Assembly: GCA_021827685.1 (NCBI GenBank)
Contig: JAKAUM010000008.1
Location: forward strand, 1 to 45,334
Length of the DNA stretch: 45,334 nt
Direction of reading: 5' to 3'
Origin: a bacterium
GTDB lineage: Bacteria > Patescibacteriota > Minisyncoccia > UBA6257 > 2-01-FULL-56-20
This document shows, piece after piece, positions 1 to 45,334 of this stretch. The notes under the pieces are model-generated. The model did no database searches. It was not told where the DNA came from and saw only the letters and a list, made by a program, of their open reading frames with translations. Positions within the stretch are counted from its first letter, which is position 1. Each line of letters starts with the position of its first letter. The position numbers and the translations under genes are program-made.

Positions 1-338
1 ACGAAAGCGACTATCTTCTTGAATATTTCGGGTTCGTGCTCGGCGAGTTCCGCGAGTATTTTCCTGTCGAGAGCCACTCCTTTCTTTTTGAGTGCGGCGA
101 TGAACCGGCTGTAGCTCAGTTTTTCCTCGCGGACCGCCGCGTTGATTTTCACGTTCCAAAGGCGGCGGAAATCGCGCTTCTTTTCCTTCCTGCCGCGGAA
201 CGCATGCGTCCACGCGTGAAGCAGGGCCTCTTTCGCGGCACGCTCCTTCGATTTACGGCTCCAGCGGAACCCTTTGACGTGCTTCAGTACGTTCCGGCGG
301 CGCTTGGCGGCGATGACGCCCCGTTTTACTCTTGGCAT
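1..338 (-). CDS. rplT: 50S ribosomal protein L20 (C-terminal end cut by window edge)
   Basis: Ribosomal protein L20, a primary 23S rRNA binder needed for large-subunit assembly. The protein begins MPRVKRGVIAAKRRRNVLK and continues with the basic helix KGFRWSRKSKERAAKEALLHA, both classic L20 features; about 112 residues are visible of the usual 115-120, so only the last few residues lie outside the window. The ATG at 336-338 is the only start that gives the conserved MPRVKRG N-terminus. It is the last gene of an infC-rpmI-rplT operon, 12 nt downstream of rpmI, the conserved bacterial order. Family and function are certain; only the end is missing. Confidence 0.95.
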   Translation of the reverse strand, partial: MPRVKRGVIAAKRRRNVLKHVKGFRWSRKSKERAAKEALLHAWTHAFRGRKEKKRDFRRLWNVKINAAVREEKLSYSRFIAALKKKGVALDRKILAELAEHEPEIFKKIVAF

Positions 339-350
339 TGGCGCGTAAGA

Positions 351-518
351 TTAATAGTTTTTCAGCGTTTTCAGCGAGAGGCCGAGGCTGCGCGACTTGC
401 GCTTGTTTCGGATGGCTTTTGCGTTCGTGCGCGTGCGGAAATGGCCCACTGCCATCGGCCGGCGGACGATCTTTCCCCGATTCGTTATTTTTATCCGGTC
501 GGTTACGGCCTTATTCAT
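351..518 (-). CDS. rpmI: 50S ribosomal protein L35
   Basis: Ribosomal protein L35, a small basic large-subunit protein. The 55-residue product has the L35 pattern: KITNRGKIVRRPMAVGHF followed by a lysine/arginine-rich tail (RNKRKSRSLGLSLKTLKNY). It is somewhat shorter than the usual 60-66 residues and the N-terminal KxKTHK motif is degenerate (MNKAVTDRIK). The reading frame stays open to 575, but the ATG at 518 gives the standard length and the upstream extension reads like non-protein sequence. Position between infC and rplT fixes the identity better than the sequence alone. No clear Shine-Dalgarno site is visible. Confidence 0.88.
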   Translation of the reverse strand: MNKAVTDRIKITNRGKIVRRPMAVGHFRTRTNAKAIRNKRKSRSLGLSLKTLKNY

Positions 519-569
519 GGTATTGGTCGGTCTGTCGATGCGGAGAATCATATCACGGGCTTGTCCCCG

Positions 570-605
570 CCGCAAGCGCCCGCCGGCGCCGGCGGGCGCT
601 TGCGG
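570..605. repeat. 36-bp perfect GC-rich palindrome between infC and rpmI
   Basis: The half-site CCGCAAGCGCCCGCCGGC is followed immediately by its exact reverse complement, so the whole 36 bp is a perfect palindrome with no loop spacer. It starts one base after the infC stop codon. In RNA it would form a very stable hairpin. There is no T-run after it on either strand, so it is not a normal intrinsic terminator; it may be an mRNA 3'-end stabiliser, a processing site within the operon, or a REP-like element. Confidence 0.85.
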
Positions 606-606
606 G

Positions 607-1116
607 CTACTTCTTCGCGATCTGCATGCTGAGCCCGTAGCCGCCGAAGCGCGGCGGGGAGACGCGCTTATATTCCACTGCGGGAGGGATCATTTTCAGG
701 AACTCGGCCAGCTTTTGCTCGGCCCACGGCTTATTGCCTTTTTCACGCCCGCGGAGGCGGAGGTGGATTTCCACTTGGTGCCCTTCGGCGAGGAATTTTA
801 CGAGCTGGCGCAGTTTGACCGCGAGGTCGTTCTGCGCGGCGCGGGCGCTTATCTGGACGCGCTTCATCCCGCCGCTTTTCTGCGCAAGGCGCTCTTTTTT
901 CTCGCGCTTGCCCTCTTCATAGCGGAATTTGTCGTAGCTCATAAGGCGTGCAACGGGCGGTTTCGCGTCGGGCGCGATTTCAATGAGATCAACGCCTTCG
1001 GCCGGGCGCGCCAAAGCGAGCGCCTTATCGCGGGGGAGGACGCCGAGATTCTCTCCGGTCTCGCCTATGACCCTGAGCTCCTGGGCGATTATTTGGCTGT
1101 TGATCCTTGGCTTCAA
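607..1116 (-). CDS. infC: Translation initiation factor IF-3
   Basis: IF-3 binds the 30S subunit and polices start-codon choice. The 169-residue protein has both domains: IF3-N (RINSQIIAQELRVIG...GVLPRDKALALA, residues 4-75) and IF3-C from about 85 (KKERLAQKSGG...VEIHLRLRGRE...). Length is normal. The start is unusual: the first in-frame candidate codon close to RIN is TTG at 1116, and an in-frame ATT lies three codons further upstream (1125-1123). E. coli infC is known to start at AUU and to be self-regulated through it. No ATG fits. A promoter (TTGACG-16-TACAAT) sits about 40-70 nt upstream. First gene of the infC-rpmI-rplT operon. Confidence 0.94.
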   Translation of the reverse strand: MKPRINSQIIAQELRVIGETGENLGVLPRDKALALARPAEGVDLIEIAPDAKPPVARLMSYDKFRYEEGKREKKERLAQKSGGMKRVQISARAAQNDLAVKLRQLVKFLAEGHQVEIHLRLRGREKGNKPWAEQKLAEFLKMIPPAVEYKRVSPPRFGGYGLSMQIAKK

Positions 1117-1157
1117 TATGGGAATGGTAGGTTGCGAACGGATAAACGGAACGAATT

Positions 1158-1192
1158 TCCTTCTATTGTAGCGGAAAACGCCCCGCCGTCAA
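1158..1192 (-). promoter_or_regulatory. Promoter of infC-rpmI-rplT
   Basis: Reading the minus strand, TTGACG (1192-1187), a 16-bp spacer and TACAAT (1170-1165) form a good sigma70-type promoter, with transcription expected to start near 1158. The leader to the infC TTG would be about 40 nt. It overlaps the divergent promoter of the gene at 1212. Confidence 0.7.
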
Positions 1193-1196
1193 AATC

Positions 1197-1205
1197 TGCT
1201 ATACT
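1197..1205 (+). promoter_or_regulatory. Extended -10 promoter giving a leaderless mRNA
   Basis: TGCTATACT is an extended -10 element (TGnTATACT). It ends six bases before the ATG at 1212, so the transcription start should coincide with the start codon. No convincing -35 box is seen, as expected for extended -10 promoters. Confidence 0.6.
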
Positions 1206-1211
1206 TATTTC

Positions 1212-1922
1212 ATGGAAACCGAGGGAATGGGGGCTCCCGCAGAACGGCCGATGGCGCCCGCGCCGGGCGGCTCCGCGGCGGCGCCCGCGGCGCCATCCGG
1301 CACTGCGTCCGCATCGCCGAGACCCACGCCGGAGAAACCGAAAGCGGACGGGGCGTCTCACGCGGAAGTTCTCGACGGAAGATACCACCGCCTCGGGAAG
1401 AGGACGCTTTGGATATTCGTCCTCGCCCGCATCCACACCTCCATCATCATTCTCCTTCTTACGCTCCTCGCCTTTTCCCTTCAAGGCCAGCCCTTCGTCG
1501 CGACTTTTATGAAGGGCATTCTCCAACCGTATCTCGCTACGGCGTCATGGGTCTTACTCGTCCTATTCCTCGTCGTGTTCGGGCTGACCTATTTCTTTTC
1601 CTGGCTCGTGTATATGAATTATAAGTTCCTCATCGGCGAGGACTCGCTCAGAATCCAGCGCGGCATCCTGAGCAAGGAGGAGATCGCGATTCCGTATCGC
1701 CAGATTCAGGACGTTGATATCGAGCGCAGCCTTTATTACCGCACGATGGGCCTCTCGCGTCTTATAATCCTCACCGCCGGGCACGAGGACGAGAAAGGCG
1801 ACGAGTCGGAGGGCATCATGCCCGCCATGGATTGGCATCTCGCGGATTGGATGCAGGGAGAGCTTTTAAGGCGTACGGAGATCCAGCGCGTGGTGGAGGT
1901 GCCCGCGGCGGCGGGGGGGTAG
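1212..1922 (+). CDS. PH-domain membrane protein (bPH2/YdbS-YdbT type)
   Basis: Membrane protein of 236 residues with an Ala/Pro-rich low-complexity N-terminus (1-50), two adjacent membrane spans (about 66-92 and 106-135) and a bacterial pleckstrin-homology domain of the DUF304/bPH2 class after them. The diagnostic part is YKFLIGEDSLRIQRGILSKEEIAIPYRQIQDVDIERSLYYRTMGLSRL, where the 'RG...E..I.Y..IQDVDI.RSL..R..G' pattern matches YdbS-like proteins. The role of these proteins is unknown; a membrane-associated scaffold or stress function is usually proposed. The start is set by a -10 box exactly 6 nt upstream, which makes the mRNA leaderless. It is divergent from infC and followed by ssrA. Confidence 0.82.
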   Translation: METEGMGAPAERPMAPAPGGSAAAPAAPSGTASASPRPTPEKPKADGASHAEVLDGRYHRLGKRTLWIFVLARIHTSIIILLLTLLAFSLQGQPFVATFMKGILQPYLATASWVLLVLFLVVFGLTYFFSWLVYMNYKFLIGEDSLRIQRGILSKEEIAIPYRQIQDVDIERSLYYRTMGLSRLIILTAGHEDEKGDESEGIMPAMDWHLADWMQGELLRRTEIQRVVEVPAAAGG

Positions 1923-1946
1923 CACCCGCGCCGTGGCCCGCCACCA

Positions 1947-1975
1947 TTGCCTCTTGCGCAGAATTTTTGTATAAT
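1947..1975 (+). promoter_or_regulatory. Promoter of ssrA
   Basis: TTGCCT (1947-1952), a 17-bp spacer and TATAAT (1970-1975) precede the tmRNA. The expected start near 1982 leaves a short 5' extension that RNase P would remove to give the mature end at 1989. Confidence 0.75.
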
Positions 1976-1988
1976 AGGCGTGGTTTTT

Positions 1989-2297
1989 GGGGACGCACCG
2001 GTTTTGACAGCGATATGACGCGGGTTTGCGGGCCGCTGGCGGCGGCGTAACCGCCGCAACAAACATAACTGCCAACGAAAGAGTTGCAGCTCCGAGTTTC
2101 GCTTTTGTGTAACTCGGGATCGGCCGCTTCGGGCCCCTTGGGGCGATACCGGTCTTATATAATGGGGCTGGCGGGACATTCACGATTCTAGGCGTTCCGC
2201 GAGATTCAGAATCATTTTGCCTGACCTAGTCAAGCTACGCCCGTAGACGGCCCGCGGTCAGCATCGTTGCACGGCGGTTCGACTCCGCCCGTCTCCA
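1989..2297 (+). ncRNA. ssrA: Transfer-messenger RNA (tmRNA)
   Basis: tmRNA rescues stalled ribosomes with SmpB. The 5' end GGGGACG pairs with CGTCTCC at 2290-2296 (one G-U) to make the acceptor stem; A2297 is the discriminator base. The typical GGTTTTGACAG follows the 5' strand and a T-arm with GGTTCGACTCC (2276-2286) precedes the 3' end. CCA is not encoded. The resume region reads in frame from about 2053 or 2056 to the TAA at 2110-2112, giving a tag of about 18-19 residues ending ...APSFAFV. The gene is a single uninterrupted piece. A serine recombinase gene on the opposite strand ends inside its 3' part (2230), which marks this gene as the likely insertion site of the neighbouring element. 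Confidence 0.96.
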
Positions 2298-3813
2298 CAC
2301 CCTCGGACTTAGATACTGTAAAGTGCTCAAAAACCCTTAAAGGAAGGCACAAATTCGCGGTTCTAAATCCAAATCCTCGGTCATAGGAAACGAGACCCTC
2401 AAAAACGAGGTTCAACACCATATTTTTTTCGCTCAAATCGCCCTCAACCCACTTGGTATATGGGTCTTTTAGATAATCAAACACCATTTGCAGGGCGGTT
2501 CTAAACTCGATTTTCGGCTTCTTTGCGGGATCGTTCTTTTCCATGAGCTTTTCTTCCCGCGCCGCAAGCTCTTCAATCTGTTTTTCATATTCCCGCCGGA
2601 CGCGCTCACCGGTGGCCTTCCGTGCAAGCTTTGATAGGTCGCGTATTTCCCCCTGAATCCCCGTAATTTCGCCCGCTTCGCGCGTTTCGTCATTAACCCG
2701 CTCTGCTACCCGTTTCTCCCACTTCTCGTAGAGCATGGCCTCGCTGATTTTCAGGATAAGAGGTTTCGGACAGATTTCCTTTAGTAGTTTTTTGAATTGG
2801 GCCACCAAAAGCTCGGCGGGGATGCTTTTCGTGTGTTCGGGGCAGGCTTTGTTGGAACAGCGATAATAGGCACGGCTATAGCCCTTCTTTTTGGTCGTAT
2901 GCGAGGCGGTAAATGGGCGACCGCAATTCCCGCATACGATTTGTGTATGACGCAAAGGAAAATCCTCGCGCATATCCCTTCTTGTCCTTATCGGACTGCG
3001 GCCTTCGAGTTTTCGTAAAATCTTGTGGTAGGTCGCAAGGTCAATAAGCGGCTCGTGGTGGCCCTGTCGTCGTGCTACCTCCCACGGCCCGTATTGGATG
3101 AATCCGCCGTATATCCAAACTCGCGCCAAGAGGCGATTCGCAAGCTGGAAGGGGACTACGGTTTTACCGATAAAATTCTGTTCGCTCAAGTAGTGAGCCA
3201 TATCCGCCTGTGTTTCAAAACGATCGGTAGCAAATCCTTCAAGAGCGGTTTTCACGATTGTCGCTTCCGGCTCATAAAGGGTAAGAAGTTTCCCGTGAGC
3301 TGCCGTCTTTGGCTGACGATAGCCAGGCGGGGGACAGAAAGGCCAATAACCAGCTTCAAGCCGTGCTTTTTGTTTTTGAATCACTTGGCGGCGATTCTGC
3401 TTCCGCTCAAGCTCTCCCTGCGCAGCCAAGACGGTTTCGATAAACTCGCCCTCCTCTGATTCGTCGAATTTGTAATTAAGGCATTCCACCTTAACGCCTC
3501 GCGCCTTAAATTCGCGGCGGAGCTTCAAGTGGAAAACAGTATCGCGGGCAAACCGCTTGAGATCATCGAACACGACGACGTAATTATCTCGATGCGGATG
3601 CTTGTCGAGGTAGGCGAGGAGTTCGCCCATTGCCGGACGCTCCATGAAATCTCCAGCTCCCGTGAAGCTGTCTTTAAAAACTCGCTCAACCTTGTACTGC
3701 TTTTGCCCGCAATACAGGCGACAACGCTGCTCTTGGCTGTCGAGGCCATGACCCTCGTTCTTTTGCCGTTCCGACGAGACGCGGCAGTAAATTAAAGCGT
3801 TGAGCTCGTTCAT
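2230..3813 (-). CDS. Large serine recombinase (site-specific integrase)
   Basis: Large serine recombinase of 527 residues that would integrate or excise the element. Order of parts: resolvase catalytic domain (1-150) with the nucleophile motif YCRVSS near residues 9-14 and the RFARD helix; a recombinase DNA-binding domain (about 165-275); a zinc ribbon CGNCGRPF...YYRCSNKAC (about 300-335); a coiled-coil segment (about 375-440) and a C-terminal tail. The last residues, after about 503, are read from the complement of the tmRNA 3' end, and the stop lies 68 nt inside ssrA, so integration itself seems to have set the C-terminus. ATG at 3813 overlaps the stop of the small gene upstream (ATGA), so the two are translationally coupled. 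Confidence 0.93.
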   Translation of the reverse strand: MNELNALIYCRVSSERQKNEGHGLDSQEQRCRLYCGQKQYKVERVFKDSFTGAGDFMERPAMGELLAYLDKHPHRDNYVVVFDDLKRFARDTVFHLKLRREFKARGVKVECLNYKFDESEEGEFIETVLAAQGELERKQNRRQVIQKQKARLEAGYWPFCPPPGYRQPKTAAHGKLLTLYEPEATIVKTALEGFATDRFETQADMAHYLSEQNFIGKTVVPFQLANRLLARVWIYGGFIQYGPWEVARRQGHHEPLIDLATYHKILRKLEGRSPIRTRRDMREDFPLRHTQIVCGNCGRPFTASHTTKKKGYSRAYYRCSNKACPEHTKSIPAELLVAQFKKLLKEICPKPLILKISEAMLYEKWEKRVAERVNDETREAGEITGIQGEIRDLSKLARKATGERVRREYEKQIEELAAREEKLMEKNDPAKKPKIEFRTALQMVFDYLKDPYTKWVEGDLSEKNMVLNLVFEGLVSYDRGFGFRTANLCLPLRVFEHFTVSKSEGVETGGVEPPCNDADRGPSTGVA

Positions 3814-3962
3814 GCTTTCTTATTTTTCTTCTGGTGGCGGGCCTTTAGGGCATTTTGAGACCACTCCTTCATTTTTCCGCTTTTCTGACGGGCTTTTACG
3901 GACGCACGGCCGCCGCGCCGCCCCATTTCCCGCATTACCTTGCTAATCGTCTTTTTGTCCAT
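3810..3962 (-). CDS. Small basic protein coupled to the recombinase
   Basis: A 50-residue, very basic protein (MDKKTISKVMREMGRRGG... ending ARHQKKNKKA) whose TGA overlaps the recombinase ATG. The run GRRGGRASVKARQKSGK and the short length suggest a nucleic-acid-binding or recombination accessory role, such as an excision or directionality factor, but that is only inference from position; I do not recognise the family. The start ATG is preceded by AAGGAT and by a -10 box (TAGAAT) six bases upstream. First gene of a two-gene operon with the recombinase. Confidence 0.65.
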   Translation of the reverse strand: MDKKTISKVMREMGRRGGRASVKARQKSGKMKEWSQNALKARHQKKNKKA

Positions 3963-3968
3963 ATCCTT

Positions 3969-3997
3969 ATTCTAACCGCTTAGTAATAATATAGCAA
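3969..3997 (-). promoter_or_regulatory. Promoter of the recombinase operon
   Basis: On the minus strand TTGCTA (3997-3992), a 17-bp spacer and TAGAAT (3974-3969) lie just upstream of the ATG at 3962. The 6-nt distance from -10 box to ATG implies a leaderless or nearly leaderless transcript. Confidence 0.65.
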
Positions 3998-4002
3998 ATT
4001 GC

Positions 4003-4137
4003 CTATTCTATGGCCTCAAAATAGCGATTAAGGATTCTTTCGAGGATAGGATCAAGCGCATCGCGCAATTCAAGAAGTTCCTCGTCGGAGAGTTCGCTAT
4101 TGGCATCGATAATTCTTAATTGCTCTAGGGAAGGCAT
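4003..4137 (-). CDS. Small acidic hypothetical protein
   Basis: A 44-residue acidic protein, MPSLEQLRIIDANSELSDEE... ending RYFEAIE, with a regular amphipathic pattern that looks coding. It is too short to assign. It lies upstream of the recombinase operon on the same strand, with its end just before the operon promoter, and it directly follows the paired inverted repeats at 4154-4207, which would form its leader. Such small acidic proteins next to recombinases are sometimes antitoxins or regulators; nothing here proves that. No Shine-Dalgarno site is visible. Confidence 0.5.
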   Translation of the reverse strand: MPSLEQLRIIDANSELSDEELLELRDALDPILERILNRYFEAIE

Positions 4138-4153
4138 AGGAGTTGCAATATAA

Positions 4154-4207
4154 AGAAATCGCCACTAGCACGGTGGATGGCTAATGACGATTTCTCTGCC
4201 ACCGTGC
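4154..4207. repeat. Two interleaved inverted repeats (possible pseudoknot or operator)
   Basis: AGAAATCG (4154-4161) pairs with CGATTTCT (4188-4195), and GCACGGTGG (4168-4176) pairs with CCACCGTGC (4199-4207). The two stems (8 and 9 bp, both perfect) are interleaved, the arrangement of an H-type pseudoknot, or they are alternative hairpins. The site is in the leader of the minus-strand small gene at 4137. GCACGGTGG occurs again at 5147-5155 inside a promoter spacer, so the motif may instead be a repressor site. Confidence 0.6.
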
Positions 4208-4289
4208 AACAAAATGACCGCAATCATTTTATTGCGATCATCATAAACCCACGCTCAATCTCTACTGTGACGTTTATTTAAAAATAAAA

Positions 4290-5111
4290 TCAGCGCCCCT
4301 CCCGTCGTTTTTTAGCCTTATTAAAGCGTGATAATGCTTGGCGGACGGCAGCTCCCTTGTCTTTTGCTTTGCCGCGCCGAGTCAGTTTTACCGCCACATC
4401 TGCGCTGTTCAAACCCTCCGTGATTTCTCGTACGCTACCTGGATTGAGTTTTACTAAGTGTCGTTTTTCAGAAGCAGTTAATGTGCCCCTTCGTGCTTTT
4501 TCTACTAAATCGACATAACTACCATGTATAATTTCCTCACGGGTTTTCTTTCGTTTCCGCTGGGCCATTTCCTTAACAATCTCAACTTTCTCATTGATAT
4601 TTTTACTTCGTCGAAAAGGACGTATCTCCTCTTGATCAAAAGCAATATCTTGCAATCTTTCTATGCGCTCCTTTAAGCCCTTCCAATCTTCCGTGGAGAG
4701 CCTTCCATAGATCGTAATCGTCAGTTCCTCTAGGGGTTTGCCTGCGATATGGGGATGTTCAAACTCTCCTTTCTCGACGGGTATCGCCTGCGGATCAATG
4801 CGATACGGAGCAAAATAGAGGCCGTTTGCGTCTGAATAAAACGGGTTCTCTAAAAGAATGCGAAATGGAGGTGGCAGGCGAAATTTTTTAATTAAACTTT
4901 CAATGAGGCGCGTTTTCTCGATGTGAATTTTTAACGCTGGCTCAAAATTATATCCGTCGGTTCTCCTTGACCGCTCTAGCTCCATTTCAAGCCTTATCGT
5001 TTCGTTTAAAAATTCATCAAAATCCGGCGTTGCTTTCAATTCCGCCAAGCGTTCCTTGTATCGTAGGCCAAATTTTTTATAGTCCACCGGTGTCGCATTA
5101 TTATCCCACAT
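4290..5111 (-). CDS. Hypothetical protein of the accessory element
   Basis: A 273-residue soluble protein I do not recognise. It is highly charged and mostly helical in appearance; residues 1-80 look like a helical N-terminal region, 80-150 contain the more hydrophobic stretch PPPFRILLENPFYSDANGLY, and the last 60 residues are strongly basic (VKLTRRGKAKDKGAAVRQALSRF), compatible with DNA or RNA binding. No signal peptide or membrane span. The ATG at 5111 is preceded by AGGAAA and an AT-rich stretch (TAGAAT, TAATAT) that could hold the -10 box. It is divergent from the secreted-protein operon at 5381, sharing about 270 bp of intergenic DNA. It could be a regulator or replication-associated protein of the element. 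Confidence 0.6.
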   Translation of the reverse strand: MWDNNATPVDYKKFGLRYKERLAELKATPDFDEFLNETIRLEMELERSRRTDGYNFEPALKIHIEKTRLIESLIKKFRLPPPFRILLENPFYSDANGLYFAPYRIDPQAIPVEKGEFEHPHIAGKPLEELTITIYGRLSTEDWKGLKERIERLQDIAFDQEEIRPFRRSKNINEKVEIVKEMAQRKRKKTREEIIHGSYVDLVEKARRGTLTASEKRHLVKLNPGSVREITEGLNSADVAVKLTRRGKAKDKGAAVRQALSRFNKAKKRREGR

Positions 5112-5135
5112 TTTCCTATATTATTCTAGCCCAAT

Positions 5136-5164
5136 TTAACATGGAAGCACGGTGGTGCTATAGT
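5136..5164 (+). promoter_or_regulatory. Promoter with a GCACGGTGG site in its spacer
   Basis: TTAACA (5136-5141), a 17-bp spacer and TATAGT (5159-5164) make a good promoter for the secreted-protein operon, with start expected near 5171. The spacer holds AGCACGGTGGTGCT, a short inverted repeat that shares GCACGGTGG with the repeats at 4168 and 4199, a position suited to a repressor. Confidence 0.65.
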
Positions 5165-5170
5165 AAATCC

Positions 5171-5380
5171 ATAACTGAATATGGTCGCCTAAACCCTGCC
5201 TAACCGGGGCATGGCGCGAAATCCGGTCAAGGATAGAAAACCCATCATTGGGACTACCTTGACCGGTCATATCTCGAAAGAGATGTGGATGCTTCGGCAT
5301 CAACCAGTGGTGGGTTTTCTGTTTCGGGATTAGCTTGCGTACACCACCTTCAGCTAAATGATTTAATCTTCGAGCCTAAT
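5171..5380 (+). ncRNA. Strongly structured leader RNA, unknown class
   Basis: The roughly 210-nt leader between the promoter and the ATG at 5381 is full of perfect helices. CCGGTCAAGG (5223-5232) pairs with CCTTGACCGG (5257-5266); ATCTC-GAAA-GAGAT (5271-5284) is a GNRA tetraloop hairpin; GATGC-TTCG-GCATC (5288-5301) is a UUCG tetraloop hairpin; AGAAAACCCA (5235-5244), inside the first loop, pairs with TGGGTTTTCT (5311-5320) and would make a pseudoknot enclosing the two hairpins. GTGGTG/CACCAC and TTAGCT/AGCTAA follow. The tetraloops exist only in the plus-strand transcript, which fixes orientation. I do not recognise a known riboswitch, ribozyme or leader. It could be a ligand- or protein-sensing leader or a separate RNA. 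Confidence 0.65.
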
Positions 5381-6208
5381 ATGAGAAAAATTATTTTAGC
5401 CGCCGTCATTCTCCTTGTATTTCCGTCGATGGCCTATGCTTCGTGGTGGAATCCGCTAACTTGGAATTGGAATCCCGTTTCTTGGGTGGCGGTGATCATG
5501 GGCGACACCAATACCCAGTCGCAAACTCCATCAAAGGCAACGATTGCCACAACTTCTATCGCCACTACGACTCCCAATCTAAAACCGAGCGACAACTCTG
5601 TCGGCACGAAAAGTAGCGCCGCGGATACTCGCCCTCAGGCCTCCAAGCCGCCTACGCCCGTTAAAATAACCGCGAATAACGAACCAGTTATAACTGTAGC
5701 ACCTCCCCAAACGCCACAAAATACTCAATCGCAACCCACGAGCCACGCTCCCACCCCAACGCCACCGAGCACGAACGTATGCAACGGGACACTCTGTAAT
5801 GGTCTCTGCTACAATGCTTGTCCAGCCGGTCAGGATTTTATCTGTCCCGCTGGCGGCGGTCATGCGTATTGCCAACTCAGCCAGCAACAGCAGGAAGCGA
5901 ATCTGGAGGCCCAAAAACAGCAAGAGCTGGCGCAATTAGAATCGGCGCTGCAATCATGGGAAAACGAACTGGCTGCCCCAAATAATCAGATACAGCAGAT
6001 ACAAAATGAGATGAACCAAGATCAATGTTCGGCGGCCCCAAACCTTTCTGGGGCCGGAGGAGAGCAAGGTCTTGAGCAAATTCAGCAGGCGCAAACTTGC
6101 GCTTCATTGGCCGATGAGATAATTAACGTCCAAAACGGTGAAGTGCCCGCCGAAAACGAAATTGCTTACATTCAGCGGGAAATATATCAAGTAGAAAATA
6201 CTCCATAA
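5381..6208 (+). CDS. Secreted Cys-rich protein with Gln-rich coiled coil
   Basis: Secreted or surface protein of 275 residues. The signal peptide is clear (MRKIILAAVILLVFPSMAYA, residues 1-20), followed by a Trp-rich SWWNPLTWNWNPVSW motif, a Thr/Pro/Ser-rich linker to about residue 130, a cysteine-rich module CNGTLCNGLCYNACPAG... with about seven Cys (about 138-165), and a Gln/Glu-rich segment likely to be coiled coil to the end. The ATG at 5381 is chosen because it begins a perfect signal peptide; the frame stays open 96 nt upstream, but that part lies in the structured leader. Function is unknown; disulfides and the linker suggest an extracellular adhesin or pilus-like role, which is inference. 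First gene of an operon with 6224. Confidence 0.72.
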   Translation: MRKIILAAVILLVFPSMAYASWWNPLTWNWNPVSWVAVIMGDTNTQSQTPSKATIATTSIATTTPNLKPSDNSVGTKSSAADTRPQASKPPTPVKITANNEPVITVAPPQTPQNTQSQPTSHAPTPTPPSTNVCNGTLCNGLCYNACPAGQDFICPAGGGHAYCQLSQQQQEANLEAQKQQELAQLESALQSWENELAAPNNQIQQIQNEMNQDQCSAAPNLSGAGGEQGLEQIQQAQTCASLADEIINVQNGEVPAENEIAYIQREIYQVENTP

Positions 6209-6223
6209 AAACGGCTAAACGGC

Positions 6224-6787
6224 ATGTGGATCATAATATTTCTATTGATTATCGTCGGTGTATGGCTTGCGTTTGGGAGAAAAGCGGCAGGCAAAACGAT
6301 TCTCATAACGTTTACCTTGGCATTTGTCGGATTCGTTGGCCTCATCGTTTGGGTAATGACCACTTATCCATCTAAGCCTTACGTTCCGCTCACTAATAAC
6401 ACGGTGAGTCAAAATACAACGGCGGGAAATCCATCACAGACAATACCCAGCACCGCAGAATCTGCGTTGCCATTATACGTAGGTCAATGCTCTATGACAA
6501 CGATTTCTCAGATTGGCACGAGGCTCACGGATGGAACGACTGGAAATCCCATTCCAGGCTCTGGGAGCGCGATTTGGTATGCCAACGGGGGCTATCAGGT
6601 ATCATATGACACTATTCAAGGGATTACAGATTCTCAAGTTGGCGATGCAATTAAATTGTGTCTGGTTTCCATACCGACGAACTGTCCACCGGGAGATAAC
6701 CGTGGCAAAGTATACGATGCAACGAATTTAAGAACAGGTGAAACGTGGGAAGCCAGCGATTCAGAGCATGGTTGTGGAGGCGCTTAA
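6224..6787 (+). CDS. Membrane-anchored hypothetical protein
   Basis: A 187-residue protein with two N-terminal membrane spans (residues 1-17 and 24-46) and an exported C-terminal domain of about 110 residues after a Thr/Asn/Ser-rich linker. The domain has four cysteines (CSMTTIS, KLCLVS, NCPPGD, HGCGGA) that could form two disulfides. No family is recognised. It starts 15 nt after the secreted protein at 5381 and is presumably cotranscribed. The pair looks like a surface module of the mobile element; a host-range, attachment or competition role is possible but unproven. Confidence 0.7.
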   Translation: MWIIIFLLIIVGVWLAFGRKAAGKTILITFTLAFVGFVGLIVWVMTTYPSKPYVPLTNNTVSQNTTAGNPSQTIPSTAESALPLYVGQCSMTTISQIGTRLTDGTTGNPIPGSGSAIWYANGGYQVSYDTIQGITDSQVGDAIKLCLVSIPTNCPPGDNRGKVYDATNLRTGETWEASDSEHGCGGA

Positions 6788-6885
6788 ACGATGCAATTCA
6801 GCAGGTAAGGTTTAATAAGATATGGCCTATTATCACATTTGTCGTTGTGATGACGATCATCTTTTTTATATTCCGTATATTTTAA
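6772..6885 (+). CDS. Possible 37-residue membrane peptide
   Basis: A short frame overlapping the end of the previous gene encodes a basic head (LNDAIQQVRFNKIW) and then one hydrophobic helix (PIITFVVVMTIIFFIF), ending in a stop. The start would be TTG at 6772; no ATG is available. The membrane helix pattern in an AT-rich spacer is suggestive, but the start is weak. It may be the third gene of the surface operon. Confidence 0.35.
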   Translation: MWRRLNDAIQQVRFNKIWPIITFVVVMTIIFFIFRIF

Positions 6886-6902
6886 AGGCTGGATGTACGT
6901 TT

Positions 6903-7376
6903 TTAATAAACTGGAACCTCGCCTGATTCGATCAACCGCCACACTAGCTCCGGATGCCTTTTGATATAGCGTGAGGCTTTCCGTTCGGGCCGTGTAGGTT
7001 GCCGATAAGGGAACTTGATGCACTTTCGGCAGAGCATCGCATCCAGCTTTTCGTCCGCGTAAAGGTATTTTGCTCTCCGGCCGCACCAAACGCAGATAAA
7101 ATAGAAAATAAAGCCCTTGCCGAGGTTTGAGGGGACGTAATCAATGTCTTGGCAGTATTTGTAGAGATCGCCAGAGTGAACATTCAGCATCGAGCGCAGG
7201 GGTGAGTGCATGGGATCGCTAAAAAGCTTTTTGTAATAGTCTGCGTCCGAGCGCGACCTTATAACTGGTCGCCGCTGGCCCTTGTATAGCTCCCACGCAT
7301 AGCGCCGGAGATAGTCGTTAATGTGTATTTGGGCCACTATCGCCCCTTTTCGTTTCTCGAATCGGTTTTGGAACAT
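6903..7376 (-). CDS. Zinc-ribbon hypothetical protein
   Basis: A 157-residue protein with a C-terminal zinc ribbon: CVWCGRRAKYLYADEKLDAMLCRKC (two CxxC pairs, about residues 95-119). The spacing and the following FPYRQ resemble a family of short proteins often seen on integrative elements, in which CxxCGRR...L...CRxC is followed by L/F-x-Y-x-Q. The N-terminal half is basic and helical (YLRRYAWELYKG...). A nucleic-acid-binding function is likely; the exact role is unknown. It is convergent with the operon at 5381-6787. The ATG at 7376 is the first in frame. Confidence 0.65.
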   Translation of the reverse strand: MFQNRFEKRKGAIVAQIHINDYLRRYAWELYKGQRRPVIRSRSDADYYKKLFSDPMHSPLRSMLNVHSGDLYKYCQDIDYVPSNLGKGFIFYFICVWCGRRAKYLYADEKLDAMLCRKCIKFPYRQPTRPERKASRYIKRHPELVWRLIESGEVPVY

Positions 7377-7734
7377 TGCTTTAGATTAAGAGGGACGTAC
7401 AGATTAGCTAAGAGATTTCTAGTAATAGCACCTTTTTATAGTCCATTTCTGAGATTAACGGCGTCGCTATCCAATCTCTCAAAGGCATGGGTTCCATCTC
7501 CAACGTGTGTACTCGAAAACCAGAATGTCCCATTAATTTCTTACTAATTTTCGATCATTCAATATCTCGCCCCACTCCAAAATGAAGCTTTCCAGCCTGT
7601 TCCAATTATTTTCAACCATGTCCACCCAAGTACATTCATTTAAAGCGCTTCTACGCTTCTGCGCGTGCCGGAGCGCGTAGCGCGAACTTGACATATTTAT
7701 AAATACAGTATATAATTTATGCAGGAGGTTCCAG
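7377..7734. other. Intergenic stretch before the gene at 7735
   Basis: No gene can be supported here. It holds the promoter of the gene at 7735 (7688-7716) and the imperfect inverted repeat around GCGCGTGCCGGAGCGCGTAGCGCG near 7660-7684. A frame on the minus strand across 7533-7690 lacks a good start and a protein-like composition. Confidence 0.5.
7688..7716 (+). promoter_or_regulatory. Full-consensus sigma70-type promoter
   Basis: TTGACA (7688-7693), a 17-bp spacer and TATAAT (7711-7716): every base matches the consensus. The expected start near 7723 would leave a 12-nt leader consisting of the ribosome binding site AGGAGG and a short spacer. Confidence 0.85.
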
Positions 7735-8163
7735 ATGGAACGACAGCCGAGCTCGCGACAACGCGGGTTTCTTGAAAATAGGGGGATAGTTGCGCCGCCA
7801 ACCTTCGCAGCTTGTAACCGCCTCATCGGTTTTATCAAATGTGGCAATGGGACAATTGGTGATAACGAAGCCAGCCGGATCGCGATCACTAAATCATACG
7901 AGCAGCGATGGATTGGCAAGCGAGTCCAGTATCGGTCCAAATCGCCCTGGCAATCGGCCAAAGACGAAGGCACCGTGGGGTATCTCGTGGCTTACGATCC
8001 TTTCCACGACGGGGACCTCATCAGAGATGCCCGTCGGCATTATGGGCAGGACGCAACCCTTCATCCGTTCCAGATATTCGTGCGATGGGAGCAGGGTAGA
8101 CCTAGCATCACCTGCATACGATTACTCGAACTGGCTGAAGCTAAAGCAGAGGCCGCGCATTAA
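7735..8163 (+). CDS. Hypothetical protein of the accessory element
   Basis: A 142-residue soluble protein of unknown family. The start is firm: a full AGGAGG site lies 7 nt before the ATG and a perfect consensus promoter directly upstream. The C-terminal half (residues 60-130), with VQYRSKSPWQS...GTVGYLVAYDPFHDGDLI...HPFQIFVRWEQGRPSITC, looks like a compact beta-rich fold. No signal peptide or membrane span. A terminator follows 22 nt after the stop, so it is a single-gene transcript and probably strongly expressed. No function can be inferred. Confidence 0.62.
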   Translation: MERQPSSRQRGFLENRGIVAPPTFAACNRLIGFIKCGNGTIGDNEASRIAITKSYEQRWIGKRVQYRSKSPWQSAKDEGTVGYLVAYDPFHDGDLIRDARRHYGQDATLHPFQIFVRWEQGRPSITCIRLLELAEAKAEAAH

Positions 8164-8185
8164 GGTCCCTATTCAAAAGACCCGA

Positions 8186-8229
8186 GAGGGCTCCATACTC
8201 GTCAGAACCGGTGTGGAGTCCTCTTTTTT
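8186..8229 (+). terminator. Intrinsic terminator after the gene at 7735
   Basis: GAGGGCTCCA (8186-8195) pairs with TGGAGTCCTC (8214-8223), one G-U, followed by six T. Confidence 0.85.
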
Positions 8230-8512
8230 ATCGAGAACTTGGTTGCTTAAAGAACCGCCCTCTGCCTCCACGAGATCGCCGGACTTTCCAACGGTCGGCC
8301 GCGCAACCTTGCTCTGCGACCATCCATTGCGGATCTTCTGCATTGCATCACGGCGGGCGCGTAGCAGGTTCGGATTTTTGAATATGCCATGTACATGGCG
8401 TGGAACAACGGGTGGTGCGAAGCTATTGAACCATTACGGCGGTGTGGCTGATGATCATCGTGGACAACGTGCTCCATCTGACCATCAACTATCTGGCCCT
8501 AACCCATCTCTA
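8230..8512. other. Stretch between two terminators without a supported gene
   Basis: I find no convincing gene. Two tiny plus-strand frames overlap as TGATG: one encodes MYMAWNNGWCEAIEPL... (ATG near 8389) and stops at the TGA that overlaps the ATG of a 20-codon frame MIIVDNVLHLTINYLALTHL ending just before the second terminator. They could be peptide genes or decayed coding sequence; the composition is only suggestive. Confidence 0.3.
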
Positions 8513-8565
8513 AGCCCGCGAGAGCCCGCACATTCCGTGCTGACCTCGCGGGCTCTTCTTTTTAT
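8513..8565 (+). terminator. Intrinsic terminator
   Basis: AGCCCGCGAG (8513-8522) pairs perfectly with CTCGCGGGCT (8545-8554), followed by CTTCTTTTT. A transcribed unit must therefore end here on the plus strand, although no firm gene was found upstream of it after 8229. Confidence 0.85.
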
Positions 8566-8720
8566 ATTGTTAGTCTCCTCCCTGGATTATCGTGTTTCGC
8601 GTAAAAAGGTGTCAAAAAGTTTGGGAGCACCTTCCGCATTACCATACTGGGGTAAGGTATGCCCAGTCTTACACTCTCGGCATCTGCGATACTGAGCTCA
8701 CTTACCCCTTATTTGCTTTC

Positions 8721-8762
8721 TCAAGAAATGAAATGCCCGCTTCGGAAAATCCAAAGCGGGCA
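8721..8762 (-). terminator. Intrinsic terminator of the minus-strand gene at 8800-9402
   Basis: TGCCCGCTT (minus strand, 8762-8754) pairs with AAGCGGGCA (8742-8734), followed by TTTCATTTCTT. Confidence 0.7.
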
Positions 8763-8799
8763 AAGGAACAAAGGATCCAAGGAATCGAGCGACAGAGGA

Positions 8800-9402
8800 T
8801 TATCTGCGAGGCCGGACACCAGCTAAGACGCTACCGGCGCCGAACCCACAGTCGGACCTACTCAAGCCGAGCCTGCGCCCGCCGAGCTCGCGGCCGACAT
8901 ATAACGTATAGGGACGGAAACGCGGGCACCGCCAAGACTTGTGCAGAAAGATGATATAGGGTTTGTCGCCCGTGGTCGTCTTCCCATACTGCTCGGCGAA
9001 TCTGAGCGCATATTCCTCGGTTGGCTGATCAAGTCCGGCCCTCTGGAGGTACTCGAGCCCCTCTTCCTCGCTGAAGGAAAAGATAGGGTCAATGATCTCG
9101 ATCTCAACTGTTGCCTCGTCATGGGGTTTGAGAGGGAAGTTGGCCTGCGTGATGTAGTCGTCAATCCGCAGCTTCGCATCCTTCCAGGACTGCGCGATCT
9201 GGTCAGTAGTGGTTTTGCCCCCGAGCGTAACGCTGTAGATCTCACCCGGAGCGAATCTGCCCTCGATGGCGGCCTGGAGGTGGAATCTCAGTTGAAATGG
9301 GTTGAATGGGTAACCTTTCTGTTGCCGGAGCTGGCGCCCCAGTTCAAAGAGTTGCCCCGTGATAGACTCGTAGATTTCGCCTGCGACGATTTGTTTCGCC
9401 AT
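8800..9402 (-). CDS. Conserved hypothetical protein, IVxGE...GRQLRQ type
   Basis: A 200-residue soluble protein. The N-terminus MAKQIVAGEIYESITGQLFE followed by IGRQLRQ-like and YPFNPFQLRFHLQAAIEGRF matches a short family I recall as common in CPR genomes, usually annotated as hypothetical. The C-terminus ends with the FAGVRPR-like signature (VLAGVRPRR). The ATG at 9402 is preferred over the upstream frame because AAGGAGA lies about 9 nt before it and because the upstream frame runs through a hairpin leader. No function is known; the family often sits in single-gene units. It has its own consensus promoter, a structured leader and a terminator. Confidence 0.68.
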   Translation of the reverse strand: MAKQIVAGEIYESITGQLFELGRQLRQQKGYPFNPFQLRFHLQAAIEGRFAPGEIYSVTLGGKTTTDQIAQSWKDAKLRIDDYITQANFPLKPHDEATVEIEIIDPIFSFSEEEGLEYLQRAGLDQPTEEYALRFAEQYGKTTTGDKPYIIFLHKSWRCPRFRPYTLYVGRELGGRRLGLSRSDCGFGAGSVLAGVRPRR

Positions 9403-9448
9403 GACGATGATCTCCTTTTCTGCGATGCCGCCTTTGGATTTTCGGACA

Positions 9449-9506
9449 GGCAGGACATAGCTTTCAGATTGCAATGCATTCTGCGAGCTGGAAGCTATGT
9501 CCTGCC
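9449..9506 (-). promoter_or_regulatory. 15-bp hairpin in the leader of the gene at 9402
   Basis: GGCAGGACATAGCTT (9449-9463) and AAGCTATGTCCTGCC (9492-9506) are perfect inverted copies separated by 28 nt. In the minus-strand transcript this is a 15-bp stem in the 5' leader, about 16-70 nt after the predicted start. No T-run follows, so it is not a terminator; mRNA stability or a regulatory fold is likely. Confidence 0.7.
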
Positions 9507-9528
9507 GTCCCTATAAAGGAACGTCATA

Positions 9529-9557
9529 TTTATACTATCGATATCTTACGATGTCAA
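9529..9557 (-). promoter_or_regulatory. Promoter of the gene at 9402
   Basis: On the minus strand TTGACA (9557-9552), a 17-bp spacer and TATAAA (9534-9529). Start expected near 9522, giving a leader of about 120 nt that contains the hairpin at 9449-9506. Confidence 0.8.
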
Positions 9558-9577
9558 TCCGGCCGCAATGCCTGGAC

Positions 9578-9606
9578 GGCGCCAGGAAATATTCCGGCGC
9601 CTTTTT
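9578..9606 (+). terminator. Plus-strand terminator-like hairpin
   Basis: GGCGCCAGGAA and TTCCGGCGCC form a stem (9578-9601, one bulged A) followed by five T. It reads as a terminator on the plus strand, yet no plus-strand gene lies just upstream; it overlaps the end of the small minus-strand gene at 9608. Confidence 0.6.
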
Positions 9607-9607
9607 A

Positions 9608-9709
9608 TTACCCGATGACGCCGCTCGCCCAGTAGGCGGCCGCGGCACCGGCGATAAAACCGAAGAGGAACACGTAAAAATAGCCGAGCATAGTAGCGGT
9701 GGCACGCAT
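9608..9709 (-). CDS. 33-residue membrane peptide
   Basis: A 33-residue frame, MRATATMLGYFYVFLFGFIAG then AAAAYWASGVIG, is one hydrophobic helix with small residues at the end, typical of small single-span membrane proteins. ATG at 9709 is preceded, 30 nt upstream, by TATAAT (minus strand, 9745-9740). There is no good ribosome binding site. Function unknown; it may belong to the host chromosome rather than the element. Confidence 0.5.
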   Translation of the reverse strand: MRATATMLGYFYVFLFGFIAGAAAAYWASGVIG

Positions 9710-9857
9710 AAAGCGGCAGAATCGTTCGATTCGCGTCTGATTATAACGGACTCGCAAAAAGTTTTCCACGAGTTCGGTGTGGAAAAGAGGGGAAATGCGT
9801 ACGGAGGCCGTTTCTTCGTCCGTAGGGGGACGTGCCGCCGGCGCGGCAACGACTTAT

Positions 9858-9885
9858 TTGACATCTGCGCGCTGTGCGGTATATT
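9858..9885 (+). promoter_or_regulatory. Promoter with -10 box 6 nt from an ATG
   Basis: TTGACA (9858-9863), 16-bp spacer, TATATT (9880-9885). The expected start falls on the ATG at 9892. Confidence 0.75.
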
Positions 9886-9891
9886 GAAAAT

Positions 9892-10014
9892 ATGAAACAC
9901 GCAAGTTCCCGCCATCTCTGCGCTCTCGTCCAACTCCGCGCCGTGGTTCGGCGCGGTGCGCTCGCGGTAATTTTTGCGAATATTGGGAGCCGTGCCGGGG
10001 GCGGAGGGGTCTGA
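9892..10014 (+). CDS. Possible 40-residue leaderless peptide (or a small RNA)
   Basis: The ATG sits where transcription from the promoter at 9858 should start, and the frame runs 40 codons (MKHASSRHLCALVQLRAVV...) to a TGA. The composition is basic and alanine-rich. The same transcript contains a strong hairpin (CCGCGCCG/CGGCGCGG, about 9940-9960) and ends at a terminator near 10062, so it could equally be a non-coding RNA of about 170 nt. I cannot decide between them. Confidence 0.35.
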   Translation: MKHASSRHLCALVQLRAVVRRGALAVIFANIGSRAGGGGV

Positions 10015-10039
10015 CGCGCTTGCGTAGCCCGAAGCTATG

Positions 10040-10066
10040 CCCCGGACGCGAACCGGGGATTTTTAT
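10040..10066 (+). terminator. Terminator of the short transcript at 9892
   Basis: CCCCGG and CCGGGG form a compact stem around 10040-10058 (loop ACGCGAA), followed by ATTTTTAT. Confidence 0.65.
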
Positions 10067-10150
10067 GCTTGGAGGTTCGCGCGAGTCCCATGAGGGTTCC
10101 CTGCGCGCCCGCGCTGATATGGGAGACAGGACTCGCGCCAACCCCGAAGC
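10067..10150 (+). ncRNA. Long hairpin leader upstream of the gene at 10199
   Basis: GGTTCGCGCGAGTCC (10074-10088) pairs with GGACTCGCGCCAACC (10129-10143) with one mismatch, and GCTT (10067-10070) with AAGC (10147-10150) extends the stem across a small internal loop. Inside lie CCCAT/ATGGG and AGGG-TT-CCCT. This 84-nt fold is 48 nt from the ATG at 10199. It may be a leader element or part of an independent RNA; I do not recognise it. Confidence 0.5.
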
Positions 10151-10198
10151 GGTATGTATGACGGGTTGGAAGCTCTTTGAAAACGGAGGTAATAGGAC

Positions 10199-10726
10199 AT
10201 GATTGGAGAGGGCATAGTATTAGTCTTCACTGTAGGAGATGAAGATTCTGAATCCGCCGATGTAGCGTTGGCGGATATGCTTACGTCATTGATCGCGGAG
10301 GATCGTCGGAACGGGCGGCGCCGTACCGATGTCGGAGTAAGGAAGTTCCGTTCCTATGCCCGGGCCGCCGCGGCCTTGGAATGGCTGAAACTGGCGGATT
10401 TCCCCTGGGGGATTTCCGCCGGAGTCGCGTTGCCCATTTTTACGGCGCCGGCGGACGCGGTGGGCGGTGCAAGCCGCCTGGTCCACTATTGTCACGAGGA
10501 AAATATAATGTTCCCGGTGGATTATATCGGGGCACTGTTTCCGGTTGCGCTAGTGGTTCATGAAAACTTAATGAGGTATCCCCATAATTTACTATTGACG
10601 GCATACCATACCCTAGCCCGGCTCAGGCACCCCGAGGCTATCGTGCCGAGCCAGATCTGGGTGCCGTTTGGGGGGAGCATCCCCCCGCGCGCCGCCGGGG
10701 TTGCTTCTCGGATTACTGCTCTTTAG
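10199..10726 (+). CDS. Hypothetical protein
   Basis: A 175-residue soluble protein of unknown family. The start is supported by GGAGGT about 10 nt before the ATG. Residues 1-30 (MIGEGIVLVFTVGDEDSESADVALADM) look like a beta strand followed by a helix; a middle stretch (DFPWGISAGVALPIFTAPADAVGGASRLVHYCHEEN) and the end (PSQIWVPFGGSIPPRAAGVASRITAL) are Gly/Pro-rich. No motif is recognised. A perfect intrinsic terminator follows 4 nt after the stop, so it is a single-gene unit, with an 84-nt hairpin in its leader. It lies between the accessory block and smpB and could belong to either. Confidence 0.55.
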   Translation: MIGEGIVLVFTVGDEDSESADVALADMLTSLIAEDRRNGRRRTDVGVRKFRSYARAAAALEWLKLADFPWGISAGVALPIFTAPADAVGGASRLVHYCHEENIMFPVDYIGALFPVALVVHENLMRYPHNLLLTAYHTLARLRHPEAIVPSQIWVPFGGSIPPRAAGVASRITAL

Positions 10727-10730
10727 CATT

Positions 10731-10760
10731 ACTGCCGCGTTCAGACGCGGCAGTTTTTTT
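10731..10760 (+). terminator. Intrinsic terminator after the gene at 10199
   Basis: ACTGCCGCGT (10731-10740), loop TCAG, ACGCGGCAGT (10745-10754), then a run of seven T. Confidence 0.92.
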
Positions 10761-10779
10761 ATCTCCCTTTATTATTTCC

Positions 10780-11217
10780 CTATTCCCCCCGCCGTATTTC
10801 GCGCTCATGCGCGCGTTTTTTGAGCGCTTCGCGCTTGTCCGATTTTTTGCGCGCCCGCCCGAGGCCAAGCTCGATTTTTATAAATCCGTGTTTTAGGTGC
10901 GCGCGGAGAGGGATCAGGGTGCGCCCCTTTTCCTGGAGCGCGCCGGCGAACCGCTTGACTTCTTCTCTCGTGAGCAGGAGCCGCCGGGCGCGGTCTTCTT
11001 CGTAGTCCGCGGGTGCGTTTCTCGGCTGATAGGGGGGGATATGCGAATTTACGAGCCACGCTTCGCCGCGGCGCACTGCGACGCGGGCGCCTGCGATCTG
11101 CATCCTGCCGCTTTTTGCGCTTTTTACTTCCTGCCCCGTCAGCTCGATTCCGGCGTCGCAGGTCTCCGCAATGTCGTAGTCGAACCGCGCCCGGCGGTTC
11201 TCCGCTATGCTTTCCAT
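10780..11217 (-). CDS. smpB: SsrA-binding protein SmpB
   Basis: SmpB binds tmRNA and delivers it to stalled ribosomes. The 145-residue protein has the whole family pattern: ENRRARFDYDIAETCDAGIELTGQEVKSAK, a VNSHIPPYQPRN segment (usually SHIxPY), RRLLLTREEVKRFAGALQEKGRTLIPL and the basic C-terminal helix LGLGRARKKSDKREALKKR. ATG at 11217 is preferred to the in-frame ATG at 11226 and the further upstream start because a TATAAT box (minus strand, 11230-11225) ends 7 nt before it, giving a leaderless mRNA. smpB and ssrA are 8.5 kb apart here, separated by the accessory block. Divergent from argS. Confidence 0.95.
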   Translation of the reverse strand: MESIAENRRARFDYDIAETCDAGIELTGQEVKSAKSGRMQIAGARVAVRRGEAWLVNSHIPPYQPRNAPADYEEDRARRLLLTREEVKRFAGALQEKGRTLIPLRAHLKHGFIKIELGLGRARKKSDKREALKKRAHEREIRRGE

Positions 11218-11224
11218 AGGTTCC

Positions 11225-11230
11225 ATTATA
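11225..11230 (-). promoter_or_regulatory. -10 box of smpB
   Basis: TATAAT on the minus strand, seven bases before the smpB ATG. No clear -35 box. Confidence 0.55.
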
Positions 11231-11286
11231 GGCGTAATATGAAGGGAAGCGTACATGCGGCAGCGCGCGGGTATGCATGCACGAAT

Positions 11287-13029
11287 ATGCGCGAGAAGAT
11301 TAAAGAGATATTAAGGGCGGTACTGAAGGAAGGCGGATATTTCGAAGACGGGGCGGCCTATGGCGGCCCTCTCGAAGTTTTCGTGCCGGAAAAGGCGGAG
11401 TTCGGCCATTATTCGACGAATGTCGCCATGAGAATTCCGGGCGGCGGGACGCCTCTTGCGCGGGCTGAGGCGATCGCGAAGGCGGCCGGCGCCGCGGCGC
11501 CGGCAGGATTTTTTGAAAAGACGGAGGCCGCGGCGCCGGGATTCGTCAATTTTTGGCTGAGCCCGGAAACGGTGCGGGGGGAGTTCGCGCGCGTCGCGCG
11601 CGAAAAGCGGTTCGGCAGGAACGGCTCCGGCGCCGGCGCGGCGGCCATCGTGGAATATTCTTCGGTGAATATCGCGAAACCGTTCCACCTCGGCCATCTT
11701 CGGAACACGGTGCTCGGCGCCGCGCTTGCGAATATTCTCGAGGCGAACGGCTACCGCGTGATCCGGTGGAATTATCTCGGCGATTGGGGCACGCAGTTCG
11801 GAAAGCTGATCGCCGCGTACAAGCAATGGGGCGACCGCCGCATAGTCCGGAAAAATCCCATCGAGGCATTGCAAAAGTTGTACGTCAGGTTCCATGCCGC
11901 CGCCGCGGAGGATCCTGAGCTCGAAGCGCGCGCGCGCGACGAATTCCGCAAGCTCGAATCGGGCGACCGCGAGAACCGGAAACTTTGGGAATGGTTCAAG
12001 GAGGAATCGCTTGCGGAGTTCAAGAAAACGTACCGCGCGCTCGGCGTCGATTTCGATGCCTGGATCGGGGAGAGTTTCTTCGAAAAAGAGCTGCGGCCGC
12101 TCGCGGCGGATCTTGCGGCGCGCGGCATCGCGGAGCGGAGCGAGGGCGCGCTCATCGTCCGCCTCGATGAATTCAATCTCCCCCCCGTCCTGATCGAAAA
12201 ATCGGACGGGGCGAGCTTATATCTCACCCGGGATATCGCGAATCTCCGCTACCGGCTTCGGAAATACAAGCCGGCGGAAATACTCTACGTAGTGGGGAAC
12301 GAGCAGTCGCTCGCATTCGCCCAGCTTTTTGCGATTGCGAAGAAGCTTGGAATGGATTCCGCTCGCCTTGCGCACGTGAAATACGGCCTCGTGCTCGGCG
12401 AGAGCGGAAAAAAAATTTCCACGCGGCGCGGCGAGGCGGTCACGGCGGCGGAGGCGATGGACAAGGCGGTTGCGCTCGCGCGCGGCGTAGTCGATGAAAA
12501 GGGGCGCGGACTCACGGAGCGCCAAAAGGATGCGGCGGCGCGAGCCGTCGGCATCGGCGCGCTCAAATATGCGAACCTCAAGGAGAACCGGCTGACGGAT
12601 ATAGTGTTTGATTGGGGCAAGATGCTCGATTTAACGGGCGACAGCGCGCCCTACCTTCAATATACCTACGCCCGCTTCGCGAGCATTTTGAGAAAAGCGC
12701 CGAAGGGCGCCGCCAGGCGCGTATCCGCCGGCGCGACCGCCGCGACCGCCGTCGTGCCCGGCAGCGAGCCGGAGCTCGCGCTCATGCGGAAGATATTCGA
12801 ATTTCCGGATGCGGTCGCGGCGGCGGGCGAAATGCATTCGACGAGCGTCGTGGCGAATTATCTCTATAAGCTTGCCGTCGCGTCGAACAGGTTTTATGAG
12901 ACGACGCCGGTGCTCGGCGAGGAGGATCGCGCGCGCCGCGCCGCGCGCCTTGCGCTCGTCGCGGTGGCCGCGCGGACCCTGCGCGACGGCCAGGCGCTCC
13001 TCGGCATCGAGTCGCCGGAGAAGATCTGA
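11287..13029 (+). CDS. argS: Arginyl-tRNA synthetase
   Basis: Class Ia synthetase charging tRNA-Arg. 580 residues, the usual length. An N-terminal Add-1 domain (1-100) is followed by the Rossmann catalytic domain with the HIGH motif as HLGH (residues 134-137, in KPFHLGHLRNTVLG), the RWNYLGDWGTQFG segment, and the KMSK-like site GKKIS (374-378). The C-terminal anticodon-binding DALR domain includes YLQYTYARFASILRKA and YLYKLAVASNRFYE. ATG at 11287 is chosen because MREKIKEIL starts the domain; the open frame continues upstream through smpB antisense sequence and is not coding there. It is followed by ileS after a 54-nt spacer with its own promoter. Confidence 0.96.
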   Translation: MREKIKEILRAVLKEGGYFEDGAAYGGPLEVFVPEKAEFGHYSTNVAMRIPGGGTPLARAEAIAKAAGAAAPAGFFEKTEAAAPGFVNFWLSPETVRGEFARVAREKRFGRNGSGAGAAAIVEYSSVNIAKPFHLGHLRNTVLGAALANILEANGYRVIRWNYLGDWGTQFGKLIAAYKQWGDRRIVRKNPIEALQKLYVRFHAAAAEDPELEARARDEFRKLESGDRENRKLWEWFKEESLAEFKKTYRALGVDFDAWIGESFFEKELRPLAADLAARGIAERSEGALIVRLDEFNLPPVLIEKSDGASLYLTRDIANLRYRLRKYKPAEILYVVGNEQSLAFAQLFAIAKKLGMDSARLAHVKYGLVLGESGKKISTRRGEAVTAAEAMDKAVALARGVVDEKGRGLTERQKDAAARAVGIGALKYANLKENRLTDIVFDWGKMLDLTGDSAPYLQYTYARFASILRKAPKGAARRVSAGATAATAVVPGSEPELALMRKIFEFPDAVAAAGEMHSTSVVANYLYKLAVASNRFYETTPVLGEEDRARRAARLALVAVAARTLRDGQALLGIESPEKI

Positions 13030-13054
13030 GGCGCGCGGCGCGGTTCCTTTGAAA

Positions 13055-13076
13055 AGCGCGGATTTTTTGCTAACCT
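13055..13076 (+). promoter_or_regulatory. Likely promoter of ileS
   Basis: A TTGAAA (about 13049-13054), a 16-bp spacer and TAACCT (13071-13076) end 7 nt before the ileS ATG at 13084, again giving an mRNA with almost no leader. The GGAGG directly before the ATG is too close to act as a normal Shine-Dalgarno site. Confidence 0.5.
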
Positions 13077-13083
13077 TGGAGGT

Positions 13084-16000
13084 ATGGCGCCGGAACCGCG
13101 GGACTTTTTAAAGGGCCAGTTCAATCTTCCGGAGACGGAAGAAAAAATCCTCGCCTTTTGGAAAGGGAAGCGTATTTTCGAGAAGTCGCTTGCGCAGACG
13201 AAGCGCGGCAAGCCGTTCGTCTTTTACGAAGGGCCGCCGTATGCGAACGGGAAGCCCGGCATCCATCACGTCCTCGCGCGCGTCATAAAAGACGTCGTAC
13301 TGAGATATAAAACGATGCGTGGGTATCATGTTCCGCGGCGGGCGGGATGGGATACGCACGGCCTGCCGGTGGAAATGGCCGCCGAAAAGGCGCTCGGCTT
13401 CAAGACGAAACGGGAGATCGAGCAATTCGGCGTGAAGCGGTTCAACGAAGAGGCGAAGAAGCAGGTTTGGATATATAAGGAGGAGTGGGAACGGCTCACG
13501 GAGCGCATCGGCTACTGGCTCGATCTTAAAAACGCGTACGTCACGTACGCGCCGGAATACGTGGAAACGATCTGGTGGACGCTCGCGGGAATATGGCGGC
13601 GCAAACTGCTTTATAAGGGGCGCAAGGTAGTGCAGTGGTGCACGCGCTGCGGCACGGCGCTTTCCTCGCACGAGCTCGCACAGGGATATAAAGAGGTGAC
13701 GGACAGGTCGGCCTACGTAAAATTCAAGCTGAAGAAGGGCCAGAGAATCGGGAATTTTGCGGCGGACGACGCGACCTATATTCTTTCGTGGACGACGACG
13801 CCGTGGACCCTGCCGGGAAACGTCGCGCTTGCCGTGGGCGAGGATATCACGTACTCGTTCATCCGTACCGCGGCGCCGGATCGCGCCTCTTATATCGTGG
13901 CGAAAGATCTCGCGGGGGCGGTCTTGAAGGACTGCGATTTCGCCGTGCTCGGCGAGATTCCGGGCAGGCGCCTCGTGGGGCTTGAATATGAGCCGCTTTT
14001 CGACATTGCGGCGTTCCGCGGGAGTGCCGCGGCGTACAAGGTCTATCCCGCCGGATTCGTGACCACGACCGACGGCACGGGCATCGTCCATACGGCGGTC
14101 ATGTACGGCGAGGACGACTACCTGCTTGGCAAAAAGGAAGGCCTTCCGGAATACCACACGGTGGACGAGGAGGGGAAGTTCGTAGAGGGAATCCCCGGGC
14201 TTGAGGGGGACTACGTGAAAGCGGAGGGAACCGAAGAAAAGATTTTCGCCGCGCTCCGGCGCGGCGGCAATCTTCTGCGCGTCGAGCCGTACGTGCACGA
14301 ATATCCGCACTGCTGGCGTTGCGACACGCCCGTCCTGTATTACGCGCGGACGTCGTGGTTCATCAAGATGAGCTCACTGAGGAAAGAGCTCCTCGCGCGC
14401 AACAGTACGATCAATTGGATGCCGGCGCACGTGAAGAAGGGCCGTTTCGGCGAATGGCTCCGCGAAGCGAAGGACTGGAACCTCTCGCGGGAACGGTATT
14501 GGGGCGTCCCTCTCCCCGTTTGGGAATGCGCGGCCTGCGGGCATACGGAAGTGGCGGACGGGATCGACGGGCTCTCGCAGCTTGCGGGCGGCGCGCGGAA
14601 CCGCTACTGGGTGATGCGCCATGGCGAAGCGGAAAGCAACACGTTCAATATCCTCGACTCCGGCCAGCAGAAGTTCCTGCGCCTTACGCCGCGCGGCGAG
14701 CGCCAGGTCGCGGCTTCAATACGCGGTTTGCGCCGCGAGCTCGGGAAGCGCGGGGAGCGGATAGACATCCTTATTGCCTCTGACATCGCGCGCGCGAAGC
14801 AAACCGAGGCGATCGGCGCGGATGCCCTGCCGGGCGCGGAAAGGCTGCTCGACAAGCGCCTCGAAGAAATACGTTTCGGCCCCGCGCTTACGGGATATGG
14901 CGACGAAAAATACGCCGCGGCGTTCCCGACCTACGAATCGCGCTTTGAAAAGCGTCCCGAGGGCGGGGAATCGCTCCGGGACGTACGCACGCGGCTGTGG
15001 GGCTTTTTAAAGGACTGCGAAAAGAAGTACCGGGGGAAAAACATCCTGATCGTGACGCATGCATATCCGGCATGGATGCTTTTCCAGGCGGCGGAGGCAT
15101 GGAGCGAGCGCCGCGCCATTCGCGAAAAGGAAGCGCACGGCCGCAATTTTATGGATTTCGCCGAGATCAGGCCGCTCACGGTGAAGACGGCGCCGCGCGA
15201 CGATACCGGGGAAGTTGACCTGCACCGGCCGTTTGCGGACGCGATCGAGTTCCCGTGCCCGGCGTGCGCGAAGAAGGGAGCCGTTTCGGCAATGCGCCGC
15301 GTCCCCGAGGTCATCGATGTCTGGTACGATTCCGGCGCCATGCCCTTGGCGCAGGCGCATTTTCCCTTTGAGATAAGGGGCGCCGCCTCCCGTTCGCGCC
15401 GCCCGCTCGCACCCGAAGCGCATATCACATATCCCGCAGACTATATCGCGGAGGGAATGGACCAGACGCGCGGTTGGTTCTATACGATGCTGGCCGTCGC
15501 GACGGCGCTCGGCTATGAGGCGCCGTACCGCAACGTGATCGCGTTCGGGCTCGTGAACGACAAGTTCGGCCGGAAGATGTCGAAGTCCAAGGGGAACGCC
15601 ATAGAGCCGTTCGCCATGATCGACAAATACGGCGCGGACGCGCTCCGCTGGCATTTTTTCACGGGGACGCCTTTCGGCGAACCGAAGGATTTCGACGAAG
15701 AAGACGTCGCGAAGGCGTTCAGGAAGATGCACCTCATCGCGTACCACTCGTTCGTTTTTTGGAAAACGTACGCGGCGAAGAAAACGGCCCGCGGCGGAAC
15801 CGGCGCCGGTTCCGGCGCCGCGCCGAAGAGCGCGAATCTTCTCGACAAGTGGATTCTTGCGCGCCTTGCGGGGCTCGTCGCATCCGTGACGGCAAAACTG
15901 GACCGGTATGAAGTGCGCGAGGCGGCGCTCGAGACGGAATCGTTCGCGGATGATCTCTCGAGGTGGTATATCCGCCGCTCGCGCCGCCGGCTCCAGAGGC

Positions 16001-16683
16001 CGGAGCGCGCCGAGGATTACCGGGCGGCTTCGGCCACGCTCGGCTACGCGCTCCTCTCGCTCGCGAAACTCCTTGCGCCCTTTACGCCGTTTTTCGCCGA
16101 GGCGCTCTATTCCGCGCTCGGCGGGAAAAAAGAGTCGGTGCATCTCGACGCGTGGCCCTCGGCGCCGCATGGCGGGGGCGCCGCCGCGGAGAAGCTCGTT
16201 GCGGCGATGAGGGCCGTCCGCGAACTCGCCGCCGCGGGCCTCGCGAAGCGCGCGGAAGCGGGGATCAAAGTGCGCCAGCCGCTCGCATCGCTCGCGATCG
16301 GCGTGCGCCTTCCGGTGGCCCTCGCCGCCATCCTTGCCGACGAGGTGAACGTGAAAAAAATTACGACGGATCCGAAGCTCGGAAGCGGCGTCCGGCTGGA
16401 CACGGCGATTTCGCCCGAGCTTCGCGAAGAGGGGATGTTGCGCGACGCGGTCCGCATAGTGCAGGAACTGCGCCAGAAGGCGCGCCTTGCCCCGAAGGAC
16501 AGAATCGCCCTTATGGTAAGCGCCCCGGCGCCGCTTGCCGAAGTCTTTAAAAAGCGCGAGCGCGCCCTGCGCTCGGAAGTTGGCGCGAAGACGGTGGCAT
16601 ACGGCCGCTCGGAGAAGTTTTCCGCCGAGGAAGAGGTGGAAATAGAAGGCCAGCCGCTCTGGATCGCCCTGAGGAAAATCTAG
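13084..16683 (+). CDS. ileS: Isoleucyl-tRNA synthetase with an inserted histidine-phosphatase domain
   Basis: Charges tRNA-Ile; 1199 residues, about 150-200 longer than usual. Synthetase parts: the signature PYANGKPGIHHVLARVIKD (GxHH variant of HIGH, known in actinobacterial and other type-2 IleRS), a CP1 editing region with CTRCGTALSSHE, SWTTTPWTLPGN and YGEDDY, the DVWYDSGAMPLAQ motif, GRKMSKSKGN, and a C-terminal anticodon-binding domain. The zinc ribbon is split: C482xxC485 lies before and C725xxC728 after about 240 residues. Between them, about 505-690, lies a complete histidine-phosphatase fold: YWVMRHGEAESN (R512-H513-G514), LTPRGERQV, ASDIARAKQT (R570), LEEIRFG, GGESLRDVRTRL and IVTHAYP (H659). 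All key catalytic residues of that family are present, so it may be active. Its substrate is unknown. Confidence 0.96.
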   Translation: MAPEPRDFLKGQFNLPETEEKILAFWKGKRIFEKSLAQTKRGKPFVFYEGPPYANGKPGIHHVLARVIKDVVLRYKTMRGYHVPRRAGWDTHGLPVEMAAEKALGFKTKREIEQFGVKRFNEEAKKQVWIYKEEWERLTERIGYWLDLKNAYVTYAPEYVETIWWTLAGIWRRKLLYKGRKVVQWCTRCGTALSSHELAQGYKEVTDRSAYVKFKLKKGQRIGNFAADDATYILSWTTTPWTLPGNVALAVGEDITYSFIRTAAPDRASYIVAKDLAGAVLKDCDFAVLGEIPGRRLVGLEYEPLFDIAAFRGSAAAYKVYPAGFVTTTDGTGIVHTAVMYGEDDYLLGKKEGLPEYHTVDEEGKFVEGIPGLEGDYVKAEGTEEKIFAALRRGGNLLRVEPYVHEYPHCWRCDTPVLYYARTSWFIKMSSLRKELLARNSTINWMPAHVKKGRFGEWLREAKDWNLSRERYWGVPLPVWECAACGHTEVADGIDGLSQLAGGARNRYWVMRHGEAESNTFNILDSGQQKFLRLTPRGERQVAASIRGLRRELGKRGERIDILIASDIARAKQTEAIGADALPGAERLLDKRLEEIRFGPALTGYGDEKYAAAFPTYESRFEKRPEGGESLRDVRTRLWGFLKDCEKKYRGKNILIVTHAYPAWMLFQAAEAWSERRAIREKEAHGRNFMDFAEIRPLTVKTAPRDDTGEVDLHRPFADAIEFPCPACAKKGAVSAMRRVPEVIDVWYDSGAMPLAQAHFPFEIRGAASRSRRPLAPEAHITYPADYIAEGMDQTRGWFYTMLAVATALGYEAPYRNVIAFGLVNDKFGRKMSKSKGNAIEPFAMIDKYGADALRWHFFTGTPFGEPKDFDEEDVAKAFRKMHLIAYHSFVFWKTYAAKKTARGGTGAGSGAAPKSANLLDKWILARLAGLVASVTAKLDRYEVREAALETESFADDLSRWYIRRSRRRLQRPERAEDYRAASATLGYALLSLAKLLAPFTPFFAEALYSALGGKKESVHLDAWPSAPHGGGAAAEKLVAAMRAVRELAAAGLAKRAEAGIKVRQPLASLAIGVRLPVALAAILADEVNVKKITTDPKLGSGVRLDTAISPELREEGMLRDAVRIVQELRQKARLAPKDRIALMVSAPAPLAEVFKKRERALRSEVGAKTVAYGRSEKFSAEEEVEIEGQPLWIALRKI
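14593..15160 (+). other. Histidine-phosphatase domain inserted within ileS
   Basis: Region of ileS encoding the phosphoglycerate-mutase/histidine-phosphatase-like domain: RHG motif at 14617-14625, second Arg in SDIARAKQT at 14791-14793 and the second catalytic His at 15058-15060. The reading frame is continuous on both sides and GC content matches the rest of ileS, so it is a true in-frame fusion and not a chimera of two genes. The boundaries are approximate. Confidence 0.88.
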
Positions 16684-16698
16684 GAACCCGCCTACGGC

Positions 16699-17682
16699 CT
16701 AAAGGAGGCCAAGCTTCTTTTTTACCTCGGCGATTTTCTTTTCCGCGATTCGGCCCGCTTCCGCTGCGCCGCCGGCGAGCACCTCCGCGATCCGCGAGGG
16801 TTCGGCGAGCAGCTTCTTTTTCGCCGAGCGGAATTCCGAGAAATACTCTATTACGAGTTCCGCGAGGCGCGTTTTGAGCACGGAATATTTTTCTCCGGCG
16901 AATTCGCGGGCGACCATCGCCGGTTCCATGTGCGAGAGCGCGGCATAGAGGTCGATCAAGTTTGCGAGCCCCGGCTTCTTTTTCGGGTCATAAGCCACTT
17001 CCGTGCCGGAATCGGTAACCGCGCGCGCGATCTTTTTTCGGATTGTCTCGGGAGCGTCGTCCAGGAAAAGGCAGCCGTCCGGCTGGGACTTGGACATCTT
17101 TTTCCCCGGATCTTTCAGGTTCATTACGCGGTTCGCGCGGGTAAGGATTCCCTCGGGTTCCGTAAAGGTTTCGCCGAAGCGCGCATTGAATTTCCGCGCG
17201 AGCGTGCGCGCGAGCTCGAGATGCTGGAGCTGATCCTCGCCCACGGGCACGGCCGCCGCGCCGTAGAGGAGGATATCCGCGGCCATGAGGACCGGATACA
17301 TAAGGAGCCCCGCGTTCACTTCGCGTTTTTTTACGAGCGCCTTGTCTTTATACTGCGTCATCCGCCGGAGCTCCCCTTCCGGCGCCATCGTGGTGAGGAC
17401 CCACATGAGTTCCGTGTGGGCGGGTATCGCCGACTGGGGGAATATGACGGATTTTTTCGGGTCGAGCCCCGCGGCGAGGTATTCCGCGGCGAGCTCCAGC
17501 ACTTGCGCCCGCTTCTCTCGCGGAGAGAAATCTTCGGTAAGGGAGTGCAGGTCCGCTTCGAAGAAGTAGCAATCATACTTTCCCGAGTTCTGGAGGTCCG
17601 TAAAATTTTTCAGCGCGCCGAGGTAGTTTCCGAGGTGCATATGCCCTTCGGGCTTCATCCCGGAAATCAAAGCCGGTTTCAT
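16699..17682 (-). CDS. trpS: Tryptophanyl-tRNA synthetase
   Basis: Class Ic synthetase charging tRNA-Trp; 327 residues, normal length. Signature HMHLGNYLGALKNF near the N-terminus (HxGN form of the HIGH motif), the GEDQLQHLELARTLARKFN segment, and the KMSKS site GKKMSKSQPDG. The usual 'RPTG' before HLGN is KPEG here. ATG at 17682 gives MKPALISGMKPEG; a TACAAT box on the minus strand (17694-17689) ends 6 nt before it, so the mRNA is leaderless; an upstream ATG in the same frame is rejected for that reason. Convergent with ileS, 15 nt between stops, and followed upstream by rnj on the same strand. Confidence 0.95.
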   Translation of the reverse strand: MKPALISGMKPEGHMHLGNYLGALKNFTDLQNSGKYDCYFFEADLHSLTEDFSPREKRAQVLELAAEYLAAGLDPKKSVIFPQSAIPAHTELMWVLTTMAPEGELRRMTQYKDKALVKKREVNAGLLMYPVLMAADILLYGAAAVPVGEDQLQHLELARTLARKFNARFGETFTEPEGILTRANRVMNLKDPGKKMSKSQPDGCLFLDDAPETIRKKIARAVTDSGTEVAYDPKKKPGLANLIDLYAALSHMEPAMVAREFAGEKYSVLKTRLAELVIEYFSEFRSAKKKLLAEPSRIAEVLAGGAAEAGRIAEKKIAEVKKKLGLL

Positions 17683-17688
17683 AAGTCG

Positions 17689-17694
17689 ATTGTA
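17689..17694 (-). promoter_or_regulatory. -10 box of trpS
   Basis: TACAAT on the minus strand, 6 nt before the ATG. The -35 region is poor. Confidence 0.55.
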
Positions 17695-17779
17695 GCAGAG
17701 CGCCGCGCGATTATAAAGCCGCGCCGCGCGAGGCATGTGCAAAACAAAAGGCGGCCGTATGCACTTGGCCGCCTCCTTC

Positions 17780-19675
17780 CTATATCTCGATGATTACGGG
17801 CAGGATCATGGGCCTGCGGCGCGTTTTACTGTAGAGATACTGGCCGATCTGGTCGCGGAGGAGCGTTTTGAGATAGTCGGGTTCGAGCTCCTGGTTTGAC
17901 GGCAGGCGCTGTATGAGCCCGCGGATGCGCTTGCGCACTTCGTCCAGAAGATCCTGATGCTCTTTTAGATAAATGAAACCGCGCGAAATGATGTCGGGAT
18001 TTTTAATCAGCCGGGCGCGGCCTCGGTCGAGCGTGAGGATGATGATCATCATGCCTTCGGCGGCAAGCGCGCGGCGGTCGCGGATTACGACCTCCTCCAC
18101 GTCGCCGACGCCGAGCCCGTCCACCATGACGTAGTAAGCGGGAACGCTTTCCTTCGTAACGGCGAAGCTGTCCGGGCCGAGTTCGGCCACCTGGCCGTTG
18201 TCCATCAGGATCACGCGCTCCTTCGGGATGCCGACTTCGCGCGCGGAAATGCCGTTCGCGGCGCGCATGAAATAGTAGCCGTGCACGGGTACCAGGAATT
18301 TCGGCTTCATAAGCTTCATTACGAGCTTGAGATCCTCCTTCGGCGCGTGGCCGGACGAATGGATGTCCACGAGCGCCGAGTGGTAGACGATCGCGCCCTG
18401 CCGCGCGAGATTGTCCTTTACGGACTGGACGGTGCGCTCGTTGCCCGGGATCACGGAAGACGAGAGCACGAACGTGTCCCCCGGCTTCACTTTGATATGG
18501 CGGTGCTCGCCGGTGATCATTTTCATAAGGCCCGCATTCGATTCGCCCTGCGCGCCCGTGGAAAGAATGAGGATTTTCGCGTCTTTCATCTTGTTCACTT
18601 CCTCGATCGGCACGATCGTGCCCTCTTTCGCCTTTACGAAGCCGAGGGTTTGGGCGATCTGGATGTTTGTCCGCATGGAGTAGCCGTTCAAAGCCACCTT
18701 GCGGCCGATCCGTTCGGCGATCTTGATGATTTCCGCGATGCGCGTGATGAGCGACGCGAAGGTCGCGACTATGATGCGCCCTTCGGCCGCCTGGAATATT
18801 TCCTCGAGGTTCTTTTCTACGGTTTTTTCCGAAAGCGAGTGGCCGGGCCGTTCGGCGGCCGTCGAGTCCACCATGAAGCTGTGCACGCCCATGTTGCCGA
18901 TTTTTTCGAATTCATCGAGACCCTGCGGCTCATCCTTCTCGTTATAGTCGAGGCGGAAGTCGGCGAAATGGACGATGTTGCCGACGGGGGTCTTCATCAT
19001 GACGCCCGTCGTTTCCGGAATCGTATGCGGCACGCCGAAGAAGAGCGCGCTGAAGTAGTTGGAGATTTTAAGATCGTCGCCGTTCTTCACCGTGACTACG
19101 TTGAGCTTCGGCGAGTTGGGGAAGTCCTCCTGCCGTTTTTCGATGATCGCCTTCGTGATGGAGGTCGCGTAAATCGGCGGGTTGCCGAGCCGCGCCAAGA
19201 GATGCGGCAGTGCGCCGATGTGGTCGTAATGGCCGTGCGTGAGGATGATGGCCTGGACGTTCTGCTTCTTTTTCTCGAGATAGGAGACGTTCGGGATGAT
19301 GTAATCGATGCCCGGCGTCTCTTCTTCGGGGAACTGTAAGCCGACGTCGATAAGGATGATCTCGTTCTTATATTCCAAGAACATGCAGTTCCTCCCGATT
19401 TCCTCAAGCCCGCCGAGCGGGACGAATCGGAGGAGGTCGTCGCGGCGCTCGCCCGCCTCTGCCGCGCCTTCGGCGCGCTTCGCCTCGCGCGGACCCGCTT
19501 TCGGGTTTCTTTCTCCTCCTCCGCGCGCCTCCGGCGCGCGGAATTTCCGTTCGAAGGTGGAGCGGCCGGCGCGCACCGTGCCCGGCTCTTTCCCGTTCGC
19601 CTGCGGCGGCCGCGGCCGGATTTCGGGCGGCTTTATTCGCGGACGTTCTTTCCTGTCGTTTTCCTGTCTTTGCAT
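17780..19675 (-). CDS. rnj: Ribonuclease J
   Basis: Metallo-beta-lactamase/beta-CASP RNase with 5' exo- and endonuclease activity in mRNA decay and rRNA maturation. 631 residues. The first 80 are a disordered Pro/Arg/Glu-rich extension not found in Bacillus RNase J. The core has LRFVPLGGLEEIGRN, the metal site LTHGHYDHIGALPHL, HFADFRLDYN, the beta-CASP part with LILSTGAQGESNAGL and SSSVIPGNE, and VPVHGYYFMRA near the C-terminus. With rny in the same window, the organism carries both Gram-positive-type RNases. The ATG at 19675 begins 30 nt after the tRNA-Leu, so tRNA and rnj are likely cotranscribed. Confidence 0.95.
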   Translation of the reverse strand: MQRQENDRKERPRIKPPEIRPRPPQANGKEPGTVRAGRSTFERKFRAPEARGGGERNPKAGPREAKRAEGAAEAGERRDDLLRFVPLGGLEEIGRNCMFLEYKNEIILIDVGLQFPEEETPGIDYIIPNVSYLEKKKQNVQAIILTHGHYDHIGALPHLLARLGNPPIYATSITKAIIEKRQEDFPNSPKLNVVTVKNGDDLKISNYFSALFFGVPHTIPETTGVMMKTPVGNIVHFADFRLDYNEKDEPQGLDEFEKIGNMGVHSFMVDSTAAERPGHSLSEKTVEKNLEEIFQAAEGRIIVATFASLITRIAEIIKIAERIGRKVALNGYSMRTNIQIAQTLGFVKAKEGTIVPIEEVNKMKDAKILILSTGAQGESNAGLMKMITGEHRHIKVKPGDTFVLSSSVIPGNERTVQSVKDNLARQGAIVYHSALVDIHSSGHAPKEDLKLVMKLMKPKFLVPVHGYYFMRAANGISAREVGIPKERVILMDNGQVAELGPDSFAVTKESVPAYYVMVDGLGVGDVEEVVIRDRRALAAEGMMIIILTLDRGRARLIKNPDIISRGFIYLKEHQDLLDEVRKRIRGLIQRLPSNQELEPDYLKTLLRDQIGQYLYSKTRRRPMILPVIIEI

Positions 19676-19704
19676 TATTCGCTTTTTTCTATTGTTGCTG
19701 ATTG

Positions 19705-19787
19705 TGGGCAGGGAGGGACTTGAACCCTCACGACCTTGCGGCCATAGCGACCTGAACGCTACGTGTCTGCCATTCCACCACCTGCCC
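19705..19787 (-). tRNA. tRNA-Leu (CAG)
   Basis: Minus-strand tRNA of 83 nt: acceptor GGGCAGG (19787-19781) pairs with CCTGCCC (19712-19706); D-arm GGTGGAATGGCAGACAC; anticodon arm TAGCG-TTCAGGT-CGCTA with anticodon CAG; a long variable arm, as expected for class II leucine tRNA; T-arm GGTTCAAGTCC. Discriminator A at 19705; CCA is not encoded. Confidence 0.95.
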
Positions 19788-19814
19788 AGAAGGAGAATTT
19801 GCCGTGGAAAGTAC

Positions 19815-19844
19815 AGTGTACCACGGCTACCGCGGAAAAGTCAA
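19815..19844 (-). promoter_or_regulatory. Promoter of tRNA-Leu and rnj
   Basis: On the minus strand TTGACT (19844-19839), 18-bp spacer, TACACT (19820-19815) preceded by TG (extended -10). Start expected about 20 nt upstream of the tRNA. Confidence 0.65.
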
Positions 19845-19950
19845 ATGGAGGCTTCCACCCGCAGGTCTCGGACCTGTGTTTTCCATATAAGCCGGGCAAC
19901 CTATGGTTTATATATGAATTTTGGTGCTATATACTAAAGGAAATCCCTAT

Positions 19951-20043
19951 GGAACATCCTAAAATTTCGTGTGTCGTTCTGGCATGCGACTCGCATATAT
20001 CTAAGGGGAACAGCGTTTTACATGCGCTCGCATATCGTTGAAA
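19951..20043 (+). CDS. Possible 30-residue peptide or gene remnant
   Basis: MEHPKISCVVLACDSHISKG... reads like the N-terminus of a glycosyltransferase-like protein but stops after 30 codons. AAAGGAAA lies about 10 nt before the ATG and TATACT is 15 nt upstream. It could be a small leader gene for the ATP-grasp gene at 20084 or a decayed remnant. The rest of 19788-20084 is AT-rich and empty. Confidence 0.35.
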
Positions 20044-20083
20044 TTGCATATAAAGGGCAGAAAAAAATATACGATCGTCGTTC

Positions 20084-21166
20084 ATGGCAGAGATTTCTCC
20101 TGTTCCTGTCGATGAAGTCCGCTTCCTGAAAGCCCGGGACACCCTTTTCACATTCGATTTCCGCGCATTGGGCGAAGACCCGTCGTATCGTATACCCGCG
20201 ATGTGGAAGTATGAGAATTTGACCCCATGGATCGCTTTGGGTTGGGCTACTGTCAACGAAGATGCCGCACTGATAGCTTACCGGTCTCCATATAAGCAGC
20301 TCGTGGTGCCGAAGGGGGATGATCCTACCATTTCTCTTTACCGCCGGCTTAAGGCAGCGGCTCTCGACCGGAGCATCAGAGCGCTCTGGGTGGCGGTTCC
20401 TCATCCCGATGCCGATGAATTTGCCCTGCAGAAGGGCTTGCGGATAAACTATTCTTACAAGCAGTTTCTCCGCCTGAACGACAAGCTGGAACAGAAAAAG
20501 CTCCTCCGCGATCTCACTCCTCGGTGGCGTCCCGTCGGTGCGACAAAGGAGTTAAAGGGTGTTGCGTCTGGCTACCTGAAGCGCCGGCACGGCTCGGGCG
20601 GCTTTACGGTTTTTAAGGCGTCCGAGATGGGCAGTTCTAAAGTGCGCGACTTGCTTGCGGCACAGCCCTCGGATTGGTATTTCGAAGAAACGGCATCTGG
20701 CGTGCCGCATAGCGTGCAAGGGTTGAGGAGCGGTGGCAGGCATGTGGTTTTCGGTTTTTCCGAGCAGTGTATCGAGGACGGAAGATATTTTAAGGGGTCT
20801 CGGATCTTGCCGCTCGCGAATCTTACGGCGAAAGTAGCCGCTCAGCTCTCGGCGGCGATTGACCGGCTGGAACCTCTCTTTTCCGGGTACGAAGGGTTCT
20901 GGGGCATTGACTTCATTTTAGATGAGGACGAGACGGTTAAGGTTCTCGAGGCAAATGTGCGCGTAACCGCTGCGACAATTCCGACACTCATGGTTAATTT
21001 TGCCAACGCCTCGCGGGCTCTTTACCGGGAAGATGTTCCTCCGCGGGAGGCAGCGGGATCCTCCGCAATCATTTTAACCGTCGACCCAGACCGCGCGGGC
21101 GTCGACGTCCTCAAATTTCAGCCCAATGAAACAGTACTTGATAAATCTACCCTACTTGGCATCTAG
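20084..21166 (+). CDS. ATP-grasp domain protein
   Basis: A 360-residue enzyme of the ATP-grasp superfamily, which forms carbon-nitrogen or carbon-sulfur bonds through acyl-phosphate intermediates. The evidence is the C-terminal active-site block GFWGIDFILDEDETVKVLEANVRVTAATIP (Mg2+ and ATP ligands D-x-n-E-x-N-x-R) and the helical preceding lid (TVFKASEMGSSKVRDLL...). The substrate domain (1-120) is unlike known carboxylases or D-Ala ligases. A peptide-ligase, siderophore or surface-modification role is possible. GC is lower than in the neighbours, which suggests acquisition. Not in an obvious operon; the next gene is on the opposite strand. Confidence 0.78.
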   Translation: MAEISPVPVDEVRFLKARDTLFTFDFRALGEDPSYRIPAMWKYENLTPWIALGWATVNEDAALIAYRSPYKQLVVPKGDDPTISLYRRLKAAALDRSIRALWVAVPHPDADEFALQKGLRINYSYKQFLRLNDKLEQKKLLRDLTPRWRPVGATKELKGVASGYLKRRHGSGGFTVFKASEMGSSKVRDLLAAQPSDWYFEETASGVPHSVQGLRSGGRHVVFGFSEQCIEDGRYFKGSRILPLANLTAKVAAQLSAAIDRLEPLFSGYEGFWGIDFILDEDETVKVLEANVRVTAATIPTLMVNFANASRALYREDVPPREAAGSSAIILTVDPDRAGVDVLKFQPNETVLDKSTLLGI

Positions 21167-21349
21167 GATGCGCCCTTCTCAAGAGTTTTTAATGAACAAG
21201 AAGTGCGTTTGTTGCGAGCCCTCCCTAATTATTACGACACTTTGTTTACTCAGGATAGCCCGAGGCTCAAAATGTGCCGTTAAAGGAAAAGATATCAGTA
21301 TTCTTTCCCGAGGAGAGCTCCCGCGCCCGGCGCCCGTTTGCCCAGACAG

Positions 21350-22993
21350 CTATTTCAGCACCCGCGCCGTGTTGAGATACCATGAGCCGGCGGAGAGAAA
21401 CCGGTCGGAAGGATCCGCGATGAATGCGGGGGACACGCCCCGCACGTTATCGCCCGTCACGAAGAGATAGTCAGGGGAATAGAGGAACGCGGCGGGATAG
21501 TCGCTTGCGATAATCTGTTCCGCCTGCGCGAATTCCGCCGTCCTCGTGGCGTTGCCGAGCTCCATCCGCGCGGCTTCGATCAGCCCGTCCACCCTTGGAT
21601 TGTCGTATATCGCGAGGTTGAGGCCCGGCGCGAACCGTTCGGAGGAGTCCCAGAAGGCATAGATGTCGGAGCTCGGCCCGAGTACGTTCCCGAAGAGCAG
21701 GGCTTCGTAATCGCGGTTCTTCACGCTGTTCGCGAGCAGGCTTTGCGGATCGACCGCCGAGATCGTCGTGGAAACGCCGATGGCCTGCCAGTCGGCCGCC
21801 AGGGCATCCGCGGTTTTTACGAGGAATCCCACGTCGGGGACCGAGAGGTTTATCGCGAGGGGTATCGCGGCTCCGCGCACGATCTTCGCCCGCATGCCGT
21901 CCGGCCCGGGGAGCCATCCGTCGGCGGTGAGCGTCGTTGACGCGAAGGAAGCCGAGGATGTCTGGGGGGTCGGGACGTAATAGGGCGCGGCGGGCGGGAT
22001 CGGGCCGAGCTCGGGGAATCCGCGGCCGCCCAGAATATCCGCGACGAGCGCGTTCCGGTCCACGGCGGCCGAAAGCGCCTCGCGCACGGCGGTATCCTCA
22101 AGCGGGATGCTCTGGCTCTGGTTCCAAAACACGGCGTAATAGCCGGAGGTCGGCCATGCGGTCAGGCGGTACGGGCGCTCTATTTTTGCGAGGTCGCCGT
22201 AAGCGAGCCCGCCCATCCCGTCCACGCTGCCGTCGTCGTAGCTCTTTATAAGATCGTCCGTGTTCCCGAAAAACTTGAAATTGAAATCGGAGATGAGCGG
22301 TTTTGCGCCGTTGTAGCCGCTCCAGGACTGGAGGTGATAGTCCGTAATCGTGCCGTCGGGACGGCGGTCGTAGGAAGCGAACTCATACGGGCCGCTGCCC
22401 ACGGGTTTCAGGTTGTAGTCGGAAAGGTGCCAGTTGCCCGGCGGCGCGCTTGCGAAGAGATGCTTCGGCAATATGTAAAGATTCGCGAGGTCGTCGCCGA
22501 AAAAGGCGTAGGGGTTGATCAGGCTGAACTGCACTTCGAGCTCGCTCACGCGGTTGACCGCCACGCCCTGCCAGCTCTTATAGAGCGGGGAATGCGCGTC
22601 GGGATTCTGGATGGACTCCACGGTGAAGATCACGTCGTCCGAGGTGAGCTTCTGTCCGTCCTGCCACCGGAGCCCCTGCTTAAGCCGCACCGTCCACGTG
22701 CGTCCGTCGGGGGAAACCTCGATGGAGCTCGCAATGTCGGGGATGTTCTGGTAGACCAGTTTGACGAGCGAGAGGTCGGTTTCCGACGAAGCCATGACGG
22801 GGTTCACGTATTCCGGCTGGCCCACCATGCCTTCGGTGTACGTGCCTCCCGCCGCGGGGACGACGCGCGTCGTCTCGGCAATCACGCCCGCGGAGACGAA
22901 CGCCAGGCTCGCGATTGCGGCCGCCGCGGCCGCCAAGAATACCGCCCGTTCCCTGTTCGTAAAGGCGAGGAAGATGTTCTTAAAAAGTTGCAT
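21350..22993 (-). CDS. Oligopeptide-type ABC transporter solute-binding protein
   Basis: Family 5 extracellular solute-binding protein (OppA/DppA type), 547 residues. An N-terminal helix of about 20 hydrophobic residues (AVFLAAAAAAIASLAFVSAGVIA, near 18-40) anchors it or serves as a signal. Then GGTYTEGMVGQPEYVNPVMASSETD, the conserved opening of the family, IQNPDAHSPLY, VRLKQGLRWQDGQKLTSDDVIFT (YTFKLRpdvkFHDG-like motif), FGDDLANLYILPKHLF and PVGSGPYEF. No permease or ATPase gene is near, common in this group. It could bind peptides taken up from the host or environment. ATG at 22993; it follows secG by 37 nt, same strand. Confidence 0.9.
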   Translation of the reverse strand: MQLFKNIFLAFTNRERAVFLAAAAAAIASLAFVSAGVIAETTRVVPAAGGTYTEGMVGQPEYVNPVMASSETDLSLVKLVYQNIPDIASSIEVSPDGRTWTVRLKQGLRWQDGQKLTSDDVIFTVESIQNPDAHSPLYKSWQGVAVNRVSELEVQFSLINPYAFFGDDLANLYILPKHLFASAPPGNWHLSDYNLKPVGSGPYEFASYDRRPDGTITDYHLQSWSGYNGAKPLISDFNFKFFGNTDDLIKSYDDGSVDGMGGLAYGDLAKIERPYRLTAWPTSGYYAVFWNQSQSIPLEDTAVREALSAAVDRNALVADILGGRGFPELGPIPPAAPYYVPTPQTSSASFASTTLTADGWLPGPDGMRAKIVRGAAIPLAINLSVPDVGFLVKTADALAADWQAIGVSTTISAVDPQSLLANSVKNRDYEALLFGNVLGPSSDIYAFWDSSERFAPGLNLAIYDNPRVDGLIEAARMELGNATRTAEFAQAEQIIASDYPAAFLYSPDYLFVTGDNVRGVSPAFIADPSDRFLSAGSWYLNTARVLK

Positions 22994-23030
22994 ATGAATG
23001 CGCGATGGAGCGCCGTCACCCCGCGCCGCG

Positions 23031-23246
23031 CTACACGCGCGCGACGAGCCGGTAGACCGCGATGATGACGAATGCGGCTACAAGGACGATCGTGGCGTAA
23101 AAAATGATTTTTTCCATCCCGCGCCGCGCCTGGTAGTAGCCGCCGCCTTCGCCGCCGAGCAGGCCCGACATGCCGGCCGACCGCTCCTGGAGGAGGATCA
23201 GCGCGATGACGGCGACCGACAATATTATCTGGATGAGGGAAAACAT
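23031..23246 (-). CDS. secG: Preprotein translocase subunit SecG
   Basis: Small two-helix partner of SecYE in the Sec translocon; 71 residues. MFSLIQIILSVAVIALILLQERSAGMSGLLGGEGGG is typical SecG: first span, then the Gly/Ser-rich loop, then the second span FYATIVLVAAFVIIAVYRLV. The ATG directly follows the stop of the gene at 23247, so the two are translationally coupled. The solute-binding protein gene comes after it. Confidence 0.93.
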   Translation of the reverse strand: MFSLIQIILSVAVIALILLQERSAGMSGLLGGEGGGYYQARRGMEKIIFYATIVLVAAFVIIAVYRLVARV

Positions 23247-23615
23247 TTATGAGATAAGGTGGACGACGAAGTTCACGGCGGTCACGATGAGCGTCGTGAT
23301 AAGGAGCGCCGGAATCGTCTGAATGGTAATACTTCCGCGCAGGAAGTCAATCTTGTCCGCGACGACGGGGAGGAGCCAGAGGATAATGGCGTTTACGAGG
23401 AGCGCCCCGAGCCCGAGCGTGAGTACGATGAGCGGGCCGAGGATGAGCGTGAGGATCGGCTTAAGGAGGAAATTAAGGAATGCGAGGACGAGCGCGATGA
23501 CCGTAAGCTGGAGGAGGTTGTTGTTCACGACAAACCCCGGCACGTAGCGGTTCGCGAGGTAAAGGGCAAAGGCGTTGCCGGCGGCATGCAGGATGAGCTT
23601 CGTAAGCCAGTGCAT
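23247..23615 (-). CDS. YvlD/phage-holin-4-like membrane protein
   Basis: Four-helix membrane protein of 122 residues with the family's hallmarks: NRYVPGFVVNN near the N-terminus, then AFLNFLLKPILTLI, LGLGALLVNAIILWLL, and two further spans. This is the 'phage holin family 4' group (YvlD), common in bacteria as non-phage inner-membrane proteins of unclear function. It precedes secG. A TATAAT box (minus strand, 23627-23622) ends 6 nt before the ATG, giving a leaderless mRNA. Confidence 0.88.
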   Translation of the reverse strand: MHWLTKLILHAAGNAFALYLANRYVPGFVVNNNLLQLTVIALVLAFLNFLLKPILTLILGPLIVLTLGLGALLVNAIILWLLPVVADKIDFLRGSITIQTIPALLITTLIVTAVNFVVHLIS

Positions 23616-23621
23616 GAATTT

Positions 23622-23627
23622 ATTATA
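23622..23627 (-). promoter_or_regulatory. -10 box of the YvlD-like gene
   Basis: TATAAT on the minus strand, 6 nt before the ATG at 23615. It starts the operon of YvlD-like protein, secG and the binding protein. Confidence 0.6.
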
Positions 23628-23657
23628 ACATTCGGCGGGCGGACGACGCGGCGCCCG

Positions 23658-25190
23658 CTATTCGAACTTGTCGAGCAGGCTGCGGCCCGTCATTTCGGCC
23701 GGCACGGGGATGCCCGCGAGTTCGAGCATGGTGGGCGCGACGTCCGCGAGAGACCCCAGCGTTTCGACATTCATGGAATCGCAGTTCACGAACCGGCGGC
23801 CTTTCATCTCGCTCGCGACGATATAGAGCGGCACGGGGCTCGCGACATGCTGGCTTTGCGGCAGGCCGGTCATGGGGTTGATCATCTCCTCGACGTGCCC
23901 GTGGTCCCCCGTAATAAGGAGGATGGCATCGGCTTCGGCCGCCGCCGCCACGACGCGGGCGATTTCGCGGTCCACCACCCGCACCGCCTCAAGCGCCGCA
24001 AGGTAATCGGCGGTATGGGCGATCGTATCCGGATTCGCGTAATTTACGAGGATAAAGTCGAATGCGCGCGCCGCAATTGCTTCGACCACGCGGTCGGTCA
24101 CGGCGCTCGCCATCATCTCGGGATGCCGTTCGGGGTGGAGCTCCGACGCCGACGGCACGAGCGTCCGGTATTCGCCCGGGTAAGGCGGCTCGCGGAGGCC
24201 GTTGAAAAAGTAGGTGACATGGGCGTACTTGTACGTTTCCGCCACGCGGAGCTGGGCCATGCCGAGGTCGGAGAAAACCTTTCCTACCGGCGTTTCCACC
24301 TTGTCGGCGGGGAAGGCGGCCGGCGCGTCCAGCGCGTCTTCGTAGTGGCTCATCGTGGCGACGTAAAGGTCTTGGAGCGGCAGGACGGGAAACTTGTCGA
24401 ACCCCTTCAGGATGAACGCGGCGGCGAGCTGGCGGATGCTGTCCTCGCGGTAGTTGAAAAAAAACACGGCGTCGCCGTCCGCGATTTTCTTGTCTTCCGC
24501 AAAGCGCATGGGCGGAAGATATTCTTCGGTGCCGTCGCGATAGGCGGCCTGGATCACGGGCGCGGGGTCGGCAACGACGTCGCCGATCTGCCCCGTCATC
24601 GCCTGGTACGCCGTCGCCGTGAGCTGCCAGTTCCCGTCGCGATCCATCGCGTAATAGCGCCCGACAAGCGAGGCGAGATATTCGTGCGGGAGCTCGGCGA
24701 GGAACTGCCCGACCGTATGGGGCGGGCTGTCCTTGCCGTCGGCGAAAAGATGGAGATTGATCTTCGGGACATTTTCGTCCCGCGCCATCTTGATGAGCGC
24801 CTGAAGGTGGGAGAGCGACGCATGCACGTTCGCCTTCGTAAGGAGGCCGACGAAGTTGATCGCGGAGCCGCGCTCCCGCGCGTGCGCGCAGGCGTCCTTG
24901 AGCACGGGATTCTGGAAAAAGCTCCCGTCTTCGATCGCCATCGTGATTTTCGGGAAATACTGGTAGAGCACTTTCCCGGCGCCGAGCGTGAGATGCCCCA
25001 CCTCGCTGTTGCCGACCTCCCCCCACGGGAGTCCCACGGCAATGCCCGACGCGAGCAAGCTTGTTACCGGATATTCTTCCTCGAGCTTCGCGAAAGTCGC
25101 GGGCTTCACGACCCAGATCGGATTCGACTCGTCTTTCCTGCCGATGCCCCACCCGTCAAGGACGACGAGTATGGCGGTTCTTTTAGGCAT
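23658..25190 (-). CDS. gpmI: 2,3-bisphosphoglycerate-independent phosphoglycerate mutase
   Basis: Glycolytic enzyme converting 3- to 2-phosphoglycerate through a phosphoserine intermediate; Mn2+-dependent; 510 residues, normal length. Motifs: VLDGWGIG at the N-terminus (metal-binding Asp), PWGEVGNSEVGH with the catalytic Ser, FNYREDSIRQL, NYANPDTIAHTAD, LLITGDHGHVEEM (usually DHGN). Start at 25190 because a TATAAT box (minus, 25202-25197) ends 6 nt upstream and MPKRTAILVVLDGWG is the conserved beginning. Leaderless mRNA. Monocistronic by context: upstream is an intergenic region, downstream a convergence gap before the YvlD-like gene. Confidence 0.95.
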   Translation of the reverse strand: MPKRTAILVVLDGWGIGRKDESNPIWVVKPATFAKLEEEYPVTSLLASGIAVGLPWGEVGNSEVGHLTLGAGKVLYQYFPKITMAIEDGSFFQNPVLKDACAHARERGSAINFVGLLTKANVHASLSHLQALIKMARDENVPKINLHLFADGKDSPPHTVGQFLAELPHEYLASLVGRYYAMDRDGNWQLTATAYQAMTGQIGDVVADPAPVIQAAYRDGTEEYLPPMRFAEDKKIADGDAVFFFNYREDSIRQLAAAFILKGFDKFPVLPLQDLYVATMSHYEDALDAPAAFPADKVETPVGKVFSDLGMAQLRVAETYKYAHVTYFFNGLREPPYPGEYRTLVPSASELHPERHPEMMASAVTDRVVEAIAARAFDFILVNYANPDTIAHTADYLAALEAVRVVDREIARVVAAAAEADAILLITGDHGHVEEMINPMTGLPQSQHVASPVPLYIVASEMKGRRFVNCDSMNVETLGSLADVAPTMLELAGIPVPAEMTGRSLLDKFE

Positions 25191-25196
25191 GGTTCC

Positions 25197-25202
25197 ATTA
25201 TA
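25197..25202 (-). promoter_or_regulatory. -10 box of gpmI
   Basis: TATAAT, minus strand, followed by GGAACC and the ATG, almost the same context as smpB (TATAATGGAACCT-ATG). Confidence 0.6.
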
Positions 25203-25313
25203 GGGCATCGCCGCGGAGGAAGGGGGCGGCGCGCCGCTATCCTCAAAATGGAATTAAGTGATCCCCAACTAAAAAAAGCGTAAAAAAGCTTTAAAATAGA
25301 TATTTTAATAGGC

Positions 25314-25341
25314 TTGACAATTAATAACCCAAGTCTATAAT
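25314..25341 (+). promoter_or_regulatory. Consensus promoter of the NYN gene
   Basis: TTGACA (25314-25319), 16-bp spacer, TATAAT (25336-25341). Start expected near 25348. Confidence 0.85.
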
Positions 25342-25347
25342 GGAACT

Positions 25348-25415
25348 AAAGAAATCCTTATCGTCTGCTTCGGCAACGATAAGCAACGAAAGGGGCTTCG
25401 GCCCCTTTTGTTTTA
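25348..25415 (+). terminator. Leader with two hairpins and a terminator (possible attenuator)
   Basis: The leader before the NYN gene has CTTATCGT/ACGATAAG (25357-25364 with 25376-25383) and, after it, AAAGGGGC-TTCG-GCCCCTTT (25389-25408), a perfect stem with a UUCG loop, followed by TGTTTTA. The second hairpin is a terminator by shape, only 7 nt upstream of the ATG region, so it may end a short RNA or attenuate the gene. Confidence 0.7.
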
Positions 25416-25421
25416 CAAGAT

Positions 25422-25976
25422 ATGGCACGCATAGCTGTTTTCATAGACAATAGCAACGTCTTTAAGAATATAAAAAATATTCGCCACTCCGTCGATCCCT
25501 CATGGATTCAGCTTTATAACCCACTAAAACTTGCGGAAAAACTGGCGGGGAAAAATGAACTAGTGGGCGTACATTTTTATTGCGTTCCGCCGCCTCCTTG
25601 GCTTTTGATGGAGGGGGAAGAGAGCAGAAAGAAGCATGCAATCGCATCAAAATATTATGCAGCAGTTAGCAAGCTCCCAAAAGTTGATGTGAAGTACGGA
25701 TACATTCAGGGCGACAAATCTGATCCGCATGAAAAGAATGTAGATACCCAAATCAGCTCTGACATGGTAGCTGATGCGGCTTTAGGCCTGTACGATACGG
25801 CAATCCTTGTTTCAAATGATGGGGACTATATGAGCGCCATCGCCAACACAAAACGTTTAGGGAAACGGGTGGAGATATTATTTTTTAGGGGGTATCTCGC
25901 CGGGTCACTGAAGAAAGGAAGCGATCTTACGAGGCGCGCGAGAAAAGTATTTTTCATGCCAATTGGCCTAGGGTAG
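25422..25976 (+). CDS. NYN-domain (PIN-like) ribonuclease-family protein
   Basis: NYN/LabA-type protein of 184 residues. It keeps the acidic metal site of the fold: ARIAVFIDNSNVFKNI (DNSN), KNVDTQISSDMVADA, and LVSNDGDYMSAIANTKRLGKRVE. NYN domains are PIN-like and usually cut RNA. Length and core are normal. The ATG is 8-14 nt after the leader terminator. Low GC, own promoter, leader terminator and a perfect palindrome after it suggest a small acquired module. Possible roles are RNA decay or a toxin-like activity; not proven. Confidence 0.85.
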   Translation: MARIAVFIDNSNVFKNIKNIRHSVDPSWIQLYNPLKLAEKLAGKNELVGVHFYCVPPPPWLLMEGEESRKKHAIASKYYAAVSKLPKVDVKYGYIQGDKSDPHEKNVDTQISSDMVADAALGLYDTAILVSNDGDYMSAIANTKRLGKRVEILFFRGYLAGSLKKGSDLTRRARKVFFMPIGLG

Positions 25977-25999
25977 CTTCGTATACGACCCCCATTTTT

Positions 26000-26023
26000 A
26001 CGGGTTACCATATGGTAACCCGT
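26000..26023. repeat. 24-bp perfect palindrome
   Basis: ACGGGTTACCAT followed directly by ATGGTAACCCGT, with no loop, 24 nt after the NYN stop. There is no T-run behind it on either strand (T-rich only before it on plus), so it is a poor terminator and may be an operator or a recombination or replication-related site. Confidence 0.8.
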
Positions 26024-26094
26024 AATTCAATTGAAAAACCTACCCTTTTATGTCAATGCTGGAGAAAGTAGACATATGCCTGCCCCGGAATTTA

Positions 26095-26124
26095 TTGACA
26101 GCGGAGCCTGCCGCGCGGTACCAT
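26095..26124 (+). promoter_or_regulatory. Likely promoter of rny
   Basis: TTGACA (26095-26100), 18-bp spacer, TACCAT (26119-26124). The expected start near 26131 gives a leader of about 37 nt. Confidence 0.5.
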
Positions 26125-26167
26125 AAGTCCATTAAAAGTCATTAAATGAAAATACTTAATATCAACC

Positions 26168-27685
26168 ATGAACGTGCTTGCGCCGCTCGTTGCGGCGGTT
26201 TTGGGCATCGCAGCAGGGTATTCCGCGCGGAGGTTTTTCGCGGCTAAGCGGGCGGGCGAGATAGAGGCAAAGGCGCAGAAGGCCGTTGCCGAAGCCGAGG
26301 TAAAAGCGAAGGAAATCATCGTTGAGGCGAAGGACAAGGCCGCCTCGCTTTTGGTTGACCTGAAAAACGAAGAGAAGGATCGCCGGAAGGAATTCGAAGG
26401 CGTCGAAGCGCGTCTTTCGCATAAAGAAGAATCGCTCGACAAGCGGGCGGAAGAGCTCGCGCAGGGCGAGAACAAGGTCCGCGCGCGGGAGGACAAGCTG
26501 AAGGAAGAAGAAGCCGCCGCGGAGAAGAAAAGGGCCGAGGCGGAAAAACAGATGGAAAAGATCAGCGGGCTCACCGTCGCGGAGGCGCGCGAGAAGATAA
26601 TGGAGCACGCGAAAGAGGACAGGGCCCAGGATCTCGCGCAGACGCTCCAGAAGATCGACCGCGAGAACCACGAAGAGGCCGAGAAAAAGGCGGCGGAAGT
26701 CGTCGCGACGGCCCTCCAGCGCTACGCGCGGGCGAGCGTCGCCGAGATCACGACGTCGCTCTTCCCGCTCCGCGACGAGGAGCTGAAGGGCAAGATCATC
26801 GGCCGCGAGGGGCGGAACATCCGGGCGCTCGAGCGCGCCACAGGCGTGGAATTCATCATCGACGAGGCGCCGGAGGCGATCATCATTTCATCTTTCGATC
26901 CGTACCGCCGCGAAGCGGCGCGGATGGCGCTCGACAAGCTCGTCCGCGACGGGCGCATCCAGCCGGCGAAGATAGAGGAAAAAGTGGAAGAGGCGAAAGA
27001 AGAGCTTGCGAAACGCACGCAGGAAATCGGCGACCAGGCCGCGCAGGATCTCGGCATCTTCGACCTCCCGAAGGAAATACTGCAGATGGTCGGACGGCTC
27101 CATTTCCGCACGAGCTACGGCCAGAACGTCCTCACGCATTCGGTCGAGATGGCCTACCTCTCCGAGATGATGGCGCGCGAGCTCGGCCTAAATTCGGAAC
27201 TCGCGAAGAGGGGCGCCTTCCTGCACGATATCGGCAAGGCGATCGACCACGAAGTCGAAGGCACGCATGTTGACCTCGGCATGAAACTTCTGCGGAAATA
27301 CGGAATTGACGAAAAGGTGGTAGAGGCGATGCAGTCGCATCACGAGGACTATCCCTACGCGCGGCCCGAGGCGTACGTCGTGACGGCCGCGGACGTCCTC
27401 TCGGCCGCAAGGCCCGGCGCCCGCCGCGGAACGCTTGAAACCTATATCAAGCGGCTCGGCGACCTCGAAAAAATCGCCATGGAGTTCCCCGGCGTGAAGC
27501 AGGCATACGCGATCTCCGCGGGCCGCGAACTCAGGATATTCGTGACGCCGGAAAAGGTGGACGACTTCCGGGCGCTCGAGCTTGCAAGGGAGATTGCGAA
27601 CCGCATCCAAACCGAGTTAAAATATCCTGGTGAGATCAAAGTGAACGTCATCCGGGAAATCCGGGCCGTGGAATACGCCCGGTAG
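26168..27685 (+). CDS. rny: Ribonuclease Y
   Basis: Membrane-anchored endoribonuclease that starts mRNA decay. 505 residues in the normal order: one N-terminal span (3-22), a long charged coiled coil (about 30-190), a KH domain with GKIIGREGRNIRALERATGVEFIID (about 210-235), and an HD domain with NVLTHSVEMAYLSEMMARELG, GAFLHDIGKAIDHE and QSHHEDYPYARPEAYVVTAADVLSAARPGARR. The end KVNVIREIRAVEYAR is the usual RNase Y C-terminus. ATG at 26168 gives the anchor directly. Followed after 21 nt by the polymerase gene. Confidence 0.96.
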   Translation: MNVLAPLVAAVLGIAAGYSARRFFAAKRAGEIEAKAQKAVAEAEVKAKEIIVEAKDKAASLLVDLKNEEKDRRKEFEGVEARLSHKEESLDKRAEELAQGENKVRAREDKLKEEEAAAEKKRAEAEKQMEKISGLTVAEAREKIMEHAKEDRAQDLAQTLQKIDRENHEEAEKKAAEVVATALQRYARASVAEITTSLFPLRDEELKGKIIGREGRNIRALERATGVEFIIDEAPEAIIISSFDPYRREAARMALDKLVRDGRIQPAKIEEKVEEAKEELAKRTQEIGDQAAQDLGIFDLPKEILQMVGRLHFRTSYGQNVLTHSVEMAYLSEMMARELGLNSELAKRGAFLHDIGKAIDHEVEGTHVDLGMKLLRKYGIDEKVVEAMQSHHEDYPYARPEAYVVTAADVLSAARPGARRGTLETYIKRLGDLEKIAMEFPGVKQAYAISAGRELRIFVTPEKVDDFRALELAREIANRIQTELKYPGEIKVNVIREIRAVEYAR

Positions 27686-27706
27686 CCCGCCGATCGCCCC
27701 CTCATT

Positions 27707-29194
27707 ATGGATTCCATCACTAATCATCCCGAAGTGCTTGCCGTCATCATCGGCTTGCCGCTTTTCGGCATCCTCTCCAAGGTATTCGGGGTATCGCTCA
27801 GGAACATCGCGAAGCGGTACCTTTATATCGCGATTTTCGCGGTCGTCATCGTCATGGATTCCATGTTTTTCCCGTTCATCGGCGGGAAGGATTATTTTTT
27901 CAGGTTTTCCGTGGAGCTGTCGCTGATTTTCTTCGTGCTCGCGTGGGCGTATGAGATGCGCGCGGGCGAATTAAAAGCGCTCCTGCGCGGCATCTTCAGG
28001 AAGCCCCTCGTAATCGCGGCTACGGCGTTCGCGGCCGCCTATCTCCTCGCGTGCGCGTTCGCTTACGACGCCTATGCGGCGTTCTGGTCCAACTACGAGC
28101 GCGGCGAAGGCGGCTTCCAGATGATCCACTACTGGCTCTTTTTCATCCTCCTCACGCTCCTGCTCAAGACCGAGCGCGACTGGCAGAACATGTTCAAGTT
28201 CTCGCTCGCCGCGGCAGCGCTCATGATCCTCTACGGCATCGGCGGCTCGCTCACGCTCCCGGGCTTCATCGGCCCGTGGTCCGGCGCGTCGTCCATTCCT
28301 GCGAGCTGGATCCAAAAGCTCATAGGCAACCGCTTCCAAGGATCGCTCGGGAACGCGGAATACGTCGGCGTGTACCTGCTCTTTTCGATGTTCTTTACGG
28401 GATATCTCTGGATCAAGCGGAAAGAGAAGGGCAACATGGGCGCCGCGGCGCACTGGGGGTTTGGGGTGCTTACGGCGGCGTTTCTCCTCTTTTTCCTCTT
28501 AAGCCAGACGCGCGGCGCGTTCCTCGGATTAGGGATCGCCGTATTCGCCCTCGTCCTTTATTGGGCAATCGCCAGCCGGGGCAAATTCCGCAAGTGGTCA
28601 ATCGCCGGAGTCATCGTAGTTCTCGCGCTCGGCGGCGGAGTCTGGTCCCTCCGCAATACTTCGCTCGTGGAAAATATGCCGGGCGGCCGCTTATTGCAGA
28701 TCAGTTTGCACGCCTCGGACGTCAATACGCGTTTCATGGTGTGGGGCGAAGCGTGGAAGGGATTTCTTGAGCGGCCGGTCACCGGATGGGGGCCGGAGAA
28801 TTTCACGGCGGTCTTCGACAAGTTCTTCAACCCAGGATTCTATAATCCCGCGAACCCGGCCGGGAGCCAGACGTGGTTCGACCGCGCGCACAGCGTTTTC
28901 TTCGACTACCTTTCGGAAACCGGCATCATCGGCCTCCTTGCGTATCTTTCCATGTTCGTCGCGTTTTTCGTCGAGTTCCGCCGCAGGCGTAACGGCGAGG
29001 CGCCGCACGGTGCGGGGACGATCATGGAGCGCGGCCTGATTCTCGCTTTGCCGATTGCATACCTCGTCCAGGGAGCCGCGCTCTTCGATGTCCTCCCGAT
29101 GTACGTGAGCCTGTTCACCTTCATGGGCTTCGCCTACTATTATTTCTACGAACGCCGCGCGCACGGCGAACCGCACCAAGCATCCCATGGATAG
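27707..29194 (+). CDS. O-antigen ligase/polymerase family membrane protein (Wzy-like)
   Basis: Polytopic membrane protein of 495 residues with about 11-12 spans, WaaL/Wzy family. The conserved block is present in the large periplasmic loop: RFMVWGEAWKGFLERPVTGWGPENF followed by the WFDRAHSVFFDYLSETGIIGLLAY stretch (R...W...P..G.G...F..., and H-N-like 'AHS'). It would polymerise or ligate lipid-linked glycan repeat units outside the membrane. First gene of the glycan locus. It overlaps the next gene by 8 nt. Confidence 0.9.
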   Translation: MDSITNHPEVLAVIIGLPLFGILSKVFGVSLRNIAKRYLYIAIFAVVIVMDSMFFPFIGGKDYFFRFSVELSLIFFVLAWAYEMRAGELKALLRGIFRKPLVIAATAFAAAYLLACAFAYDAYAAFWSNYERGEGGFQMIHYWLFFILLTLLLKTERDWQNMFKFSLAAAALMILYGIGGSLTLPGFIGPWSGASSIPASWIQKLIGNRFQGSLGNAEYVGVYLLFSMFFTGYLWIKRKEKGNMGAAAHWGFGVLTAAFLLFFLLSQTRGAFLGLGIAVFALVLYWAIASRGKFRKWSIAGVIVVLALGGGVWSLRNTSLVENMPGGRLLQISLHASDVNTRFMVWGEAWKGFLERPVTGWGPENFTAVFDKFFNPGFYNPANPAGSQTWFDRAHSVFFDYLSETGIIGLLAYLSMFVAFFVEFRRRRNGEAPHGAGTIMERGLILALPIAYLVQGAALFDVLPMYVSLFTFMGFAYYYFYERRAHGEPHQASHG

Positions 29195-29825
29195 AACGGT
29201 GAAAGGCACCATCGCAGTCATCGTCTCCGCGTTTATCCTCTTTGTCGCGTATTTCGGCTCGTACCTGCCGATGCGGAAGTCGCAGATATTCATTGCGACG
29301 CTCCAAAGCTTCTCGACCAACCCGCCGGCGTCGCTTTCGGCCTTCGAGTCCCGCCTTGCGGCGCCTCTCGATTACTATTCGCCGATCGGCCAGGAGGAGC
29401 TGGTCAGGAATACCGCGAGCAACATCCTCGGCTTCATCCAGCACGGGACGGACGCGACGACCACGTATGCGCTCGTCGGGTTCCTGAACCATTATTACGC
29501 GCCCATCCTTAACGGAGGGAAGGGGATGAGCTTCGGGCAGGACGTTTATCTCGAGGGCGCCGTAAACGAAATCGCGTTCGCCCAGACGGGGAACCCCGCC
29601 TATCTGCAAGGTGCCCTGAAATACTATTCTCTCGGCCACGAGCTCGGGCCGAACCGCCCCCAGCCGCTCTACGGACTTTTCGACGTATACCGCGCGATGG
29701 GCGACGTGACGGACACGAGGGCGGTTGCGGCGGAAATCCTCGTAAACTGGCCGAACGACACGCGCATCCAGACGAGCTTGAAACAGTTTATGGGTACGGT
29801 GCAGACGAGTACGAAGAAGAAATAA
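29187..29825 (+). CDS. Membrane-anchored TPR-like protein
   Basis: A 212-residue protein with one N-terminal span (residues 8-30) and an extracytoplasmic helical domain with tetratricopeptide-like repeats (PAYLQGALKYYSLGHELGPNRPQPLYGLFDVYRAMGDV...RAVAAEILVNWPND). It overlaps the polymerase gene by 8 nt, so the two are likely translated together. TPR partners of Wzy proteins are known in this type of locus and may help assembly or chain-length control; that is inference. Confidence 0.72.
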   Translation: MDRTVKGTIAVIVSAFILFVAYFGSYLPMRKSQIFIATLQSFSTNPPASLSAFESRLAAPLDYYSPIGQEELVRNTASNILGFIQHGTDATTTYALVGFLNHYYAPILNGGKGMSFGQDVYLEGAVNEIAFAQTGNPAYLQGALKYYSLGHELGPNRPQPLYGLFDVYRAMGDVTDTRAVAAEILVNWPNDTRIQTSLKQFMGTVQTSTKKK

Positions 29826-29843
29826 GCGTAACGTTCATAATCC

Positions 29844-30833
29844 ATGGCCAAAACAAAAACGGCTCTAGTTTGCGGGGCGGGAGGGTTTATTGGGGGGCAT
29901 ATGGTGAAACGCCTGAAGGACGAAGGGTATTGGGTGTGCGGCGTTGATTGGAAAAAACCCGAGTTCGGCGCAAGCGTGGCGGACGAGTTCATCCTCGGCG
30001 ATCTCTCCGACCAAGCGGTCGTAAAAAAACTTTTTAATCGTTCCTTTGATGAGGTCTATCAATTTGCGGCCGATATGGGAGGCGCCGGATTCGTATTCAC
30101 GGGCGAGCACGATGCGGAAATTATGCAAAACTCGGCGCTCATTAATCTGAATATCCTGAAATACGGGCATGAAAGCGGCAATCTCCATAAAATCTTCTAC
30201 TCTTCCTCTGCCTGTATGTATCCAGCGCATAATCAGGAGAATACCGATAATCCCAATCTCGCAGAAGATTCAGCATATCCGGCAGCCCCGGACAGCGAAT
30301 ACGGCTGGGAGAAACTTTTCAGTGAACGGCTCTACTTTGCTTTTAACCGCAATTTCGGCGTTCCGGTGAGGATCGCACGCTTTCACAATATCTTCGGTCC
30401 GGAAGGTACATGGACCGGTGGTCGCGAAAAGGCGCCGGCTGCGATATGTCGCAAAGTGGCGGAAACGCCTGACGGCGGCACCATTGAGATTTGGGGCGAT
30501 GGTAATCAAACTCGCTCCTTCCTTTACATTGATGAGTGTATTGAGGGGGTGCGGCGATTGATGGAGTCGGATTTTATGGGGCCGGTGAATATTGGATCCG
30601 ATGAAATGGTGACGATAAACCAACTGGCGGAGATGGCTATGAATATAGCGGGCAAGAAGTTTTTTATCAAACATGTATCGGGCCCACTCGGCGTCCGTGG
30701 ACGGAATTCGGATAATCGGCTTATTAGGGAAAAGCTCGGATGGGCGCCGAGAGCAAAGTTGGAAGATGGGATAGCCTTGACCTATGCCTGGGTGCAAAAA
30801 CAGGTGAATGCGAAGAGGAATGGTATCCCGTAA
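29844..30833 (+). CDS. GDP-mannose 3,5-epimerase-like SDR enzyme
   Basis: Extended SDR nucleotide-sugar epimerase, 329 residues. Rossmann glycine motif VCGAGGFIGGHMVKRL. The sequence matches GDP-mannose 3,5-epimerase in detail: AADMGGAGF, SSSACMYPAHNQE, DSAYPAAPDSEYGWEKLFSERLY (catalytic YxxxK), ARFHNIFGPEGTWTGGREKAPAAICRK, IWGDGNQTRSFLYIDECIEG, PVNIGSDEMVTINQLA and GVRGRNSDNRLI. That family converts GDP-D-mannose to GDP-L-galactose (or L-gulose). The fucosyltransferase-like gene that follows is the natural user of a GDP-sugar. The reading frame begins 18 nt after the previous gene. Very likely GME-like; the exact product should be tested. Confidence 0.88.
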   Translation: MAKTKTALVCGAGGFIGGHMVKRLKDEGYWVCGVDWKKPEFGASVADEFILGDLSDQAVVKKLFNRSFDEVYQFAADMGGAGFVFTGEHDAEIMQNSALINLNILKYGHESGNLHKIFYSSSACMYPAHNQENTDNPNLAEDSAYPAAPDSEYGWEKLFSERLYFAFNRNFGVPVRIARFHNIFGPEGTWTGGREKAPAAICRKVAETPDGGTIEIWGDGNQTRSFLYIDECIEGVRRLMESDFMGPVNIGSDEMVTINQLAEMAMNIAGKKFFIKHVSGPLGVRGRNSDNRLIREKLGWAPRAKLEDGIALTYAWVQKQVNAKRNGIP

Positions 30834-31740
30834 AGTTGTCGTAAGGATCCATGGTGGTCTCGGCAACCAGATGTTTATGTATGCATTTGGCAGAGCTTTT
30901 GCATTGCGGCATAAGGCCCAGCTGGTCGTAGATCCCTCGATTAATTTTGAGTGGGGATACTCAGATACCCTTGCAAATCCAGTTCGCCGCTACGAACTGG
31001 AAAAGGTTTTTTCTTTGCGTCCTGCTATGCTACCCCATGCTAAACTTCAGGAAATCATCCATTTCCCGCGCCTTGCGCGAGTTACCCGCTTTAATAAAGC
31101 ATTTCCAATCCTTGTCGGGAAAACCGGATATTGGCGATACGTTCGGGAGAGGCATTTCCAGTTTGATCTCGGTATTTATAATATGGATCTTGCTGGCAGG
31201 GTCTATTTTGCGGGTTACTGGCAGTCAGAAAAATATTTCAAAGAGCAGGAGGCCGAGATACGAAAAGACTTTGCATTCCGCCATCCGCTCCAGGAACGCC
31301 ATAACGAGATCGTGCGAGCAATTGACTCCAGTAATTCGGTTTGCTTGCATGTCCGGAGGGGAGACACGGTGCGCAACCCAGCAACCGGTCCGTCTTTCAA
31401 TGTTCACGACCAAGCGTATTTCGATCGGGCGGTGGCTCTTATGAAAGAGCGGGTCGGTAGAAATATTAAAGTTTTTATTTTCAGCGATGAAATTGGGTGG
31501 TGCCGTGGAAACTTTCGCGTGGACGCAGAGTGTCTATTTATAGAAGAGCAGGAAACCCGCTATGCGTTGCAGCTTATGGCTTCCTGTAAGCATTTCATAA
31601 TCCCAACCAGCACGCTTTCCTGGTGGGGGGCGTGGCTTTCTAATTATGGAAATAAGACGGTTATCGCCCCAAAGACATGGTTCAACGATCCTAAGATTGA
31701 TACCAGGGATATTTGCCCGGAAAGGTGGCTGAAAATATAA
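30820..31740 (+). CDS. Alpha-1,2-fucosyltransferase family protein (GT11)
   Basis: GDP-fucose-type glycosyltransferase of 306 residues. It has VVRIHGGLGNQMFMYAFGRAFALRHKAQLVVD at the start and CLHVRRGDTV (HxRRGD, the donor-binding motif of GT11) near residue 180, plus a later block with STLSWWGAWLS. The real donor may be GDP-L-galactose from the preceding epimerase, as fucosyltransferases are known to accept it; I see no GDP-fucose synthase in the window. Start ATG at 30820 (or 30808); it overlaps the end of the epimerase gene by 14 nt. Stop overlaps the next ATG by one base. Confidence 0.87.
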   Translation: MVSRKVVVRIHGGLGNQMFMYAFGRAFALRHKAQLVVDPSINFEWGYSDTLANPVRRYELEKVFSLRPAMLPHAKLQEIIHFPRLARVTRFNKAFPILVGKTGYWRYVRERHFQFDLGIYNMDLAGRVYFAGYWQSEKYFKEQEAEIRKDFAFRHPLQERHNEIVRAIDSSNSVCLHVRRGDTVRNPATGPSFNVHDQAYFDRAVALMKERVGRNIKVFIFSDEIGWCRGNFRVDAECLFIEEQETRYALQLMASCKHFIIPTSTLSWWGAWLSNYGNKTVIAPKTWFNDPKIDTRDICPERWLKI

Positions 31741-32708
31741 TGGTGGCTCCAGATTCTCCCGCGCCAGTTATCTGCCCCGCGTGCCGTAAAAACAGGCAAT
31801 TCGTATTTTTGAAAAATTATAAAATTATCGAGGGAGCATGGTCGCTTTACGAATGTTCTGAATGCGCCGTACAGTTTTGGTCGCCGATCAAGTGGCCAGG
31901 AGAGCATTATTACGGAGATTATCTTATTTTCAGAAAAAGCAACAAGCCGGAGCTCGAGGCTCGGCATAAGCGTTTTTTTAAAACGCACCGGAATTTTTCT
32001 GAGAATACAAAGATTTTGGATCTTGGATGCGCAATGGGGGACTTTATGGCAGAAATAGAGCGACGGGGATGTGAGCCCTGGGGTGTGGAGGTCAATGCGG
32101 ATAGGGCGCGGTTCGCGCAGGAGCATTTTCATCTCGGCCATGTATATAACATGTCCGATGACGAGTTTTTCAAAATGCCGAACTTGCCTGAATTTGACAT
32201 GATAACCCTGTTTGAGGAGATAGAGCATCTAGATAATCCTCGCGAGTTTGTGCAAAATGTAGCGAAGCTAGTGAAAACGGATGGGATGATCGTACTGAGC
32301 ACGCCGTCGCGAGAAAGGATTGTTGCTGACCTTTTGCCCGGTGATTATCCTCCGCAACATCTGACGCGATGGAACGAAGCGGCAATAAGCAATCTCTTCA
32401 AAGACACTGGTTTTAAGGTATCTAAGGTTTGCTATGTGGATCAATTTCGGTTGCTTTTGGAATCTTTTGCATCCAGATTGCGATTCCGGATGATGCCTAA
32501 GGTTGGTCGTTTTGCACAAGAACACACGCATCCAGTCACTGGGAGATCAGCCGTGATAGTAGAGAAAAATATTTTGACAACGCTGGCCCGTATCGGAGCG
32601 ATGGCTAAGAATTATGTCGTAGCCGGGATTCCGGCAGGCTTTTGTTTTCTCTTTGGCAGATTGACCGGCCGCAAGAACGGTGCGATGCTTGTTTGGCTTT
32701 CACGATGA
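31740..32708 (+). CDS. Class I SAM methyltransferase with zinc ribbon
   Basis: SAM-dependent methyltransferase of 322 residues. An N-terminal zinc ribbon CPACRKN...LYECSECAVQFWSP (CxxC...CxxC) is followed by the SAM-binding motif ILDLGCAMGDFMAEIERRG, VWGVEVNADR-like acidic loop, and FEEIEHLDNPREF (post-I region typical of Methyltransf_23). The zinc ribbon plus methyltransferase layout is common in sugar C-, O- or N-methylation in glycan loci. ATG at 31740 overlaps the previous stop (TAATG). Confidence 0.85.
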   Translation: MVAPDSPAPVICPACRKNRQFVFLKNYKIIEGAWSLYECSECAVQFWSPIKWPGEHYYGDYLIFRKSNKPELEARHKRFFKTHRNFSENTKILDLGCAMGDFMAEIERRGCEPWGVEVNADRARFAQEHFHLGHVYNMSDDEFFKMPNLPEFDMITLFEEIEHLDNPREFVQNVAKLVKTDGMIVLSTPSRERIVADLLPGDYPPQHLTRWNEAAISNLFKDTGFKVSKVCYVDQFRLLLESFASRLRFRMMPKVGRFAQEHTHPVTGRSAVIVEKNILTTLARIGAMAKNYVVAGIPAGFCFLFGRLTGRKNGAMLVWLSR

Positions 32709-32715
32709 AATTGCC

Positions 32716-33696
32716 ATGCCAAATCTTAAGAACTTAACCACAAAAGTGAGTATAATGATCCCAACCTATGGCCGTGCGGATTTGTTAAAGAATGCGATTA
32801 AGAGCGCCATCCGGCAGGATTACCAGAACCTGGAGATTGTGGTGGTGGATGACGGTTCTCCTGATAATACTCGCGAAGTTGTACAGGGGCTCATAGCGGA
32901 GAATCCGGAACGCGAGATCAAGTATATATATCAGCAAAATAGCGGAGTTTCTGCCGCCCGGAACGCCTGTGTAAAGAATTCCTCGGGAGATTTCCTCGCC
33001 TTTCTAGACCATGACGATGAGCTTCTGTCCGGTTATGTTTCCAAGCTTGCTGACGAGCTCGGTTCACTCGGGAAGGAATATGGGGCGGCCAGTCCAGACT
33101 GGATTGTCGAGGATGCGGACGGTCGAAGATCGTACGGCTTTGCGGAGGATACTATTCTTAACTGTCCCGGAAATAGTTGGATGTTCCGCCGCGAAGTCTT
33201 TTTCGAGAAAGATCTTTGGTACGATTCCGCTTTTGGATTTAGCGAGGATTTCGAACTATCTTTGCGTTCGGCCGGGAAATATAAAGTTAAACGCATACAC
33301 ATGCCCCTTTTTAAATATCGTGCAGGTCTGCCAAGTTTTAAGATAAAGCAGAAAACCTTGACCAATGACTACAGAAGCAACTACCTGGCGCTGACGAAGG
33401 CCATACAGAAAAATGCTGCATATGTGGAAAAGTTAGACGCTGATAGCCGCGCAGAGATCGAATTCCATGTAGGGGTTTTCGCAGCGGCGGCGGGAGAGAT
33501 GCCTGCCGCCCGAAAGCACTTCGCCAATTCACTGAAACTGCGCTTTTCGGCTACGAAAGCAGCATATTACCTTGCCACATGCGGAGGGCGATACGGGTTC
33601 GCAGTGTTTCGGGTTGCTATATCTCGTCTGAAACGCTGGTGGGTTGTATGGCGTTCGCGAGAAAAGATATATGCGCTTACGTTGGTCTCGAGGTAA
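32716..33696 (+). CDS. GT2 family glycosyltransferase
   Basis: Glycosyltransferase family 2, 326 residues: VSIMIPTYGRADLLKNAIKSAIRQDYQNLEIVVVDDGSPDNT, then the DxD motif as FLDHDDE, a GNSWMFRREVF acceptor-side motif and FGFSEDFELSLRSA. Cytoplasmic, membrane-associated, adds a sugar to the lipid-linked repeat unit. ATG at 32716, 7 nt after the previous stop. Convergent with the minus-strand genes to the right; its end overlaps a possible remnant at 33677. Confidence 0.9.
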   Translation: MPNLKNLTTKVSIMIPTYGRADLLKNAIKSAIRQDYQNLEIVVVDDGSPDNTREVVQGLIAENPEREIKYIYQQNSGVSAARNACVKNSSGDFLAFLDHDDELLSGYVSKLADELGSLGKEYGAASPDWIVEDADGRRSYGFAEDTILNCPGNSWMFRREVFFEKDLWYDSAFGFSEDFELSLRSAGKYKVKRIHMPLFKYRAGLPSFKIKQKTLTNDYRSNYLALTKAIQKNAAYVEKLDADSRAEIEFHVGVFAAAAGEMPAARKHFANSLKLRFSATKAAYYLATCGGRYGFAVFRVAISRLKRWWVVWRSREKIYALTLVSR

Positions 33697-33854
33697 TGCG
33701 GATGTCGCCTGAGTAGTAGCGCACATTCCGCCCGAAGCAGATAGGTTCTCTGATGGTGGGGAGAAGTGATTGTAGGAACACGACGCTCTCCCAGATTGTG
33801 ATTGCCGCTTTCTCCACGTGTTTTATAGAAAAAGCCGCAAGATCAGGATTTGGC
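33677..33854 (-). pseudogene. Protein-like fragment without a start, possible gene remnant or frameshift
   Basis: Minus strand, in a frame different from the methyltransferase just upstream of it, a stretch reads DLAAFSIKHVEKAAITIWESVVFLQSLL..., with real-protein composition, ending at a stop at 33679. It has no own start codon; it follows the stop of the methyltransferase at 33855. It might be a C-terminal piece lost by a frameshift or the remnant of another gene. Confidence 0.3.
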
Positions 33855-34532
33855 TTAGACGAACTTCCCCATTGCCCAGATTTGGGTGCTCGGCGGTTCC
33901 GCTCTTTCAACCGGTCGCCCGTTCATAAATAATTCGACTTGCCGAATAATTTTAGCGTCTATTGCTTCCTGCCATACGCGTGTCGGCCCCTCTCCCCACT
34001 TTAGCCACGGCGCGAGGTCGTCAATAACAACAAAGGTCTCTTTGGTGCACAACGGACGGATATTTAGTAAGTCGTTCTTCGCGGTTTCATATTCGTGCCC
34101 ACCATCTACGAAAGCGACACCAAACTGTACATCCGGATGTTTTTCGGCGAAGCGCGGAACCGTTTCGGTTGAATCGCCGCAAATCAGCGTGTGCCGCCCG
34201 GGAAAATTTCTGTCTACGAATTTTTTGGCGATCTTGGTGTAAGGATGACTGCCCAGGTCGAACGAAACTACTTCGGCGGCTGGGTCTGCTTCAAGCATCG
34301 CATAACTTGAGAAACCGGCGTTGAAACCGATCTCCAAAACCTTTTTCCCTTTGCTCTTGCGAACTAGGTTTTGGAGATAATGCAGTTCGTCGAATGAGGC
34401 CGACCCTTCTATTCGCAGGTAGTTCCTAAAAAGATAGCCATGGATGATGCCATGGAAGGCCGACTGGCGCCATATTTTCTGTATGGCTATTTCTAATGCA
34501 ACTGGCTTTGGGGCGGTTGAGTTATTCTCCAT
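33855..34532 (-). CDS. Class I SAM methyltransferase (Methyltransf_24/CmcI-like)
   Basis: SAM-dependent methyltransferase of 225 residues. Motif I KVLEIGFNAGFSSYAMLEADP, VVSFDLGSHPYT (motif II), GVAFVDGGHEYETAKNDLLNI (DGGHxY, a hallmark of the Methyltransf_24 group), FVVIDDLAPWL. Likely an O-methyltransferase of a sugar. The only minus-strand gene inside this part of the locus; divergent from the GT at 34564, sharing 31 bp of DNA with overlapping -10 boxes. Confidence 0.86.
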   Translation of the reverse strand: MENNSTAPKPVALEIAIQKIWRQSAFHGIIHGYLFRNYLRIEGSASFDELHYLQNLVRKSKGKKVLEIGFNAGFSSYAMLEADPAAEVVSFDLGSHPYTKIAKKFVDRNFPGRHTLICGDSTETVPRFAEKHPDVQFGVAFVDGGHEYETAKNDLLNIRPLCTKETFVVIDDLAPWLKWGEGPTRVWQEAIDAKIIRQVELFMNGRPVERAEPPSTQIWAMGKFV

Positions 34533-34542
34533 AGGCTGTTAC

Positions 34543-34550
34543 AGTATAAA
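34543..34550. promoter_or_regulatory. Overlapping divergent -10 boxes
   Basis: AGTATAAA contains TATAAA on plus (34545-34550) and TATACT on minus (34548-34543). The two genes start at 34564 (+) and 34532 (-), so both transcripts would begin from the same 31-bp gap and should compete. Confidence 0.5.
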
Positions 34551-34563
34551 AGATTGGTCGTTT

Positions 34564-35529
34564 ATGACAAGTATTTCCGAACGATTTCCTGATGACAATA
34601 AGCCGAGGGTAACCGTTATTATTTCGACCTATAACCGGCCTAAGCTCGTTGCGCGTGCGATCGAGAGCGTGCTCGTGCAGACTTTCAAAGATTTCGAGCT
34701 TCTAGTTATTGATGATTGTGGCAGCGAAGAGACTGGTCCCATTGTGGAAGCAATCGCTGACCGCGATCTGCGGGTACGTTACATTCCGAATGGTACGCAG
34801 CGAGGGCTTATGGAAAACAAAAACAACGGCGTTAAGCTGTCGAGTCGTTCTTCTATGTACGTTGCCTTTTTAGATGACGACGATATGTATCTGCCTCGAT
34901 TCCTTGAGCGAACAGTCACCGCACTCGACGCAGATCCAGAGCTTATGGCGGTACTCACTGATTCTGAGTTACGAAGCCAGAGCGGGAAATTCATAAAATA
35001 TTATCCTTGCGAAAAGGAGAAATTTTGGAGGGTGGTCCTCGGCGGCGGCGGCGGGTCCACGCTACGGAAGGATGTGTTTACAAAATATAATATCTGGTAT
35101 GACAAAGACATGATTTTTGAAGACTGGGACTTCGGTATTCGGGTTGCAAAAAACCTGAAGTGGACTGGGATACCCGAAGTGTTGAGCGTCTATTACCGTT
35201 ACCATGAAGATGCAGGGGCTACCATGAGCAGTATGTATACGAAAAGAACGCCCGAAGAAATTTTTGAGAGGTTCCTCGATCGGCACAAAACAGTGCTCAA
35301 GGCCGCAGGGTCTGATGCGCTGAGCTACGCCCACACGATCACCGGAAAGATGTTGGCGCATGCAGGGCACGTAAAAGCCGGCCAACGACATCTTTGGGAA
35401 GCATTTAAATGTCATCCAAATCCCTCCTTGCTTATATATATCGTGGGGTTGGCCATTGCCCCAAGTGCTTTCAATAATACAAAACTGATCATACTCAAGA
35501 ATCAATTAAAAAATTTGGCAGGAAGATAA
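34564..35529 (+). CDS. GT2 family glycosyltransferase
   Basis: Family 2 glycosyltransferase of 321 residues: VTVIISTYNRPKLVARAIESVLVQTFKDFELLVIDDCG, DxD motif as VAFLDDDDMYLPRF, and MIFEDWDFGIRVAKN (the ED acceptor motif). The start ATG at 34564 gives the canonical N-terminus; the open frame upstream is antisense to the methyltransferase gene. Followed by the DUF268 gene 8 nt after its stop. Basic C-terminal helix may contact the membrane. Confidence 0.9.
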   Translation: MTSISERFPDDNKPRVTVIISTYNRPKLVARAIESVLVQTFKDFELLVIDDCGSEETGPIVEAIADRDLRVRYIPNGTQRGLMENKNNGVKLSSRSSMYVAFLDDDDMYLPRFLERTVTALDADPELMAVLTDSELRSQSGKFIKYYPCEKEKFWRVVLGGGGGSTLRKDVFTKYNIWYDKDMIFEDWDFGIRVAKNLKWTGIPEVLSVYYRYHEDAGATMSSMYTKRTPEEIFERFLDRHKTVLKAAGSDALSYAHTITGKMLAHAGHVKAGQRHLWEAFKCHPNPSLLIYIVGLAIAPSAFNNTKLIILKNQLKNLAGR

Positions 35530-35537
35530 TTTTCCAT

Positions 35538-36296
35538 ATGTCGATACCCGCTCGCATAAGAAGATTTTTGAAGAGACCCGTTTTCCTATTCCTTTCTCTT
35601 TTTGTTCTTGGCGACTATGTGCGATTCCGCAGGTCATTCAAGAATGACAACAGGAAATTCCTTTTCAGTTTTTTTGATGTTCATCCTGTGCTCGGGGATA
35701 AAACGTCGGAAACAGCGTTTGATCCGCACTATACCTATCACGTCGCTTGGGCGATCCGTTGCGCTAAGGAAATCAATCCGACGAGACACGTTGATGTCGG
35801 TTCGAGCCTCTATTTCTGCACTACGCTGTCAGCTTTTATACCAACCGATTTTTATGATTATCGACCGGCGAATATAAAATTGTCCGGCCTTTCTTCTTTG
35901 CGCGGAGACCTGCTCCGTCTTCCCTTTAGTGATGGAGAATGTAGATCGTTATCTTGTTTACACACCCTTGAGCACGTCGGATTGGGGCGTTATGGTGATC
36001 CAATTGATGCCAGAGGAGACCTGAAAGCGATTGCAGAACTCAGCCGTTCGGTCGCTCCGGGCGGGTCGCTTTTGGTGGTTGTCCCTACTGGCACGGCTTC
36101 GAAGATAGAATTCAACGGTCATCGCATTTATTCCTATCGCGATTTTACCTCTTACTTTCCCGACTTCACGCTCCACAAATTTTCTTACATCCCAGAGAAA
36201 GTGGGGCGTGGGAGCATGATAGAGTTCGCCAAGGAAGAAGATATTGGCCATGACAGATACGGATGTGGTTGCTACTGGTTCGTCAAATCTGGCTAA
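35538..36296 (+). CDS. DUF268-like, methyltransferase-fold protein
   Basis: A 252-residue protein with an N-terminal hydrophobic stretch (about 14-30) and a SAM-methyltransferase-like domain. HVDVGSSLYFCTTLSAF (motif I form), YDYRPANIKLSGLSSLRGDLLRLPF, SCLHTLEHVGLGRYGDPID and the end HDRYGCGCYWFVKSG match the DUF268 family, found in glycan clusters of bacteria and also in nematodes. Function unknown, probably a sugar-modifying methyltransferase. Confidence 0.83.
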   Translation: MSIPARIRRFLKRPVFLFLSLFVLGDYVRFRRSFKNDNRKFLFSFFDVHPVLGDKTSETAFDPHYTYHVAWAIRCAKEINPTRHVDVGSSLYFCTTLSAFIPTDFYDYRPANIKLSGLSSLRGDLLRLPFSDGECRSLSCLHTLEHVGLGRYGDPIDARGDLKAIAELSRSVAPGGSLLVVVPTGTASKIEFNGHRIYSYRDFTSYFPDFTLHKFSYIPEKVGRGSMIEFAKEEDIGHDRYGCGCYWFVKSG

Positions 36297-36325
36297 TTGA
36301 ATAAGTCACGTTCTGTTGCTATTAT
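36297..36325 (+). promoter_or_regulatory. Promoter of the heptose-related operon
   Basis: TTGAAT (36297-36302), 17-bp spacer, TATTAT (36320-36325), 8 nt before the ATG at 36334. Confidence 0.6.
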
Positions 36326-36333
36326 AGTTCCAT

Positions 36334-37284
36334 ATGGCGAACAAAACGATCCTCATAACCGGCGTCGCCGGTTTTATCGGCAGTAACCTTGCCGACCGCC
36401 TCGTCCGCGACGGATACAAAGTAGTCGGCATCGATGATCTTTCCGCGGGCATTCTGGAGCAGGTGCCGAAGGAAGTCGAGTTCCATAAGTTGGATATCCG
36501 CTCCAAGGATATTTTCCCGGTCGTTAAGGAGGCGGATGTTGTTTTCCATCTCGCCGCGCTCAACTCCGTCGTCATGTGCCAGTCCGATCCCTACGGCACC
36601 GCGGACGTGAACGTTATGGGGACGCTGAATGTTTTCGAGGCGGCCCGCGCGGCGGGGATCAAGCGCGTGATTTACGCGGAATCGTCGGCGATCTATGAAG
36701 GCACGAAGACGCTGCCCACGCCGGAGACCGACTTCATGCCGCAAACCTTTTACGCAATCTCCAAGGCGACGGACCACCTGTTTGGCATGGCGTATGGAAG
36801 AGAATTCGGGATGGAGATGGTGGGCCTGCGCTATTTGAACGTCTACGGCCCGCGGCAGGACTATCGCCGCGCGATTCCGCCCGTAATGACGCGTTTCATC
36901 GTGAGGATTTTGCTCGGCGGGCGGCCGCCTGTTTTCGGCGACGGCAGTTTGCGCCGCGATTACATTCATGTGGACGACGTGAATGATTTCCACCTGCTTT
37001 GCATAGAGAGCGGCAAGGTGGCGAATCGCGTTTTCAATCTTGGGTGCGGCAAGAATTACTCCGTCCTCGAGGTCCTCGCTGAAATCCAAAAAATCCTCGG
37101 CACGAACGCGGAGCCGGAATTCGTACCGGAGCCCTCGGGCATCGCGGAGGCGAATTTAGCCGATATAACGGCCGCCAAGAGCGTCGGCTGGGAGCCGAAG
37201 ATAGGGCTCGGAGAAGGATTGAGAGGGCTCGTGGATTATGTAAAAGCCGAAATGGCGAAGGGCAACATCGCCCGAGCGCAATGA
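36334..37284 (+). CDS. NAD-dependent epimerase/dehydratase (GalE-like extended SDR)
   Basis: Nucleotide-sugar epimerase or dehydratase, 316 residues: ILITGVAGFIGSNLADRL (NAD-binding), VFHLAALNSV, AESSAIYEG, the catalytic FYAISKATDHLF (YxxxK), LRYLNVYGPRQDYR and FGDGSLRRDYIHVDDV. Closest in pattern to UDP-glucose 4-epimerase/UDP-glucuronate-type enzymes; the substrate cannot be read. First gene of an operon that contains the heptose genes; its TGA overlaps the kinase ATG (ATGA), implying coupling. Confidence 0.9.
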   Translation: MANKTILITGVAGFIGSNLADRLVRDGYKVVGIDDLSAGILEQVPKEVEFHKLDIRSKDIFPVVKEADVVFHLAALNSVVMCQSDPYGTADVNVMGTLNVFEAARAAGIKRVIYAESSAIYEGTKTLPTPETDFMPQTFYAISKATDHLFGMAYGREFGMEMVGLRYLNVYGPRQDYRRAIPPVMTRFIVRILLGGRPPVFGDGSLRRDYIHVDDVNDFHLLCIESGKVANRVFNLGCGKNYSVLEVLAEIQKILGTNAEPEFVPEPSGIAEANLADITAAKSVGWEPKIGLGEGLRGLVDYVKAEMAKGNIARAQ

Positions 37285-38267
37285 TCGTTACCCGGTCGCC
37301 CTTCCGCATCACGCTCGGCGGCGGCGGCACCGACCTCCCGTCGTATTATTCGAAATACGGAGGTTTTATTTTCGCCGCCGGGATTAACAAATATATGTAT
37401 GTTGACGCGAATCGTCCCGCGGCGGACGATCTTATCCGCATCAAGTACGCGAAGTCGGAGACCGTTGAAACCGTGGGCGAGATAGACCACGATATCGCGC
37501 GCGAATCGCTTCGGTTCGCCGGCATCGAAAAGAACATTGAGATAAGCTCCGTCGCGGATGTTCCCTTTGGCACCGGACTCGGCTCTTCGAGCTGTTACGC
37601 GGTGGGATTGCTTCATGCGATCCATGCGCTCAAGCGGGAGTATGTGCCCCTCGACCAGCTCGCCGAGGAGGATTTCAAGATCGAATCGGAAACGTTGAAG
37701 CGGCCGATCGGGAAGCAGGATCCGTATATGGCGGCGTTCGGCGGGCTCACTGTGCTTGATATTGCGGAGGATGGGCGCGTAAAGGTGCGGAAGGCGGAAG
37801 TTTCCTTGGAAGTTGCGGACGAGCTGAACCGTAACATGCTCGTTTTTTTCACTGGCAAGACGCGGAGCGCGGACGCGATCCTCGCGGAACAGTCGCAAGG
37901 CGCAAAGGAAGAGAAAAAAGAGGTCGTGGAGAGCATGCACTATATAAAAGAGCTCGGCCACGGGATTTTGGAGGCCGTGGAGGCCGGGAATCTCGACGAG
38001 GTGGGTCGGAAGTTCCACGCGCATTGGCAGTATAAAAAGAAGATTTCAAGCAAGATGACGAATCCGGAGCTTGATAAGATTTACGACGCCGCGCTCCGCC
38101 ATGGCGCGCTGGGCGGAAAGATTTCCGGCGCGGGCGGCGGCGGATTCTTCACGTTCTATATTCCCGGCGACCAGCGCGAGTTCCGTCAAGCCATGAAGGA
38201 ATTGGGTCTCCGCGAGCTCCGCTATCGGTTCGATTTCGAAGGATCGAAGGTGTTGGTGGATTTCTGA
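37281..38267 (+). CDS. hddA: GHMP kinase, D-glycero-D-manno-heptose 7-phosphate kinase
   Basis: GHMP-family kinase, 328 residues: TRSPFRITLGGGGTDLPSYY at the start (typical of HddA and related sugar kinases), PFGTGLGSSSCYAVGLLHA (the Pro-Gly-Ser-Ser ATP loop), GKQDPYMAAFGG (catalytic Asp region) and GKISGAGGGGFFTFY near the end. HddA phosphorylates the 1-position of D-glycero-alpha-D-manno-heptose 7-phosphate; the same operon has the isomerase, phosphatase and nucleotidyltransferase that complete the route. ATG overlaps the previous stop (ATGA). Confidence 0.88.
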   Translation: MIVTRSPFRITLGGGGTDLPSYYSKYGGFIFAAGINKYMYVDANRPAADDLIRIKYAKSETVETVGEIDHDIARESLRFAGIEKNIEISSVADVPFGTGLGSSSCYAVGLLHAIHALKREYVPLDQLAEEDFKIESETLKRPIGKQDPYMAAFGGLTVLDIAEDGRVKVRKAEVSLEVADELNRNMLVFFTGKTRSADAILAEQSQGAKEEKKEVVESMHYIKELGHGILEAVEAGNLDEVGRKFHAHWQYKKKISSKMTNPELDKIYDAALRHGALGGKISGAGGGGFFTFYIPGDQREFRQAMKELGLRELRYRFDFEGSKVLVDF

Positions 38268-38276
38268 TATCCGCCC

Positions 38277-39110
38277 ATGAGACTCCGCGGCAAAGTTGCG
38301 ATCGTAACCGGCGGGTCGCGCGGCATCGGCAGGGCCGTCGCCGAGGCGTTCTGCCGCGAGGGCGCGCAGGTCGCCGTTTTCGCCCGAAACCCCCGCGAAA
38401 TCGCCGCCGCAGTGCGGGAGATGAAGATAATTTCCCGCAAGATGCCGCTCGGCGTCGTCTGCGACGTTTCCGATCATGCGTCCGTACGGCGCGCGGTCCG
38501 GCGCGTAGCGGTAAAGTTCCGGCGCTTGGATATCCTCGTGAATGCCGCCGGGGTTCAGGCGCCGATAGGCCCTTTCGCCGGCAACCGGATGGACGAGTGG
38601 GAAAAGAACATCGCGGTGAATTTATTCGGGACTGCGCATGCGTGCCGCGCCGCAATACCCTTTATGGCGAAGCGGTGGAGGGGATCCATCATCAACTTTT
38701 CCGGCGGCGGCGCTACTTCCGCGCGCCCGAACTTTTCCGCGTACGCCGTCGCGAAGACCGGCGTCGTTAAATTCACCGAGGTTCTCGCCGACGAGTTGAT
38801 GCCGTATCATATTAGGGTGAATGCAATCGCTCCCGGCGCGGTCAATACCGCAATGCTTGAAGAGGTTTTGCGTGCCGGGCGGCGCGCGGGGGAGAATGAA
38901 CTCAGCGACGCGAAGGTGCGGGCGAAGCGGGGAGGCGTTCCGCGGGAACTTGCGGCCGAGCTCGCTGTTTTCCTTGCTTCGGGCGCTTCGGGCGGGCTTT
39001 CCGGACGCTTGATAAGCGCACCATGGGACGGATGGAATAAGTGGGATAGAAGAGACATTAAAAAGATAATGTCCGGAGATGCGCTCAAGCTGCGTCGTAT
39101 AAAAGCATGA
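38277..39110 (+). CDS. Short-chain dehydrogenase/reductase (SDR)
   Basis: Classical SDR, 277 residues: VAIVTGGSRGIGRAVAEAF (TGxxxGIG), ILVNAAGVQAPIG (NAG), and the catalytic Ser...Tyr...Lys in FSGGGATSARPNFSAYAVAKTG. Residues after 190 and the C-terminus are longer and more basic than usual. It probably reduces or oxidises a sugar in this pathway; substrate unknown. Its TGA overlaps the ATG of the next gene. Confidence 0.88.
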   Translation: MRLRGKVAIVTGGSRGIGRAVAEAFCREGAQVAVFARNPREIAAAVREMKIISRKMPLGVVCDVSDHASVRRAVRRVAVKFRRLDILVNAAGVQAPIGPFAGNRMDEWEKNIAVNLFGTAHACRAAIPFMAKRWRGSIINFSGGGATSARPNFSAYAVAKTGVVKFTEVLADELMPYHIRVNAIAPGAVNTAMLEEVLRAGRRAGENELSDAKVRAKRGGVPRELAAELAVFLASGASGGLSGRLISAPWDGWNKWDRRDIKKIMSGDALKLRRIKA

Positions 39111-40132
39111 AAGCCAAAAAGAAAATTTTGCGCGTGGGGATCGTGGGCGCCGGGCTTATCGGCGGAAAGCGCGCGCATGCGATTAAAACTACGGGAAAGG
39201 GCGTCCTGGCCGCGGTGGCCGACGCGCGCACCGAAGCCGCCGGGCGGCTGGCGAGGGCGTACGGGGCTTCGGCGCTCCACGACTGGCGCAAGCTCGTCGC
39301 GCGCGGGGACATTGATGCCGTGATCGTCGCGGTGCCGAACGCGCTCGCGAAGCGGATCGTCGTTTCCGCGCTCCGCCACGGCAAGCACGTGCTCGTGGAA
39401 AAGCCGCTGGGGGTGAATGCGAAGGAAGCTCAGGTGATCGTGGCCGAGGCGCGGAAGGCGCGGCGGATCGTACAGGTCGGGTTCAATCACCGTTTTCACA
39501 GCGCCATGCTGAAGGCGCGCGAGATCCTCCAAAAAGGAGGCATCGGCAAACTCTTCCTTATCCGCGCGCGGTACGGGCACGGCGGCCGGCCGGGCATGGA
39601 GAAGGAGTGGCGCTTCGACAAAAAGCTTTCGGGAGGAGGGGAGCTCTTGGATCAAGGCGTGCACCTTATAGACCTCGCGCGCTGGTTCGGCGGCGAGCCG
39701 GCGTCCGTCTACGGCCTCGTGCAGACGAAATTCTGGCCGACCGAGCTGGAAGACAACGCGTTCGCGCTCATGAGGAACGATCGGGTGACCACGTGGTTCC
39801 ATGTGAGCACCACGAACTGGAAAAATATTTTTTCGCTGGAGCTTTTCGGCGACAAGGGATATCTCCAGATAGAAGGGAAGGGCGGGAGCTACGGCGAGGA
39901 AACCCTTACGCACGGCTTAAGGAAGCCGGGCGGCGTTCCCCGCACCCGCGTTTTCAAGTTCCCCGGCGCCGACCGGAGCTGGGAGCGCGAATGGGAGAAT
40001 TTTGCCGGCGCGGTTGACGGGAAAAATAAGATTGCCGGGGATGCGATTGACGGCCTCCGGACGAACCGCGTGGTGGACGCGCTTTACCGATCTTCGCGCG
40101 AACGCAGGGAAATCAGGGTCAAATTGACCTAG
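39107..40132 (+). CDS. Gfo/Idh/MocA family oxidoreductase
   Basis: NAD(P)-dependent sugar oxidoreductase, 341 residues: LRVGIVGAGLIGGKRAHAI, VIVAVPNALAKRIV, the catalytic EKPLGVNA (EKP motif) and GELLDQGVHLIDLARW, typical of this family. Together with the SDR before it, it may make a modified hexose such as an oxo- or deoxy-sugar. ATGA overlap with the SDR. The stop at 40132 overlaps the following promoter. Confidence 0.88.
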   Translation: MKAKKKILRVGIVGAGLIGGKRAHAIKTTGKGVLAAVADARTEAAGRLARAYGASALHDWRKLVARGDIDAVIVAVPNALAKRIVVSALRHGKHVLVEKPLGVNAKEAQVIVAEARKARRIVQVGFNHRFHSAMLKAREILQKGGIGKLFLIRARYGHGGRPGMEKEWRFDKKLSGGGELLDQGVHLIDLARWFGGEPASVYGLVQTKFWPTELEDNAFALMRNDRVTTWFHVSTTNWKNIFSLELFGDKGYLQIEGKGGSYGEETLTHGLRKPGGVPRTRVFKFPGADRSWEREWENFAGAVDGKNKIAGDAIDGLRTNRVVDALYRSSRERREIRVKLT

Positions 40133-40152
40133 ATCGAGATCGGCCATATAGT
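40124..40152 (+). promoter_or_regulatory. Internal promoter of the transaldolase-heptose genes
   Basis: TTGACC (40124-40129), 17-bp spacer, TATAGT (40147-40152). The ATG at 40162 is 9 nt downstream, so the leader would be only about 2-3 nt. Confidence 0.65.
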
Positions 40153-40161
40153 ATTCGGACG

Positions 40162-40893
40162 ATGCCAATTCCGCTCGACCAGCTGAAAATCAAGATCTTC
40201 GCCGATGGCGCGGACAAGGCGAGCATGGCGGAGCTCGCGAAAGATCCGCTCATTAAAGGATTCACCACGAACCCCACTTTGATGCGCAAGGCGGGCGTTA
40301 CGGACTATGCGGGCTTCGCGAAGGAGGTGCTCGCGGAAATCGCGGAGAAGCCGGTTTCATTCGAAGTGTTTTCGGATGATTTCGACGAGATGGAGCGCCA
40401 GGCTCGCGTCATCGCTTCGTGGGCCGGCAACGTATACGTAAAAATTCCGGTGATGAACACGAAGAAGCAGTCGTCCGCCGCGCTTGTGAAAAAACTTGCG
40501 GACAACGGCGTGAAGCTCAACGTAACCGCGATACTCACGCTGGATCAGGTGAAAGAGGTGGCGGCCGCGCTTTCGCCGGACGTGCCGGCGATTATTTCCG
40601 TTTTTGCGGGACGGATCGCCGATACCGGCGTTGATCCGGTTCCCGTCATGAGGGAATGCAAGGCGGCGCTTGCCGGAACGCCGAATTTCGAGCTTCTTTG
40701 GGCGAGTCCGCGCGAGCTCCTGAATATTTACCAGGCGGAGGAGATCGGCGCGGATATCATTACGGTAACGCCGGAAGTCCTGAAAAAGGGCGCCATGGTC
40801 GGGCTCGATCTCGGCGAGCTGTCCTATCAGACCGTAAAGATGTTTTACGACGACGGGCAGAAGGCCGGCTACGTCTTGCACGACGGACAATAG
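40162..40893 (+). CDS. Transaldolase-family enzyme
   Basis: Class I aldolase, transaldolase/fructose-6-phosphate aldolase family, 243 residues. FADGADKASMAELAKDPLIKGFTTNPTLMRKAG is the family N-terminus; the Schiff-base Lys is in NVYVKIPVMNTK; the end YQTVKMFYDDGQKAG is also typical. A transaldolase can produce sedoheptulose 7-phosphate, the substrate of GmhA, which lies directly downstream. The placement suggests it feeds heptose synthesis. Short spacing (4 nt) to gmhA. Confidence 0.88.
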   Translation: MPIPLDQLKIKIFADGADKASMAELAKDPLIKGFTTNPTLMRKAGVTDYAGFAKEVLAEIAEKPVSFEVFSDDFDEMERQARVIASWAGNVYVKIPVMNTKKQSSAALVKKLADNGVKLNVTAILTLDQVKEVAAALSPDVPAIISVFAGRIADTGVDPVPVMRECKAALAGTPNFELLWASPRELLNIYQAEEIGADIITVTPEVLKKGAMVGLDLGELSYQTVKMFYDDGQKAGYVLHDGQ

Positions 40894-40897
40894 GGAA

Positions 40898-41530
40898 ATG
40901 TACCGCGATTATATCAATTCTTATCTGGGCGAAGTCGGGGAAATCGCCGGAAAGCTGGACCGCGAGGAAATCAACCGGATGATCGCCGTCCTTAAGGACG
41001 TCCGCGAGCGGAAGGGGCGGCTGTTCATCATCGGCATAGGGGGCGGCGCGGGCCACGCGAGCCACGCGGTGAACGATTTTAGGAAGCTTGCCGGCATCGA
41101 GGCCTACTCGCCCGTGGACAACGTTTCGGAACTCACCGCGCGCGCGAACGACGACGGCTTCAATACCATTTTTTCGAATTGGCTTTCGGGAAGCCGCATC
41201 GACGGGGATGACGCGGTCATGGTTTTTTCGGTCGGCGGAGGAAACGCCGAGAAGAACGTGAGCGCGAATATCGTCGCGGCGCTCGATACGGCGAAGAAAG
41301 CGGGCGCGAAAGTCGTGGGCGTGGTGGGCCGCGACGGCGGCTATACCAAGAAAGTGGCCGACGCCTGCCTTGTCGTACCCGTCGCGAATCCGGAGAACGT
41401 AACGCCCCATACGGAAGCATTCCAGGCCGTCGTGTGGCATCTTATCGTTTCGCATCCGAAATTCCGGATGCAGGAAGGAAAATGGGAATCAGTCCAGGCG
41501 CACGCTCAAAAAGCCGGGCAAAAAAAGTAG
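40898..41530 (+). CDS. gmhA: Phosphoheptose isomerase (GmhA-like SIS-domain protein)
   Basis: SIS-domain sugar-phosphate isomerase, 210 residues, converting sedoheptulose 7-phosphate to D-glycero-D-manno-heptose 7-phosphate. Motifs: RLFIIGIGGGAGHASHAVNDFRKLAGIEAY (phosphosugar loop; GmhA usually has GNGGSAADAQH) and VMVFSVGGGNAEKNVSANIVAALDTAKKAG. The divergent first loop means another SIS sugar isomerase is possible, but the neighbours hddA, gmhB and hddC favour GmhA. gmhB starts before its end. Confidence 0.84.
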   Translation: MYRDYINSYLGEVGEIAGKLDREEINRMIAVLKDVRERKGRLFIIGIGGGAGHASHAVNDFRKLAGIEAYSPVDNVSELTARANDDGFNTIFSNWLSGSRIDGDDAVMVFSVGGGNAEKNVSANIVAALDTAKKAGAKVVGVVGRDGGYTKKVADACLVVPVANPENVTPHTEAFQAVVWHLIVSHPKFRMQEGKWESVQAHAQKAGQKK

Positions 41531-42129
41531 CGGCGCATCGGCGCCGCGCCGTTTTTTTGGACCGCGACGGAACGATCATCCGGCAGGTGGAATTGCCGCG
41601 CAAGCCGTCCCAGCTCAGATTGCTCGCAGGCGCGGCCGGCGCGATCAAGCGGCTGAAGAAGGAGGGGTATTTTACGGCGATCATTTCCAATCAGCCGGTC
41701 GTTGCGCGCGGCATCCTCACGCCCGCCGGCGTCGTGGAGCTCAATGAAGTTCTGTTGAAGCGCCTGGCCGCGCGGGGCGCGGGAATCGACGCTTTTTATT
41801 TCTGCCCCCACCACCCGAACGCGGACGTGAGAAAATACCGCAAAACGTGCGCATGCCGGAAACCGAACCCCGGGATGATCCTTGAAGCCGCAAGGCGCCA
41901 CCGCATAGACCTCCGTAAAAGTTTTTTCATCGGGGATACGACGCAGGACGTCTTAGCCGGCCGCAACGCAGGAGTGAAGACGATACTCGTGCGGACCGGC
42001 CATGGCGGGAGGGATCCGTGGCAGTATAAGGCCAAGCCCGATTTCATCGCGAAGGACCTTCCCGCCGCCGCCCGGCTCATCGGGCGGCTTTCCAAAGGGC
42101 GCTCATCGGTGATATCGTGGGAGCGATGA
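41482..42129 (+). CDS. gmhB: D-glycero-D-manno-heptose 1,7-bisphosphate phosphatase
   Basis: HAD-superfamily phosphatase of 215 residues, removes the 7-phosphate of heptose bisphosphate. HAD motif I AVFLDRDGTIIRQVELPRKPSQL (DxDGT), and the GmhB-specific zinc loop FYFCPHHPNADVRKYRKTCACRKPNPGM (C-x-H...C-x-C), then FIGDTTQDVLAGRNAGVKTILV (motif IV). AGGAAGGAAA precedes the ATG at 41482. It overlaps gmhA by 49 nt and its TGA overlaps the next ATG. Confidence 0.9.
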   Translation: MGISPGARSKSRAKKVAAHRRRAVFLDRDGTIIRQVELPRKPSQLRLLAGAAGAIKRLKKEGYFTAIISNQPVVARGILTPAGVVELNEVLLKRLAARGAGIDAFYFCPHHPNADVRKYRKTCACRKPNPGMILEAARRHRIDLRKSFFIGDTTQDVLAGRNAGVKTILVRTGHGGRDPWQYKAKPDFIAKDLPAAARLIGRLSKGRSSVISWER

Positions 42130-42875
42130 AGATAAGGCAGGCGGTGCTTCTTTGCGGAGGCGAGGGGACGCGCCTGCGCCCCTATACCTATACGATGTCC
42201 AAGCAGATGATTCCCATCCTGGGGCATCCGCTCACGGAATGGAATATCGTGCAGTTCAAAAAGCACGGCATCACGGATTTTCTCATCAATCTTTATACCA
42301 AGCCGGAGGTGATGCGCGATTACCTGGGCGACGGTTCCAAGTGGGGCGTGAGGATTACTTATAATCTTGAATCCGCGCCGCCGGGCGTCGCGGGGAGCGT
42401 GAAACTGTTCGAAAAATACGCCGACGACGAGTTTTTCGTGATCTACGGCGACACGCTGAGCTTGGCGGATTATTCGAAAATGGAACAGGCGTGGCGGTCG
42501 AAGCCGGCCGCCGCGATCGGCATGCAGCGCACGCAGAAAACGGATGATTATCAGGATGCCGACGTGGCGGAGCTCGATGCGGACGGGAAATTCATCGCAA
42601 TCCATCCGAAGCCGCACGACCGCGCCTATCCGAACGCGCACCGCATGCGCGGGATATTCATCCTGAAGAAAAAGATACTGTCGTATATTCCCGCGGGGCG
42701 CTACTACGAAATCGGGCGCGATCTCCTGCCGGACGTGATCGGCCGGGGCGAGCCGTTCTATTCGTACGAATGCGGGGACTATTCGAAGGGAATCGATACG
42801 GTGGAGAAATGGCGCGAGGCGGAGAAATATCTCGTGGATCGCGGAATTTCGTACGAAAATTTTGCGAAGGCATAA
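42126..42875 (+). CDS. hddC: Heptose-1-phosphate nucleotidyltransferase (HddC-like)
   Basis: Sugar nucleotidyltransferase of 249 residues: QAVLLCGGEGTRLRPYTYTMSKQMIPILGHPLTEW (G-G-x-G-T-R-L-R-P) and EFFVIYGDTLSLADYS (metal-binding Asp). In the locus it would activate heptose-1-phosphate, probably to GDP-heptose (HddC type). The class also includes glucose-1-phosphate enzymes, but the neighbours decide. ATG at 42126 overlaps the gmhB stop (ATGA). The next gene starts 4 nt after its stop. Confidence 0.86.
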   Translation: MKIRQAVLLCGGEGTRLRPYTYTMSKQMIPILGHPLTEWNIVQFKKHGITDFLINLYTKPEVMRDYLGDGSKWGVRITYNLESAPPGVAGSVKLFEKYADDEFFVIYGDTLSLADYSKMEQAWRSKPAAAIGMQRTQKTDDYQDADVAELDADGKFIAIHPKPHDRAYPNAHRMRGIFILKKKILSYIPAGRYYEIGRDLLPDVIGRGEPFYSYECGDYSKGIDTVEKWREAEKYLVDRGISYENFAKA

Positions 42876-42879
42876 CTCA

Positions 42880-43701
42880 ATGGCAAACCCGCGCGTGAGC
42901 GTTATTATGGCGACCTGGAACCGCGGCCACCTTATCGGCCGCGGGGTTCAGAGCGTGCTTGACCAGACATTCGCCGATTGGGAGCTTATTATCGCGGGCG
43001 ACGGCCCGCCGCCGGAAACGGAATCGGCGATACGGGCATGGATCGAGAAGGACGGGCGCATCCGCTACGTGCGCTGTCCGCACTCCGGTCGGATTGCGGC
43101 CGTCTCGAACGCCGGCCTCAAGGCCGCCCGGGGAGAATACGCGGCGATTTTGGACGACGACGACTGGTGGCTCGATCCCGAAAAACTCGCGAAGCAAGCC
43201 GCCTTTTTGGACGCCCGCCCCGAGTATATTGCCTGCGGCGGGGGTTTCGTTTTCATTGACGGCGGCGGGCGCGAAATCGGGAGAGAGCTGAAGCCGGAAA
43301 CGGACGGTAAAATCCGCCGCGTCGCGCTTTTCGCCAATCCGATCGTGAATTCCGCCGGCATGTTCCGCCGCGCGGCGGCCGGCTTTTACGACGAGACGAT
43401 GCCCCAGTTCGCCGATTGGGACTTCTGGCTGAATTTGGGCAGGAAAGGCAAACTCTACAACTTCCCGGAATATTTTCTCGCCTATCGGATGTGGGAAGGC
43501 GGGAGCTCGTTCACGCACCAGAAAGAAAATGCATCCGCGGCATTTTCGATCATCCGGCGGCACCGGAATGATTATCCCGGATTTTCTCTGGCGTTCCTCT
43601 CTGCGACGGCATACTGGCTTTATGCGCGCCTGCCGCTCTTTATCCGAAGGGGCGCGAATTCTTTCCTCTCGCGCCTCAAGAAGCGGCTGTTTTCGCGGTA
43701 G
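42880..43701 (+). CDS. GT2 family glycosyltransferase
   Basis: Family 2 glycosyltransferase of 273 residues: VSVIMATWNRGHLIGRGVQSVLDQTFADWELIIAGDG, DxD motif AAILDDDDWWLDP, and MPQFADWDFWLNLGRKGKLYNFPEYFLAYRMWEGGSSFTHQ (the family's C-terminal acceptor region). The basic C-terminus RRGANSFLSRLKKRLFSR may bind the membrane. It likely transfers heptose or another sugar to the repeat unit. ATG 4 nt after hddC. Convergent with the flippase, overlapping by 26 nt. Confidence 0.9.
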   Translation: MANPRVSVIMATWNRGHLIGRGVQSVLDQTFADWELIIAGDGPPPETESAIRAWIEKDGRIRYVRCPHSGRIAAVSNAGLKAARGEYAAILDDDDWWLDPEKLAKQAAFLDARPEYIACGGGFVFIDGGGREIGRELKPETDGKIRRVALFANPIVNSAGMFRRAAAGFYDETMPQFADWDFWLNLGRKGKLYNFPEYFLAYRMWEGGSSFTHQKENASAAFSIIRRHRNDYPGFSLAFLSATAYWLYARLPLFIRRGANSFLSRLKKRLFSR

Positions 43702-45172
43702 GGGTCGGCGGGAATATCAACCGCTTTATCTCGATAAGCAGGGGTTCGCGGAGTATGCGCAGGACGAGGAAATAGAGGATGCCGCTCAGCGCGATATTGA
43801 CGATTATTTCCATATGGAATGCGGCGAAAAACACCGTGGCGGCCGCCATCACGGCCGCCGCCGTGATGATTTTCCGGAGATGGGGCAGTACGGAGAATGG
43901 ATTTATTTTCTTCATCGAGTGCCAGAGATACCAGTTGTTCGCCGCCTGCGCGATAAGGGTAGCGACGGCGGAACCGGCGATGCCGAACGGCGGTATGAGA
44001 ATCAAGTCGAGGGCGACATTCAGGGCGCCGGCGAAAGCCGAGGAGACCACCAGGCTCCGCTGGTGGTCGAAGGCGAAAAGGGCGTTGATAATGATGCTCG
44101 CGGCGAAATCGAAGAGGAGCGTCGCCATAAGGATTTCGATCGCGGGTCCGCCGGGCGCATAAGCGGCGCCGAAGAGGAGCGACATGATCGGCGCTCCAAG
44201 GATGATCCCCCCCAAGGAAAGAGGAATGGAAGCGAAAAAGACCATGGCGAGCGTTTGTTCGAGCGCGGTGCGGAATTTTGGATTGTCCTTCTTCGCGAGG
44301 CGCGAAAAGAGCGGCAGGGTACTGCCCTGGATGATGCCGGGAATAAGATAGAGCGTCTGGACGACGCGGATCGCGGCGGAGTAGATGCCTACGTCGGAGG
44401 CGGAGCGCAGCCAGCTGATAATGAGGATGTCGCTGTTCGTAAAAAGGAGGCCGAAGGCGCCCGACAGCGCGAACGGCCAGGCGGCGCGCAGGATGGGGAT
44501 GACGCGTTCCCGGGAAAAGAAGGAAAACATTTTGACGAAGTAGCGGCGGAGGATGATTGCGAGCGCGGCGAGGCCGATGAAGTCGCCCGCCACGTAGCCC
44601 CAGCCGAAGGAAAGCGCGGTCGGCGCGCGCAGGAGGAAGATGAAGCCGAAGACCGCGATGCCGAGGTTCATGAGGAGGAAGGTCGCGGCGTACCACTCCA
44701 TCCGTTCCATCGCCATAAGGAGCGAAGAGAAGAAGCTTTGGAGCGTATCCATGCCCATGATGACGGCGACGATGACGAGAAGCGCTTTCGCGCCGGGGAG
44801 CGTCGTGAAGAGCGGCGCGACGAACGCGATGATGAGCACGCCGATTGCGACGAGCACGAGCTTCATCCCGAGCATGGTGTCGAAGATGACGCGCCGCTCG
44901 TCCCCGGCCGCCTTTGCCGAGTCGCGCGTGAGAATGCCGTTGATGCCCGGATCCATGAAGAGCGTGAGGAATCCGGCAAGCGTGATTGCATAGGAGAACA
45001 CGCCGTAGCCCGCGGTGCCGAGGACGCGGGCGGCGTAGATGATGATGGCGGCCTTGAGCAGCTTGCCGCCGAAATTCGCGACCGTGAGCCAGAACGTGTT
45101 TTTCGCCACGGTCTGCTTCGTGGTCTTGTTTTCAAAGAGGAAAGCTTTCAGTTTTTTGAGCATTTCGTGCAT
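43676..45172 (-). CDS. Oligosaccharide flippase (Wzx/MATE-like)
   Basis: Integral membrane protein of 498 residues with about 12-14 spans, MOP superfamily. N-terminus TVAKNTFWLTVANFGGKLLKAAIIIYAARVLGTAGYGVFSYAITLAGFLTLFMDPGINGILTRDSAK is the classic Wzx/RfbX pattern (polysaccharide biosynthesis protein), and RSASDVGIYSAAIRVVQTLYLIPGI and RSLVVSSAFAGALNVALDLILIPPFGIAGSAVATLI follow. It flips undecaprenyl-linked repeat units for the Wzy-like polymerase. It starts 25 nt after the end of the sugar-transferase gene that precedes it on the same strand. Confidence 0.91.
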   Translation of the reverse strand: MHEMLKKLKAFLFENKTTKQTVAKNTFWLTVANFGGKLLKAAIIIYAARVLGTAGYGVFSYAITLAGFLTLFMDPGINGILTRDSAKAAGDERRVIFDTMLGMKLVLVAIGVLIIAFVAPLFTTLPGAKALLVIVAVIMGMDTLQSFFSSLLMAMERMEWYAATFLLMNLGIAVFGFIFLLRAPTALSFGWGYVAGDFIGLAALAIILRRYFVKMFSFFSRERVIPILRAAWPFALSGAFGLLFTNSDILIISWLRSASDVGIYSAAIRVVQTLYLIPGIIQGSTLPLFSRLAKKDNPKFRTALEQTLAMVFFASIPLSLGGIILGAPIMSLLFGAAYAPGGPAIEILMATLLFDFAASIIINALFAFDHQRSLVVSSAFAGALNVALDLILIPPFGIAGSAVATLIAQAANNWYLWHSMKKINPFSVLPHLRKIITAAAVMAAATVFFAAFHMEIIVNIALSGILYFLVLRILREPLLIEIKRLIFPPTPTAKTAAS

Positions 45173-45197
45173 GCGCGCCGGTTCGCGGCGCCGCTTT

Positions 45198-45334
45198 TTA
45201 CTTCGGATTCACGAACACCGACTTTGCGGTCTTGAGGATCGTCGTGAGGTCGAGGATGAGCGAGCGATTTTTCAAATAATAGATGTCGTACTGGAGCTTC
45301 TGGCGGACGTCTTCGAGCGTACGGTCGGCGCGGT
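45198..45334 (-). CDS. Undecaprenyl-phosphate sugar phosphotransferase (C-terminal end only)
   Basis: C-terminal 45 residues of a bacterial sugar transferase: TLEDVRQKLQYDIYYLKNRS followed by LILDLTTILKTAKSVF, the family's typical ending (YDLYYIKN.S...DL.ILLKT). These membrane enzymes transfer the first sugar-1-phosphate to undecaprenyl phosphate and start the repeat unit. The rest lies beyond the window edge. Confidence 0.82.
   Translation of the reverse strand, partial: RADRTLEDVRQKLQYDIYYLKNRSLILDLTTILKTAKSVFVNPK

Follow-up and report, generated by a model that had tools for sequence, protein, structure and literature searches.

The isoleucyl-tRNA synthetase (IleRS) encoded in the window, meaning the whole 45,334-nucleotide stretch of DNA analysed here, has a built-in histidine phosphatase (HP) that is probably catalytically competent. 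This domain would be a member of a patescibacterial family of IleRS-partner phosphatases, which are either nested in the synthetase or encoded separately in the gene order argS-hp-ileS. To judge from its residues, the HP is very likely an active enzyme, and its functional coupling to IleRS is quite likely as well. The features on which the following sections draw are:

10897..13029 (+): argS open reading frame (ORF) directly 5' of ileS; the true start lies downstream of the ORF start
13084..16683 (+): ileS, isoleucyl-tRNA synthetase (IleRS2/eukaryal-like) with nested phosphatase; 1199 aa, TIGR00392
13258..13269 (+): class I signature GIHH, a swapped form replacing HxGH; aa 59-62 of the sequence
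14527..14538 (+): zinc-ribbon knuckle 1, CxxC (C482, C485); C482 column invariant in 32 IleRS
14608..15108 (+): histidine-phosphatase domain, branch 1; aa 509-675, PF00300
14617..14622 (+): catalytic R512-H513 (RHG), with the predicted phospho-acceptor histidine; invariant in 66/66 and 80/80 HP domains (sets sharing some genomes)
14791..14793 (+): catalytic R570; invariant
14866..14868 (+): acid residue E595; E/D in 64/66 and 80/80 HP domains (same two sets)
15058..15075 (+): H659 and the IleRS-HP signature H-A-Y-P-A-W; H659 invariant, family form H-[GE]-[DY]-P-x-W
15256..15267 (+): zinc-ribbon knuckle 2, CxxC (C725, C728); invariant in 32 IleRS
15574..15588 (+): KMSKS motif; aa 831-835 of the sequence

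The synthetase

The ileS ORF, part of a 567 kb genome, runs without interruption over its 1199 codons, and its product meets the TIGR00392 ileS equivalog level (834.9 bits against a cut-off of 621.4). Both class I signatures are there. The top fold matches are P. megaterium IleRS2, yeast IleRS and T. thermophilus IleRS (1ile), and the AlphaFold2 model of the full-length protein has a mean pLDDT of 89.3 and a pTM of 0.82. The structures 1ile and 8c8v (P. megaterium IleRS2) resemble the window protein in the whole-synthetase fold, the CP1 editing region, KMSKS and the zinc ribbon. However, they have no phosphatase, and their zinc-ribbon loop is short, leaving a gap in the alignment.

Nesting of a catalytic domain in the body of a class Ia synthetase is established knowledge for the CP1 editing domain. 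That domain is a deacylase lying in another connective peptide, whereas the insert of the window protein is a phosphatase. The NCBIfam entry NF040702 (ileS_w_GNAT) likewise describes an IleRS with an extra enzyme domain, in that case an acetyltransferase. Membership of the window IleRS in this entry was rejected (score 299 against a cut-off of 1999), and the Pfam scan shows no GNAT domain. The GXHH form of the first signature is a variant reported for IleRS2 and linked to mupirocin hyper-resistance (PMC10485003). Among 114 HP-bearing IleRS scanned roughly for this motif, ~61 have GXHH or AXHH and ~49 have HXGH.

The nested phosphatase domain

The first-pass annotation had claimed a complete HP domain inside the zinc ribbon of the synthetase, and profile searches bear this out: PF00300 (His_Phos_1) matches aa 509-675 with 81.2 bits (cut-off 21.7, E 1e-22), a score so far above the cut-off that the match is far beyond chance. 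Aligned to 1ile, the window protein matches as far as aa 493, and the match resumes at aa 710, past the insert. All the motifs quoted in that annotation for the HP region are found in the protein. Of the range given there (14593-15160), the placement of the HP stands but the end is slightly generous, as the fold stops near aa 680 and is followed by a linker that runs to aa ~711.

The insertion site is the loop between the CxxC knuckles of the second zinc ribbon of the synthetase. In insert-free IleRS of the same class, '..VIGSxxEL' and 'DLHRPxxD' are joined here by a short loop. The earlier account, in which the insert divides a single zinc ribbon, is correct: an alignment of 32 IleRS shows no variation at C482, C725 and C728, and the window protein also has C485. 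Across the HP region the full-length model has pLDDT mostly >90, and a separate AlphaFold model of the domain reached 89.5. With the latter, Foldseek matched PspA, PhoE and TIGAR at probability 1.00 (E ~1e-10), and also GpgP. PhoE and PspA are the best profile matches too (104-106 bits). PhoE/YhfR (1h2e), PspA (4ij5) and CobC share the fold and catalytic residues of the window HP and are its closest solved relatives, but they are free-standing enzymes, acting as broad-specificity or small-molecule phosphatases.

Assignment to a characterised type was rejected in each case tried. The scores for a phosphoglycerate mutase (dPGM) role were 50.3 against a cut-off of 225 (NF038349) and 27.1 against 316 (NF002339), and those for CobC, PspA and SixA were 43.3 against 162.9, 32.2 against 350 and 16.4 against 74.5, respectively (equivalog cut-offs). 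The top NCBIfam match of the HP region, at 60.3 bits and below cut-off, is NF005567, a bifunctional RNase H/acid phosphatase. Here an HP is likewise joined to a nucleic-acid enzyme, but the partner is not IleRS and the fusion is end-to-end rather than nested. The charge of the window HP domain is about neutral, with no clear sign of RNA binding.

Catalytic residues and selection

A search for PF00300 within IleRS proteins, proposed in the first-pass annotation, showed the domain to be widespread and its catalytic His and Arg residues to be conserved. R512, H513, R570 and H659 never vary, either in 66 HP domains of IleRS and valyl-tRNA synthetase (ValRS) or in 80 IleRS HPs from a scan of GTDB genomes, two sets that have some genomes in common. 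In three unsaturated pairs, dN/dS of the HP was ~0.12, 0.10 and 0.08, as against 0.06-0.10 for the remainder of the synthetase. Decay of the domain is ruled out by the invariant catalytic residues together with these low ratios. The earlier reading as a natural insertion, putatively competent in catalysis, is thus upheld by the invariant residues, by strong purifying selection and by recurrence across many families and in complete genomes.

The residues that follow the second histidine set the IleRS HPs apart. H-[GE]-[DY]-P-x-W is typical of them, whereas free and ValRS HPs mostly have H-G-G/N-x-x-R at this place. The scan pattern imposed part of this signature on the 80 GTDB loci but not on the set used for the signature comparison, and the W was imposed in neither. 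As far as can be read from sequence, the IleRS HPs are a subfamily of their own, marked by this motif.

A separate phosphatase gene upstream of ileS

An ORF for a free HP of the IleRS type lies directly 5' of an insert-free ileS, on the same strand, in five genomes. Four of them (G357, G336, G397 and G301) come from the class genomes with insert-free IleRS, and the fifth (G426) was added from the phylum search. These upstream HPs score 183-204 bits, while most other free HPs remain below ~112. The gene order is argS-hp-ileS in 5/5 loci read (L242-L245 and L250), with ArgRS identified by Pfam in two loci and by eye elsewhere, and with the gene before hp only partly read in L242. The hp stop and the ileS start share an ATGA in L242 and L244, and the two genes overlap by 7 nt in L243; in L245 and L250, hp ends 4 nt and 14 nt before the ileS start. 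Two more genomes (G354 and G374) have an HP ~0.9-1.8 kb upstream of ileS.

In the tree, the operon HPs are placed among the IleRS HPs (SH-aLRT 95 for the group as a whole and 93 for a subgroup with L113 and L114). The window has argS followed by ileS, which is the order of the relatives' argS-(hp)-ileS. Fusion combined with gene order is a classical sign of functional partnership. The occurrence of the HP as a nested domain in some genomes and in argS-hp-ileS in others therefore suggests that HP and IleRS are functional partners. Their coupling is also supported by the HPs that ValRS carries at the matching site.

Distribution and evolution

The survey was systematic within the Patescibacteria. 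In the class of the window genome, 78/116 sampled genomes have the HP in a large, IleRS-sized ORF (a count of rows from a search with the IleRS-HP alignment), and the IleRS profile match is split at the HP site in ~74 of 116 genomes with a match. The split is found in ~20 of 128 genomes with IleRS in a phylum-wide sample. The GTDB scan gave 339 confirmed relatives, and at all 80 loci kept the HP lies inside an IleRS ORF at the same site, the IleRS context having been established by an upstream motif in 76 and by reading the sequence in 4. Their records are of named Parcubacteria-type genomes, with Liptonbacteria, Wolfebacteria, Jorgensenbacteria, Yonathbacteria, Campbellbacteria and Sungbacteria among the names, and three are complete genomes (AP024682.1, CP011209.1 and CP011215.1). 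The same IleRS-HP is present in L180 (QYPD01000003.1), a record labelled Spirochaetia, which is probably a misbinned Patescibacteria contig. Several genomes of the class have an insert-free IleRS and are also without an IleRS-type HP, so that the HP step is not universally needed.

The site of the HP is shared by distinct IleRS lineages. When a tree is built from the IleRS body without the insert, at least 7 changes are needed to account for the presence of the HP. The HP domains, unlike the IleRS body pattern, can be held as one clade. A single origin for the HPs of the main IleRS group and the first HPs of family f78 is not rejected (AU p 0.68; quick trees with weak deep forks). The IleRS-HP group includes neither the ValRS HPs nor the second HP of family f78. 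Either the HP passed from one IleRS lineage to another, with its site unchanged, or it underwent many losses.

Inserts in ValRS and further synthetase inserts

An HP is also found at the corresponding zinc-ribbon site of ValRS in eleven genomes of the family, 10 of which also have an IleRS HP, to go by the PF00300 match of a second large ORF. The ValRS match of the window genome (G000:C13:3618-5765) has no insert. The ValRS HPs are without the IleRS-HP signature, and a substrate common to both is therefore not assured. In two family genomes (G020 and G027), free HPs (L003:1441-2115, minus strand, and L006:1438-2097, minus strand) still have the two CxxC knuckles of a zinc ribbon like that of ValRS and are apparently a module excised from it.

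Other arrangements were seen as well. The IleRS of family f78 (L062 and L064-L068) have two tandem HPs, the first with H-A-D-P and the second like ordinary HPs (H-G-G). The 1572-aa IleRS encoded at L074:3167-7882 (+) has three HPs, each at a different site, and one of these lies between the catalytic part and the part that binds the anticodon. A ValRS of 1277 aa, encoded at L063:2327-6157 (+), combines an HP with a PF06821 serine hydrolase and, in its editing region, a HAD-like domain. In L131:1193-4780 (+), a NUDIX domain lies inside CP1 of IleRS (aa 225-343, 84.7 bits, Nudix box intact). These tandem and triple HPs, the HAD and serine-hydrolase ValRS and the NUDIX IleRS suggest that class Ia synthetases of the phylum repeatedly take up small hydrolases. 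HPs are the commonest insert type in the sample, for which sampling started from PF00300.

Four ValRS (L103, L110, L125 and L124) contain a further insert of ~100 aa, ASCH/PUA-like by eye (VLDGKTKTYRLRDHGFKVGD...), with no Pfam match in the three scanned (L103, L124 and L125). The 3564-base locus L014 holds a run of small-hydrolase genes, comprising ASCH (by Pfam), an endonuclease/exonuclease/phosphatase-like ORF, a double HP, a HIT-like ORF and a Nudix-like fragment, the last-listed gene types being called by eye. The domain types of this run are those also found inside synthetases. In L120 and L121, from two other families, fusion proteins of 550-552 aa join an HP to what looks by eye like a D-2-hydroxyacid dehydrogenase.

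Proposed function and alternative explanations

The HP would remove phosphate in the usual two steps by way of a phosphohistidine on H513, with R512, R570 and H659 lining the pocket and E595 serving as the putative proton donor. Its substrate would be a phosphomonoester that arises at, or binds to, the synthetase. The first-pass annotation had put forward tRNA ends, nucleotides or a regulatory ligand as candidates. In class Ia synthetases, the acceptor end of the tRNA passes along the connective peptides. For this reason the substrate ranked first, though a weak guess, is a phosphate at the 2'/3' terminus of the acceptor end, which the HP would clear so that the tRNA could be mended or charged. 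AMP or another adenylate by-product comes next and is a little less likely.

Several other explanations share the remaining probability. The HP might be nested cargo, that is, a general small-metabolite phosphatase lodged in a permissive loop of an essential gene, from which deletion is difficult, and unrelated to aminoacylation. The zinc-ribbon and CP1 loops do accept unrelated hydrolases (NUDIX in L131, HAD, serine hydrolase and HP in L063, three HPs in L074), the closest characterised relatives are broad-specificity phosphatases, and several family genomes have no PF00300 match other than the IleRS HP. A separate HP, however, keeps its place directly 5' of ileS in five genomes; moreover, the IleRS HPs bear their own signature, HPs occur in IleRS and ValRS of the same genomes, and tandem HPs exist, which makes the cargo explanation unlikely. 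An inactive scaffold or tRNA-binding module would fit a site in the zinc ribbon of the synthetase body, but there is very little chance of this, given catalytic residues invariant in 146 domains (two sets sharing some genomes) and the low dN/dS. An error of assembly or reading frame, the former having been considered in the first-pass annotation, is scarcely credible: the insert recurs, with its site unchanged, in many independent genomes, among them the complete AP024682.1, CP011209.1 and CP011215.1, and an assembly artefact was rejected on these grounds.

It is improbable that the HP, together with the NUDIX, HAD and serine-hydrolase inserts, serves self-protection by destroying nucleotide-like or phosphorylated inhibitors or toxic analogues at the synthetase. 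The variety of small-molecule hydrolases inserted in IleRS and ValRS, the existence of the acetyltransferase-bearing NF040702 and the GXHH type of many HP-bearing IleRS, including that of the window, which is tied to mupirocin hyper-resistance (PMC10485003), are consistent with such a role. The deep, clade-wide conservation of the HP, however, is more like housekeeping than resistance. A further point against self-protection is that we know of no phosphorylated IleRS or ValRS inhibitor handled by an HP. Some relatives of the HP are phosphoprotein phosphatases, and tethering would provide a high local concentration, so that a regulatory enzyme dephosphorylating the synthetase or a partner protein may be envisaged. 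The free operon HPs would then need the same target, and this role is more improbable still. The preferred reading remains a phosphatase that is active and coupled to IleRS.

Implications

No report of an IleRS or ValRS with an internal phosphatase, or of argS-hp-ileS, was found in open-licence PMC text, nor any of synthetase insertions in Patescibacteria or of ASCH or NUDIX domains in synthetases; automatic domain-architecture pages may list HP-IleRS uncommented. Both domains are known, and so are synthetases that bear additional domains. What may be new is the combination of an HP within IleRS. Few enzymes are as conserved as the synthetases, in which catalytic inserts, the CP1 editing domain for one, have brought quality-control chemistry to light. 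A dedicated phosphatase of IleRS and ValRS, acting in cis or in trans, might tentatively represent an unrecognised, translation-coupled dephosphorylation of tRNA ends or adenylate products during aminoacylation in Patescibacteria, and hence a second catalytic site for quality control or repair on class Ia synthetases.

The nested, operon and liberated forms of the HP make its coupling to the synthetase directly testable in vitro. An HP kept intact in the IleRS of most of a bacterial class, and present at the matching site of ValRS, suggests that a phosphate ester is important to the charging of Ile- and Val-tRNA. The Patescibacteria that host HP-IleRS have some of the smallest genomes known, and in them a dephosphorylation step seems to be tied to protein synthesis.
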